From Fragilaria crotonensis (taxonomy: Eukaryota; Bacillariophyta; Fragilariophyceae; Fragilariales; Fragilariaceae): 64,000 nt of DNA. A program made the translations under genes and the position numbers. Location of the stretch: contig JAKSYS010000198.1 of NCBI GenBank assembly GCA_022925895.1, forward strand, positions 26,361 through 90,360. Direction: 5' to 3'. The notes under the pieces are model-generated. The model saw only the letters and a list, made by a program, of their open reading frames with translations, made no database searches and had not been told where the DNA came from. This document shows positions 1-64,000 of the stretch, in pieces; position 1 is the first letter of the stretch, and each line of letters opens with the position of its first letter.

Positions 1-1
1 G

Positions 2-1420
2 TACGAGGCTCTCTTGGCCATGAATGCCACCCGAAAGGCTCAACGTCGATATGACGAAGCGCAAGCTCTGGTAGACACGTGGAGTCGAGGAGGCGGCATC
101 GTAAACTTCACAATGCGACAGATAGAAACGGTAGCAAGATTTTTGCCCAATCAACGCGATCCTGATGAAATCGCCAACGAGGACGCAGAGAAGGCTAGGG
201 TACGAGAAGCGAAGCGAATACAACGCCAAAAGATGAAGGCTTTAAAGGAAGCAGCTAAAGTTGTTGTTGACTACAGACCTGTCATGAGTCGAATCATTGA
301 CGACTACCTATTTCGGTGTCCAACTTGGCATTATGCGCACACCATCAGTGGACTTCGAAGAAAATACAAGAGAGAAAAGAATGTATACGTGTATCGTTTC
401 AGCCAACCTACTCACATCCCTGGATACAAGGAATGCTGGGGCAAATCTTGCCACACTTCCGAACTGCCCTATGTGTTTCAAGCCATGCCGGTGATAAGAT
501 CAGACTACTCGACTCTGGGACCAATTGCGCAAAGAGAAGCACCCTCGGCTCCGGAATACCCGTACACTGATATCTTGGCTGCCTATCAAGGGGCGGTTGA
601 GGCCTACATAGCAGAGGATTGGCAAAACAGCGGAGTCGACGATGATCAGACTCAGGGCAATTACACTTACGCATTTCAACGTATCCTTAGTCACTTCTTC
701 GGTGACTATTTCAAGGAAGACGCCGACGAAGAGATATCGTCTGATATGTCGGAGCGCTGGACAGCATTTGCGAAGACCGGAGATCCTAACTACGAGGGTA
801 GCAAGGCTACCTGGCTTCCATGGCGGCACCAGCAACGCCGTTCTGATACTGACTCCCCGGTCGCGTCGGAAGATATGACCTGGCTCTTTGATGGTTATGA
901 CGAAGATTGAGCGAAGACGATCGGGATACAGAAGGGAGCGTGAAAAAATTGTGTGGGCTGATAGCAAGGCTGAAAGAGCCTACAGACGACGCGCTCTAGC
1001 CGCGCTGGGTTACGAGGTAGTCGATGAAGACATCTATCGTACTGAACTACGCCGTGCGGTACACAAGTCGCACGAGAATGAGCTCGATAAAGCCTTTCTG
1101 ACTAGTCGTTTTCTGTTCCGCAGTTCCTTACGGCTCGACCACGAGCAGGATTTGCGGGATGCAGAAGCTCAAGAGGTACTCCGCATCGCCCAGGAGATGG
1201 GGATAATGGGGATCGGACTTGCTGGAGAGCGTTCTTTATCTGAATGGAACGAAGATTTCTTTCCGGAGATGCTCGAGCTCAAGTGGCCACCTGAAGGTCG
1301 CTCTGTAGAAAGGGATTGCACCTGCGACATGTGGGACCGTATTCGATGTAAGTGAGCCTGTTCTATCAACATTGGAACTTATGCTGACTAACCATGATTG
1401 TAAACTCAGATCGATACTAG
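2..1420 (+). CDS. Type-B carboxylesterase, C-terminal part (5' truncated by window)
   Basis: This is the 3' end of an alpha/beta-hydrolase of the carboxylesterase type-B family, as found in diatoms with a long C-terminal tail. The frame is open from base 2, so the start and the catalytic Ser/Glu lie outside the window. Visible family signatures are VYVYRFSQPTHIPGY, CHTSELPYVFQ (the catalytic His region) and WTAFAKTGDPN. The frame then shifts by one base near 907, where removing one T of GATTGAG joins it to the next frame. That frame continues with RRRALAALG, YRTELRR and ends ELKWPPEGR, CTCDMWDRIR. An apparent stop at 1353 is avoided by a 62-base intron, 1348-1409 (GTAAGT...CTCAG). Splicing replaces C-K-stop with Y-R-Y-stop, so the last exon (1410-1420) adds only about three residues. 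The family call is firm. Whether the frameshift is a sequencing error or real cannot be decided here. Confidence 0.85.
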
Positions 1421-3125
1421 TCGATGATGTTTGCCCCGGCGAAGACCCAATCGCGCCCGCGAGCATCATATGGACCACCCCTTGAAGAGGCTGTTATCAT
1501 GCTCCTACCAAAGAGGCTCTTCGTCGTGCCATTCTTAGGGGTTTCCAGCGAAGTTCCCTCGATTCACAACGGAATCCTCGACTCGATGGTATGGTGGAGG
1601 GAAGGACGAGGGACACGATTTGACTTTCTTGCAACTGCAAAACTGGCACTAATGACTTTGGGGGAGTTAGGCTCGCGGGATCTGTGCTCTAAACTACGAG
1701 GTCGTGGTACCTGGTACGATTCGTATGATTTGTGACTCTAGGTTATGATAATGCCCAACGAATCCCAAGTTGAAGCGCTCTAGTAGGCTTAAGTGGACCC
1801 TTCGATTTTCCTTACATGGACCACAGTTGCGTGGCACGAGTCGTTTTTGTGGGTCGTCCTCAATTAGAATGACCCAAAGATGCCGCATTCGGCATTCGTG
1901 ATTGACTCGAGATTCGACTGCCGTTTTGGGGCTTTTTCGCCCTCCCAATGGGCAGGCAAAAATCCAAGCTGTTTATAAAAGTGTCAAAGTGCTGGTGCGT
2001 TTCCGGATGTCCGGTGATTTAATTATTGTAGTCTTTTTGATACATGACCGACGATGGTCATCAATGACTGCTCGAGGTGTCTGCTCCCCGCAAAGCTTCT
2101 CACACAATCCCTGCAAACGTCTGCGAAATCTCGAGTTATCCATCAGTTTACTACTATGACGCTACTAACGCTCTCCCAAATGCCTCTGGAGAATGTACCT
2201 CTACCTCTGAAAGCCGATTGTATCAGTGCAAGACAAGCAGAGTCATCAAGCGTATCGGGACCAGCAGACGACCGAGATGCAGTGCTTCTGCAAGCAATAA
2301 AAACGGCGGTACCAGAGAAGGGGCTCAAAGCTCCAAGCATGATGATGTTGGGCATGAACTCGCGATTGATTCATCTAGATGACGAATCTTTATCGAAATT
2401 CAAAGAATACTGCTGAATGACAGAGACCTTCTTCTCTCTTGGTTGCTGACGCCTAGAGAAGACCAAATGGCGAGTTGTACGCATGGGGCGGCATCCATCG
2501 ACTCAGAAGCGAATTCTGCCGTGGCTCGAAACGAAGCAAAAAAGAAGCGCCCCCTGCCTACATGAAGCAGCCAGAGTTCAGTCATGCCATACAACGTTGC
2601 CTGGGAAACGCCGCACAGATCCGGTCAGTTTCCAACTGACAGCCGTTGTTGATGCCGTTGGGCACAACAATCTAAGAATCATAACTTTTTGTCAATATCA
2701 CGTTATAAGAGTAGTCAAAAGTTAGGTAAGCTAGACTACTGTAGGGTGATGTCTCCGATCGCGTTTGGTGAGCTCCAACTGCCAGTTTCGTCGATCCCTC
2801 CAGAGTTTCCTCCAACAAGTGCATAATAGTGCAAGACTTCAACTCGAAAGCCACTCCCTGAATGTCTGTTGAGACGAGGTTCCTGAATTCAGGCTCTTCC
2901 TAAATGAAACCGTGTAGAATCTGCGGAGATATGTTTCAAAGCTCTGGAACCCCCTACCGGGGAAAGTCCGGAAAATGTCGTTACTCCGAGAGTCATTACG
3001 TATAAATGATATGAGATATGACACATCGGTAACCTTCACTGCCGGACTGCCGGTGGTCGAATTGAAATCCAAATCTACCGGACTACCGGTAACAGTAGAC
3101 CCATACACTGTATGACTATTGAGGC
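1421..3125. other. Intergenic stretch with a possible decayed coding fragment
   Basis: I recognise no complete gene in these 1.7 kb. At 2054-2416 on + a frame with acceptable codon use ends KFKEYC. A second + frame overlaps it, continues to about 2570 with one internal stop, and ends AKKKRPLPT. Together they could be a broken or multi-exon gene, but no family motif is visible. The stretch at 1424-1735 is open but looks random. Bases 3126-3133 are the left target duplication of the adjoining hAT element. Confidence 0.3.
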
Positions 3126-3133
3126 CTCGGCAG

Positions 3134-3156
3134 CAGGCCGTGTTAAACTGGGGTAT
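3134..3156 (+). repeat. Left terminal inverted repeat of hAT element
   Basis: These 23 bases are the exact reverse complement of 5785-5807. They are preceded directly by the target duplication CTCGGCAG. Confidence 0.95.
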
Positions 3157-3340
3157 TTTGCTTTTATTCTGGGGTATTTACCCCAGAACTCGTCTCGAAT
3201 TCACCCCAGTTTAAAATCACGTAGAATACGTAGGAGCTAGTATACTACATGTTACGTTTCGGAGGGAAACTCGTGTCGTTGGACTCGTTTATGCTTCAAT
3301 TGCTGTGCTGGTTCATCAAGCAAGTGTTATCACAAAGAAA

Positions 3341-5626
3341 ATGACAACCAAGCAACAAAGCAAGTCTGAAGCCAACCCATTTCCATGAGAAATGGTTGAA
3401 GGCTTATGGGCTTCGTGTGACTGCTCGAGATGCTGCAACAGGCAAGATATGCTCTGTTGAATGCCGATTTTGTCGAGCATTCGGAAAGAAGTCCGTCGTG
3501 TTGATGCAGCACGTGCACCGAGAACAAAAATCAAGATGTTTACAAAGCCGTGGAGGCAAGATCACATGAAGACTCATATGCTTGATCAACATGCACAGAG
3601 ATTTGAGGAGTATGTCGCCCTTCCTTCAGGGGAAAAGGAGGCGTTCTTTGATACAACTTCTGTCGGTGCGGCTAAGCAAGCAGTATTAGCTGCAAAGTTC
3701 TCCAGGCCAGTTGCCAATGATGCAAGTCTCAATGTTTGGGTTGACAAGGCTATTGTGGAAGGAATCATTGGCAACATGCTTTTTGATCCCGATGATGACG
3801 ATACATTGACCAAGGAGCGTTTCATGTCAGTATTCAAAATCCAGGAACAGCTCTCTCTTGATGTCGACGAATGTGAAGGAAGAGATGAAGGAGAGGAGCA
3901 CTATGCTGCTACAGTAGCATCAAAGGTGCATTTACTCTTGCATCAAAATGATTGCAAGTGGGCTTTCCTTTCGACAAGCATCGAAGGTCATGCAAGACAT
4001 GAAGGAGACGCTTGGTCTTTCTGCACTTGGATCGATGACACCACAAAAGTAAGCAGCTTTGCTCGAGTTGTTTGTGCTGCAAATTTGCAGACTATCTCCG
4101 CAATGCTTAAGCGGTCCTGGGCTTTCTCCATTGCGCTTGATGGTGGAAACAACAGCGACACCTCGTATCTTGATATCAGGATTCGTATTGTTTCCGCGAA
4201 TGGTATTTTGTCAATCCTGCACTTGCTTGCCATCCCAATGCGTGAGCGTCACACCGGAGAACACATGTTTAACCTCACCTCAACTTTGCTTGACAATCTT
4301 GTGCCTGATTGGAGGAGTAGAATCATCTCTGTTACTACCGATGGAGCCTCAAGCATGACAGGGCAATATCGTGGAGTTGCTTCTCGGCTCAGCAATGTTG
4401 CATTGCCAGGCTTCTATCGAGTTTGGTGTGCATTACACCAGCTTGACCTTGTCTTGCAGCGATTGTATAATGCTTTGTGCGACGACTCTTTTGTTGGCAC
4501 AGTAACTTCACTTACAGGCCATCTTCGCAGGCAATTCAATCTCATCGCAACAATGGGATCCAAGTGTCCTCGATTTGTTAACACTCGCTGGATGTCAATG
4601 AGTAAGGTCGTCAAGTGGCTTGTAGCCAACCGAGTGGCTGTCAATGAACACCTGGCGACCAAAACTGTAAACTGGTTACCCACTGATGCATGGTGGATTG
4701 TTGTGTGTTGTTTGAACCGAGTCATGAAGATTGTTGATGTCGCGATTGTATCTCTTCAAGGACAGCAGCTTCAGGTTTCAACGCAGCGACAAATTCTTGA
4801 TGGTCTGAAGTTTGACTTATCGAAGCTCAGTGGTTCGGTTTTGGGACCATTGACAACCGACGAAATCGCTCGATTGAATGAAACACATCCGCCGACAGTT
4901 CCATTGTTGATACCTACTCTGGAGGATGCGGCAACAATTCGAGAAAGTCATGTTTTCAACGGTAAATTTGCTATGAGACTTGACGATGCTCACCATTTCA
5001 TCGATAATTGTGGTTCCTTTGTCATGGAGCGACTTCAGAAGTTGTCAGCTCCTGAAGATGGTGGGAACCTATTGGAGTATGCACAAGTCTTGAAGAGTGT
5101 TGGTCGTATGTTTGTTGATTTGATCAATGGTGTGGACTCGATTCAAGCTGAACGTGATTCATCAAACGCCTCCGCTGACTACTTAGTCCCTCCATCAACG
5201 CCTTCTCAACTGCAATTCATGAGCAATCGAGATTTCTCCATCTTGCTTCAACAGCAGCGTGAGAGACTTCTTCATACTTGGCAAAGCACTGAGATTGATG
5301 CCCTTGAGGAGCAGTTTGACGACATGAAGCAGTTGCTTGCTCAGGATGCTCGTATCAAGGCAATCATTGAAAACGAAAAGGTGTTGACCTCCTTTGCTGA
5401 GGCTTGGGCTCCATTCGACAGCAAGCGATTTGACCCGCTCAAACTCTTCTTTGGTGGCCTTGCAACTATCTTTCCAGGTACTGCGACAGTGGAGTCTGAC
5501 TTCTCGTTGATCAATTGGGAGAAGGATGACTATCATTCTAGTCTCACCGACTTCTCCCTTGAGGGAATCCTACACAGCAAACAGTACTTTGAATTGCTCG
5601 GAATAGCCAGCAATCATATGAAGTAG
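3341..5626 (+). CDS. hAT transposase
   Basis: This is an RNase H-fold transposase that would cut and paste the surrounding element. The uninterrupted body from 3461 gives about 720 residues. It includes SVTTDGASSMTG (catalytic-Asp region), WCALHQLDLVLQ (the hAT C/W...H motif) and a C-terminal ATVESDFSLINWEKDDY block, the dimerisation region of the family. Upstream, in other frames, lies the N-terminus: a C-x2-C (ECRFC) paired with HMKTHMLDQH in the body, a BED-like zinc finger. Two one-base homopolymer changes, near 3355-3358 and 3485-3487, separate the ATG at 3341 from the body. The sister copy at 31420 supports this N-terminal frame, with the shared words FHEKW and VTARDAATG. I infer that the gene is intact or nearly so in the living genome. 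Confidence 0.9.
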
Positions 5627-5784
5627 TACTAGTCATGTAGTCATGATAAACAATTAGATATTAGCATCATCACTTCGCGTCTAGCTACGATAGAAATCAG
5701 GCCCCCGATTGATGACCCCGGAATAAACCCCAGAACAAGACTCAAATTTACCCCAGAATAAGCTTATTCTGGGGTTTTTGGGGT

Positions 5785-5807
5785 ATACCCCAGTTTAACA
5801 CGGCCTG
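5785..5807 (-). repeat. Right terminal inverted repeat of hAT element
   Basis: This is the exact inverted copy of 3134-3156. It is followed by the second copy of the target duplication at 5808-5815. Confidence 0.95.
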
Positions 5808-5815
5808 CTCGGCAG

Positions 5816-6279
5816 TCGACAGGGAGGCAAAAAAGTGAAGGTGGAGTGTATCGTGCAACAGACATTCTTTCTTGTTGTTCCCAAACTCCGCTTCCTCCAA
5901 ACAAGGTAGGTTTGTTCCTTTGACAAGCAGCATGCTGACTTGACTCCTGCATCTTGCTGTGTTGCCGATCCCATACCCATGAATATTTAGGCTTCTCGTG
6001 AATTGCAATATGTTGTCCAGGCATGATTGATCTACTGCCCACCCAGCCATGCCAATAACTCATTGAATTGTCGACACTGATGAGATCTGGTGGTTTGAAA
6101 TGGTTTTGCTTGTTTTTGGAAATCCATCCTCCACAGCAGCAAGTCAACAGGAACAGCTGCTGGTGCAAATGTCTCATACATCCTGTATTGTTGCTTGGCT
6201 GGTATTCTTGCTCTCTCTGTGTTATGAAAACCACCTTGCTCCACAAAAATAGTACCAACTGAAAACTGCTGAAAATCAA
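5816..6279 (-). pseudogene. Possible piggyBac-like transposase relic
   Basis: A minus-strand frame open for about 155 codons reads SVDNSMSYWHGWVG, then an EKPKY block. This resembles the D-E-S-M-S-x-W-x-G...K-P-E pattern of piggyBac-type (DDE_Tnp_1_7) transposases. There is no start codon, N-terminus or C-terminus. The frame runs into the hAT insertion point, so that element probably landed in or beside it. The match rests on a short motif only. A random open frame or another transposon family is possible. Confidence 0.3.
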
Positions 6280-6713
6280 TAATTTAATGCATGTTATGAC
6301 TCAATTGATCTTTTCCTTGAAAAATTATCTCTATCCCAGAGGTATTAGGATGCACCCGGGATGAGCATCAAAAAGGCATGACAGGGAACAACCCCCCCCC
6401 CCCCCCCCCCCAGAGTGAGCTTGGCATGTCCTTCGCGTGTGGACCTTTGATCCGTGATCAAATTCCAGTGGTCGAGAGAAATGTACGTCAAAAAAACTGG
6501 ATACATTGATGTTCATGACACAAATGATCTTGCAGATCCCATCGAAGTCTACACCACGAAGGCGAAGGAGACAACGAACTCAAAATGTAACAATCAAACC
6601 TTTTAGTCGGGTCCTGCATAGATCGGGGACTTCATAAAGAGCGGTGCGCGAGAAAAACACCATACATGACCTGAAAGACTTATAAAGGATGTCTAAAAGT
6701 ATATTCTATGTCA
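6280..6713. other. Intergenic, with a 20-base poly-C tract
   Basis: No gene is seen. A run of 20 C occupies 6392-6411. The rest is AT-rich sequence, presumably 3' flank of the minus-strand gene that ends at 6714. Confidence 0.6.
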
Positions 6714-7511
6714 CTATCGTGTTTGCGTCGTCGGGCTAACGCAAGAAGATCCTTCGTTGAGGCTGCCGGTGGTTGCAGTGTCGATCACCCATTTAGGTTG
6801 TGGCACACGATTCTGCTTGCATTTGTGTTCCTTGTCCGTATCGTCACCCATGACATGTGTGATATCACTTGCTGCTGAAAGCCGCGATCGCCGTTTGTAC
6901 ACGCGCTTGATCGACTGCAGCACCCGCTGAAACAACAAATGGGGAGACTTGTTACGATGGTGCCAAAGGGATCGGTGCGCTTGCCGAAAAAACTTGTGTC
7001 GCGCCGATGACACCAGAAAGCGCCACCCTCCCTTGCTCCACCACCGTGAGGAGTACAGGAATTTGGCAAATGGCAATCCTAATGATTGCAGTAGTGCGAG
7101 CGAACATATCTCGATAACGATCCGCGTCACAGTCCCGTGTGTCCAATCATGAGGAAGACGGTTTTCGGAAAGAGTTGACGTGGGGGCAACGAATGGAACT
7201 ATTGACTGCGTATACTCGGGGATTGACCAAGATTCTGGGTGTTTCAACCAAGATTCGGTCGTGTTCTCATAGGCGTCGTTCGTTGGGAACATGGTGTACC
7301 CGTTTTCGGCAGTTGGACACGGGGCGAAGGAAGCAGCTCCTATCAGAAGGAGTAACAAGAATGATGACGCTAAAGCTGGAAGAAAGAAATAATCCCCACG
7401 CCGTCCTTCTTTCTCTTCATTGTGTTGCACCAAACGAGGCAATTGGTAGAATCTCCAATGCTCGAGCATTGATTCTTTCACGGATGTCTTGTCCATCGCG
7501 ACAATGTTCAT
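6714..7511 (-). CDS. Hypothetical membrane protein
   Basis: A 265-codon single-exon frame starts with ATG at 7511, with a second ATG five codons later. One hydrophobic segment is clear, around residues 43-62 (FFLPALASSFLLLLLIGAAS). A weaker one lies around 130-150. The C-terminal third is rich in Lys/Arg and His. This suggests a small membrane-anchored protein. I recognise no family. Length and composition favour a real gene, but an exon boundary or a different start cannot be excluded. Its 5' end faces the clpP gene across about 0.84 kb. Confidence 0.5.
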   Translation of the reverse strand: MNIVAMDKTSVKESMLEHWRFYQLPRLVQHNEEKEGRRGDYFFLPALASSFLLLLLIGAASFAPCPTAENGYTMFPTNDAYENTTESWLKHPESWSIPEYTQSIVPFVAPTSTLSENRLPHDWTHGTVTRIVIEICSLALLQSLGLPFAKFLYSSRWWSKGGWRFLVSSARHKFFRQAHRSLWHHRNKSPHLLFQRVLQSIKRVYKRRSRLSAASDITHVMGDDTDKEHKCKQNRVPQPKWVIDTATTGSLNEGSSCVSPTTQTR

Positions 7512-8347
7512 GATTCTTGTTTTCTATGAACAGTCCAAGTCCCCTTTGGCTTACATCACCATCAAGCTAGAACAACAGGTTCTTGTTGTGTCAGGACATC
7601 CAAACCGAAGTCATATCGGCGATTTAAGATTTGTGGGTACCAATACGATCCCACCATTCACAAAGAGTTGATTGGAAGATTGGAAGTCTCGAATCTCGTC
7701 AACCCAACGTATGAAACGACGCCGTCATGAGTCGTGATTCGTGATGTCTATCGACGTCATCCTCAGTGCAATCCAGTAGGACTGCGGTACTGGATACCAG
7801 ATACTGCAAGTCGACTCACGGGGATTGAGGGCGTGCATCACAGGGAGTGGCAGGGGGCAGGCGGGGCGTGTCGGCGTGTCAGGTTCTTCGACGTCGAACG
7901 TCAAACCCCCACTATCTTACATACCAGTCTCCATTCGCCATTCTCCAGTTACGTGTACTTGGTACTCGGAGTACCGTAGCACTCGAACACTTCGAGACTG
8001 ACGCGCCAATCTTTTGTGAAACATTCCGAACGAATGTTCTTGTGACGACGGGACGCAAGACGCAAGACGCAAGCTACAGTTTGCGACTGGTACTCGTACT
8101 TCTGTACTTGAACACAGTTACAGGATAATGCAATATTCCGAGAACAGGGCTACAGTACTTTGATCTTTGAACCAAGGAGTACAGAACACTGTACTGTAGT
8201 ACTGAGTACAACGTACAATGGTACTGTCATATCTGACTACCATGTACTCCAGTACTCGGAGTACTGTCTACTGGCTTTTTGTGGGGATCATTCTCTCCGA
8301 TGATGTGTCTCGTTCAGCTGCAGACAAAATCAATTCTGAGATCCATC
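7512..8347. other. Divergent intergenic region with TACTCGGAGTA palindromes
   Basis: This holds the upstream regions of the minus gene at 6714-7511 and of clpP. From 7940 to 8275 it is dense in GTAC, AGTACT and TACTC/GAGTA words. Two copies of the near-palindrome TACTCGGAGTA lie at 7963-7973 and 8253-8263, the latter about 85 bases before the clpP start codon. No TATA box stands out. Confidence 0.5.
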
Positions 8348-9101
8348 ATGGCTTTATATTCATTTGCTGCCGCTGCGTCTCGCGCGTCATCACTCCTTCG
8401 CTCCACAACTCTTCGTCATTACTCAGTTCCCATAGTCTTGGAACAGGGACCTGGATCCGAACGCGCCTTTGATATTTACTCGCGATTGCTCCGCGAGCGT
8501 ATCATCTGTGTCCATGGCGAAGTCACCGATGTGATGGCCTCCCTCGTGACGGCACAATTGCTTTTCTTAGAGGCCGATGCGCCGGAGAAACCAATCTACA
8601 TGTATATCAATTCGCCTGGAGGACAAGTTACGTCAGGAATGGCCATGTACGATACGATGCAGTACGTATCACCCTTGGTGCATACGATTTGTATGGGACA
8701 AGCTGCGTCCATGGGATCGCTGCTCTTGGCAGGAGGGGCTCCTGGCTTTCGATTCGCACTGTAAGTGGATTTATGTGCTGGGTATGTTCGGTGCTTGCAT
8801 GGAAAGTACCGCGTGACAATGTTCTCACACGTTTGGTGCTTGTTCGAACAGTCCCAACTCGCGCATCATGCTGCACCAACCCAGTGGAGGTGCAGCTGGG
8901 AAGGCCAGCGATATTGCTATCATGGCACGAGAGATTCTGCGCACGAGAGCCACCCTCAACGACCTATATGTGCACCACACCGGTCAGCCCCTAGCGGAAA
9001 TTGAGCGAGTCATGGATCGTGATACCTTTCTGGATGCCAAGGAGGCACTTGAATTCGGTGTCATTGATCAAATTCTCGAGAAGCGAAAGAAGGACGATTG
9101 A
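8348..9101 (+). CDS. clpP: ATP-dependent Clp protease proteolytic subunit, mitochondrial
   Basis: This is the serine-protease chamber subunit of the ClpXP protease. There are two exons, 8348-8760 and 8852-9101, joined across a 91-base intron (GTAAGT...ACAG). Splicing gives ...[14 protein letters not shown], exactly the conserved ClpP order, and a 220-residue protein. The catalytic triad is complete: Ser121 in GQAASMGS, His146 in MLHQPSGG and Asp195 in MDRDTF. The spacings of 25 and 49 match those of bacterial ClpP. The first ~27 residues are Ala/Ser/Arg-rich without acidic residues and lack an ER signal or A-F-A-P motif, so a mitochondrial address is the best inference. Upstream in-frame codons exist, but this ATG gives the presequence. 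The 3' end lies 62 bases from the convergent M14-Hint gene. Confidence 0.95.
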
Positions 9102-9163
9102 TGTCGATAGCTACGAGAGACTGATGAAAAATACTTAACAGGTCATGGAGACTCAACCGTACA

Positions 9164-11756
9164 CTATCGGTAGGTCTTTTCCCTTATAACTTTATGCGAA
9201 TAGGCGCTTCGAATGAAAACAATAAGCAACACACCACTGCCCAACATGATAGACAAAAGCGAACAAGGACTCTTGATCAGTCCCTCAATGAAAAACAGAA
9301 TTCCACAGAGAGCCACTGTCAACATGACGAGAACAAGGGCAACGAAAGGGTGCTGATGTAGCATCCAGCAGACTGCTTTATGGGGAAGATTAACCCAACG
9401 AGAAACCCCAGACTCCGTGTAAGTCTCTCCGGCGATACCCATCCTGAAAGCAACTCGGTGGACCGACATAAAGATGTGAGACAACCATTGGTAGGTGAAT
9501 GGTGTATCGATACCTGCAACGTCGAAACGTGCTGAGTCGCTGAACGCCACGTAATTCGAGGCCATAATTCCATTGACGACAATGGTGCCAGATTCTGTGA
9601 AGGGAGCATAGACACCTTTGCGGATTACACTGCGGATAGATTTGACGAGAACCGTGTCACCGGCAGCGGTCGTCAGCTTGTCCCCACTTCTAACCGTCGA
9701 GGCTGGAATGTAATCTCCGTGTTGACTCTTGACCATGTGATCCCTGGAAATATCGAGTGGCTTATGGCGGCCTTGAGTAATAATCTGCATGAACTCGGCT
9801 GATTCATAAGCATTCCTGTGCCCGAACGAATAGATGGGTTCGTAGCGACCATCAGAGACCCGAACTACATCGCCAATTGCCAGATCAGCCATCTTGACAA
9901 CGCCTCTGTTCTGCACTTCAACCTCGGAATCCCCTGCGAAACAAGTCCTCGCCACTTGACTTCCTCGGGAGATTCGAATGGGCATTGAAAACCAAATCAC
10001 GCGTCCCTGAACAACTTTGTTGCCATTCACATGCTTCCACGAGGGGTTGGTCCTCACATTCGCCATGTGTGATTGAGGTGGAACGTCTGGTGCAACATTG
10101 GATGGCTGCGATGCCCACGAAGAATCGACTCGAGCACTGACCATAACAACGTATCCGCCGCTGCCACTGGATGTAGGTAGAGTAATGGTGGATGCAAAAC
10201 GCGGACCGATAGTAGAACTATGCAACGGAATTGGTCCTCCTGACGCCAGGAAACCAGACCCAGACAACTTCGTACCGCCCACAAACACTTTTGAAACCAT
10301 AGTTGTGCTTGGTTGTGCGACACAATTTAGCAACACGGCGGTAGATGCATTATTGGCTGGTGCAATCCACGCTTGGGTCTCATCGATGGATATGGCTCCA
10401 CCGACTGTCCAATATACTGTCACTTTCTTCGTGCTTGCGGCCACCTTGACAGTAGGCAACGAGTTGCAGGATCGAGCTTTCAGCGGACGGAAGTCGCCCA
10501 AGACCGTATTGCTGTTGACACCGACGATAGACAGGTAGGGTTCCACCATATCAATCGCCGATACCGAGAGCCTTATGTTTCGTGAAACATGACCATTTCC
10601 AGATGTGCCCTGGACTAACACATCCTTGGACGTGCCAAGTCCCGATGTTGGGAGCTTCTTCGAGCTGGTTTCGACCAGTATATTGAAGGCTCGCAGAGTA
10701 GCTGAGTTGTACACTGTCTTCTCAGCAGCATAACCACCGTTCGACCTCGGGTTGCACTTCGGAATATATGCCGTGTCCCAGGACCTACGGATACATACGA
10801 AGCATGGGTCAACTTCCTTCATGTGTTGTGTTCACATGCAGCACAAGCATTTAAACTTACCCAGCATACGCCCAATCTTCCATACCACCGCGAACGGGAT
10901 ACAGGATTTTATTCATCGCTCCAATGGGGTAGCTCCGCTGACCGCTCCAGCCACCGGCAAAGCGGGAAAATCCACTGGCTAATTGCACTTGAGCGGTGTC
11001 GTCGGGACTGATGGGATTCTTCAAGTAGGGAAGAGCACCCCACTCATAACCAATCAGGTCGATTCCTGCATGGAAAGTTAAGCTGAATTGAACAATGTTG
11101 CTACGAAATATCTCGTTCAACGTTCGAGCCGCAATTGTGTTCATGCACAGTGTGCTACTCTGATCATAGGGAAAGTCTCGATTCGGATCGTACCCGTTCT
11201 CAAACCGATTATTCTGATAATACCCAAGGGCATTTGCGGCAGGAACAATCACAATACGACGACTCGTCACTAGACGAGCCAACCATCGACGTTGCTTGTC
11301 GGCGAGTCCTTGTTTGGTAGTCAAGACCTGTCGACACGTGGTACTGTCTTCAGCTTCGCATGCTGCAGCCTTCAAAAAGAGCATGGCGGTTTCCATGACG
11401 GCCGTTGGGCCTACACGTTCATCTCCGTGAAGTGCACCTGAAAGAAGTACAGTCGGCAGGCGATTTGACGACGCTGATCCGACTGGATGGGCGATATAGT
11501 CTTGAATGATTCCAAAGTAGTTCAAGCATCCAACAGAAGAACCGTCAAAGGGGCAATCCGTGGACACTCCCGCACTAGGAAGGCCAAAGGCATCTTGGCT
11601 TGTCTTGACAGCAATCAAATTGGGATAATCCTTGCCCAATTGTACGATTGTCTGGTGAATCTCACTTGATGGCCAAATGCGATACTGGCGAGGATACGTT
11701 TGCGCGGCGCCGGAACCTGCAAAAGCCAACCACAGGACGCACTTTAAAATCTCCAT
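9164..11756 (-). CDS. M14 zinc carboxypeptidase fused to a Hedgehog/intein-type Hint domain, with C-terminal membrane segments
   Basis: Two exons, 11756-10861 and 10784-9164, are separated by a 76-base intron (GTAAG...CCGTAG) and encode 838 residues. Residues 1-19 form a signal peptide. Residues ~25-330 are an M14 metallocarboxypeptidase with a full active site: HGDE (His110, Glu113), Arg193 in DPNRDFP, His229 in LTFHAG and the catalytic Glu293 in RGGMEDWAY. Residues ~380-570 look like a Ser/Thr/Gly-rich beta region. A Hint domain starts at Cys580 (TCFAGDSEVEV). It has the DH pair at 647-648 (LDISRDHMV) and the VVNGIMASNY block near 702-710, which corresponds to the end of the Hedgehog Hint fold. 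Two hydrophobic segments (~778-800 and ~806-823) close the protein. Inference: a secreted peptidase released from, or anchored by, a self-processing C-terminus. Self-cleavage is not shown by sequence alone. Confidence 0.9.
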
Positions 11757-12458
11757 CACTAACGTCCCGAACCTTTTATGGCGTTAAAAGAGTGTGGAGT
11801 TGCAATGTGATCGAGTGCTCTTTGGTATTCGTCAAACCACACTGAGAGCGCCTTGGAGCTTGCGACCCAAAACTCAAAAAGGCATTTCGGCCATTTCAGT
11901 CGGTAAGGTAGAGTCTTCTGTCTCAATTAGCACAAGTACTCGGAGTATACAGTGGATTCTGTAGTCCCGTATTCACTTCTCATTACTGAATTTCCAGATC
12001 AAGACAATTTCGAAGAATGATATAACAATCCGAGTTTCGAGAGTGTACCTTCAGTACTCAGAGTACGTTCCAGAGAAGAGTCATTGTGCCTCGCAAAGCA
12101 TGCTGGACAAGGGGGAGCCCGTGCATGTCCCCTAATCGAGCCGGCCATTACCTGCAGTAGTGTACGGGAGTACTGAGTTCTACTCACTACTGTTACAATT
12201 TACGGTATTCTGTCCTCAGAGGAGCAGTCTGAGATTTGTAGGTAAGGTTGATGTGTAACTTAATTTGCGATATAATTTATGGAGTCGATTCTTTTTGGAA
12301 AAGCTCGATCGGCTCGATTAGGGGACACACACGGCCTCCCGTAATCGGTCATCAACGGGATTGAACTATGCATCTACGAGGTCAACCGGTATCGGGCAAC
12401 CGGAAAGAGGACAAAATGTTGTACTAAAATCGAGTGCAACAAAAGGACAGGTTAGATA
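11757..12458. other. Intergenic region carrying a short inverted-repeat element
   Basis: This is the promoter side of the M14-Hint gene (minus) and the 3' flank of the next minus gene. It includes TACTCGGAGTA at 11937-11947, a variant TACTCAGAGTA at 12055-12065, and the candidate MITE at 12113-12340. No coding sequence is supported. Confidence 0.5.
12113..12340. repeat. Candidate MITE or paired inverted repeat
   Basis: TGTCCCCTAATCGAGCCG at 12126-12143 recurs as a perfect 18-base reverse complement at 12310-12327. The match extends outward with three mismatches to about 31 bases (12113-12143 and 12310-12340). The ~166-base interior is non-coding. No clear target duplication is seen. It is either a small non-autonomous transposon or a hairpin-forming element. 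Confidence 0.55.
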
Positions 12459-14211
12459 CTATGCCAACGTCTCAATTTGACAATTTTCCTTTTCGTCGCC
12501 GGCTGATGCAAGAGTATCGTCCAGGCATTCCACTTCCGTAACTGCGGATGTGCAATCCTCCTGCTCGTCAACTTCCGGCTTCGCGACGTTCGGGAACATG
12601 TGTGCCTTGAGCCCCTCAAGAAGCAAGTCTCGAAGAACGCAAATAATCGGCACCGACTTTCCTTTCTTGGTATTGTCACAGTCGAAGCGCACCCACTGAT
12701 CATTTAGTGCGGTTGTACACCTTTCCAACGCATGTTGCATGGCCTGTTCACATTGTTGGACACGTTCACGTAAGAGCGCCATGTCCGAGAGCAGTACAAA
12801 GTGGACCTCGTGTGGCGATACGCGATCGAGATGAAACGCGCGAAATTGCTTGGCGCATTGTTCTATTATGCCCCATCCACCCAGCCGAGTAATCTCCTCA
12901 TTGACACCGGGCCAGTTCAGAAGTTCGCTTACAAAGCGACAGGCCTTGCCACCGGCCAGGAATCCTTGCGCGGCACAAGTTTCGGACAAGATAGTTTCCA
13001 CGTCGCTTTCCGATAAGGATGCTTTAGAGCGTCCACAAAGCCCTCGCTGCGACACTTCGCTTTGGCAGAAACTTTCAGGGATGTCGGGGACCTTGAACTC
13101 AATCGCTAGGAACGGCTCGACTCCAAACTCACGTTCAATTGTTTCAATTGCCAGCGCGAAGACAGACGAAACAGATCCATCAGCAACTGCCGAATGAGCT
13201 CCGCATTGTACCAAGAAGGAAGCGTCATTCGCAAGATTTCGTGAATCTTGGATTGGCGTTTGAAGGGCGCTTCGGTCAGTCCTGGGTCTTCAATGACTCT
13301 TCCATAGATTGAATTAAAGAAACGCCGCAGGTGATACCTAATCGCTCGTCCCAACGACTCAGCTAACTTCTTTTCCAGATTTAGTTGAACATCGGCCTCG
13401 TTGAGACTAGCATTGTTTTCCATGCATTGGCAAAGTTTCTCGACGTCCCGATGGTACAGTCTAGCTGCCTTTCGAAATCGTTGGGGATCCCAATGAAAAG
13501 GCATACTTTTGGCACATACTTCTCGTAGCTTACCTTCCTCGGCACCTTCAATCTGGTTCAAAACTTGCTCAATGCTTGGAGGCTGATCAACGCCTCCTTT
13601 CTCTCATTATCAGACTGGCGCAACATCGCATTCACTTGTTCCAGGGCGAGTACCATGGCATTAATGTTGACATGACGTGGAATGTGCGACCCCAAAACGG
13701 AATCACGAGGGGGTCGAGTAGCTGATCCTTCGTACGCTGAGAATTGTACGGTTTTCTTTTCAACTGTTTGCCCCAAGGATGAACTTTCCACGTGAACAAA
13801 CGACTGTAACAAGCCGAGGATGGGATGTTGGGAAGAATGACCTCGCCTTGTCGTACGACCTGGTGCATGGTCATTTGATTGTGGCAGTTCCGAGACTAAT
13901 GTGTAACATGCAAATAGACGCGCCGACATGCATGGCTAGTTTTCGAATCGGTGGTTTTCAGGTTAATAACGACGAGCATTGATTATCAATGAAATGTAAC
14001 AGGGCGCTTACCTTCCAACTACGTCATCCTTAGGAAGATCATACGAATGCGTGCCTCGACATCATGTGGCTTTAAGAAGACATCATCAACTTCTAGACGA
14101 GGCCTCTTTGTAGCTGAAGAATCCTCGTAGACTTGCCGCTTCTTGCGACTGGACGATATAGGAAGCAGTGGTTGTCGTTCCACCCCTTCCGGAGTAGCTT
14201 TCACTTCTCAT
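12459..14211 (-). CDS. Hypothetical protein with N-terminal nuclear localisation signal
   Basis: I do not recognise this protein. The likely ATG at 14211 needs one base restored to join a frame that carries SSSRKKRQ and ATKRPRLE, a bipartite nuclear localisation signal. A second shift lies near 14032, followed by a donor at ~14011 (GTAAGC). The 13929-13558 frame ends in a helical, Gln/Glu-rich segment. It joins the 13561-13106 frame if one T is added to the run at 13560-13563. A donor GTGAGT starts at 13132, and the last part (to 12459) ends DEKENCQIETLA. The acceptor is ambiguous; CAG about 86 bases downstream keeps the phase. The protein is mostly alpha-helical, with the words FHWDPQRFRKAARLYHRDVE and LNWPGVNEEITRLGGWG. 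It may be a nuclear structural or regulatory protein. Exon boundaries are uncertain. Confidence 0.55.
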
Positions 14212-15014
14212 CTTCACCTGAACTCGAGTACTCTCAACGGTGTTTCTAGTATTACCTCCATGAAGAATATGATGTGAAAGGACACAAGAGACAGCCTCTT
14301 TGGCGATTTTTGTGACTCTAGCTGAGAAGAACCTCGGTTAAGGACCGATACGTCGACGCTCGATGATGCGCGATGGATTGTGAGAAAAGTTTAATCGTTG
14401 TTTTCCTTGTCGACAGTCATACCACTGGCCTCGAAGCCTGTCTCGCCTCCAATTCAAATTGATGAAATCAACATAACATGTATGTATATGTGATATGTAA
14501 ATGGAGCTACTACATAATACTGTAGTACGAGTAGAAACATGGTTTCACAACGTCTACTAGCTAGAGTAGTAATAGTAGACAAGGTACTGTAAGGTTCTCA
14601 AGCACGCACTACTTGTACTGTACGTTATAAAGTTATACCAAGTGTACTACAAATACTATATCGATATCCGCTATGTCAGACATCGACAACGAATAAGCGG
14701 GTGCCATTGAAATGAAGTGAAATGACGTCGATCAGGACATCGCATATAACATACTAATTACTTCCTGTATGTTTACATATATGATGTACGTCATATACAT
14801 GTACACTACTCGGAGTACTTCTCTCTGCAGACACGTTAATAAACGCAGTAATGCAGTTCGAAGGAAAGGTATGACATATGCAGCGAGAATCCTGAATCCG
14901 GAAGTAGCAGTACGAGTACTTGTACTAGTACTGCTATCATCGTGCTGAAAGCTAAAGCTACCATGTACCAGGTAATGCATGATTATCAGACGGTCATAAA
15001 CAAATCTAACCTCT
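14212..15014. other. Intergenic, GTAC-rich
   Basis: No gene is supported. Bases 14460-14960 are AT-rich with many tac/gta steps and one TACTCGGAGTA at 14807-14817. This is presumably the promoter of the nuclear-protein gene and the 3' flank of the methyltransferase-like gene. Confidence 0.5.
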
Positions 15015-15944
15015 CTAGCAAATAGAGAGTTCATCTGGGCAATCGCCAGCGTGATCATACAACACAGTGTCCTTCTTCCGCGCGGGCTCCTTCACGGCCA
15101 CGAGAGATATTTGAGCCATGTCTTTCACTTGCTTTATGCCAGAAACTCGGTATCCGATGTCATACATTTGAAGCAAAATTTTGTTGATCGCTTGCCGAGC
15201 CGAATCTGCTCCGGCGGATGCAGTAGCAGATCCGGCGTAAAGTTGCAAAACAACTTGTGGTGGCATGATGGATTCCAGTTGTGCGCCCAAGTCCAAGGTT
15301 CCCCAATCCTTGCTCTGAATATACACTTTCAGGATATCCAAATTGCTGTGCCCAAATTGTTTCATTGTACTCGCAAGAGACTTGTTCGAATTGACATTCT
15401 CCACACATAAAGCATGAAAAGTAAACCTCTTCTTCTTCAGGACACTGTTGGGAAACTTGGAAACTTTGCAATCAAACACATGAACTTCGGGACAAGTATT
15501 TGTCATTTTTTCTTCCCATGCGCCGAGTCGCGCTTTCTCCTCGTTCGTGCCGACACCAACAGCATAAACCACGCAGTTCTTGCGGTTGGGAAGGAGGGCA
15601 ACCTCTTCATCCGATGACGTGAAAAGTGGCAATGCGACCTGGATATCATGAAAGGGACTGCAGTTATTCGTGCAATCACTGGATCCCTCCAACAGAAGCC
15701 GATGAGCCTCAGCGATGGTTGCGTTGTGTTGAGATACGAGTTGAGGTGTCACAAGCAATGCTGGGTTGAATTGCACGACACGGTTCAAATCGCGGCGATT
15801 TGTCTGACTAACGATTGTGGATGAATCTTGACGCGCCTGCGTCTGCCCTTGAAACGCTGTCCATGCGATCACGACAAACATGGCTAAGCAAAGCCATCGT
15901 GCATCGAATTTTCGACTCTTGTAGGCGCGACTGTTATTGCTCAT
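15015..15944 (-). CDS. METTL24-like methyltransferase-domain membrane protein
   Basis: A 309-residue single-exon protein starts MSNNSRAYKSRKF. A hydrophobic anchor at ~18-33 (LCLAMFVVIAWTAF) follows a basic stretch, giving a type II membrane topology, probably in the ER or Golgi. The luminal part has VVYAVGVGTNEE, VHVFDCKVSKFP and LDILKVYIQSKDWGTLD, with PQVVLQLY near the C-terminus. This order is that of the METTL24-type Methyltransf_22 family (glycine-containing strand 1, acidic strand 2, D-x-L-K-x-Y strand 4). The usual G-x-E core is GVGTNEE, and the substrate is unknown. Longer in-frame starts upstream exist, but they lie in GTAC-rich DNA and spoil the anchor position. An enzymatically degenerate member is possible. 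Confidence 0.75.
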   Translation of the reverse strand: MSNNSRAYKSRKFDARWLCLAMFVVIAWTAFQGQTQARQDSSTIVSQTNRRDLNRVVQFNPALLVTPQLVSQHNATIAEAHRLLLEGSSDCTNNCSPFHDIQVALPLFTSSDEEVALLPNRKNCVVYAVGVGTNEEKARLGAWEEKMTNTCPEVHVFDCKVSKFPNSVLKKKRFTFHALCVENVNSNKSLASTMKQFGHSNLDILKVYIQSKDWGTLDLGAQLESIMPPQVVLQLYAGSATASAGADSARQAINKILLQMYDIGYRVSGIKQVKDMAQISLVAVKEPARKKDTVLYDHAGDCPDELSIC

Positions 15945-17214
15945 CGTCGTGTCGACTTGAGGGAAGCTCGCAAGAGTTCCGTGGGTACAAAGAACATGTA
16001 TGTAACGGGGTACTCGTACTACGTACAGTAATATATAAGTATTCGTAATTCGTAGTATCATTTGTGCACTGGAGATGTTGTAGTACTGATACCGTAGCAA
16101 GTACAACAGTACCTAGCTCCTCTGAGAAATTCCATTCAATTAGAAATGTAGCCCTCTTCGCTCCAGTTTGTTCTGGTCACGGGGTATCTTGTATCTTGTC
16201 ATCTGTCATACTGTCATGCGACAAGTATGTGATAAAAGGATTGGACAGTCCCTCCAACCTCCAATAGAGCAAGTGGTGCTCCCATTCTCTACATAGTATC
16301 ATACTACGGTACCGGTAGCATGATAGTACTACATGGTCCCCGTAGCCGTTGCCGTGGGCTTGTCTAGAAATTACATACAGTACAGCAATTTGAAATTCAA
16401 ACGAGAAATTCGATGGTGGTACTTCCTATACTTGTACCCTGAACCCTGAATCATGGAATCAAGAATGAATATATGCAAAAATTACTCTGGCGTTAGCACA
16501 CTTTTTTTTGGTTGGCGAGCAATCCAGTTCTAGTACCGTACAGTATCACAAATACCAGGTATGGAGTACGACATGTCACTTGTACTGGTACAACAACGAA
16601 TAACGGCATAACCTACTCGCGTACTCGCGTACTCCTGTAGATTTTGGATGTTGGAGCGTTGCAACCTTGCCGACAGTGTGATAAACGATAAAATCGTTGC
16701 TTGTGGTACTGGTACCGTACTCCTAGAACACTATACTTATTCAAATATATGTTTTAAATTATAAGACTTATGACATTTTATGAATATATCGTATATACCA
16801 TCGGGGGGGGGGGACTGCATCCGTTTCCTTGTATCATATTACAACGGATTCATGAAATTCAGTTTACCGTTGCTTCTATTTACATTTATTGTCACATAAT
16901 AATCCTGGATGTAAAGCAGTAGTATTTTGGTACACGGTTCCAGACGTGGTACTATTGCTAATATCAATATATACTGCGGGCATACGGCCTATTCATCTCT
17001 GCGCTCGACACTCGGAACTAGACCCCTACAGTACCAAGTGAATTCACATGTAAACCAAAATAGCGACTTTTCCTTTTTTCACTGTCAATTGTGCTCGTTG
17101 CAAGTCTCAAGTATAAACGGATAGTACTCCGAGCAAATCTCAGCTGCACTGCTACTAGGTCTAGTAGACTCACTTTCAACAAAAACCGTCATTTCGCACT
17201 GAACACACATTGGT
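15945..17214. other. Divergent intergenic region, AT- and GTAC-rich
   Basis: 1.27 kb without a supported gene separates two divergent membrane-protein genes. It includes a run of 11 G at 16803-16813, many GTAC words and AT-rich blocks near 16735-16800. Confidence 0.5.
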
Positions 17215-18531
17215 ATGGCAATGTCGGCGCCCTCAACATTACTATTCCTCGGAGGTCTGAGCATCATCCTGTGCTGCAACCTTTCTTACTTAACGTTACA
17301 CTTCAGAGCCCTCGTTGTTGATACGATCGCAAACCATGACGGCAATTCTGTCGTGAGCCGATCGAAGGCTGTCATCGATTCATGGGAGAATTTGAGTATG
17401 TTGCTATTGCCGAACGAGTACACATTCAATGCCTTTCAGAATGCATTCCGTCCGAAAGTGGCGTTGCACGAAAAGTACATAGAGTATCAACGCGTTCGTG
17501 GCCCTCATTATAATAGGAGCCAAATCTCAGCATACGCTTGCCGAAATATAACTACCTGGGAGCCTCTCGATGATCGCGCGGAACTGCCCTCGTCGAGTCC
17601 CTTTGACTTTTATACCTACATCCAGACAAATCTGAACATTCTTGTCATGGGCGACTCATTGGCGGTCGAGTTTGGCTCCTGGTTTCAAAATGCGGGACGA
17701 GGCACAGACAAGAATATCCTGAAGTACATCCCGATTGGTGATCATCTGGGGGAGGGGCTAACCACATCCAAAGTCGACGGCGGTGGCAGCATTTCCTATT
17801 GGAGAATTCTTGGTCTCTGGGAGAAGCGCACGCTAAATCGCCCCTTGCCGAATCTGGGCAAGGGATGGAACGAAAGTTGGCCGTCAACACTGCGCGCTGC
17901 CCTCCCCGATCCATCCGACAAGATCAACGTCCTCATTTTCCGAGTATCACACCCTTGGCTAGGAACAAGGGAAGTTACTGTTCATCGCCTGATGGAAACC
18001 GTTGCACTTGCCAAACTATACTTGGGCGAACCACTGCCTATCATCTTCGTGACGGTGCCGCTGAACAACAACGTTGTGACCAAAGAAAACATGGCGGATT
18101 TTCGAGCGATGAACGATCTTGTCCGAACCTTCGTGAGGGACCTCAACGCCTCCGATGTTCTGCTGAGTGATGTGGAAGCATACCTGGACAATGTGATTGA
18201 GTGGAACGCTAACATGATCGGAATGGATACTTCGGATCCAAGCTACTTCCTCGCCGAACGTCTTCGCATTCCTGACTTGAAGTATCGCCATCATGTTGCC
18301 GCAGTTTGTTCAGAACGGAACTCCTCCAATATGACAGACTGTCAACGGAACATGCTGGTAAAGGACGGCCTTCACTTCTGTATGGAAACGCTTGGTCCTC
18401 GTCTGTACGCCAATTGGGCATGCCTCATTCAATGTTCATTCGGAAAGTCTGAAGACCTTAGGCAGTGCGAGCTGGAGTGCAACAAGAAGAACTTTTACTT
18501 TGATGAGCCAATGACAGATGTAAAGCTTTGA
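17215..18531 (+). CDS. SGNH/GDSL-like type II membrane protein
   Basis: This is a 438-residue single-exon protein. A hydrophobic segment near residues 8-28 serves as signal anchor. NILVMGDSLAVEFGSW around residue 143 is a GDS(L) block I, and LVKDGLHFC near residue 384 is a D-x-x-H block V. These hold the presumed catalytic Ser and the Asp/His pair of SGNH hydrolases. Order and Cys content recall PMR5/TBL-type polysaccharide O-acyl transferases, whose motifs are GDS and D-x-x-H. Several N-x-S/T sites and many Cys fit a luminal or extracellular protein. I infer a role in modifying cell-surface glycans. The exact substrate and the choice between hydrolase and transferase are open. Confidence 0.7.
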   Translation: MAMSAPSTLLFLGGLSIILCCNLSYLTLHFRALVVDTIANHDGNSVVSRSKAVIDSWENLSMLLLPNEYTFNAFQNAFRPKVALHEKYIEYQRVRGPHYNRSQISAYACRNITTWEPLDDRAELPSSSPFDFYTYIQTNLNILVMGDSLAVEFGSWFQNAGRGTDKNILKYIPIGDHLGEGLTTSKVDGGGSISYWRILGLWEKRTLNRPLPNLGKGWNESWPSTLRAALPDPSDKINVLIFRVSHPWLGTREVTVHRLMETVALAKLYLGEPLPIIFVTVPLNNNVVTKENMADFRAMNDLVRTFVRDLNASDVLLSDVEAYLDNVIEWNANMIGMDTSDPSYFLAERLRIPDLKYRHHVAAVCSERNSSNMTDCQRNMLVKDGLHFCMETLGPRLYANWACLIQCSFGKSEDLRQCELECNKKNFYFDEPMTDVKL

Positions 18532-19080
18532 ATTGGAAGTGTCGCTGGAGGCGCATTGGCGCTATGATAACTTAGAAAAACAATAACAAATGAAATTCAG
18601 AGTATACCTAGTAGAGAATCCTCGATTCGTCCATAGCGACATGAGGACAGGTCTTGCGTCGCTTGCAAACCATGACCGAGCTGCACCTGCGTATCATGTC
18701 GCGAGGATGAGACTAATTTTGAATTTTCTTAATAATGGCTTTCGGCGACGGACAGCTGGTCTATGGTTGACGTTAGTTTTTTTCAGACGAGAGGATCTCA
18801 CTGGTTCCTTGACTGGACGACGTACACCGTGGCTGAGGATTCCTACAACACAGGCGATATCCAACAGTTGTCACTGACGATATCTGGCATCCAGATCAAT
18901 ACACTGTAGTGACCCTATCATTTTCTATGGAAGTCCACCGGTTAGAAAGGACTCGGCGGACGAAGTTTCCCTTGAAAAGACATGATGTACGACATTGCAG
19001 AGGAAACCGCTCTGGATGATGTCCGCAATACCTGATTCAGGTCAGGAGGGTGATCGGACAACACCAAGAGTGGTCTAGGC
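18532..19080. other. Convergent intergenic region
   Basis: No gene is supported. A + frame at 18590-18877 is open but shows no domain and lies in the 3' flank of the SGNH-like gene. Confidence 0.5.
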
Positions 19081-20081
19081 CTATGCGTTTGTCAACGACT
19101 TTTGAACAAGAGCACCGAGTGAAACAGTCAAAATTGTGTTGAACACATCATGGTATCGATTCAAAAAGTTGAGAGCCAGAGATGCCATGCATAGTTCGAG
19201 CTGAACACTCTCAAATATGGGAAGCAAAGAGGAGAGCGTGGCTGATGTGATGAGGAGTCGTTGCAAATGCAGCATTTCGCGTTGTCGGAGGATCTTCCGC
19301 TTGACAAGACTTTGAAGGAAGAACTCCATCGTGTAGGAGACATTTAAGTGCAGCCAAAAGATGCGCCAGCCTCGTGTCAATGGAAGGTTTGAGGGTTTAA
19401 GCAGATGGAAATGTTGAGGCCGTGCAATACGAAGTGCTTGTAGAAGACGTATTGAGCTTTCTTGATCATATATAAGAGAACCTCTTCATTCTTTTGCTTT
19501 TCCTTTGGCATTTTTCTCCAGTTTTCTTGAAAACTATGGACTGGGAAGCGTCGTCGTATCGTCCAAGGGCTGGTGGCTAAAAGCAATGCTCCAATTCGAT
19601 GCGAGAGCCCCATAGTTGTCCCTCTAAACGCCATCCCATGTAAAAATATGATCTGAACCAAATTGAGCACCTGGTAAAAGGCATGCTCTATCATTTCTGC
19701 ATGTGTCACTATCGCTGTCTCGGACAAGCTGCCGGATTGGCCCACTTCATTCTTGACCAACTTGTGCGGAAAATCCCTAGCCGCTGTGAGGGCCGTTGCG
19801 ATCCCCAAACATCCCAAGACAGTATCATACAGAAAAACATAATGAGCTGACGAACGAGCATCGATGCTGCAAGCACAGGCACCAAGGACAATCCAGATAA
19901 ACATGAGACCGCCGACCCATCGATGTGATCGACCATGGGATGGAAGGAACAACTGAGGAGCATTGCGAAGTAACACCAGCAACACCAATAAGAGGAACAG
20001 TCTCAGACCCCAACAACTTGCAAACTCGAGAGCTCTCGATGCTTGATAGTAATAGGTTCGAAAGTCATCATGGATCCACAT
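19081..20081 (-). CDS. Multi-pass membrane protein of unknown function
   Basis: The first 234 codons (ATG at 20081) and the next 99 lie in different frames. Restoring one base in the AAA run at 19409-19411 (TTT on the coding strand) joins them smoothly into about 330 residues. Hydrophobic segments occur near residues 23-40 (LRLFLLLVLLVLL), 57-72, 84-100 and 150-165. The protein ends with a conserved-looking helical tail rich in Leu (LQRLLITSATLSSLLPIF, LNFLNRYHDVFN). I know no family for it. Because the break is a homopolymer, a sequencing error is more likely than a pseudogene. Confidence 0.55.
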
Positions 20082-20763
20082 CCTGTCGGAAGTTCATGAC
20101 AACGGTGAAGGAGAATTTCTGATCTCCCCCCTCGTCAAATTGGTAATACACAATCAAAAAACCAAAAACTGAATTCCTGCCGAGTACGATAATACTGCAG
20201 TCTGCGGTATTACGAGTATGTGAATACGGAATATACTTTTACTAGAGGATAAGCCAGTCAGTGCAATGGTACACCACCGACACATTCGGTCAATTTGGAT
20301 GCAGGATGATGGGCCACGCGATGAGTTGGTTTCCAGTGATCATAGGTTTGAGACTATATCCTTCCTACCATGGTTGCATCCGCCATTTTCTGGAACAACC
20401 ATACCTTTCACGCTGGCGGGGGCACTGGGGCGTCTGCGATCGCCGCCACCAAAAGATGCTTGTGCGGTGGCATCGTACACCAACTCAGTATCAACAGATG
20501 AGCGCCCTTCGAAAAGATCCATAAGTGACTACATCGCGACCAGTAAATCGCCCTCTTATTAGATTGCGGCGGCGATAACTGATAGGGGTCTGAACAAACT
20601 TCATTGCTGAAAAGCATGAGTGTGGTGACGGCCTTGAGTTCACAGGTCGTGATTTTTGTAATCAAACCGGTGCGTGCCTTAGGACAGCCCGGCCAAAGGC
20701 AACAATCATCCTCGATACACCTCTTATTCGCCCAGATAATCATCGTCGTCACTCAAAATGTTC
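20082..20763. other. Intergenic region
   Basis: No gene is supported in about 0.68 kb between two minus-strand genes. Several frames are open on both strands around 20260-20560, as expected for GC-balanced DNA, but none has a recognisable domain. Confidence 0.5.
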
Positions 20764-22068
20764 TTAGTCCTCATCTTCGTCACTCAAACTGTATTCTTCG
20801 TCTTGCCCGTCGTCAAACATCTGGTCGTCATCGTCCGATAGTACGAGGCTTCTCCACGACGTCCCATTATCGGAAAGCAGGACACCATAATCCCATGTAA
20901 TGTTCACCAATCCTCTCTTTCGAACCTTGACTTCAACGGCAGACCCATAATGGATACCTTCGATCAACACTCGGATGAATCTTAAGGCAGGTTCTGTGTA
21001 AGCACATTCGATTGGATACATCGTGTCCATTTCTTTCAAGAGTGCGACTAGTCCACTTTGAGACAGCTGATGAGAACGCGGCATCTGCGACCCTCTCACA
21101 CATATTCCAAAGTCTCGAAGTTCGAAGTTGTCTAGATCACAGTGGAGTGTCCTTAGAATGTCCATTGTCTTGTTGTACTCAAGCATGAAATGATTGTATT
21201 CATGGTTGAACATAACATCATCGAAAACCTCCACAGGCAAAGGGTCTTCCATAAACAACGAATCGTCGTCAATGTCGAAATCATGATTAGCGTCGAAAGA
21301 ATCGAAACCCAAATTATCCGTAACGTGCTCGACAATTTCATCTTGGTCAAGTTCCGAGGTAAGCAGCATCTCCACAAATCTTTTCATTTGCCTTCGAGTG
21401 ACGGCAGTATTCGTGGCATCAAACGTGGATGGTCCCACCAAATCGACGAAAGCGCAGCACTCCTCGGTTGTCAAGAAGTGACGGAAGTTGTCCGCTGCAG
21501 GGAGTTCCAATTGAAACACTTGATCATGATCCGGTACACCCGAAAATCCAAAGATACGTGCGGCACAAACGACATCCCAAAGACACACGGTGGTGACTCC
21601 CGTCCCATGGACACCCGCAAGGGCCGCGCTACTCCCTCTGGCATCAGCGTGTTCTCCGATCAACCACGACAAGCGCCCCATTATCATGGCAATGCGTTCT
21701 ACGTAGACTGAGTTCGGATCCACGTCTAGCCATCTGGCAAGAGAGTGGATCCCACGAGATGTGTTCGCAATGCAGAATTTCGGAATGAAGTGACACTTTC
21801 TCATCTGCGGGAAAGTCTCTGCAAGATAGAAGCGCTCTTGGGAATCGTCGTCGAGAGGAAGGATTTCAAAATCATCACGAGACGGCAATGTTTGTTGGAA
21901 GAACCATTCCGGTGTTAGCACGTCGTTGGCAATTCCACGATGCGCGCATACCCAGGAGTAAATTGAATGAAAGTTCAAAAATGATGCGATATGGTCCACT
22001 ACAAGGCCATCAAGGTCCATAAAGGTGCTGCAACAACGATTACTGTCATCGTCATCGTAGCCAATCAT
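20764..22068 (-). CDS. F-box-like acidic protein
   Basis: A 434-residue protein reads from ATG 22068 (MIGYDDDDSN). An in-frame extension upstream lacks ATG, so I chose this start. Residues ~18-55 read LDGLVVDHIASFLNF and CAHRGIANDVLTPEWFF, the L-x-x-L...I-x-x-F-L pattern of an F-box-like helix set. The middle is mixed helical with acidic loops (DANHDFDIDDDSLF). The C-terminus is strongly acidic and ends YSLSDEDED. A substrate adaptor of an SCF ubiquitin ligase is possible, but the F-box match is weak and no repeat domain follows. Confidence 0.55.
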   Translation of the reverse strand: MIGYDDDDSNRCCSTFMDLDGLVVDHIASFLNFHSIYSWVCAHRGIANDVLTPEWFFQQTLPSRDDFEILPLDDDSQERFYLAETFPQMRKCHFIPKFCIANTSRGIHSLARWLDVDPNSVYVERIAMIMGRLSWLIGEHADARGSSAALAGVHGTGVTTVCLWDVVCAARIFGFSGVPDHDQVFQLELPAADNFRHFLTTEECCAFVDLVGPSTFDATNTAVTRRQMKRFVEMLLTSELDQDEIVEHVTDNLGFDSFDANHDFDIDDDSLFMEDPLPVEVFDDVMFNHEYNHFMLEYNKTMDILRTLHCDLDNFELRDFGICVRGSQMPRSHQLSQSGLVALLKEMDTMYPIECAYTEPALRFIRVLIEGIHYGSAVEVKVRKRGLVNITWDYGVLLSDNGTSWRSLVLSDDDDQMFDDGQDEEYSLSDEDED

Positions 22069-22942
22069 TGAAATTCGCCCCTCTTCACACGCTGTGACAA
22101 CTCCCCATAAGCAAACGACAATATCCTGCGTGAAATTCAAGCCGAAGTCCGAACTCGAGTTTGGATGCAAGAGTTTTGAAGCTAAAGCGGAATACCGAGC
22201 CCTAGTAGCTCGTGTATTTCGAATTTTCGCGTTTTTCTACTCTCTCCATACTGTAATGACGATGGCAGACAATGCTTGGGGGTCGAGCAGAAGCGATCCA
22301 GACGGCAATCGTTGTTCCTTACCCCTCTGTCTTGAATAGTTTCTCGTCACCCGAGACGGAACCAACAACTCTGGAAGGTCTGGTAAATGACGGTTTTGGG
22401 AGGGACTTACTGTACTTAAATTTCATGTCTACTGGAGTACTGGCGCTCTAAACTATGGACACTGCAGTATTGTAAAGTCGGAATACAACGCACTACCGGT
22501 AGTACTCAGTACTGTCACAATGGACACGAAGTGCTCAGTAACGGTTCCATAGTCTACTACCGGTACGACTAATGTGCAGGGTTTGGGCAACTGACGAGGT
22601 AAAAGGCTCATTCAATATTTCCAACCTAAGTTAACCTTCCAGATTGTCTTCGAGATTCATGTGGAGCATGTGTCTGCATCCAGCATCATCGAACCAATAT
22701 GAAGAATCACAACTCACAACCCGAGCAATTTATTAACTGGGAGTAGCACGCCACCGCTGTCGCATATCCCGAGGAGGCACTCGACCCACCCGGTTGGACG
22801 CCACCAGGTTTGGTGTAGGTAGTCATGACGATTATGGTTCCAGATGAAGATCATGCTTCCTGTATGGCACCTTGTTGATTTTCCACTTCGGTGAACACAT
22901 ACTACAGTACTGACTAATGCATCATGTTTCATTCCGATCATT
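22069..22942. other. Intergenic, GTAC-rich in its middle
   Basis: No gene is supported. Bases 22430-22570 are dense in AGTACT and ACCGGTAGT words. The part near 22700-22930 is probably 3' flank of the large membrane-protein gene. Confidence 0.5.
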
Positions 22943-25131
22943 CTACTTTTTCCCCTTGAATGCTTGAATCTTTCTCGCTAAGACCCTCCTCCAACACCAC
23001 GCCATGACAATAATGATTGCGGAGCTAATCGATGTGATTGAAAGAAGTGCACGGTCTTGATTACCAAGCAACAATCCACCGTAGAGCTGCTGTGAAGTAC
23101 TGAAGGCCGACTTCATAAGGCTGTACACGCACAAGTGAAAAATGGTGCCCCAAATAATGCAAGTCCGCATGTACGTATTCTGCAAGGTTTTCAGCTTGTT
23201 TTTCTTGAATCCACGAAACACTTCGTTCTTATCTCTCTTTCCCAAACCTGAACCAAGTTTGGTTGGGATCCACATAAATCTGCCCGAACACGATATGAAG
23301 GGGTCGGCCAGGTGCAAGAGTCCCATCGCAAAGTTGGTCATCGCAATCTTCACTATGAAACTTGCCAGCAAACCACTGCTGATCCACATTTTCCCCATGG
23401 CACGGAATGAGAATTCGGTATCTGGCCTTACCAAAGCGCGACTTTTTGCATAGTCACTATTCAGGCAAATTGTTCGATTCCCGTAGAACGTTAGATTCTC
23501 GGCTGGAAGCAGAACGCGGCACGTGTTTGGATTTCGTCTTGCACACATGTGTGCCGGCGACTCTTTGGTAAATCCCAACGGACCGACTTGTGAGAGCGGA
23601 AAGATCTCCGTTCGAAACGCAAACAAGTACTGCATGGGGAAATTGCAGCTTTGACAAGACTTGCCTGCGAATTCATTGATCTCGGAAAGGATTGGGGGAC
23701 GGTCATCATCTTGGTTTCAAAGCTTGGCTGCAGTGGAATAAGCTTGTCACATATCTCATCGATAATCGCGAAGCGTTCGTAAACATATTTTCCATCAAGG
23801 TAGCAAGGATCTCCACGCAAAAAATTAGCAAGGACGATGGCCAAGTCAGGGTCAGTCAAGTATTCCATCACGTATTTGTAAATCCAAATCGAGGACACAA
23901 AAATGATGATGAACATTTTTTGGTCTGCACCGAACAAAAACCTCTTAATGGCAACCATGTAAGGCAGTCGAAAGACACGAAGAGGGGTAGGGAAAAAGAG
24001 CGCAACGATAACGTAAACGGAATAGATATTTGATGCGACATCCACTTGATAAAGGAGCAGCATAATGCCTGCCTTGGCCGCTTGTTTTGATGCATCACTC
24101 AGCTTACTCCTGGTCGGATTGATGCTGGGTTCCCCGACGTCCGTCGCGTTCAGCTGCGCTTCGTTATAGTTGTCTGGATTGATCAAGTCATCATTCGTGT
24201 GTGCAGGACAAGCCAGGGGAGACCTGAGGCAAATGCGAGCAACCCAACACACCTCCAGATTATCGATTCCGAAGAATCTGGTAAACCCTGTACTAGGGAT
24301 CCGAGGGCATCCACATTTCTCGTCCACACATGTGGCGCTCAACGCTGTTAGCTTTGCCGCTTCTCTGGCGCTTCCGCAGTATCCAGGAAAGAATGATCCA
24401 AATTCTGCAGCTGGGTAGGCCGTTATATCGGCCCATTTAGCTTTGTTCCCCGGTACCTCACGAACAGACCCTGATGCCGGAATGGTTGGGCACGTGTGGT
24501 CGCCAAGGCTATCACTTACTCCATAGCGCGATGTGTCATTTAACAATGCCTTCTGAAATCTGAACAAGTGCGACCACTGTTTCACAGCAATTGTATAATT
24601 AGTGATTTCCAATACCTCGGCCCGGAGCTCTTCAAGGCCAGCTTGTCGATCGAATGGCTTGCACATCTCCGCTTTCAACGTCAGGCCACCGACATCTAGA
24701 CCATCCGGCACGAGGACAGCTGGATTCAGCAAGGCAAGAGAAATTAGGATGAAGAATCCTGACAGGAAGATATTCGCCTTGTACTTGATAGGCCGCCAGC
24801 CTGGAAACGTTTGAATTGAAAGAGGCATTGCCTTGACTTTCCCCATGAGAAGGCCACACACAATTTTCTCCATCCAAGCGGAAAATCCTCCGCTTTCCTG
24901 CAGGTTTACGCTCCCACCGAAATCTTTCTCAGCGCGTAACGTCGCGGTCTCGGCATCAGTGCATTGACGAAGTGATTTATTCACATAGTAATTTGCAACA
25001 AAGCAAACATCAAGAAATACCAGTATGCCGAGCATACCAAAAGTCATAGACCTTTCCTCCTCCGGCTCGTCGGCCACAAAGGAATCAGGAGAAGCTGTTG
25101 GGAAATCGAAAAAGGAGTCAGATTCCGACAT
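22943..25131 (-). CDS. Large multi-pass membrane protein, function unknown
   Basis: About 730 residues start with ATG at 25131 (MSESDSFFDF). The frame to ~23720 and the frame to 22943 join if one base is restored in the TTT run at 23715-23717. The joined text then runs through DDRPPILSEINEFAGKSCQS without a stop. Hydrophobic segments lie near residues 30-47, 118-138, 350-372 and 395-415, with more in the C-terminal part (LLASFIVKIAMTNFAMGLL, SSAIIIVMAWCWRRV). A Cys-rich loop between the second and third (CVDEKCGCPRIPSTGF, VCWVARICLRSPLACP) suggests an extracellular disulfide domain. I recognise no family. A channel- or receptor-like protein is only a guess from topology. Confidence 0.55.
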
Positions 25132-25679
25132 GGTGATTACGTTTTCGATTGCTCAAGTTGTGGAATGCAACCTTCGGAACTCTGATGATGTACCCAAAAA
25201 TGTTGGCCAATTGTCAATTGCGTAAAGATCCCGAAAAAAGTTGAACATCCTGCACAGAATTTGGACGCGATCGGGAGAGCTCGGAGTATACCACTGTGCG
25301 TGTAACAGTACGGTACCGCTAAGTATTGTTGGCGCGTGTAGGACTACTAAACGTACGAGTACGCCTTGACAGTATGCAGTATGCATGTTTGTCCTCGGGG
25401 AGTAGACTGACTTCACTGTACTGGTACTGTTGGTCCTAAAGTACTGTAGTACAAAAGGGGTGAAGGCCAGAGAGGCAATGTCGACTGTATCGACAGAGTT
25501 CGAGATGTCGAGAGTCCAGACGCCTGACTCGAGAGGAGCGCCTCACGATGCTCGCATGGCACATCTCATACACTCCACACTTGTACATGCCTCGATGGCA
25601 GTCCAAGTGTTCTAAGCCTGCGCCAGCTACCGGCACCATACAGAAGTAGGACCGTTGCGCCTAGAGGTATTCGCCAACT
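25132..25679. other. Divergent promoter region
   Basis: This separates the large membrane-protein gene (minus) from TFIIE-beta (plus). It contains GTAC-rich sequence near 25280-25450. No coding sequence is supported. Confidence 0.5.
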
Positions 25680-27242
25680 ATGTCCAACAAGTACTCTTTT
25701 GACTTCCTTAGATCGGAGCATACGCTCGGAGGGACCGATGCCCCTCGCCCAGTGCGTCCGAACGTACCCACTCCCTCGATTCAGACCTCGATTGAGACGG
25801 TATCAGCGGAGTCAGTTGCCCATAAGCCAGATCTCGAAAAGCAAGCTGACATTCTGCGCTTCTTAAAGGCGCATCGCTCTGCCGGATATTTATCACCTTC
25901 TATTATCTATAGAGGAACAGGTATTGATCTCGATGAAGCCGACGAAGCGGTTGCTTTGTTGTTAGAAAAGAACCCAAAGATAAGCATCGAACAAGTTCCT
26001 GATCCAGAAAACCCTCAAATTATGCTTTCCACGTATGCGTATCAGTCCAAATTCAATCATGTGCGTGACCGTGCTACCCTGTTGGCCCAAATCAACCGCT
26101 CCAAGTATGGTGTGGACCAGCGAGACTTGAATGACTGCTACGATGGCGTCGAAGAAGACATCAAAGACTTGTACCGGGCAGGAGATATCATCGCTGTGAA
26201 CAACTCAGAAGACAGAACATGCGTCCTCTTTCCTCGCGGCGAGACATTCTTGGTGGAGCTAGACGGCATCATTAGCATCGGAAAGAATGCGACTAACGGG
26301 GAGAATCCATCCAATGGAACTAGTACCTCGGATCCTGCTGTGAAGCTATCATTGGAGCGCAATGGCAAACCAAAGATTGTTTGCCTCGAGACCGATATTG
26401 ACCCGACAAAGCAAATTCGCCGCGGAGAAGCGGTCTGTACTGGTGGCCATTGGTTTCGAGTGTCCAGTGCCGTACGACCTGGCGTGTCGTTGGAGGAACA
26501 ACCGGCCCGAGCGCAAGCACCTCTGAGTGTAACGTCGTTGACAGAACTCAGTAAAAGAAATTTGGTGGATGGATACATTCGTCCCTTCAATGACAAAACC
26601 TTACCTATCGATAAGCCGCTTTCCGAAGAAGCGATTGAAAATCTTAACAAGGCAAAGGAAGCGCGCAAGTGCCTCCACAAGCTTGTAGGTGGCAGAGGCC
26701 ATTCAACCGGCGCCGTGTCGCAGCTCCTTTCCAACCTCGCTCACTCATCCAATCCAACTGCGTTGGCAGCATCCTTTTCGTCGGGAGCGCACGGCCACAG
26801 AAAGAGACCAGCGGCACGAAATAAAGCCGAGGGGTCAAATTCGAATCTCGATCATGCCCGGAATGATGCAAAGGCTGTGCAAGAAGCCGCATCCGATCTA
26901 AATTTGCCGCTATACACACATGCACGCAGACATGGATGTACCACTGATGTTCGCGAGATGTACCTCCAGACGAGACTATTAGTTCCTACCGATGAAAAGG
27001 AACTCTACAATGTTCTAGTGGAAAACAAGTTATTGGAGCCCGGCGAGGCGTGGCGACGTCCCAAGCTGGCGAAGAAGGCTGATGTTGATAATGACGGAAA
27101 GAAAAAGAAGAGACGATACTATGAACGGAAGAACCAGAGAATGACGAATATTCATTTGGTAGGCACCACTGTAGGTGCTCTGCTAGCAGACGCTGCCGAG
27201 AAACAAAAGCAGGGCAAGTCAGTAGGTGACGGAGGAATGTAA
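25680..27242 (+). CDS. GTF2E2: General transcription factor TFIIE, beta subunit
   Basis: A single exon of 520 residues. TFIIE-beta helps recruit TFIIH to the RNA polymerase II pre-initiation complex. Residues ~50-120 (EKQADILRFLKAHRSAGYLS) and ~125-200 (FNHVRDRATLLAQINRSKYG, FLVELDG) fit the tandem winged-helix core, the first starting with the L-x-x-L-K family pattern. The C-terminal part has DVREMYLQTRLLVPTDEKEL and a basic block, KKKKRRYYERKNQRMTNIHL. The latter corresponds to the K-R-R...T-N-x-H-L end of TFIIE-beta. A long Ser/Gly/Ala insert (~340-400) makes it larger than the ~290-residue animal protein. The start is the first ATG of the frame. It is tail-to-tail with the next gene, 35 bases apart. 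Confidence 0.8.
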   Translation: MSNKYSFDFLRSEHTLGGTDAPRPVRPNVPTPSIQTSIETVSAESVAHKPDLEKQADILRFLKAHRSAGYLSPSIIYRGTGIDLDEADEAVALLLEKNPKISIEQVPDPENPQIMLSTYAYQSKFNHVRDRATLLAQINRSKYGVDQRDLNDCYDGVEEDIKDLYRAGDIIAVNNSEDRTCVLFPRGETFLVELDGIISIGKNATNGENPSNGTSTSDPAVKLSLERNGKPKIVCLETDIDPTKQIRRGEAVCTGGHWFRVSSAVRPGVSLEEQPARAQAPLSVTSLTELSKRNLVDGYIRPFNDKTLPIDKPLSEEAIENLNKAKEARKCLHKLVGGRGHSTGAVSQLLSNLAHSSNPTALAASFSSGAHGHRKRPAARNKAEGSNSNLDHARNDAKAVQEAASDLNLPLYTHARRHGCTTDVREMYLQTRLLVPTDEKELYNVLVENKLLEPGEAWRRPKLAKKADVDNDGKKKKRRYYERKNQRMTNIHLVGTTVGALLADAAEKQKQGKSVGDGGM

Positions 27243-27277
27243 CGTCGTTCTTTGCTATTAGTTCTGACTGTTAGATG

Positions 27278-28085
27278 CTATGCTTCCGTGCTGGGATCTT
27301 TGGGATTGTCGTCATCATCGGCATCATCGTTCTCGATGTATCGACGGCCAATTATAGTAGATACATACCACGTCGCTAGGATGAGAATGGGTATCCCTAT
27401 GACAAGGATGAGAATCGTAACAACGGCTGCCGCCGCCGGTCTCTTCGTCCAGTTCATTACTCCGTAGATAGCGTCATCGTCGGTAGCAGGATCGCTATCA
27501 TTTCTGTTGGGATTGCCGATACCAGACGCAGCTTGAATGCCGGTCCATGTGAGGTACGCGGCACTCAGTATATAGACCCATAACACTTGTTTCAATCGTA
27601 TTGGAATCCGATTAATGATGAACCCATCAATCCAGATTTCAAGCATGATAATGCCATGTTTCATAATGTTAAGGTACGTCACAGGTCCTCCTTTGTAATC
27701 CAGTGTCCAGTAGAGAAGAGTAATCATGACTTCGACATTGGCTGCAGTGGTAAATGTTCCCCAGGCGAATCGTGTGAGGAAGCCGACAGGTTCTTGAGAC
27801 ACAGGAAGGATCGTACGGGAGAAGCTAAGTGTCTGATAAAGAACGGAAAGGAGTAGCCCCAATGCGTCAAATATGCTAACCAGAAGCTTTTTGGTTCAAG
27901 GAAATCGATCAAGGTGGCTATCCACACTTGGGTGACCAGACCAGAAAGCCGAGCTTGACGCCGGTGAGAAGGTGAGGACGAGGTCGGAAGGTGCGTTCCA
28001 GGTCAATAGTTTTTCCATTCGCATCGGCGGTGCTCCACATGCCGAGTCGCCATTCGTTGAGGAGTGCCTTGCAACAGTCCATCAT
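27278..28085 (-). CDS. Multi-pass membrane protein, FAR-17a/AIG1-like
   Basis: The reading frame is rebuilt from three minus-strand segments joined at homopolymers, AAA at 27945-27947 and TTTTT at 27888-27892, giving about 268 residues. I chose ATG at 28085 (MMDCCKALLNEWRLGMWS). The frame is open further upstream but has no ATG there. Hydrophobic segments include VTQVWIATLIDFL, LGLLLSVLYQTLSF, VMITLLYWTL, IMLEIWIDGFII, VYILSAAYLTW and VVTILILVIGIPILILAT. The pattern HGIIMLEIWIDG between helices, and six predicted helices, recall the FAR-17a/AIG1 family, whose animal members hydrolyse hydroxy-fatty-acid esters. The family call is tentative. The C-terminus is acidic (DDADDDDN). Confidence 0.5.
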
Positions 28086-29043
28086 CGTTTCTTTGGCAAA
28101 TAAATCAGGCTCAGAGGCCTTTAGTAGGAGGGAAGTCCTCGTTTCAAAGAAAGTATCAATCGGCGAATCTTTACGTGATACGTCATCTGAACATACTGCA
28201 AGTTGCTTTTCGACTGATTTTGAGGGAAAGTACCGGTACAAGCACTTGTACCGGTATACTACAATTTATAGTACGCCTAAACTCGGAATTGTCTTGATTT
28301 ATGGGGGCCGCCTGCAAGTCGCGTGCAGTGTCAAGTCGCTGAAAGATTTGGTTCTCGTCCATCGTCAACACTTTTGCATCCAATACTGCAGAACTGGTAC
28401 CTGGGTATTGCGTGCAAAGTGCAAAGAACATTGCATACACTACGAGTCTGAGCAACTCTACCAGGTGCATACCAGCATAGCAACGACCAGCTCACAGAAA
28501 TTCGCCTAGGTTCGCACATCATGGATTCGGGAAGAACATTGAAATGCCGGTATGAACTCTGACCATTTCGCAACAGCGACATGCTTGTGGATCGACCAGC
28601 TGGAGTCGGCACAATCACATACAGTGAAGGAATTCGACGGATTACGGTACTATGAAAGCAGAAGGTGCTTGTCGTGATGGGCTGTCTTGTCAACCCTGAC
28701 ACCTCACATTAATGATCATGTACGATTTGATCGAATACAGTAAGGACCTGTTGATCATCATTTTTGTTGAAGCTCAGTGCTCTTTTGAACGACGTGTTTG
28801 AACATCAAAACTGTTCATCACCAGGACGTCGACGTCAGCTCCTCACTGATCTTTCCTTTCTCCGAGCCCACGGCTCTTACAAGTTCAAGTCGGTTACCGC
28901 GTTCCCTCGCCTGAAAAAGGTGAAGCGATTCCATGTGCCGCCACAAAAGTATAGACACAACTCGAATAGATGCGGTGTCTCCCAATCAACTTTGCTACAA
29001 CCAATCAGCCAGCACGGACTTGAAACTGCGCAATGAATTGGTA
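28086..29043. other. Intergenic region
   Basis: About 0.96 kb without a confident gene. A minus frame from ATG 28470 has a signal-like start (LLRLVVYAMFFALC) but soon runs into GTAC-rich DNA and shows no domain. An upstream exon of the preceding gene could hide here. Confidence 0.4.
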
Positions 29044-30456
29044 CTACGCTGACTGGAGCTGTTTGGCTTTCCGTTCCAACGATTCCACAACTCCTGCGAC
29101 AACGGCACGACCGTCACGAACGTATTTGTCGTACACTTCGAGTGCCTTGCGTCGCATGGCACATCGGGTTTCATTGGACATGGCTTCTAGAATACCAACC
29201 GACTGCGAGGCATTTTCTTCTCGGATCGACACACCCGCATCCTTCCAATCAACAAGCTCCGAGCTGAAAGGCCAAACCCAGTCATCAGCATAAACGAGTG
29301 GGATCGCTCCACAACTCAATTGTTCTGTAAAGCGATAGGAGAAAAGATTGTCACCCCTGGGACAGGCACCGAAGATACTCGTTTTGGCGAGCATTTTAAA
29401 GGCAAGCACGGGGCTTTCGGTATTGAAATGCCGACACAATGGACACCTTGCTGCCCCTAGTACAAGCACATCACTTCGATCTCTAAAGGTGACGGAAAGT
29501 GTGCGGCGCACTTCTGAGCGTAGTAAGCCAGAAAAACCGAACAGAATTGTCCTGTTGGTTTCGTTGCACGCTTCCACCGCAGCCCGTTCTGACTGAGTCA
29601 ATTGGCAGGGGTTTACTGCAGGCGGGGGAAGACCCAAGTCTTGGTCAGGGTGAAGTTGCGACTTGCTGGCAGACTGAGCCACAATGCGTAGTTTCGAGCC
29701 ATACTGCCTCTTTCTTTGCAACAATGGTGCCTTTGGACCCCAGCCTCCACAATCCCAAACAATGAGTGACGCTGTGTTTGGGGCGTTGGTGAAAAGGGGA
29801 GTGGTCATGATAGCATCGTAATCCGGGAAAGTCGAGCGACCGGAATACACGCGTCCGGGAAGATCCATGTTCTTAATCGGACCCCATCCGTAATATGGAT
29901 AGTTACGTTCATCGCACGTGTCCTGGTCGAGGAAGACGTAGTATCGCGTGGTGTTTGAAATAGCTAGTTTCCCTTCGTTCAAGTCTTGCCAGGCTGTAGG
30001 ATGAAACCACGGATGGTTGATGACACCATCCATTAATTCCCTCCCACGCATTCCTCGATACACGTGAGTTGCTTCCGTTTGATTGACGGCATTCCATCCA
30101 AAGGCGGTCAGCAACAGCATGGCCGGTGGTGGAGCGTTGTTCTTCGGAAGGTTCATCCACAGTCGCTTCGCATTTAATGTTGCATCCCACGGTAGAGTCT
30201 TGTCGTTCAGTGGCGAGGCTGGAACAAGAAACTCTTCTGTAGCTAAACTCACATTGCGGAGAGCATTGTTGTCATGGTACAGCTGCATCTTCATCAGAAG
30301 TGCATCGTTGGCCAGGGACGATGCTATAACCGACGATGACGAGGCAACGAGATGAAACACCGAATTAAAGTAAGTCGAAGTGCGGCTTCCAACAGCAGCC
30401 TGTGATATTAACATCACGGCGAGAAGGCCTACAGCCAGTAGCGTCCTCCTTTGCAT
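29044..30456 (-). CDS. Exostosin-family (GT47) glycosyltransferase
   Basis: A single-exon, 470-residue type II protein. MQRRTLLAVGLLAVMLISQA is a basic-then-hydrophobic signal anchor, placing the enzyme in the Golgi lumen. Family blocks are TRYYVFLDQDTCDERNYPYY, TRTILFGFSGLLRSEVRR (start of the C-terminal lobe), SIFGACPRGDNLFSYRFTEQ and LSCGAIPLVYADDWVWPF. The last two are the donor-binding heart of exostosin and plant GT47 enzymes. Several N-x-T/S sites are present. It probably transfers a sugar from a nucleotide sugar to a cell-surface or secreted polysaccharide; linkage and sugar are unknown. It is divergent from the sulfotransferase at 32037, with a hAT derivative between them. Confidence 0.88.
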   Translation of the reverse strand: MQRRTLLAVGLLAVMLISQAAVGSRTSTYFNSVFHLVASSSSVIASSLANDALLMKMQLYHDNNALRNVSLATEEFLVPASPLNDKTLPWDATLNAKRLWMNLPKNNAPPPAMLLLTAFGWNAVNQTEATHVYRGMRGRELMDGVINHPWFHPTAWQDLNEGKLAISNTTRYYVFLDQDTCDERNYPYYGWGPIKNMDLPGRVYSGRSTFPDYDAIMTTPLFTNAPNTASLIVWDCGGWGPKAPLLQRKRQYGSKLRIVAQSASKSQLHPDQDLGLPPPAVNPCQLTQSERAAVEACNETNRTILFGFSGLLRSEVRRTLSVTFRDRSDVLVLGAARCPLCRHFNTESPVLAFKMLAKTSIFGACPRGDNLFSYRFTEQLSCGAIPLVYADDWVWPFSSELVDWKDAGVSIREENASQSVGILEAMSNETRCAMRRKALEVYDKYVRDGRAVVAGVVESLERKAKQLQSA

Positions 30457-31173
30457 TATGTGGTTGATGTCTATGAAGTACTCCGCCGTGTTTGCATTGC
30501 ATTTGGAGAACAGGTAAGATACACAAGTACAATCATTGTCGGAGCACCACTTCTGGAACTTGTTGTTTTGTACCGCGTACTGTACAGTACACTAGTAGTA
30601 CGACACTACCGCAGATTCTCCCCCTACAACAAAGAGAGTTGAAGAGCGGGCTCTGGTGGAGGCAGTTTTGGCATTAAAAAGGGTTCTCGACGTACGGGAG
30701 TATTTAATACTCCGTACCAGTACTGTATATACCCGTCCAAAATGCGACAGTAGATAGTCCTCTACTCACTTGCTGTTTCTTGGTATTGTGAGCTTAGTTT
30801 GTTTGTTGAACTGCAATACAGGTCATCATTCAATCAGTGATGAGAGCAATTAAAGCTCTCCAAGCAGATATTAAAGCCTTCCTCAGTAGATTCCACACAA
30901 CAAACCTAAATCCAATTTTAGGTGATAGCCCAACGCAGCCTTTCATTTCTCACACATGGATGCCTCCCTGGGTCTCTCAAAGTAACCCTGCATCCTAGGA
31001 AGTCTTCTTAGTCTTCCAGTCTTGTTCCTTTTGATTATGGTACTAGTAGTCCAGCCATCATCATCCATGTCACCAGCAGAACATTGTCTGGTGCACTGGT
31101 GCTACCGTCTCGCGTAGTGTACGGTACTGTAATCGGTACAGTAGTACTCGGCATCTCGACAGTAGCACTGTAG
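30457..31173. other. Upstream region of the exostosin gene
   Basis: No gene is supported. GTAC-rich words cluster at 30560-30610, 30690-30735 and 31090-31170. Bases 31174-31181 are the left target duplication of the short hAT element. Confidence 0.5.
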
Positions 31174-31181
31174 GTCACGGG

Positions 31182-31947
31182 CAGGCCGTGTAAAATTGGG
31201 GTACTTTCCTCAAATTGGGGTATTTTCCCCAATTTGAACTTGAAATCTACCCCAATTAAATATCACGTAGAATACGTAGGAAGTAGTATGATAGTATTGG
31301 CGGGTTGGCGGGAAGACCTCAGTGTTGATTTGGAGGGAAACCATGGAGCATGGAGTTGATTCTCCGTATTTCGAGTTGTAGTATATGTTATAAATTTTAT
31401 CAAACAAATTGACAATCAAATGCAGGCCAGCACGAAGCATACCAAGGGTATTAAGCCAACTCTTTTCCACGAGAAGTGGTTAATGGCTTATGCACTTCAC
31501 GTGACTGCTCGAGATGCTGCAACGGGCAGTTTTTGCCGAGGCTTGGGCTCCATTCAAACAATACTAAAGCAATTCTTTGGTGGTCTTGCAAATGTTTTCC
31601 CTGGGACTGTTGAGTCTGATTTTTCGTTGATTAATTGGGAAAAGGATGATTATCGTACTATTCTCACTGATCTTTCCCTCGAGGGGATCCTACACTGCAA
31701 ACAATACTTTGAATTGCTTGGTGTAGCTAATGAAATGAAGTAGTATTGATAAAAAATTGAAGATAATAGACAGGAAGTGTGGTCTACGTCGTAAACTTAC
31801 CTCCTAGTAGTAGTAGTACTAGTATAAAGCGTGGAGATGGTGCACCCGAGTTGCACCCCAGTTGGCACCCCATTTGAAGACCCAAATTCACCCCAGAAAT
31901 AGCCTATTCTGGGGTTTTTGGGGTATACCCCAATTTTACACGGCCTG
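31182..31947 (+). mobile_element. Internally deleted, non-autonomous hAT element
   Basis: A 766-bp relative of the element at 3134-5807. Its ends start CAGGCCGTGTAAAATTGGGG and form a perfect 22-bp inverted repeat. A perfect 8-bp target duplication, GTCACGGG, lies at 31174-31181 and 31948-31955. The interior keeps the transposase start and the last ~60 codons; the middle ~1.9 kb is lost. It could be mobilised in trans by the full-length element if their ends are compatible. Confidence 0.95.
31420..31743 (+). CDS. Truncated hAT transposase (mini-transposase) frame
   Basis: A continuous 107-codon frame starts ATG (MQASTKHTKG). It keeps the N-terminal words LFHEKW and VTARDAATG, crosses the deletion junction, and re-enters the transposase frame for GGLANVFPG, VESDFSLINWEKDDY and HCKQYFELLG. 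About 15 residues at the junction (FCRGLGSIQTIL) are read out of the ancestral frame. The product would lack the whole catalytic core but keep the C-terminal dimerisation block. It is either a chance survivor or a small protein that could interfere with the full transposase. Expression is unknown. Confidence 0.6.
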   Translation: MQASTKHTKGIKPTLFHEKWLMAYALHVTARDAATGSFCRGLGSIQTILKQFFGGLANVFPGTVESDFSLINWEKDDYRTILTDLSLEGILHCKQYFELLGVANEMK

Positions 31948-32036
31948 GTCACGGGTCACGACGTCACGAAACAGGAGTGCCTTTTTCACATCATTTTCAT
32001 AACTTCACACCATTCTAATCGGATTCACAAAATGCC

Positions 32037-33305
32037 ATGACGGCCATTGGCCGCTTGGTTACTGCCAGAGTCCTTGCTGTGGCACTAATCGTCTTCCATG
32101 TCGTGTGCCTGATCCAGCTTCACGAGAAAGGATTGCTTACAATGAGAGATGAAATTGCGGCGACGCAAACTCTCGATCATCAAGCACAAACCGACGTCGC
32201 CCACCCGAATGGCGGGCAAAGCTTGGTTGCATCTCCTGTGGACAGCGAAAAGGTCCTCACTCTGACAGAATCCGACGCCTTGTTGATTCATCAGACTGAT
32301 GAGGGGAAACTTACTTCTCTTTCGAGACAAGCCTACACCACTTTGCACAGCTGTCGATTGCATAATAAGACTGTCATAGTACCCACTGCACCATATCTCA
32401 TCATCATCGGCGCACAAAAAGCTGGAACGACCAGCATGACCAAATGGCTGAACGAGCATCCACAAGTTTCTGCAGGATTACATCCTAATCGAAAGGAATC
32501 ACACTTCTTCCATGGCATCTTTGCTGGCCTTTTAGCGGCTAGGAAAGCTGGAACCTGGTCCGGTACGGACGATGAATTCTATTGCTGGGCTCGTCAGCGA
32601 TACGCCGAAGTACTTTATGACACGCGGAGTTTAATCAAGGGTATGGTCAATGGAAGGAATCCGCTCATTACTTTTGATAAGACGCCTGCCTACATTCACT
32701 TGAAGGATTGTCCAGAGTACGTTGCCAGGACGTGCCCTTGGGGTGTGAAAATCTTGGTAATGCTGCGCAACCCTGTGGATCGAGCATACTCCCAACATGA
32801 AATGGACAATGTTAAGAATTCGCATTTGTATCCTGCCTTTGAGGATCGACTTCGAAGCGAGGTGGGGAAGATGCGGCGGCTAGGCCTAAATCAAATGCCT
32901 CTCCTTCCGAAGAATGCGACCCAGGACATTGAAGGGCTCGTCTTTCCTGGACTGATCGGGACACACGAGGAGCAACTTGTGAGATTTGAGCAGCTGAAAG
33001 CGATGCCTCTTCTTAAGAAAGGAATGTATGCTATTCAACTCCGCGAATGGCTTAAAACGATCCCACGTTCAAACATTTTCGTCCAATTCTACGAAGATTT
33101 GAAACGAAACCCTGATCAAGTCTTTCTCAATGTGCAGCAATTCTTGGGCCTGCAAAATCACAGCCTGGCAACGTATTCGCACTTTAAAGCGGGTAATTAC
33201 ACTCCAATGAACAATGCAACTCGGCGCTACTTGGAACGCTTTTTTGAACCATACAATCGACAAATGGAGGAACTCTGGGGTGAGCCAATGCATGCAGCGT
33301 GGTAG
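32037..33305 (+). CDS. Golgi carbohydrate sulfotransferase (PAPS-dependent)
   Basis: A single exon of 422 residues. Residues 8-27 form a signal anchor (VTARVLAVALIVFHVVCLIQ). The sulfotransferase domain starts near 118 with YLIIIGAQKAGTTSMTKWL, where GAQKAGTT (125-132) is the 5'-phosphosulfate loop. It continues with ILVMLRNPVDRAYSQHEM near 240-255, the 3'-phosphate motif R-N-P-x-x-R-x-x-S. IFVQFYEDLKRNPDQVF is the typical late helix. This is the order of the heparan-sulfate N-/3-O-sulfotransferase type (Sulfotransfer_1). Probable role: moving sulfate from PAPS to secreted polysaccharide. The 3' end lies 27 bases from the convergent MATE gene. Confidence 0.9.
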   Translation: MTAIGRLVTARVLAVALIVFHVVCLIQLHEKGLLTMRDEIAATQTLDHQAQTDVAHPNGGQSLVASPVDSEKVLTLTESDALLIHQTDEGKLTSLSRQAYTTLHSCRLHNKTVIVPTAPYLIIIGAQKAGTTSMTKWLNEHPQVSAGLHPNRKESHFFHGIFAGLLAARKAGTWSGTDDEFYCWARQRYAEVLYDTRSLIKGMVNGRNPLITFDKTPAYIHLKDCPEYVARTCPWGVKILVMLRNPVDRAYSQHEMDNVKNSHLYPAFEDRLRSEVGKMRRLGLNQMPLLPKNATQDIEGLVFPGLIGTHEEQLVRFEQLKAMPLLKKGMYAIQLREWLKTIPRSNIFVQFYEDLKRNPDQVFLNVQQFLGLQNHSLATYSHFKAGNYTPMNNATRRYLERFFEPYNRQMEELWGEPMHAAW

Positions 33306-33332
33306 TAGAAAGATTGAGATTCGCAATTTTAT

Positions 33333-35153
33333 CTAATTGATAGCTGGTACTACTGCTTCTGCTTGCGGAGGCTCTGTTGGAGGCAGCACTTGCTCCTTGT
33401 CACGCAACAAGTTGCGCACGGATTTCAACACTGGCACGCCCCAAATCCTCCCGGCGAAGCATGTGGCACGGAACAGCTGAAAGATGGCAAAGCAGCCCCA
33501 AATATGATTGACTGGTCCACTTTGCTTCTTGATTTCAATCATTGCGAACGGCAAGATGAGCGTGGAAACCAAGTAGACACTTGCCAAAAACGGCAACTCC
33601 CGACGTGCCAACAAGACTCCTTCCGATACCGCCACTGGTGCGGTGAGGAATGCACCGGCGAACAAGTATTTGGCGAGAGGCTTGACGGCATCTTGTACGA
33701 CGACATCCGATGTGATGAAATTGCCGAAAAAAGCTGGGATCAAGGACACAATTGTTGCAATGATGGAGGCCACGGTAACCGCGATACCCATCAACCGCGT
33801 TGCCACTGTAAAAGCAGCAGAGATCCAAGATTGCGCCAATGCATCCTTCTCGACATTATACGTCGCATCGGCTTTCGTTCGCCGATTCACGTACTCTCGC
33901 ACTGGTGATAGGAACGGTGGCAGAAATGTCTGCGCCGTTTGCGAAATCACTTCCAGGAATGGCGAAATGAAAAAGAAGGTGCTGAGAATGATCTGATGCG
34001 CCGCCAGTGTGGTGGGTTGTCCCGGAAGGCCCGCTGCTGCATGTGTCATGAATCCAAACGCTGCCAATTTGCCCAAAATCAAGGTCACAACAGGAGCTGC
34101 GAATTTTAAAAAGGTGCGAGATGTGACGGACCCCTCAGGAGCGTCCACGCCCTTGGGTCGAATGTGCTTTCGGCTTGTAAGGCCCAAATCGTGGTCCAGC
34201 ACCAACTTTTTCCGCGCTGGCCCCAGGAGAGCCCACGTGGACGCCCACTGTGCCAGAGTCGTGGCAATGGCAGCGCCCTTCAAGCCCTGCTTGAGATACG
34301 TGACGCCAATGTAGTCGCCCACCACGTTGACGACGAAGGAGTAAATCACTGCGACAAGAGGTGTAACGGAATCCTTGGCTCCCAAAAGGCATGCCTGCAA
34401 GACACCGAGCAAGAGAGATGTGGGCATCGAGAAAGCTCGAATCTTAACGTATTCGGTGGCCCAGTCCAAAATTTCGGGTGAACTTGAGGCATCGTGACCT
34501 TTAGGTGGTGAGGGTGAAGGGTGTTAGCGGTAGTCTAGTCAAAATTCAAGTGACTTTTCGTCGTTGTCTTGAAAAGTCGCTTCCACTTTGCTCTACTTAC
34601 CAATGTAGAGTGCCAATAGAGGTCGGGCGAACGCCAGAAGTAATCCCATGACGAAAAATCCACTTATCAGGGCAGTGCGACCCGCGGTACGGACCACTGA
34701 CTCCGTGTTGGGATGGGTTTCGCCATACTGGGCTCTCGCACTCGAATAAAGGTTCGTCGATGCCACATTGAGAAATGCAAAAAGATAGGTCGCACCATCA
34801 AAGAATGTTGTTGCCGGTCCAAGGGCGGCAATCTGACCGGCAGAGAGAGCGGAATCTCCCGATAGTCCAACAAAGGCAGTGTCAACGAGACTGAGCAGAG
34901 GTCCAATGACCCAGAGGGCCAAGCAAGGCAACGCAAACTTGCGATAATCCTTCAAAGTGGGAAGCGGTTCGATTTCTTCCGAGAGCCCACCGCCTCTCAA
35001 GATCGCTTGTCGGTCGGTGTCACCGGAAGTGGCCTGAAGGAGAGGCGTCCCTCCAGGCAAGATAATCTTTCTGGACTGAACAAGGGGAGCAAAGGCGCCG
35101 AAGGCGCCTCCCAAAGTAAACCACGAGAGGAAGAGGAATGATACCTTCTTCAT
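33333..35153 (-). CDS. Plastid-type MATE family efflux transporter
   Basis: Two exons, 35153-34601 and 34498-33333, are joined across a 102-base intron (GTAAGT...AAAG) to give 572 residues. [20 protein letters not shown] followed by FAP is an ER signal ending in a diatom A-F-A-P type motif, so targeting to the complex plastid is likely. The body has about twelve hydrophobic segments in two halves. Family words include [20 protein letters not shown] (MATE start), [30 protein letters not shown] and [17 protein letters not shown]. They are close to the plant EDS5/chloroplast branch of DinF-type MATE proteins. These exchange organic substrates for H+ or Na+; the cargo is unknown. I chose ATG 35153 because it starts the signal peptide. 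Confidence 0.9.
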
Positions 35154-35640
35154 GAGCTTTGATGGTACTACTACTATTCCTTGAGTCTGTTCAATACAGA
35201 GTTTGTACTCTAGAGCACACGAACAAAACAGTGTGAGGAATGGCTGTAGACAGTTGCCAGTTTGAGGCGGGGATTGGCATTCAGCCAGGTGCAAGCAACA
35301 TCAAGAGATCTCTTAGCCATGGGTGAGTCCCAAACGTCAGTCCTTGATACTCGTGACTAAATGACGTCATGCATGACGTTTATTCACGAATCCCATCCAA
35401 ACCGGTGCGTCAACGATGAGAACCTCAATGGAAGGTGTCAACTGTCAAGCAGGGAAGATAAGCAGAATGTATATTTCGTATGTTTCTCCTTATTGTACGA
35501 GTCGACCTACTCCTTCCACTGTTCTCAACCCGTTGCAGTTCCGTCCACCAAGTCATTTTTCATTCACAAAGCGTTCCTTTTTCTCACAATTGCCTCGTTG
35601 CGCAAAAGTCCAACTCGACAACACAAACATACGTTGAACG
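35154..35640. other. Divergent promoter region of MATE and acyl-CoA dehydrogenase genes
   Basis: No gene is seen. The last ~80 bases (35560-35640) are clearly similar to 38686-38770 upstream of the second dehydrogenase, so the duplicated unit includes this 5' flank. Confidence 0.6.
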
Positions 35641-37065
35641 ATGATTGCATCCCGACTCGTCTTTAGAGCTGTGTCTCGAGTAGCTGCTTCTCGAACAGCA
35701 GCACACTACACGACGTACGCTCAACTCCCAGAAGAGCATCGCATGATTTACGAAATGTGCTCCAAATTTGCCGATGAAGAATTGGTTCCTAATGCTGGAG
35801 AATGGGATAAAAAGCACGAGTACCCCAAGAACGCGATCGCGCAGTTGGTAAGTCCTGGCTATCAAAAGCACCTGAAGTACATTTGTAAACATTGCATACT
35901 CACGCCCCTCCTTGTCGAATTCGTCGTGCATAACAGTCTGAACTCGGTCTCATGGGCCTCAATGTCGAAGAGAAATACAATGGTACTGGCTTGGACGCCA
36001 TGTCGTATGCCATTGCCATGGAGGAAATAAGTCGAGGTTGTGCCTCTGTGGGCGTCATTATGAGTGCCCACAATTCCCTCTATCTCTACCCAATCAATAC
36101 CTTTGGTAGCGACGCACTCAAGGAGGAGTTTGTTGCTCCTTACGCTACCGGCGGAGATAACAGTGGATGCTTTGGATTGAGCGAACCTGGAAATGGCAGT
36201 GACGCCGGAGCGGCCTCTACGACTGCCGTGGATGATGGCGATTCCTGGATCATAAATGGCACCAAGGCATGGATTACCAACGCACACGAATCGAAAGCCG
36301 CCGTCGTGTTCGCCACTACCGACAAGAGTCTCAAGTAAGTTGTGTTTTTAGTCCGTGGGAGGTGTTGTGATTTGAGGGGAAGATAAGGAGAGCGTGCACG
36401 AAAGAGTAACATCTTACACTCTGCTTTTTATATGTCACGACAGGCACAAGGGAATCTCGGCTTTCGTCGTTCCTCTGGATTCAGATGGATTTTCCCTTGG
36501 GGCAAAGGAAGATAAATTGGGCATTCGTGCATCGTCTACTTCTAATCTCATCTTCGAAAACGTTAGAATTCCCAAGAAAAACCTCATTGGTGAACTTGGC
36601 CAAGGCTTCAAGATCGCCATGCAAACTTTGGACGGCGGTCGTATCGGCGTTGCTGGTCAAGCGTTGGGAATCGCATCGGCAAGCATCAATTGCGCGGTCA
36701 AATATGCTCTCGAGCGCCAAGCCTTTGGCAAGCCCATTTCACAGTTGCAATCGATTCAAAACAAAATCTCCGCCATGGTTGTCGCTCGCGACTCAGCTCG
36801 TCTCTTGACGTGGCGTGCCGCGCAAATGAAGGATCGGGGCGACAAATACACTCGGGAGGCGGCCATGGCCAAATTGGCGGCCAGTGAAGCTGCCACAATG
36901 TGCGCGCACCAAGCCATTCAAATCTTGGGTGGTATGGGATACGTTACGGAAATGCCAGCCGAACGTCACTACAGAGATGCTCGCATCACTGAGATATACG
37001 AGGGCACGTCGGAGATTCAGCATTTGGTCATTGCAGGTGATGTGTTGAAGGAGTTCAAGTCGTAA
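35641..37065 (+). CDS. ACADS: Short-chain acyl-CoA dehydrogenase, mitochondrial (copy 1)
   Basis: Three exons, 35641-35847, 35937-36334 and 36444-37065, with introns of 89 and 109 bases (GTAAGT...AG). They encode 408 residues. The Arg/Ala/Ser-rich first ~25 residues ([20 protein letters not shown]) are a mitochondrial presequence. The FAD-enzyme blocks are complete: [42 protein letters not shown] and [29 protein letters not shown] includes the catalytic Glu (first E of the E-G-T-S-E motif). These match short-chain (butyryl) dehydrogenases most closely. The reaction is alpha,beta-dehydrogenation of acyl-CoA in beta-oxidation or branched amino-acid breakdown. A tandem copy follows 1.7 kb downstream. 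Confidence 0.93.
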
Positions 37066-38770
37066 AAGCGCCATGAGAATTCCTCATGCGTTTATCTCTG
37101 TAGTAAATGCGCACATGCAGTCTGCCTATAGCCCATCGCCACACACAAACATTTCGAATGGTTAGGATGTAATTACATTAGTTTTCCAATAATCCTTGTA
37201 TTGCTCCCACCATAACGGGACACCACTTCCAGCTTCAAGAATTCATCCAAAGTGGTGCGACTGGATTGAAACCAAGGGCGCGGATTGATCCAATGTTGTT
37301 TTATAGTAATGTGATTGCCGATCTAAAACAGTGAAAGATCGAGTCTCGGAATCATGAAATATATCTGGACTTGAAATTTTCGGGACAGGACTTTTACCAG
37401 AGGTACATGTACGCAACCGCCATGACGTAGGATGGGAATACGTAAACTTCCAATTTTCCATTCGTATGGAAAATTTAGATTTGTACAGTCCATGGACTGA
37501 ATATGCATCTATTTTAAGTGCCAAGTGTGACGTTTCCGTTGGAAAATCACTTAAATCGATATCAGGTTTTTCTTGTTTTTCAAGCCCTATATGAAGATTC
37601 TGAGGTTCCCTCCTCGCATGTATTCTCTCATATAGAGTTCTCACGTTCTCACGGTGGCGTTGTTACTGCCTTACCGGTACTGTTCAGTAAGTAATCCAGT
37701 AGATAATGATACCGGTAGTCCGGTAGAGATGTTGTGGCCAGCCATCCTCCAGATGTCTCATTTTCTCTATGTGATCATTTGTTCTTGTTCCCCTTCGAAT
37801 AAAAGGTACAAATAAAAAAGGACACAACTTGAATCATTACATGGTTCGTGTATGTATTCATATCACTTATATCGCTTCTAATCTAGCAATAATGCACTAC
37901 TACTCTGATTATGTTGGAGAATGACGAAGGAGGCCGCAAAATCGAAACAAAGTCTCCCCAGGAAACACCGATGTCATCTCTTTTCGTCACTACAACATTG
38001 AGCTTGGTATGACATTGCTTGTTCTTCCTGCCTTGCAAACATCAATAAAGAGGCTTGGTTTTTTGACGTGCGTCATTTGATTGATGAAAGTGATTACTGC
38101 GTACTTGAGTATGGCAAACGTAACTACTGGACAAGCAGAGATACCTATGGCATCCTTTGGTTTCTGGATTGCAATAACACGGGCAGCAAGGATAAGCTTC
38201 TCCCCGTTGAAAAAATATGAACTCCATCGTGACGTCCTGCGAAGTTATATGCGACGATGCCAAGCGATCAGATTGCGATACCACGTACATTTCGGAAGCA
38301 GGTGATGGCGTGATGACGTCAAAAAATGAACGCGAAAACGACCTTTTCCCATACGAAATCTTCGCATCGATAGGAACAGCGCTCAAGCGATGCACTCGGT
38401 CGGAATCCCTCGCTTTCTTCAAACTTCATTTCCTGGTCGATCGGGGTACTACGCAATTGCTCACGTCATCACTTGATGGTCGAGTTCAATCACATGCGTC
38501 TCAACGTCTCAACGATGCGTAATGCGAACCCACTAAAAGAATGCATATCAACGACCAAGGAGGAAACGATAAACAGGGCGAATTCTTGACGCTGCAGTAT
38601 ACATGTATATATATATACTCCTCCATCTGCATCAACATCTGTTGCAGGTTGCAGTTTGCAGTCCCACCACACCACTGAATCTTTTGCTTTCAGTCACAAA
38701 GCATTCCCTTGTCTCATAATCGCCTCGTAGCGCAAGAATCCAACTCGAAGATACAAACAAGCTTTCAACG
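37066..38770. other. Spacer between the duplicated dehydrogenase genes
   Basis: 1.7 kb without a supported gene. A minus frame at 37243-37644 and frames on both strands at 38042-38522 are open but lack domains. The 3' flank (to ~37170) and the last 85 bases belong to the duplicated unit. An alternating TA run (tatatatata) is near 38610. Confidence 0.5.
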
Positions 38771-40262
38771 ATGATTGCATCCCGATTCGTCTCTCGAGCA
38801 GTCTCTCGTGTCGCTGTCACTCGAACATCAGCGCACTACACTACATACTCTCAACTCCCCGAAGAGCATCGCAAAGTATATGAAATGTGCTCCAAATTCG
38901 CCGATGAAGAATTGGCTCCTCATGCTTTAGAGTCGGATGAAAAGCACGAGTATCCTAAGGACGCGATCGCCAAATTGGTAAGTACTGACTGGACTGCAAG
39001 ATTTTTTCTTGCGCATTGTTATCAATCTTCAAGTATATTGCATACATTGTTTATTCACACTTATCCTTTCCGACCTTCGTCCTGCAAATAAACATACAGT
39101 CTGATCTCGGTCTCATGGGCCTCAACGTCGAAAAGAAATACAATGGTTCTGGCTTGGACACCATGTCGTATGCCATTGCCATGGAGGAAATAAGCCGAGG
39201 CTGTGCTTCTGTGGGCCTCATTATGAGCGCTCACAACTCCCTCTATCTCCAGCCCATCACTGCCTTCGGAAGCGAGGCACTCAAGGAGGAGTTTGTTGCC
39301 CCCTACGCGAAGGGCGGTGACAACATTGGATGCTTTGGATTGAGCGAACCTGGGAGTGGCAATGACACTAATGCGGCCTCTACGACTGCCGTGGATGATG
39401 GCGATTCCTGGATCATTAATGGCACCAAGGCGTGGGTTACCAACGCACACGAATCGAAAGCCGCTGTCATCATTGCCACGACCGACCAGAGTATCTTGTT
39501 GTAAGTTTTCGTTTTGGTTCCTGTGACGTTGGGAGGTGTTGCGATGGAGAGGACATGAAAGGGAATATGAAATCAACCCTAACGTCTCACACTGTGTCTT
39601 GTTATATTCGTCGCGACAGCCAGAGGAGAATCTCAGCGTTCGTCGTTCCTTTAGATACAGAAGGATGTTCTCTTGGTGCAAAGGAACACAAGTTGGGCAT
39701 TCGTGCATCGTCTACGTCTAATCTCATCTTCGAAAACGTTCGAATTCCCAAGAAAAACCTCATTGGTGAACTTGGCCAAGGATACAAGATCGCCATGCAA
39801 GCTTTGGACGGTGGTCGTATCGGCGTTGCTGGTCAAGCGTTGGGAATTGCATCGGCGAGCATCGATTGTGCCGTCAACTACGCCCTCGAGCACCAAGCCA
39901 ATGGCAACCCCATTTCACAGTTGCAAACGATTCAAAACAAAATCTCCACCATGGTTGTCGCTCGCGACTCGGCGCGTCTCTTGACCTGGCGCGCGGCGCA
40001 AATGAAGGATAGGGGCGAAAAGTACACTCGGGAGGCGGCCATGGCCAAATTGGCGGCCAGTGAAGCTGCCACCATGTGCTCGCATCAAGCCATTCAAATT
40101 TTGGGTGGTATGGGATACGTTACGGAAATGCCAGCCGAACGTCACTACAGAGATGCTCGTGTCACAGAAATTTACGAGGGCACGTCGGAGATTCAGCATT
40201 TGGTCATTGCGGGCGAGGTGTTGAAGGCGTACAAAGCCCGCAAAGCCCACAAAGCGAACTGA
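38771..40262 (+). CDS. ACADS: Short-chain acyl-CoA dehydrogenase, mitochondrial (copy 2)
   Basis: Tandem duplicate of the preceding gene with the same three-exon plan: 38771-38977, 39100-39500 and 39620-40262, with introns of 122 and 119 bases. It encodes 416 residues. The presequence ([15 protein letters not shown]), [10 protein letters not shown] and the catalytic EGTSEIQHL are kept. Exons are very similar to copy 1 while introns differ. Copy 2 reads [12 protein letters not shown] where copy 1 has the canonical [12 protein letters not shown], and ILFQRRISAF where copy 1 has LKHKGISAF at the exon 2/3 junction. The C-terminus is extended and basic ([10 protein letters not shown]). It is presumably active, perhaps with altered substrate preference. 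Confidence 0.92.
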
Positions 40263-40374
40263 GAATACTTCCTGCCTCATGCGTTTATCGCGTTAGTAGT
40301 CTCTACCCAGGAAAATGCCCACACGCAGTCTGCCTATAGCCACACATAAACATTGTAGCATGGTTAGGATATGA

Positions 40375-40445
40375 AGCATCCGCAGGGCATCATAGGTTGC
40401 AGCTTGGATTTCATCCTCTGATATCATGTCCTTCAGCGACGATTG
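40375..40445 (-). repeat. 71-bp duplicated fragment of the 45965-46498 gene
   Basis: Bases 40375-40445 are identical to 46170-46240. Weaker similarity continues to about 40465. In the source gene this piece encodes SSLKDMISEDEIQAATYD and a few flanking residues. Here it lies between the end of the duplicated dehydrogenase unit and the stop codon of the DUF3228 gene. Confidence 0.95.
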
Positions 40446-40459
40446 AATATCACTGGACT

Positions 40460-41176
40460 TCATTTGCGCGCATGCAGAGCACAGTCGATGGGTGCTATCT
40501 CGCGTTGGCGAAGCAACAGGAAGCTACGCTTTCGTACGAAATGGCACTGCCCGACGAATCCCCAGGGTGCTTTTCTTGAGGCGTCGTTGCCTTGACCTTG
40601 AGCCGCATTCTCCTTTTCGATTTGTTCTCGAGAGTATAGAATAAGATCCAAATATTTGGCTGTAGGAAGACTTGGAGCATCTGACGTTGTCATTAATAAT
40701 TCACGAGGGAACGAACGCGTCAGGACTGGAAGTTCCTTGTCATTGCGGGCCTCATATCTGGATCGAAGCAAATGTTCATTTTCCTTGGTGATGGGCAATA
40801 CATTGACCTTGGCATCCGTAAAATCATTCACCAGAAACAAATGCTTACAGAATGGTGCATATCCTTCCTGCAGGCTTTCTTCGCTATAGCGCTCATTGAC
40901 AATCCGGCAAAAGTCCTCCATTGAATTCTCAAAGACAGTGCCACTGTAGGATTTACTAGACTCGTTTTCCGCAAATTGACGGTAGCAAAAGGGATCAATC
41001 ACAACATTCACATGGGCTTTTGTCGTCGTGGACATGTTGGCAGTTGTTATCGTTGATATTGATGTTGACAAGGTACGAATGCGAGACTGGCTTGTGGTAA
41101 GAGTGAAGAGAAAGTTCAGAGCTTTCATGGAGTGGTCTACTGAAGAGTGCTCACTTCTAACCTCGTCGTCTTCCAA
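40460..41176 (-). CDS. DUF3228 family protein, 3' end possibly replaced
   Basis: A 238-residue frame. I keep the first codons open, because ATG at the MSTTTKAHVN position (~47 residues in) could also start the protein. The DUF3228 core is clear: VNVVIDPFCYRQF, LQEGYAPFCKHLFLVNDFTD, RSRYEARNDKELPVLTRSFP, AKYLDLILYSREQI and APWGFV. The family normally continues with a conserved tail after APWG. Here the text changes character (CHFVRKRSFLLLRQREIAP) and stops at 40460-40462, where similarity to the neighbouring gene's fragment begins. The 3' end may therefore have been altered by a rearrangement, or a frameshift hides the true tail. The biochemical function of the family is not known to me. Confidence 0.75.
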   Translation of the reverse strand: MEDDEVRSEHSSVDHSMKALNFLFTLTTSQSRIRTLSTSISTITTANMSTTTKAHVNVVIDPFCYRQFAENESSKSYSGTVFENSMEDFCRIVNERYSEESLQEGYAPFCKHLFLVNDFTDAKVNVLPITKENEHLLRSRYEARNDKELPVLTRSFPRELLMTTSDAPSLPTAKYLDLILYSREQIEKENAAQGQGNDASRKAPWGFVGQCHFVRKRSFLLLRQREIAPIDCALHARK

Positions 41177-41340
41177 ATCAGGCCTGCCTCGTTCTTGGGG
41201 ACGATAACGACTTCAGAGGTCGGACTCGTTGACGATCAACACTTGACGCATGTCACACACTTTGCTGCCTCGACAATTTTACGCTACGGTACAACGTATA
41301 GTACCACGTATTAGGTACTCCAGTACTAATCTGAATACTA
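41177..41340. other. Upstream region of the DUF3228 gene
   Basis: A short GTAC-rich spacer. It ends at the TA target site (41339-41340) of the outer nested element. Confidence 0.5.
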
Positions 41341-42131
41341 CCTCCGTTCCAAAAAAAGAGTGCCATTTGATTTTCTATTAGGGTTCTCATTTGGTGTCTT
41401 TTGGTCATTTTGCTGTAGACGAGCAGTATGTTTCCACGTTTCGGCGATGCTCGCGTTGTCTCAACGGCCATTACTTAGATATAATTCCGCTAAAGTTTAA
41501 AAAATTCCGCCTATGCTGCCTGTCATACCTGTCCTTTCATTGACGCACACATTATTTACATAGGGAATGATCATTAATAAAAATATTCATGGTTTTGTCT
41601 TGACACAGTTTGAAAGACATTTACTTAGCAATATCTGAAAGAACCAAAACTGTCGTTTGCCCGGATTGAAAAATGCATTTAAGTGTTCCCTCACAAACGG
41701 TCCTACTTGGTCGTAGACACAAACGAGGCCATGTCCTACGGCGGTTACGTTCCTGACAAAAATTTCGTCGATTTCCGTGCTTTTTGAGCTCCTTCAGTAA
41801 GCTGAAAACGAGTCTCCGACTTTTCTGCCCAGTAAGTAAGAGCATGCGCACCGGTAGCGCTATTTTGTAGCGTCTTTAGAAACTTAAGGTGTCTTTAGAA
41901 ACCTATTTTGGACATTTCGGAAATGTCCTGTGTGGGTCGTATCCCACACCCGTAACGCTATTTTTTCGTCAGATTCAAAAACTGGCGCGGACCCGCGCCC
42001 AAAATTACAAAGATCGGATCCGCGCCTTTATTACGACGTATGATTCGTATGATCCATACTTCACTCCGATCTTTGTCGGAACTGTCTCGGCACTGTCCTC
42101 TCTTGTCATATCCTGTCTCGCACTTGTTATC

Positions 42132-42994
42132 ATGAGTACCACTACAGGAGCAGGAGAAGACGATGGGCTACCTGGTTTGCGTGCAAAATGCATGCCGAAC
42201 TTCAGGGCTGAAGAAGATTTGTGGCTTGCTGAGGCGTATGCCGCAGTGACTGTCGATGCCGCTGTGGGTACTGATCAGAATGGAGCTACCTTTGGGGGAA
42301 GATCAGGGATGGATATATCGAGAAGGTGGGAGTGCTGGACGCACTGCTGTCTCCCTTCAGAACAGATTCAACCGATACCTCCAAACGGACGTCAACAAGT
42401 ACATTGGTATGTTGACTAGTACCTTTCGGGAGTATCATAGCGGATGGTCCCTTCAGGATTACTACAACGATGCGAAGAGGAGGTATGTTTGCAAGTACCT
42501 CAAGCCTTTTAAGTTTGAAGACGTTTGGACCGTCCTCAAGGAGAATCTTGTAAAGTTCCAGATTCCTCCGATGTCATGGATTCTAGGGTTCAGCGAGCCT
42601 TGTTCTTTGCGATGACGACAACAACGACGACAATGCTGGTGCTTGTGCTGGAACTGACAAGAGTGAAGAAGCTGGTAGACGCACGGCTGTTTCTGCAGCG
42701 CCTGTGCAACGATTTATCCTGCTGGTGTAGGTATGTGTACACCACGCCCACAATGGGGAAAAAGAAGACGAAGGCTGTCGCGTACGGCAATAAGAACATC
42801 AGAAGCAGAAATCGGACGCAGAAGTGTCGAAGAATAATGCGGTTCTTGATGCTACTACTCACCGAAACAATTCCATTGCTGTTCTTGCAGAGACCGCAAA
42901 GAAGAAGAACGACCTTGTCGAGCAAGAGTTTGCTTACAAGCTCTTCGAGAGGTTTCCGCACACAGCTGAGGCTGATGCATTTTTGCTGAAATGA
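42132..42994 (+). CDS. Harbinger Myb/SANT-like DNA-binding protein
   Basis: This is the second protein of PIF/Harbinger elements, which helps bring the transposase to the nucleus and to the ends. It starts at ATG 42132 (MSTTTGAGEDD). FRAEEDLWLAEAYAAVTVDA followed by GTDQNGATF matches the E-D-x-x-L-x-x-A...G-x-x-Q pattern. Single-base shifts then move the text between frames: GKIRDGYIEK, SLQNRFNRYLQTDVNKYIG, FKFEDVWTVLKENLVKF, MGKKKTKA and finally KKNDLVEQEFAYKLFERF, ending at TGA 42992-42994. That order is the family's normal one. I count at least three shifts, mostly at homopolymers. Confidence 0.75.
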
Positions 42995-43561
42995 GGAAGA
43001 AGTACCTTGAAAAGTACACTGGTACTACGACTGGTACTACGGCAGGTGGTGCTGCGGTCTTAGACGAGGGTCAAGTCGTTCCAGCTGACTCCCCTACTAG
43101 TACTGACGAACTCCCCTGCTTCCAATGACTCGTCCCTACTACTGACAAATCCCTGCTGCTTCCAATGACGATGTTGACGACGAAAGCAATGTCGATGACG
43201 ACGACGACGGCAGCAGTTATATCGACGCTCAAGGTCTTTATGTCCCTGGAGGTTTTGTCAGGGACAAAGTCCTTGACAATTGATGGGCCGGTGCGCACCA
43301 CCGATCGATTTGAGTCAGGAGGAGTCGCTTCCTCCAACTCAGCGCCTTGTCCTTGCTCTGCAGAGAAACGAGAACGTTCAGGATGTGGTTGACAGTCAGT
43401 TGACCATGTTGGAGTAGGTAGCCATGACGTCGTGACAACACTATGAAAGTACCACGGCAACGACGACAACGACAACAACAAGAACAACAAGGTATTTGTC
43501 GCGACGTACTAATTCGGAGTTAACTTTATGTCAATAGTAACTAGTAAAGAAGAACATTCAT
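42995..43561. other. Spacer between the convergent Harbinger genes
   Basis: No gene is supported. The segment is rich in ACGACGA and GTACT repeats (43140-43220, 43440-43490). Frames open here on both strands are low-complexity. Confidence 0.5.
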
Positions 43562-44920
43562 TTAATTGTTGTCCACCATATTGTCATCATCGGTATCTTC
43601 GCCGCCGCCATGCTCGTCGTTCCAGTTCTCCCACATCTCGACCATCAAGTCATGTTGAAGTAAATTGTGACTTGCAACACTTTGCATGTTTGTCACCAAC
43701 TCTTCTCTCTGGTCAATTGTTTGCCCCGGATCACGAGGTACGACAACAAAGTGATGCATTGGATCGTAGTTTGCGTCATCATTGAGGTAATCACCGTCGA
43801 TGTTGTGCTCACGTGAGTAGTCGATAATTAAATTATGCAAAATAACACACGTCCGCATCACAGTGTCCATTGCGCGACGGTTCCACAAACGACACGGACA
43901 CGACAATATGTGGAAGCGAGCCTGCAATATCCCAAAGGCACGCTCAATGTCCTTACGTTTGGCCTCTTGAGCCGTCACGAAAATTTCTGCATTGCAGTCG
44001 TCGCATTCGGAATGGTCTTCACGAAACACGCATAGTTTGGGTAGATACCATCCGCCAACCAGTATACTGAGTGTTCGTTACCATTCACTGTAAAATCAAC
44101 CCTTGAGCTTCCCCTGAACGGCATTGAAAAAGAGGCGACCGATCCAAAACACAGATGTCATTCAGACTTCCCGGTGATCCAAGTTGAAATGCCAGAACCT
44201 GGTACTCTGGTCAGCAATTGCCTCCAAAATGACGGTTGGCACGCCACTCTTACCCTGAAACATACCCTTCCAAGAAGAAGGGCAATTCTTCCACTCCCAG
44301 TGCATGCAGTCAATTGACCCAATGCACCCTGGGAATCCTGCTGCTTTACCCTCGTCAAGAAGTCTGTTGAGGTCGTCAATTGTCGGGTAACGAAGTGCTT
44401 CTTCACCGTAGACGGCAATTATTGCATGACAGAAACGTTTCAAGCATTGCATACCTGTCGACGCTGCCATGCGATACTTGTCGTCATGTTCCATGGGCGA
44501 CACGCCTGATGTCAGAAGACGGACTGCAGAACAAACCTTCTGTAGAGTAGAAAGACCAAGTTTTCCGGCAGCATCTTGCTTCTGTAGAAAATAGGGATCA
44601 CGATTGGAGAGCTCCTCAACAATGTTGTCAAACAGGCCCTTTGGGAGCTTGAAAAACTTCTTGAAGTACAAGTCATCATACACCGGAGTTGGGCCCCAAA
44701 AATCATTGTATAACAAGTGTGAGTACCTGACACGATGACGTTCAAGGTTTGGTGCCTTTCCAGGACGAGAACCACCCCACACAGCAGGTGGTGGTTCCTC
44801 TTCCACCACATGGTGAACCACTTCATCATCCTGGAATTCCTCGTCGTCAGCAAGAATGAGGGTTGTCGCAATATCGATGATGTCGGCATTGTCGTCCAAC
44901 AAGAGGAAGAGAACATCCAT
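43562..44920 (-). CDS. PIF/Harbinger transposase (DDE_Tnp_4 / HARBI1-like)
   Basis: It starts at ATG 44920 (MDVLFLLLDDN), chosen over upstream in-frame codons because the family begins with such an acidic leader. YNDFWGPTPVYDDLYFKKFF and VCSAVRLLTSGVSPMEHDDK precede the catalytic block GCIGSIDCMHWEWKNCPSSW (first Asp in S-I-D-C). Two homopolymer shifts follow, at 44187-44189 and 44100-44102. Across them the text continues GSPGSLNDICVLDRSPLFQ (second Asp), VYWLADGIYPNYACFVKTI, and KRKDIERAFGILQARFHILS, the E-R-A-F-G-x-L-Q-x-R catalytic Glu motif. The frame ends EDTDDDNMVDNN. Once the two shifts are set aside the gene looks complete. Confidence 0.88.
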
Positions 44921-45075
44921 GTTGATTGGTGTTGGTTTTCGTTTGTGAATCCTTTCCAAGATATGGTGCACGATCGATGGAAGCAAGTCAATCGAACTGA
45001 TCAAATAGAAGAAGATCCTGCAATCGAACTGATCGAATAGGACATATTTCGACACGCTACAATCTGACATTTGGT

Positions 45076-45127
45076 GACCAAACGCTATTCCAACGTCTAC
45101 ATGTGGACGTTGGAATAGCGTTTGGTC
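45076..45127. repeat. Perfect 22-bp hairpin inside the Harbinger element
   Basis: GACCAAACGCTATTCCAACG plus two bases (45076-45097) is repeated as its exact reverse complement at 45106-45127 around an 8-base loop. The stem contains AACGCTATT, the word found in the right terminal repeat (~45221-45229) and in the left subterminal region (~41956). It lies just upstream of the transposase start. Probable role: transposase-binding or promoter-control site. Confidence 0.85.
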
Positions 45128-45524
45128 AGAAAATTGCGTCGCAAAAGTTACAATGTAGCGTATCGGGCCCAACCGGTGGTTATAATTTTACATTTTTTCG
45201 GTCAGATCTGACCGAAATCAGAAAATAGCGTTACCGGTGGGCATGCTCTAAGTTGTTCATTTTTGTCTGCCGAGAAGGTCTTAACTTGGGCTCAAGGTCC
45301 GTGGTGTCACCAATCGAAACTTAAAGTCTAAAAACTAATAGATGGCATATTTTTAACTTTTAAAACTGAGAAATGAACATTCAAACGATCGCGCTTGTAT
45401 TCAATGTTATACATGGATGTGTTCCTTTCATCACGAACAATGCAAATGACATGACGTTTCGGTGAAATGCCAGAATTTACCTTACTGTTTGGTCAAATGG
45501 CACTCTTTTTTTGGAACGGAGGTA

Positions 45525-45964
45525 GTACTGAATAGTGATTTTTAATTCTCTACTCATCTACGACAGTAGAGTAGAGTAGATAATATAGAAGGCTCGAATA
45601 ATAGAGTATTGCTGAAGGCAAGTACAAGCACTAGAGTAGACTGGTACGAGAATACTCGGAGTAAGGGTTTCCATTTTTAACCTCGTCGCTGATGCGCGTA
45701 ATATAAGAGGTTAGAGTGTTCCTGTTCTCATCACATAGGGCATATAAGTGAATAAAAACGTATGATCCAGTGTTGTCAAATGAGGCCCAGGAGCTCAACA
45801 GTATACGATACTGAACCTATATAGCTTTTCTCATGTTCTTCTACCTGTGGTTCCAATTTGAAGCGTGACTCGGCCTTCAAATCCGACTTTCATCGCTAGC
45901 AAACACCTGGTCTTTCCCAATTAAATGAAGAAGACTTGACACAAATAGCACTCTCACTGTTATT
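45525..45964. other. Intergenic region
   Basis: No gene is supported. AT-rich and GTAC-rich sequence includes one TACTCGGAGTA at 45653-45663. Confidence 0.5.
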
Positions 45965-46498
45965 TTAACCTTGTAGAGTACTATCGTCTAGAGACGCAGC
46001 ATCCTTTTGGAGTTGCGCCCAAATGTGCCTCAGCTCCGCCTCCCATTCCTTGGGATCATTTTGAAAACGTGCCGCATCCATGGGGTCAACCTGTCCCGAT
46101 GAAAGGAACGCTTCCAGGATAGATTCTCGCTCTTGCCAAATTTTTTCCCAGGCGTTTTCCGTGGACTGCAGCATCCGCAGGGCATCATAGGTTGCAGCTT
46201 GGATTTCATCCTCTGATATCATGTCCTTCAGCGACGATTGGAGATCGCCAGCCTTCATTTTCGGGATTTCCTTCAGTACTTCGTCTATGGCATCCATCAT
46301 TTCAGGATTATCACCAAATAATTGTTTCATTTCCACCATTGTTTCCTCCATCTCCTCGGGTGACATTTTGCTGAACATGTCGATTGCCATTTGGACTTCT
46401 GGATCATCCAAGTCGAAAGGTTGCTGGTCGTCAACTACCACTTCATTTTTCTTTCTCCCTATACCAAATTGGGCATTTAAAAGGAATGACGACTTCAT
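45965..46498 (-). CDS. Small acidic helical protein, unknown function
   Basis: A 177-residue single-exon frame from ATG 46498 (MKSSFLLNAQFGIG). It is strongly helical and Met/Glu/Asp-rich. Repeated helices such as VQMAIDMFSKMSPEEMEETM and LFGDNPEMMDAIDEVLKEIP recall STI1/UBA-type helical modules. No catalytic motif is present. The N-terminus is mildly hydrophobic and could be the end of a targeting sequence with an upstream exon missing. A 71-bp piece of this gene is duplicated at 40375-40445. I do not recognise the family. Confidence 0.6.
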   Translation of the reverse strand: MKSSFLLNAQFGIGRKKNEVVVDDQQPFDLDDPEVQMAIDMFSKMSPEEMEETMVEMKQLFGDNPEMMDAIDEVLKEIPKMKAGDLQSSLKDMISEDEIQAATYDALRMLQSTENAWEKIWQERESILEAFLSSGQVDPMDAARFQNDPKEWEAELRHIWAQLQKDAASLDDSTLQG

Positions 46499-47007
46499 GC
46501 GCCAAGTAAGGGAACATAATGAGCAGCGTCACTCAGCTTTCGATTGTTTTACCAAGCTCAAGTTATGCAACCAAGCAAAGCACATCACACCGAACGTACC
46601 AAGAAAACTAACAGCACAGATACTCGAATGAGGGAGGGCATGTTGATGGCGGAACAGTTCAGAAAGGGATATTGTAGTGACGCTGCGACAGCGGAGATGA
46701 GAGAGGCAGATCTGATCAACGTGCGGCCTGACTTCGCTCAAACATTCTACCCTATACTTTCTGAGCACAACGCCTCCGCAAGCTTTCAGTGTTCAGTTGC
46801 TCACAAAGTTACGTTCCAACGATCTTGGTATTGGAGTACCGGTAACTGCCCGTACCGGTACCGTGTACCATTGCAGGACATAGGAGGTTTCTGATTCTTA
46901 TGGCACCTGTTCGCCTGTCAAGCATGAGGCCGAGGCTGGGAGCCAGGCGAAAATGCAACATTTCGCGCGTTCGACAATGTACTGCATCTGCATACAGTAC
47001 TGTACTT
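46499..47007. other. Intergenic region left of the copia element
   Basis: No gene is supported. The copia target duplication GTACC lies at 47008-47012, in GTAC-rich DNA. Confidence 0.5.
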
Positions 47008-47012
47008 GTACC

Positions 47013-47902
47013 TGTTAAACATTCCGTATCGCCCTACATATTTTTCTATTATCCCTATCCCTAAACTGTCGCTCGCATGCACAGTAAAACATTACATCCG
47101 TGCTCCAGTAACCAGTGCGACACTGCACGACTGGAATCAAAACTCACGTCGATTCAAATCATGTTCATCTCGTTCCTCGAGTTTGTACATTGATTTTCAA
47201 ACGACGCTCAACGCCTCGTTTACGAAAAACAACGCAGCCGTACGCTGCTGACCGTGATTGATATGAGGAGTGTTCCTGATTGTTCCAAGGAACACTCCCC
47301 TTTCATCAGACCTCTCATTTCGGTCGCCCTCTTTTTCCCACAATTGTCAATTTTCATATTTTAGTGTCACTCACCTTTTACTTACTGCACATATTTTTCG
47401 CACGATGATGATGATCGACCATGACGCGTTTTACCCGCCGTCGTCATGACATCATACATACCGTGCTGTACAAATATACGTAGTGAGTACGACGGTACTC
47501 ACTACAACAACAACACAACACAACACGGCGACCGGTACAACAGTACCTTTCGCACACAACTTCCTCTGCCCGTCGATAGTACGCGCACGTCTGAGTTTAC
47601 CGTTACTGTACATAACGATAAACTAATAGACAGTGCCCACTATACGACACGCGATATTTATACTAGTCAGTCTCTCGCACATACGTGTAGCGATAGAACG
47701 ACAGATAGTACATGTATCGTTATCTGTAGCGGTAGACAGCACTGCGTAGCTGTACCGTTTATAGATGAACTGAGCAGTAGTCAGTGTCGTACTAGACACT
47801 TACCTACTGGGGGCGTACCCCGTAACGGTTACGTCCTGGTTCTTAACCCGAACCCTATGCCGACCTGCGCGTCGACAGGTTCCGTTAACCCGAACCATAT
47901 CA
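47013..47902 (+). repeat. 5' LTR of the copia element
   Basis: It starts TGTTAAAC and ends ATATCA. It is nearly identical to 58096-58997. The sequence after it (from 47903, TGGTTGCTCGCC) begins with TGG, as primer-binding sites do, but I cannot assign a tRNA. Confidence 0.95.
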
Positions 47903-48174
47903 TGGTTGCTCGCCAGACCCCCGTCCTGGCCCATATCCTGACCGGTCGCCGGGTTCCCTCCCCGGAAACTCCGACCTGTCTCAATTTAAATCTGGTGCCT
48001 AGCACCGATTTAAATTGCTCTAACCCTTGTTCTTTTCATTCCAGCCCTCACCCAATACCAGCAGTACATGTCCCTACTGCTGGGAGAAAGAAATTCTCAT
48101 TCCTTGCGCTCACTTTTTTTGCAAAACTGTTCTCACCCAACTAACACTTCATCCTCAACTTTGCAACACTCACC

Positions 48175-51100
48175 ATGGCCAACCCAGCGCCCACCCGTTC
48201 GCCTCCAACCAAGGCCAACCCTCCCTCCGCCCATTGTGTGAAACCTACGAAGCACATGGCGAACTACGTCGCCGCCGACGGCGATTTTGCAGCTCCTTTT
48301 GATGCACTCAAAATGCTGTTCTACCTTGCAACACTTCAAACATCTATGCTGCAACTTCTAACCACTTCACTAACACTTATCCTACAGCTGGAACTAACAC
48401 CTTCACGCCCAAGAAGAGCACCAACAAGGCTCCAGGCGATTTTCAGCGCGCTCGCACGGCCCTGACTCAGCAAGAGTCCGCCGAGATCTCGCGTTTCCTT
48501 GCAATCGTCGAGCAAGAACGCGCCCAAGACACCAAGACCAGGGTTACCTACGCCTGCAAACCCTCCAACGAAGCAGGATCTACCGAAATGGGTCGCTCCC
48601 ATTCTATTTCCAACGCAAACGGCGCCACCAACGACATCGAAGCCGCCGAACCCAAAAACGACAATGACGACGACGCGCGCAATAACACTCCTCCCACCTC
48701 CCTCCCGCGCCAAGAAGACTCCCCACTCGCCTCCTACGAAAGGCCTATCAAGAAACAACGTGTTAGCTTTGATACCAACGTCGCAATCATCAAGAACAAG
48801 CACTACAATGAAGTCGCGAAATGCGACTCTTTCAAGATCCCGGCGTTCAACGCCGAAGACCTCTCCAACGACAAGAGGGGTACCATTCGAACCGTCTCCG
48901 AAAGTGCTTTCCAATGCACTTCTCCAATCCGCAATCCGACGATTACTCGTAGAGAAATCGTCGAAACCGCGAAGCCCATCAAGTTATTCGACGAAAACGC
49001 ACGTTTCACGACCGTTCTCCCCGAAGACGCTCTCCCCGAGAATTCTGACGACGCCATCCTCTCCGGCGACGAAAGAGCTCGAACAAGACCTCACTGACCT
49101 TAATCCGCCAGAAATTGGCGGAGAACGAGACGAAACAGTGACGGCAGAAATGGATGACAACCATTCCAAAACGCAAATTCATGTATGGCGCCGACAACGA
49201 GTATACACCCGCGACGCCAGAACATGTGGTTTTTCCTCCTGGTACTGTTTTTACGGCGGTCTCTACGACAGACGAACAGTTCTTCCGCGAGTACTGCCCT
49301 TCTACGCCTGGGCACGCTACCCGTTTCTACCCACACCGCATCAATGCGGTCATACACCGCGGCAGAGTGTTCTTCCCTGGGACTCCGCCCAGCACAACCT
49401 CCGGCCGCACTCGCGGCATTTCAGTCACCAGTCTCCCCGACGAGAACACCCCGTCCACGGTGACGCCATCAATGGCCCGGTCACAACGACGGCATTGGTC
49501 CGATGTCCGAGCGCGATCCCGGAATCGAAAATGCCGTTAACCCCAACTTCAACGACGACATTTGCGAAAATGTCCTTGCTGTAGTTAACATGTCAGCCAA
49601 TACCTCTATCTACTCGCCGCCTGCGCTGAGTAGTAGACGTAGCGTGCATTTGTACATGCCTGAACTCACACGTACGTCATGTACCCTCACACTGCCTTTA
49701 CAGACGGAATCCGAACAAAACCAATGGACGAAATATTCATCAAGACTCCTCCCCAGGACGAAATCGAAATTCCCACGTCGAATTCCCACGCCGCCCTACA
49801 CTGACACCGACACCACCTACGCGTCTGTGGACATGCTGACGTCTACGTTTCCAGCACAGCCACACGCAATGTCCGCCTTCCATCGCCCGGACACCAAGAT
49901 CTACGGTGAGACAGACACGACGAACAAGAAAACTACCCGCTTTTCGTCAGTCACATATCACAATTTTTCATCCAAGAAAACTGCAGCCCCTACAAACTGC
50001 AATCCCTTTTATTTTCAACCCATCTCTGAAGACCCTCATATTTTTCATCCCATCGTCGACAGCGACGACTACGAGACATCATCTACCGCGTGCAACGCCT
50101 CACGTCTCATTCAAGACCTGAAGCTTTTAGGATTCCAACGCCCTTCAGCTTCGACAGACATCCATCTCCCTTCACGTTTGCATCCGAAACTTTTTCGCCT
50201 TTATTCTCCCACTTCACCGCCACCGACGGCGCCTACGACTGCCTTTCTACGACTACAGGCATCACCAACTTCGTCGAAGCCATGTCAAGTGATCACCCTA
50301 CGGATCCCTACCGACTTGACACCCGTTTGTCCCCTACCGACAGACAGCACATTGGACCCAATCCACCATGTGCCCTTCCTGCAGCACTCCTCTGAGCTTG
50401 ACTCAAGGACTAACCCTCATGCCGCCCTTCTATATTACCCTGATGCAACTTTGCAGGATAATGTTAATGGGCCGGTCACCATGCGCAATCTACCTGCATG
50501 TGTTGACGTTAGCATCACCGCTGCATCCTTCTGCCTCCGATACATCCAATCGGACGCCGCGACCAAGAAATGTATCCGTGACCTCACTACGGACCACCTA
50601 CGTCATTTCTTCCGCGAACTTCACCCCGTCCTAACTGTGGATCATACAACTATTGCTGACAATGATGACAGCATTGAGTACATCCAATGTATGCAACACA
50701 CTTTGAACAGGACAACCAACTTAGTTATGGACAATTTACCTGCTGAATTGCTCCAAACTAACTTCCCAGATGGCACCCCTGCCTCTTATCTGAGTCTCCT
50801 GACTGATCATGAGCCAGACACCCCAGGCCATGAATGTGCCCTTGCCATTCTCTATGCCTTCAAGACACTGCATCTTGTTCACTTTCTGACCTACCCCTCA
50901 AGTCAAGATTCCACTTTCAAGTTCATGCCACATGACCTCTCTGATATCATCCGGAATGTGCCATCCTTTGCGACAGCACTGCGTTTATTTCCCAACCGAA
51001 GTAATTTCAGAGACGTCCCTGCATTCATTCACACTTTCTTCCAAGACCAGCAAGTTGCTTCCAACCCCTTCGACAAGCGACAAGACAGCCAACGCTCATC

Positions 51101-54100
51101 CTACAATGAGCATCCTACCAACTTTGGCTCAACCTCACTATTTGCCTTCACTTATTCTCCGCTTGTGAACGGCTTTGGTGACCCATCTCCGAAATCCCAC
51201 CTAGAAGCTCTCTAGCTGCTAGGTCCCTCATCTCAGCTGCCCTCCAACACCATGCATCTCTCTACCAAGGTCACCAATGGTGATGACCCAGATTTGCAAC
51301 CTACCAACATCATTCTTGGAGCCCTACCCCCAGCTGACATGATCTTCAACTACCATTGCTCTGCCTTCCCAATGGCTACTCTACCTACAACTGAGCAGCT
51401 CCATGGCAACACTACCTATGCAATGAACCCTGCTACCACCCTAGCAGTGAACTTCGTGATTTGTCGAGATATTTCTCCAAATTACCTCCAAGAGATCGAC
51501 ATCCCCGCTGGAAACCATCAATATTCCTCGGACAAGTCCCACTTCATCCCAATTTCTACCAACACCTACAACTACTCGATCGACTTTCTACCAGATCATG
51601 AGTATCTACTCTTCCGTGTTGTCAAGACTCTTGATGTTATCGATCCCCAACGTGTGCTACCGCAGACCCCAGAACCATCCAATGTTCTCATCTTCCAAGG
51701 TACACACTCAGAGAACCCATCCTACACCTCTGGATCTCAAGTTGAACTGCCTATTCCAAAGGAAGGAGCACACACCTTCCCTATCATCTATGATTCTGGC
51801 AATCTGCCCATCATTTTGATCACAGAAATGGCAATGTTGAACCCTACACTTCAACCACAGTTCAAGCCCTTTTTCAGACTCAAGCTTGCATTCCTATGAC
51901 TGCAAACTATGAAGCAAATCAATGGGCATGTCCTAACAATCCCAGTCAACTTTGGCGCCAGTCAAACCCTGTCCACCATGTTGTTGATGATCCTCACACT
52001 GTTCCCCTTGATCTTGCTATCAGACTTATCCAAGTTATCACCACGAAACGTGGATCCGACAATGTCTACCGCGCTTGGGCCTTGCCACATCTTCAAGACG
52101 CCCTCCAAAAGCCGGCTGATCAGATCAAACACAATCGCTTTTCATTTCTCTGGCAACAGCACAATCACCCAGAATACCCATACACAAACAAGACTCCAGA
52201 ATTACTCCTTAATGTCATTCCTGGTGAGTCCAGTTCCTTGTGTTCTGACAATGAAAGCACAGCCAAATCTATTACTTGCAACTCACTTATCCCTCCTGGC
52301 CACAGACACAATGATGTGAATGTAGCAACAGAGGATAATTGCAATGTAATTAGATATGATTTGGAAAAACAACAATGTCCTCTTGAACACAATGCATTAG
52401 TTGTTCTAACACGCAGATCATCGCTTCTACCGGAAAACAACCCGGGAATCGAACCTGCAACCCCCAATCCTGAAAACTCAGACAGTTCTACCGAAATTGA
52501 CGAAACAGAACATGAAACGTCAGCAATTCCTGAAAACTCACCCATTTCTGACACTCCTGCCCCTTTTATTGACACTTCGCCACAAAATCCGACAGAAAAT
52601 CCGTCGAATCCCTTGCAGCGTCTGTCACGTGCAGTCGGACAAATTCTAACACCAAAAACCCCCTTGTCCGACACAGCAGACCAAACCCAGCCTCCACCCG
52701 CTGAAATTGTTCCCAAAACACCAACGTCAAGACCAAACGCTCCGTTACCGACAAAACGCTCAGAAACTCACCCAACGTTCGCTTACCCGCCAAGACAAGA
52801 GACATTCTTCGACGACGACGACCAAGACGACGAACAAGAAGACGACAACGGACCGCCTCAGATTCCCTTAGGTTCTCCTGATGCCCTGACTTCATCAACA
52901 AGAACCGACTTCACATATCCTCCGATTGAAGATCTGACAAGAACGCTCCTGAAATACGCCAAGACTGCAAACCTTCAAAGCTGAACTATCCAAGTGATCT
53001 TCTCCAACGACGACGTCAGTTCAATGCCTTTATGGACAACCTTCGAATTGTTTGCAACATATCCCATGGACACGCAATGTCTTTGACCTCTGGCCAAAGC
53101 AAATCAGCTACTCCCATCCATGCATTGGCACAGCACTCTACAACCTGATCTTCACCAACATCAGTGATCCTTGCCAGAAGCACATCATTGACTGTCCACC
53201 TGATGCCAGAACTGCCATTCTGACTCTAAGACGTCATTGTGCTCCACTCACCCAAGATCACATTGAACGCACGCGCGAATCCTTCTACTCGATCAAACAA
53301 GGTCACCAAGAAGTTGCGACATCATACTTGAATCGCATTCGGACTCTAACGCGCGACTGCTATCATGCCGGTATCCCTAACACCGATGCCGACATTATCA
53401 AGCGAACCATCCGTGGCGGCAGCAATCACCACTTTTATGCTGCTTCCTACCAACGTTTTGACGCCGACATCCGTCGAGCTGAGTTGAATGACGAAGAACT
53501 ACCCACTTTTGCGGAACTTGAGAGCCATTTGCTGAACATCGACGACTCGCGTGGACTCACTCTCCCTTCCCAAAATCAACGCAATTACAACCAGCATGCA
53601 AATTCTGCACGTCAACCGTTTTCAAACCAATCCTCTCGACCTCGCCAAGGCACAACACGCGTTTTCACACCACGCCAACAACATGCCTTCAGTTCTATGA
53701 TGCGACCGTACACTGCTTCAAACAACAGACCACCGCATCGACCAAACAATCGAGGACCGAATCAAGCTCCTGCACCACCAAGACAACATAACAACAATGA
53801 TCGCAGAAGCACACCACAACAATCTCGCCCTTTTCAACAACAGAATCGCGGCTCACGCCCTCCTCTCAGACCGATATCTTCAAACAATGGAAATCAACGG
53901 CGCCCTCCAAACAACACACCAGCTGTGAGACGAAACCCTAACACATCCAATGCTGCAAATATTGTATGCAATAACTGTGGTAGACTTGGCCACTATGCTA
54001 ATCGATGCATAACCGCCAATCGCTCATCAACTAACCAGAACAACCGTGGAGGACCGCCGCCCAGAAATCCAAACAATGAAAATGCAGCACCCGCAACCAG

Positions 54101-54240
54101 CGTGCTTACTTCATTACTGACTCAACTGCTTCTAACTCCCATGCTTTTCACCATCAAGCATACATGGCCACCTGTGACCTCCAGGCACCTTCAATGGCCC
54201 ATCTGCAGTTACCTCATGGCCTGATGTCAATGCTCCTCAG
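48175..54240 (+). CDS. Copia gag with a very long N-terminal extension
   Basis: The first ATG after the LTR is at 48175 (MANPAPTRSPPTKANPPS). From there overlapping frames run with few gaps to about 54220: 48588-49097, 49154-49540, 49503-51215, 51252-51899 (same frame, one TAG between) and 51896-52984. The last joins gag proper through one base (PSKLNYPSDLLQRRRQFNAF). The extension is Pro/Thr/Ser-rich, with a globular-looking part around 50480-51130 (LTTDHLRHFFRELHPVL, LAILYAFKTLHLVHFLTYP). It matches nothing I know. Gag itself shows ATSYLNRIRTLTRDCYHAG, a Gln/Asn/Arg-rich tail and a CCHC zinc knuckle, CNNCGRLGHYANRC, at 53967-54008. Confidence 0.75.
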
Positions 54241-57200
54241 ATGGAAATCAACAGAGCATTGCTCAACAATGATTTCTTACCATCAGCACCAAACTCTCCA
54301 CCCAACACAGGCTCAACAGAACTCTTCCTGAAGACCCTTATCAACACATCAAAGATTTGGACCACCAAGTCTTGACAACTGGCTACCTGACAGTGGTGCC
54401 ACATGTCATTATACACCCGTTTTCAGCGACCTTCGTGATGTTGAAGCCTGCCACATCCCTGTCTCTCTTGCTGACGGAACCACCAAGATCTCAACATTCA
54501 AAGGAACCACTGACTGCTACTTCACCTCTGATGAAGGACAAAAGTCTATCCTTGGCCTAACTGATGTTTATTATATTGAAGGTCTCAGCCACCGCCTTCT
54601 TTCCTGACAACCATCTCTGCAACCCAGAATTTCACAGTCATCATCCAGAACAGAGCCACTACAATCCAGTTCCCAAACAATTCAAAATACACATGGCCCC
54701 TGCTCCTGCATGAACTCCCAACACAGAATGCCTTTTCTACCATGGCACAACCTGTGGACACCACACCTGATGAAACTTCCTTCTCCCTGCATTTGACCAA
54801 CATGTTGATCCTACACAAGCTGACACCTCAAGACCAACAACTTCTTTGCCTCTTGAGACCATATCCGTCGCCTTGCGCACCGAAATTTCCGCAATCTCAT
54901 GACCGGATCCCTGCATCACGCTTGAATGATCATACACTCTCGCCTGCGATTGACAAAAACACTTGGCCAATTCGTATCTCGATCAGCCAAAAACACGCTC
55001 GCAGCAAAATTCCTCTCAGACAAGGCTCAGAACCGTTTCACCAACTTCACCTTGATCTCATGAGAAACCCTTTCGGTTTGGACTCACCACTGCAACAAAC
55101 TATTCAGCCTACCTCTTTATTGTCACAACACCTGGCAAGCTAACTGGCTGGATAGGACTTCCAACTGAAAGCACCACATCCATCATCACAGCCCTTAAGT
55201 CCTGGCTTACTCAGACAGAACTACTTGGCCGCACAAAGTCCGTCCGCTTCATCCGTACTGATGCCGGATCTGCCTTTACATCTGCAAAATTCATCACAGA
55301 ATGCACCAACCTTGAATTAAACTTGAAGCTGCTGCTCCAGAACACCAAGAAATGAATGGCATCTGTGAAGCCAAATGGAGAGAAGTTCACAACACTGCAA
55401 ATGTACTTCTCAACACTGCCCGACTTGGCGGTGCCTTCTTCCATCATGCACATGCCTATGCTGTTAGCATTATTAATGCTTGTCCAGCCAAGAATGTGAC
55501 TGACCAACATGGCAACCCAACCACACCCTTCCAATACAGCTATGGCAGAAAACCAAGCCTTGCCAACTTCCGCGTATTTGGATGCCCTGTCTACTTCAAG
55601 CGCTACGAACCGACCTTCCGCAACAAGCTCATTACCTATAAGCAACAACTCCAACGTGCTTCCCGTGGTATCTTCATCGGATTTCCAGAGAACTCAGCCG
55701 GATGGCTAGTTTACTCTCCTGATCATCCGCAGCGCATCGTAATCACTCGCGACGCCTACTTTGATGAAGACTTCAGCTCTGCCCTTGCCTTTGATTCAAA
55801 GCCCTTGCCGGAGCCATTCCCATCCGATCTCACTTGGATCCCAATGGACTCCAATCTTTGGACAACTCTGAACCATCAATTGTCCACCAAACCGGATCTG
55901 CTGCCAATCTAGGCATCACACCATCCACCTATCTTGAAGAACTCCATGACTCTGAACAACTTTTACAAGCACAAGACAATGGCCCTTCAAGCCCTGCCCA
56001 TCCAGAAGATGATATTGATGACACTGATCCCATCACAGAATCTGACATCTCTCCTGGACCAACACCACCAACTCCTCAGCTGATCAACTGGACCTTTCAC
56101 CAACTGAGACACACCCCACTTCACAAGGAAATGACTTTATACTTCCAAGAGTGTGCTGAATCTCTGCCATCAGTTGATCCCATCCACACTGCCATGCTGC
56201 GTTGACGCATCCACAACTTCGCCCACCGACGATCCCGTGGACAAGTATCTCCTGAACCGCAATCCTTCAAAGCCGTTCTCAAACTTGACGATGACGTCCG
56301 CAATGCCTGGCTACATGCTATTCGCATGGAAATCAAGAACTTAATCGACCACGATACCTTCATTCTGGGTGAACAACCCCGGAAAGATGAACTCATCATC
56401 CCTGTCAAACTTGTCTTGAAAGCAAAACAAACTGCAACTGGTAAACTTGAAAAACTTAAAGCTCGCCTTGTCGCCCGTGGCGACTTGGAAAAACGACGAT
56501 TGAAGAAAACTAAAGCTGCTTACCAGCAATTTCTCCAACAACAAAAACAAGACAATGCTGAAAACAATCCTGAATCCAGCAAGACAACTAACACCATCCC
56601 AATTGAGGTACCTCAACCTTTTGAGGACACATGGTCACCCTGTGCATCTTCAAGAGGGGTCAAGTTACTTCTCTCAACAATCTGTGCATCCCACCGCACT
56701 CTCAAAAGTGCCGACTTCATTGGCGCATATCTACAAGCCAAAGTCATCGGTCGCCACTTTGTCAGACTTCCACTTGAGTATGCATATTACTTCCCTGAAT
56801 ATGCTAAATACTTTGGAACTCCAGCCCTTTTGAACAAGGGAATCTATGGACTTGTTTACTCTGGAAAATATTGGAACATTGAATTCTCTGAATGGCTTTA
56901 CTCCAAAGGATTCATCCAATCCCAGTCTGAACCCTCCTATTTTGTCTTTTACAACAAACACAACCAATGGTTACGCCTTCTCTTCTTTGTCGACGACATG
57001 CTCTACGCTGGCAGCAATGACGCCATCGAAAAGAATTCGAAGAATCTGTCCGCAATCGCTTTGACGTCAAGTTCCTTGGACCTGCTCAATGGTTCTTGCA
57101 AATGCGTATCCATCAACACAAAGACAAAACCTACACTCTCGACCAACATCGCTACGTTCTCAACACTTTGCAACGTTACGATCCCAACTCCGAGTTCCCT

Positions 57201-58084
57201 GAACGTGAAACACCATTCCCACCGGATTACACCTTCAGTAAAGACAATCGACCTGTCACCGATCATGACAAACAAGTTGTCGAACAACACGAAACGCCTC
57301 CCATTCCGCTCCGCTGTATGTACGCTACTCTATCTTGCCTACAACACCCGTGCTGATATCCTCTTCGCAGTCTGCAAACTTGCAAAAGCCTGCGTCTGCC
57401 CTGGCGAACTCGACTTCCGTGCTCTTATCTGGCTGATTGGCTACCTACGCCGTCGCCCATATTATGCCATCAAGTTCTACCGGATGCCACGACCAACCCT
57501 GTTTACGACATATGTCGTCAACACCGCATCCCCATTCCGACTTAACCGTATTTTCCGACGCCAGCTGGCAAGATTGCCCTGACACTGGCCGCTCTACTGT
57601 CGGTTATATGATCTTCCACAACGGTGCCCTCATCGAAGCCAACTCTACGATGCCAACACCAATTGCTATGTCAACGTCCGAGGCCGAATACATGGCCGCA
57701 TGCTCTGCCTCCATGGCCACAGCTCACATTCGGATGCTACTCTACGACATGACATATCTCGGAACCAAACATTGGCGCGAATCTATGCAGCGTCTTCCAA
57801 CCATTCCATCGATTCTCATGATCGACAACGAAGCCACTGTGCAGATCGCCAAGAACGGCAAATTAACCCGCAAGACTCGTCACATCGAACGACGTTTCCA
57901 CTATGTCCGTCAAGGCCAACAAGACGGTATACATCAACTACATTGGATACCTTGCGATTCTCAACTTGCCGACATCCTCACAAAAACACAAGTCTCTTCC
58001 AAAATTGATCAACACATTGACAAAGTCTTCTGTACACTACCTGATCACATGCTACAAGCTACAAGTGAATCTACAGAGATTTGA
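54241..58084 (+). CDS. Copia pol: protease, integrase, reverse transcriptase, RNase H
   Basis: The protease active site, WLPDSGATCHYTPVFSDL, has D-S-G at 54389-54397. Integrase lies at ~54960-55912: FHQLHLDLMRN, FIRTDAGSAFTS (second Asp), a break, HQEMNGICEAKWREVHNTAN (Glu region), then GRKPSLANFRVFGCPVYFKR. Reverse transcriptase is at ~56290-57010, with AWLHAIRMEIKNLIDHDTF, KARLVARGDLEKR, LKSADFIGAYLQAKV and the catalytic LLFFVDDMLYAG. RNase H, to the stop at 58082-58084, has VFSDASWQDCPDTGRSTVGY, STSEAEYMAACSAS, KTRHIERRFHYVRQ and DILTK. All domains are recognisable but lie in several frames, so this copy as sequenced cannot make one polyprotein. Confidence 0.92.
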
Positions 58085-58086
58085 TT

Positions 58087-58095
58087 CAAGAGGGG
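58087..58095 (+). other. Polypurine tract of the copia element
   Basis: The purine-rich AAGAGGGG lies directly before the 3' LTR, three bases after the pol stop codon. This is the expected plus-strand primer site. Confidence 0.8.
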
Positions 58096-58997
58096 TGTTA
58101 AACATTCCGTATCGCCCTACATATTTTTCTATTATCCCTATCCCTAAACTGTCGCTCGCATGCACAGTAAAACATTACATCCGTGCTCCAGTAACCAGTG
58201 CGACACTGCACGACTGGAATCAAAACTCACGTCGATTCAAATCATGTTCATCTCGTTCCTCGAGTTTGTACATTGATTTTCAAACGACGCTCAACGCCTC
58301 GTTTACGAAAAACAACGCAGCCGTACGCTGCTGACCGTGATTGATATGAGGAGTGTTCCTGATTGTTCCAAGGAACACTCCCCTTTCATCAGACCTCTCA
58401 TTTCGGTCGCCCTCTCCTTTTTCCCACAATTGTCAATTTTTCATATTTTAGTGTCACTCACCTTTTTACTTACTGCACATATTTTTCGCACGATGATGAT
58501 GATCGACCATGACGCGTTTTTACCCGCCGTCGTCATGACATCATACATACCGTGCTGTACAAATATACGTAGTGAGTACGACGGTACTCACTACAACAAT
58601 AACGACAACACAACACAACACGGCGACCGGTACAACAGTACCTTTCGCACACAACTTCCTCTGCCCGTCGATAGTACGCGCACGTCTGAGTTTACCGTTA
58701 CTGTACATAACGATAAACTAATAGACAGTGCCCACTATACGACACGCGATATTTATACTAGTCAGTCTCTCGCACATACGTGTAGCGATAGAACGACAGA
58801 TAGTACATGTATCGTTATCTGTAGCGGTAGACAGCACTGCGTAGCTGTACCGTTTATAGATGAACTGAGCAGTAGTCAGTGTCGTACTAGACACTTACCT
58901 ACTGGGGGCGTACCCCGTAACGGTTACGTCCTGGTTCTTAACCCGAACCCTATGCCGACCTGCGCGTCGCTAGGTTCCGTTAACCCGAACCATATCA
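58096..58997 (+). repeat. 3' LTR of the copia element
   Basis: It starts TGTTAAAC and ends ATATCA, followed by the target duplication GTACC at 58998-59002. It is 12 bases longer than the 5' LTR, mostly from longer T runs and a short CAATAACGA change near 58597. Confidence 0.95.
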
Positions 58998-59081
58998 GTA
59001 CCTACAACGCATTCAATCAACACTCATTCGATTCATTTGACCACAAACAATGCTTGTTCTTCGAGGTTCCAGCTTCCTGAT

Positions 59082-61264
59082 CAGAGACGGGAATTTCTGA
59101 AAATATCAAACCCATGGGTACCCACGTAAAGCTACGCTCACGGAAGTACCAGCCCAAACCCACCCAGAACCCATATGGCTGGATGCATATTTTGGGTACA
59201 CGAGGTAGCTCTACGTAGGCCTAGTATTAATTTTTTTATTTCCGACGTCAAAAGTATACCAAGGTTACGGTACAGCTACTGAATTGGTGATTCTAATCGG
59301 GTTGTCAGTGCAGCTTTTGTTCATCTAGCCGAAATAGACCCCAACTGTGGCAATGAAGAAGTAGCTAGTCTAGTCGATGTACAATATAATGTTCGAGAGT
59401 TTCAGAACCCGCGACGTGAGCGCCAGCGTGACGAGATCTGCACCAACAAAGCAAGGTAATGGCAACAAGATGGTGAGCAGTCATGAGTCATGACCAGGAG
59501 GAATGAGCCCACAGTCGAACACCAAGAAAGGGTATGCTGAAATCAAAGTGATTCCATCTCATCCGCCATGCTCTTGATTGCCCGGCTTGTTGGATAAATA
59601 TAGTGAGGTCTGCTTTAAAGAAAGCAGCATTATGATTGTACGCAACATGATTGCAGGCGACCGCACCCAACAAAATACATCCGAGATGTGCCATAGTAGC
59701 ATATTCGTTCAAATTTCTTGGCAGGGTGAGGCAGCCACTCAGAAAGTAGCATTTGATCTTTCAATCAACACCAATCAATTTGAAGTTGTTGACAATTAGG
59801 TTTGTATTGGGCAGCAGGATTGTGTAGTTCATGCCAATCTTGTATGAGATATCTTGGCTGGTCATTGACATATCCTGACAAATCGAATACTGGCCAAGAA
59901 GTCCGGTTATTCAAATTGATATTGACATATATCAGCCAATTCTGTCTCTCCCGATTCATGAACTTGAATGGGCAGAGAATTGGCAACTTCTGGATAGGTT
60001 TTACAGCAAAATCTCGAAACTTGCGCACCACCGCCGTGTCGGGTGACAAATGCAAGTGAAGGGCTCCCAGCGTCAAGAAGTTCCTCACACGTGCGGTGTC
60101 CATGACTCGAGTCCTGCAGGATGATGATGGGTGATTCCTTATCTCTTAGCAGTGACAACAGATCACGAGATGCCGTGATGCATTGATCCAGCGATGGAAC
60201 CAGGATTGGGCTCTAGTAGCCAAAACGTTTGGAGCTGCTTGCTAGCACCATCAAGGAGCACACCAACAACAGAGGCTTCATCGGTGACAGTATCAAATTC
60301 ATCTTCCCTGTTAGTCTGCTATGACCTTCATCTGTATCCAGGCAATGCATGCCCAACTCATGGCACTTCACATGTCACGTCGAGAGCAAGCCATCGGTCG
60401 ACACATCGACAGCCAACAAATTGATCCAACGTCTGGGGAGCAAAAGTTCCGAGGAGTGACATTCTGTGAGCCTCTTCCGTCCTTATTTTGAAAGGAAAAA
60501 GTAGGAATGGTGAAAATGCTTCCAAGAATGTTCCAAACGGAGTTCACCACGTGTTCGCCTCGGGTGGGGATGCTCTAAGGGTTCGAATCTGGATCCATCC
60601 CAAGATCCACTGTCATCGTCATCATGGTTCGTGACATTTGGTATGACTGACACCAACACTCAATTGGGCAACATGCTGGTAACTGTTCTCTTCATCAGAC
60701 AACGTTTCTGGAATCACAAGAGAAGAAGGTGCTCCCCCTTTACTGCCATCTCCTGGCGCGTGATCAGTAGAAATTGGAATGGTCGTGAATTTATCAAAAC
60801 TGCGTTTTCTGTGGAGCTTCAATGTGCTTTCACTCATGAAGAGCAAGGAGATGATGTAGCTTCAAGAAGCTCCACGGAATATCAAGAATTGGTTGAGATA
60901 TTCACTGCCATGGTCAATGGAATGAAAAGCAAGTGATTTGGCGTGTAAATCAATTTTCAATATGCGAGCGCTAAAAAAATAGTGGTACTAGTACGTAGAG
61001 CTCTACCTCGCGAATCCTCTTCGTGAATCCAGCCATACGATCTACCAAGACCTACCCAAACCCACCCAAACCCAGTAGTTAGTACTGGAGTAGATGGTTC
61101 TACTACTACCGGTAGCAAACATCTACTGTCATTTTTTGCTAAGATTTGCCGGCCCACCCAGACCCACCCATGAAATCCTGAGCTCACCCAAAACCCACCC
61201 TTAACCCAATGGGTTTGGGTGGGCCGTGGGTTTGGGTGGGCTGGGTTTGAAATTCCCGTCTTTG
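59082..61264. mobile_element. Second hAT-type element, degraded
   Basis: A 2,183-bp element. Its ends CAGAGACGGGAATTTC (59082-59097) and GAAATTCCCGTCTTTG (61249-61264) are inverted repeats with one mismatch in 16. A perfect 8-bp target duplication, TTCCTGAT, lies at 59074-59081 and 61265-61272. The subterminal regions carry many CCACCCA / TGGGTGG and AAACCCA words in opposite orientations. The ends are unrelated to the CAGGCCGTG family, so this is a separate hAT lineage. It lies about 80 bp right of the copia element. Confidence 0.88.
59765..60550 (-). pseudogene. Decayed coding relic inside the second hAT element
   Basis: Minus-strand fragments in shifting frames read DEFDTVTDEASVVGVLLDGA, SRDLLSLLRDKESPIIILQD, CEELLDAGSPSLAFVT and NRTSWPVFDLSGYVNDQ. 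They are consistent with the remains of a transposase, given the host element, but no diagnostic catalytic motif survives. A plus-strand frame at 60631-60936 is open for 101 codons and has no recognisable domain. Confidence 0.4.
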
Positions 61265-61272
61265 TTCCTGAT

Positions 61273-61572
61273 GCACATATCCACAGATCACACACAGTTC
61301 GCGTTTGTGGCATCCGGAAGATCTATCACTGCATGTAGCTCACTTCAGACGTTAGAGTAGAAGCACTTGAAGTCGACTCTTCTTGAATGCTCGGAGAAAC
61401 TCATGAATTAGTCTTCTCAGAAGTGGAGACTATGTGGTTGTACCTGGTACAAAGTAGTCCGAGCAAAAGCAGGAGGCCTTTCTCAAGGTTCACAATAACT
61501 TCGGATTACAGTCCTGAAGTCCGAAAACCGAACCAGCTAATAAGGAGATTGCATATTCTTGAAGCCTAAACA
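61273..61572. other. Upstream region of the alternative oxidase relic
   Basis: 300 bases with no gene or clear promoter element seen. Confidence 0.4.
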
Positions 61573-62878
61573 ATGATGTTCATCGCACGCGTTGCTCTCA
61601 GGAAGAGTCGCCAATATACCTGTCTTCACCAACAGGTTTACTGTTCTTGTGGGTGACCAGCGATGCATCCCGTGGTGCATTTCGCCCGTCCGCCATCTGC
61701 CTTTTTTCTACTCAGGTTTCTGCTGTTGATGCAAAAACTCACCGATCATACCTTAGAAATGTCCATTGTGCGCCAAATCAAGGCCGAGCTGATGAGTGTC
61801 GACGCCAACCTGATGGTCGTTTGGACGCAGACGAACTGAAGGCGCGTCTGCGCACAGTTCTGCCTTTACTGACGAAGAGATATTGGAAATATCGGATTTG
61901 TACTACGCCGGAAAAGCCGGCGGCTCCGTCACTTTCGACCGTTCGCCGCCGTCGATCTCGTTCTCCAGAAAGAGGCCGATCCAAGCTCGAAACAAGATAC
62001 GAGTAGTCACAATCATTTGCCAGTCCGTCATCCTCTCGGCGTTGACGAGATGGATTAGAGTTTATGCATGCCGGCAAGTCTCACGGATACTACAGCCGAT
62101 GAGCTCAGACGTCAAATTGTCATCTCGAACAAAGAGTGCGGGATCGCCTGGCCTTGAACACAACCAAGCTATCAAGGTGCTCTTCGACACTGCTACAGGA
62201 TGGAGCTTACGAGCACATTACTGTTAGTAACATATGAACCGTGTCATCTACCTCGAAACAATTGCTGCTGTTCCCGGCATGGTGGCGGCGATTGTTCATC
62301 ATAAAGTCTTCAGACCATGCAGCCCGATGGAGGATGCTGCAAATGTTTCTGGAGGAGGCCAACAACGAACGGATGCTTGCTCACCTTTGTCCGCATGAAG
62401 GACCCAAACTTGTTCTTTCGCCTCATGGTTCTGGTGGGGCAGGTTGGATTTAGAGTATCTTTTCTTTGTACATGATCTCACAAAGTTTTGTCACCGCTTT
62501 GTTGGCTATGTGGAAGGAAGCCTGTTCTACGTATACCAAGATCATCCACGCCATTGAGGAGGCACCTGACGGCACCGAACTAGCAGCCTGGCGTACGGAG
62601 ACAGCTCCATCTTTGTTGCATACTGGAAGTTGGGGGAGAAGGGAACCGTCTTGGATTTGATGTATGCCGTGCGTGCGGGCGAGGCAGAGCATCGCGATGT
62701 CAATCATCTTTTCTGTGACTCAAACGAGGACAATGCAACCTCTACGACCCAGAGCAAATTGGATGAAATGCTCCTCAAGTGTCTCAAGGATATCATGACG
62801 CGTCCGCCCCAACTAGTAAATTCTGCTCACACTCCGGATGCTGGAATTGGAAGTATCTTGAGGTGTTATTGTGTATAG
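61573..62878 (+). pseudogene. AOX: Alternative oxidase with EF-hand region, multiply frameshifted
   Basis: Alternative oxidase passes electrons from ubiquinol to oxygen at a di-iron centre in the mitochondrial inner membrane. The start MMFIARVALRKSRQYTCL looks like a mitochondrial presequence. Next come SIVRQIKAELMSVDAN and PDGRLDADELKARL (61775-61845), a canonical EF-hand helix and loop, and DEEILEISDLYYAGKAGGSV, a second EF-hand-like segment. The oxidase core follows: YLETIAAVPGMVAA (iron-ligand Glu), EEANNERM, FRLMVLVGQVGF, KFCHRFVGYVE and VLDLMYAVRAGEAEHRDVNH (Glu and His ligands). I count at least eight frame changes. Two remove two bases at key sites, the His after NERM and the Glu-rich V-E-E-E-A. 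This points to true decay, although low sequence accuracy may contribute. The end at 62878 is uncertain. Confidence 0.85.
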
Positions 62879-63122
62879 ATATGCATCAATTCGTTCTTTT
62901 TCTACCTTGTAATCATATGACGATGCACTTGAAAGACACGTTGACAATGAGTCGACGCGAGGAGCATCACAGGTTGACGCACACAGAACTAGTGGACTTG
63001 TCATCATTTAGTGCACCCATATGAAAGACAAAGGATGATACACCGGTATGAAGTATATAGTTGTTCCATGAGTGTGTTCTTTATTTAAAATTTGAATTTC
63101 ACGCGAGTCCTTGTCAATATTC

Positions 63123-63724
63123 TCATAGAGTAAATATAGCATTTCGGCATTCTCGCCGGCGCATGGACCGTCCGCTGGTCCATTTTCCCATTTCCGTGTT
63201 GAGAAAAACCGTCTCCTTCTCGACATGACACGAGTCTGCCACAATTTGCAAGACATCTTGCACAAAGGTACCCTCATTGGCACCAACGATTTTCATGGTA
63301 AACTGGCACGGATACTGACGAGGGCTTCAAAAACTCGGTGGTTCTCTCCAGTCTTTTCGTTTGTGTAGACGGTATATCCATCCTTATCGTATTCTGGTTA
63401 GCAACATCGTTAATGGGCTTGTCGGGTGCCTAGTGCCACATATGCTTGATGATGGGTACTGATCCCATTCCCGTCGTGGTCGTCTGTCCACAATTGTCGC
63501 ACTAAGGCGCATATCAAAGTCAGGCGAGCAGCGTCTTGGAGTTCTTCTTCCATGTCGTCGTCGTCATCATCGTCGTCGTCATATCCGGAACTTGATTGAA
63601 AAGGAACCAGCCGGACCTTATTCTGTCATGGAGAGCGAAGCAATGAGACAATCGGACGATGTGTGGGTGAAAATGCCACGGAGCTCACGGTCAGTGTTGC
63701 AGCCAGAATCAGGTACTTCTTCAT
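63123..63724 (-). CDS. Small plastid-targeted protein, unknown, frame-broken
   Basis: ATG 63724 opens MKKYLILAATLTVSSVAFSP, an ER signal peptide ending in an A-F-S-P motif as used for diatom complex plastids. The frame meets a TGA at ~63630, then continues in the same frame with a run of eight Asp after SSSGY, and EEELQDAARLTLICALVRQL. Later pieces in other frames read PEYDKDGYTVYTNEKTGENH, VFEALVSIRA and, after one C is restored near 63307, TMKIVGANEGTFVQDVLQIV, ending ARNAIFTL-like text at TGA 63123-63125. A Val-Gly-Ala-Asn-Glu-Gly strand and acidic linker are visible but no known family. Introns or sequencing errors could explain the breaks. Confidence 0.45.
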
Positions 63725-63775
63725 TGAGGGCATTCAAATGTTGACTCAACTCAAGTATACGGAATAATACCTAAA

Positions 63776-64000
63776 ATGCCGCGCCGATTTAAGTTTGCTC
63801 ACGATGTGAATGACACGAGCAGCACGGCGGGCGATCACTGGATTTGCCACGACAATGCGTAAGTATGGACTCAGGAATGTTAAGAATACAATCGTCGATT
63901 GTGTGGTGAAGGGTGGTAGGATCAGAGGACGGAGGCGAACTGGTGGTGCGTGGTGCGTGTGACTGTCCTCCTACATATGGACAGGACTGATGAACACAGT
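63776..64000 (+). CDS. Possible first exon of a gene running off the window
   Basis: ATG at 63776 opens MPRRFKFAHDVNDTSSTAGD and, eight codons later, a GTAAGT donor at about 63859. It is head-to-head with the plastid-protein gene, 51 bases away. The exon is too short to identify and the next exon is not in the window with certainty. Confidence 0.3.

What the first reader, a model, noticed from the sequence alone, without database searches (positions are those of the whole stretch)
9164..11756. Secreted M14 carboxypeptidase fused to a Hedgehog/intein-type Hint domain
One spliced frame joins a signal peptide, an M14 zinc carboxypeptidase with all expected active-site residues (H110, E113, R193, H229, E293), a beta-rich linker, a Hint domain with an N-terminal Cys580 and C-terminal hydrophobic segments. 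Hint domains self-cleave at their first Cys and in Hedgehog attach a lipid to the released N-terminal part. The architecture suggests a peptidase that is released or lipid-anchored by its own C-terminus, a 'hedgehog-like protease'. I know of no described M14-Hint protein. Domain calls follow from motifs; the processing is inferred.
Basis: partly seen in the sequence, partly recalled or inferred. Interest (0 to 1): 0.88.

Follow-up and report, generated by a model that had tools for sequence, protein, structure and literature searches.

The report
Diatom carboxypeptidase with hedgehog-type tail
A freshwater diatom makes a secreted protein-trimming enzyme whose usual membrane anchor has been replaced by the self-cutting, lipid-attaching tail best known from animal Hedgehog signals, which suggests that this tail may be used outside animals to anchor enzymes.

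Summary
On the minus strand, exons 11756-10861 and 10784-9164 join into an 838-aa protein: signal peptide, M14 carboxypeptidase, beta domain, Hedgehog-type Hint at Cys580, two hydrophobic helices. The genome is almost certainly Fragilaria crotonensis. One full-length relative and two exon-2 ORFs carry the same junction. Of 115 Hint-less M14 relatives, 88 end in a transmembrane anchor and tail, as does a paralogue in this genome; similarity to them stops mostly about 5 residues before Cys580. The Hint has replaced an anchor. The predicted Hint fits fly Hedgehog at 1.2 A rmsd. His621 stands where Hedgehog has the general base Asp303 (His in 199 of 202 aligned rows); an engineered D303H Hedgehog keeps activity (PMC9163320). 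An SRR-like helix-loop-helix follows. The same tail occurs on other peptidases (S1, M43, M11, M4). Best reading: the tail self-cleaves at Cys580 and leaves the ectoenzyme sterol- or lipid-anchored; this is inferred, not shown. The catalytic Glu is probably E337, not E293.

The parts
10861..11756 (-). Exon 1: residues 1-298 and two bases of codon 299
11700..11756 (-). Signal peptide (about residues 1-19)
   Evidence: Read from the sequence; no signal-peptide program was run
10785..10860 (-). Intron, GTAAGT...TAG, 76 nt
   Evidence: the C291 copy has a 71-nt GT-AG intron at the same site; P0003 reads through the junction, P0005 and P0006 start there
9164..10784 (-). Exon 2: rest of codon 299 to the stop
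11070..11429 (-). M14 metal site and substrate residues: H110, E113 (HGDE), N192-R193, H229
   Evidence: 118 of 118 rows each
10670..10672 (-). E337, probable catalytic Glu of the M14 domain
   Evidence: Invariant in 118 of 118 rows; its counterpart in P0003 (E335) lies in the strand at 330-335, within the M14 fold that runs to about 380; E293 aligns with GGMQD of M14B enzymes
9962..10540 (-). C-terminal beta domain of the ectoenzyme (about residues 381-573)
   Evidence: Strands in the P0003 model; M14B structures align to model residue 560-569
9941..9943 (-). Cys580, first residue of the Hint; predicted cleavage just before it
   Evidence: C in 170 of the 172 of 202 rows that have a residue in this column
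9548..9943 (-). Hint domain, residues 580-711
9818..9820 (-). His621, at the place of Asp303 (D46) of fly Hh
   Evidence: Aligned with D of 1AT0 and H of 6TYY; H in 199 of 202 rows
9737..9748 (-). SRDH, residues 645-648: the TxxH motif with Ser for Thr
   Evidence: S 173 and T 29 of 202, His 202 of 202
9359..9499 (-). SRR-like helix-loop-helix, residues 728-774 (helices 730-746 and 761-774)
9170..9349 (-). Two long hydrophobic helices, residues 778-803 and 805-837, probably in the membrane

Best explanation
This is a secreted M14 (M14B-like) metallocarboxypeptidase whose C-terminal membrane anchor has been replaced by a Hog (Hint plus SRR-like) unit. Proposed mechanism: the signal peptide takes the precursor into the ER (inferred from sequence). 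The C-terminal hydrophobic helices and the helix-loop-helix hold the Hint domain at the membrane (predicted). Cys580, helped by S645/H648, turns the T579-C580 peptide bond into a thioester (inferred from Hedgehog). A membrane lipid, most likely a sterol, is activated by His621 and attacks the thioester. This releases the ectoenzyme (residues about 20-579) with the lipid on its new C-terminus, and leaves the Hog fragment behind in the membrane. The outcome would be a cell-surface carboxypeptidase held by a lipid instead of the transmembrane helix used by its relatives. Self-cleavage is about 80% likely and lipid ligation about 50%.
Against: No cleavage, ligation or expression data exist here. 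The residue before Cys1 is Thr here and mostly bulky in this set (I, F, L and V in 55 of 90; G in 7), whereas SHH has Gly (G198/C199 in mouse, PMC6027127). The Cys400 of Hh is Asn here (N in 105 of 202). The Pro of the SHH helix-1 pattern is Val in the window. Sequence similarity of the SRR part to animal Hh is weak: the fly match through the SRR is poor and the SHH match stops before it, and the solved structures listed cover the Hint part, barely the SRR part. The nucleophile could be another lipid or water. In 22 of 115 relatives BLAST similarity runs on to residue 585 or beyond, which I read as overextension. The second copy, on C291, has two single-base gaps that break its frame before the Hint; this may be a nanopore error (assembly method) or a broken allele.
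Confidence: 0.5

Rival explanations
1. The Hog unit self-cleaves but the thioester is hydrolysed: the tail is a timed release device that turns a membrane-held precursor into a soluble secreted carboxypeptidase.
For: The Hint catalytic residues are present. The Hint-to-Hh match is strong but the SRR-to-Hh match is weak. [quoted passage not shown]
Against: An SRR-like helix-loop-helix with a conserved H-x6-R is kept, and the position of the sterol-activating base is His in 199 of 202; a purely hydrolytic domain would need neither.
Confidence: 0.25
2. The Hint is not used for cleavage: the protein stays whole and the Hog unit with its hydrophobic helices is just a membrane anchor.
For: Strongly hydrophobic tails in 80 of the 81 Hog rows (of 90) with 40 or more residues after the SRR-like part; most M14 relatives look like plain membrane proteins.
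Against: A bare anchor would not preserve Cys1 (170 of 172) and the block-B His (202 of 202); studied Hint domains self-cleave (recalled).
Confidence: 0.15
3. The lipid is not a sterol: the tail ligates another membrane alcohol or amine to the ectoenzyme.
For: His instead of Asp widens acceptor tolerance in the fly protein (PMC9163320 section 11); the SRR part is only loosely like that of animals.
Against: No direct evidence for any other acceptor.
Confidence: 0.2
4. The fusion is an artefact of assembly or gene modelling: two neighbouring genes joined by mistake.
For: No RNA-seq was at hand; the C291 copy has a broken frame.
Against: P0003 carries the same fusion without interruption, and P0005 and P0006 carry the linker-Hint junction in one ORF. 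In the window itself the linker and the Hint are in one exon.
Confidence: 0.02

Closest known systems
Animal Hedgehog C-terminal domain (HhC, Hog; fly 1AT0, D46H mutant 6TYY)
   Same: Hint fold, Cys1, block-B His, position after a secreted N-terminal domain, SRR-like helix-loop-helix.
   Different: His for the general base Asp303, Ser for Thr in TxxH, Asn for Cys400, Thr rather than Gly before Cys1, two extra hydrophobic helices, and an active-type carboxypeptidase instead of the Hedge domain. Hedge itself is described as a DD-peptidase-like zinc fold (PMC6027127, abstract and passages).
Hog proteins of protists, algae, moss and nematodes (Burglin 2008, PMC2362128)
   Same: Secreted N-terminus plus Hog; N-termini that change quickly; Cys of motif J replaced (sections 9 and 16).
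   Different: That paper's main text has no occurrence of diatom or peptidase, and names only GmGIN1 and Hoglet as having distinct other N-terminal domains.
Hog proteins of Cyanidiophyceae red algae (PMC13353863, passages only)
   Same: Hog joined to other domains, there kelch-like (K + Hog), in unicellular algae; described as of unknown function.
   Different: No peptidase partner in the passages seen.
M14B regulatory carboxypeptidases (CPD 3MN8/1QMU, CPN 2NSM, CPM 1UWY)
   Different: The animal enzymes have no Hog, and a longer stretch separates GGMED from the last catalytic strand in the diatom protein (both recalled for the animal side, as are their TM and GPI anchors).
Diatom M14 carboxypeptidases with a TM anchor (such as P0048, Nitzschia inconspicua; P0044, Seminavis robusta)
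   Same: The whole ectodomain, 47% and 45% identity.
   Different: They end in a TM helix and an acidic tail instead of a Hog.

Membership tests
Peptidase family M14 | Profile match over the curated cut-off | tested here: met
   48 bits against 21.6
Peptidase family M14 | HxxE...H zinc ligands, Asn-Arg for the substrate carboxylate, catalytic Glu | tested here: met
   H110, E113, H229, N192, R193 and E337 invariant in 118 of 118; the roles are recalled from carboxypeptidase A
Peptidase family M14 | Carboxypeptidase fold | tested here: met
Peptidase family M14 | Exopeptidase activity | not testable with these tools
   Needs an assay
Hog (Hedgehog-type Hint) domain | Hint profile over the curated cut-off, closer to Hh than to inteins | tested here: met
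Hog (Hedgehog-type Hint) domain | Cys1 and TxxH | tested here: met
   C580 and H648 present; Ser replaces Thr
Hog (Hedgehog-type Hint) domain | SRR or adduct recognition region after the Hint | tested here: inconclusive
   Helix-loop-helix predicted and Pfam match to model position 206 of 213, but weak sequence similarity to animal SRR
Hedgehog proper | Hedge N-terminal domain | tested here: not met
   The N-terminus is M14; Pfam lists no other domain there over its cut-off apart from the overlapping AstE_AspA_cat
Hedgehog proper | General base Asp303 and Cys400 | tested here: not met
   H621 and N709
Hedgehog proper | Cholesterol ligation | not testable with these tools
   Needs biochemistry
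Intein | Splicing with ligation of a C-extein | tested here: not met
   What follows the Hint is a short helix-loop-helix and two hydrophobic helices to the stop; no second part of a host protein

The most novel reading that the evidence does not exclude
Diatoms, and perhaps other algae, use Hog as a general plug-in that converts secreted enzymes (M14 and M43 in this genome; S1, M11, M4 and others in database proteins, mostly of unnamed organisms) into lipid-anchored surface enzymes. It runs on a natural His general base, the D303H chemistry so far known to me only from an engineered fly protein. This would be protein sterol-ylation outside animals. It would also give a living parallel for how Hedgehog, whose signalling part has a zinc-peptidase fold, could have arisen from a peptidase-Hog fusion.
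Probability: 0.4. Interest if true: 0.9.

Novelty: new variant of a known kind. Interest (0 to 1): 0.72.

Why it matters
[quoted passage not shown] Here the cargo is a recognisable enzyme, a TM-anchored relative sits in the same genome, and the catalytic base is the residue that in an engineered Hedgehog widens sterol choice. That makes the question of what Hog domains do outside animals directly testable with one construct, one Cys mutant, one His mutant and a lipid label. It also offers Hint-SRR-like units that may have different acceptor preference.

Tried and rejected
Artefact of splicing or assembly: rejected (P0003, P0005, P0006). Intein or mobile element inside a peptidase: rejected; nothing follows the Hint but helices to the stop, and Hh structures score above inteins. 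E293 as catalytic Glu: set aside in favour of E337. dN/dS of the Hog from the two copies of this gene: not possible, because the C291 copy has no codon difference from the window from residue 570 to the stop, only two one-base gaps just before; I used six other gene pairs. In one of them (L030/L031) the N-terminal part has dN/dS 1.23 while the Hog has 0.26. NCBIfam has no match for the window Hog and only weak, far-below-cut-off matches for the M14 part.

A dilysine ER-retrieval signal as a general feature: strict KKxx or KxKxx ends 28 of 87 Hog C-termini against 4.7 expected after shuffling the last 12 residues (the fly row and L033, L024a and L024c were left out; rows are related and some may be cut short), but the window protein itself ends EKTYR and has none.

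Multiple origins of M14-Hog: not shown. The four M14 rows need 2 changes on the tree, but starred branches force only 1, and 62% of bootstrap trees make them one clade (L033, L034, L024c, L035 and the fly row were left out). S1-Hog needs at least 3 by starred branches.

The Hog part of the full-length P0003 model is poor (pLDDT under 50 in four stretches) and was not used. Patched (PF02460) and M43 (PF05572) in the home genome: not completed, so nothing is claimed. In the main text of the pH-response paper of this species, hedgehog, hint domain, carboxypeptidase, peptidase and sterol do not occur. No paper describing an M14-Hint or other peptidase-Hog protein turned up in the listings of ten searches of the open PMC library only; several listings were capped (15 of 3,837, 20 of 40, 15 of 34, 12 of 25, 8 of 15) and most listed papers were not opened. 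Zhao 2019 on D303H and Burglin's Genome Biology review are not held, so whether natural His variants were noted there is unknown. PADLOC and PHROGs were not used.

Full report
WHAT IS THERE. The gene is on the minus strand. Exon 1 (11756-10861) and exon 2 (10784-9164) join across a 76-nt GT-AG intron into one frame of 838 aa. Pfam places Peptidase_M14 at 97-301 (E 1.7e-12) and Hint PF01079 at 578-768 (E 7.2e-24), both above curated cut-offs; AstE_AspA_cat (27.4 bits, cut-off 25) overlaps the M14 match. By single-sequence search the best solved relatives are Hedgehog autoprocessing domains for the Hint (6TYY, 3.3e-6); for the M14 part they are carboxypeptidases, weakly.

WHERE IT COMES FROM. 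The assembly has 62.1 Mb in 881 contigs. A database protein named MHU86_7569 [Fragilaria crotonensis], on a contig of 126,532 bases, shares its last 100 residues with the Hog ORF on our contig C876, which has the same length. The published F. crotonensis SAG 28.96 genome has 61.85 Mb in 879 contigs and was made from nanopore and Illumina reads (PMC9476933, first part of the text). I take the organism to be this freshwater diatom.

REAL OR ARTEFACT. A search of 5.8 billion proteins (238 proteins at E<=0.001 among the 8000 candidates scored; 120 listed) gave P0003, 847 aa, 62% identical over 99% of the query with both domains, and P0005 and P0006, ORFs that begin at the intron border and run from there through the linker and the Hint. 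For P0005 and P0006 the M14 exon was not seen. P0002 (95% identity) ends at the equivalent of R572; whether by a contig end is unknown. The home genome holds a second copy on C291, 95% identical over 4.2 kb, a stretch that includes the neighbouring ClpP-like gene. Up to the frame break its dN/dS against the window is 0.21 for the M14 part (residues 41-350) and 0.35 for the linker, with dS about 0.17 in both. From residue 570 to the stop it has no codon difference from the window; two one-base gaps just before break its frame. The reads were partly nanopore, so this may be an assembly fault, but a broken allele is not excluded.

AN ANCHOR EXCHANGED. Leaving out P0003 (Hint) and P0002 (end unknown), 115 relatives remain: 88 have a strongly hydrophobic stretch followed by 15 or more residues after the ectodomain, 3 have one nearer the end, 14 have none and 10 are too short to tell; some of these may be cut short. 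The home genome has a paralogue with a TM helix and an acidic tail on C131. BLAST similarity between the window protein and 115 relatives ends at residue 570-579 in 87; in 22 it runs to 585 or beyond, which I read as overextension. Thus the ectodomain is kept whole and the Hog starts where the stalk and anchor start in the relatives.

THE FAMILY AROUND IT. The home genome has 32 Hint matches, 31 marked over the cut-off, some being exon halves of one gene. Among the 20 regions fetched (six further contigs with Hint places were not fetched), N-terminal partners are PBP-like (L020 by Pfam; L030 and L031 by similarity), M43 peptidase (L028, L032), a Cys-rich part without a Pfam match (L024) and Pro-Thr-rich repeats (L018, L027, L029); several ORFs hold little but the Hog, because introns were not resolved. 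Database Hog proteins carry trypsin (P0152, P0173), M11 (P0183), M4 C-terminal domain (P0185), a beta-lactamase-family domain (P0178) and DOMON plus copper monooxygenase (P0157), and leucine-rich repeats. On a tree of 86 Hog rows the four M14-Hog rows lie within a group with LRR-Hog rows (16 rows, support 94/80, just short of starred); S1-Hog needs at least 3 changes by starred branches. Hint gene expansions in diatoms are in print: over 290 genes in Pleurosigma pacificum and 112 in Seminavis robusta (PMC12803021, passage), without description of partners in the passage I saw; Hint-domain proteins were also reported present during sexual reproduction of S. robusta (PMC3879662, passage).

HOW IT PROBABLY WORKS. 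Shown: the architecture, the conserved residues and the place of the junction. Predicted: fold, helices, membrane contact. Inferred from Hedgehog: thioester at Cys580, attack by a lipid activated by His621, an ectoenzyme left on the membrane by its new C-terminus. I give 0.8 to self-cleavage and 0.5 to ligation of a sterol or other lipid. The chief rival is hydrolytic release (0.25). The rivals overlap (non-sterol lipid is a variant of the best reading), so the figures do not add to one.

RELATION TO WHAT IS KNOWN. It is a Hog-type Hint protein and an M14 peptidase by sequence and fold tests, with the SRR part left open; it is not a Hedgehog (no Hedge domain, no Asp303). Burglin 2008 named only GmGIN1 and Hoglet as protist or fungal Hog proteins with distinct other N-terminal domains (PMC2362128 section 16); red-algal combinations of kelch with Hog are mentioned in PMC13353863 (passages). 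Hedgehog's own signalling domain is described as a DD-peptidase-type zinc fold (PMC6027127, abstract and passages), so peptidase-Hog fusions in diatoms are a parallel worth testing. That parallel is my inference, not a claim of descent.

Noticed in passing
window 8300-9103 +: A ClpP-like protease gene, convergent with the M14-Hog gene and kept beside it on contig C291 (read from the sequence; synteny).
   Followed up: no
window 44165-45070 - and 56326-57579 +: A plant-transposon protein (PF04827) and a Copia-type reverse transcriptase (PF07727); parts of 47-59 kb recur beside the C291 copy.
   Followed up: no
window 20-907 +, 29047-30456 -, 32037-33302 +: Carboxylesterase, exostosin-type GT47 and sulfotransferase domains.
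   Followed up: no
L022:4401-5327: This Hog ORF has Tyr instead of His at the Asp303 position; it may be a natural variant with altered or no acceptor activation.
   Followed up: no
L024 (C368:32000-41900): Three closely similar Cys-rich Hog ORFs within 7 kb, one on the other strand: recent local duplication.
   Followed up: no
Hog C-termini in many loci: Dilysine-type ends (KKxx or KxKxx) in 28 of 87 against 4.7 expected, a possible ER-retrieval signal for the Hog fragment.
   Followed up: partly
L019 (C291), about 5900-6842: The Hog part of the second copy has no codon difference from the window although the part before differs at silent sites (dS 0.16-0.18): collapsed assembly or gene conversion.
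   Followed up: partly
L028 and L032: Two M43 (pappalysin-type) metallopeptidases fused to Hog in the same genome.
   Followed up: partly
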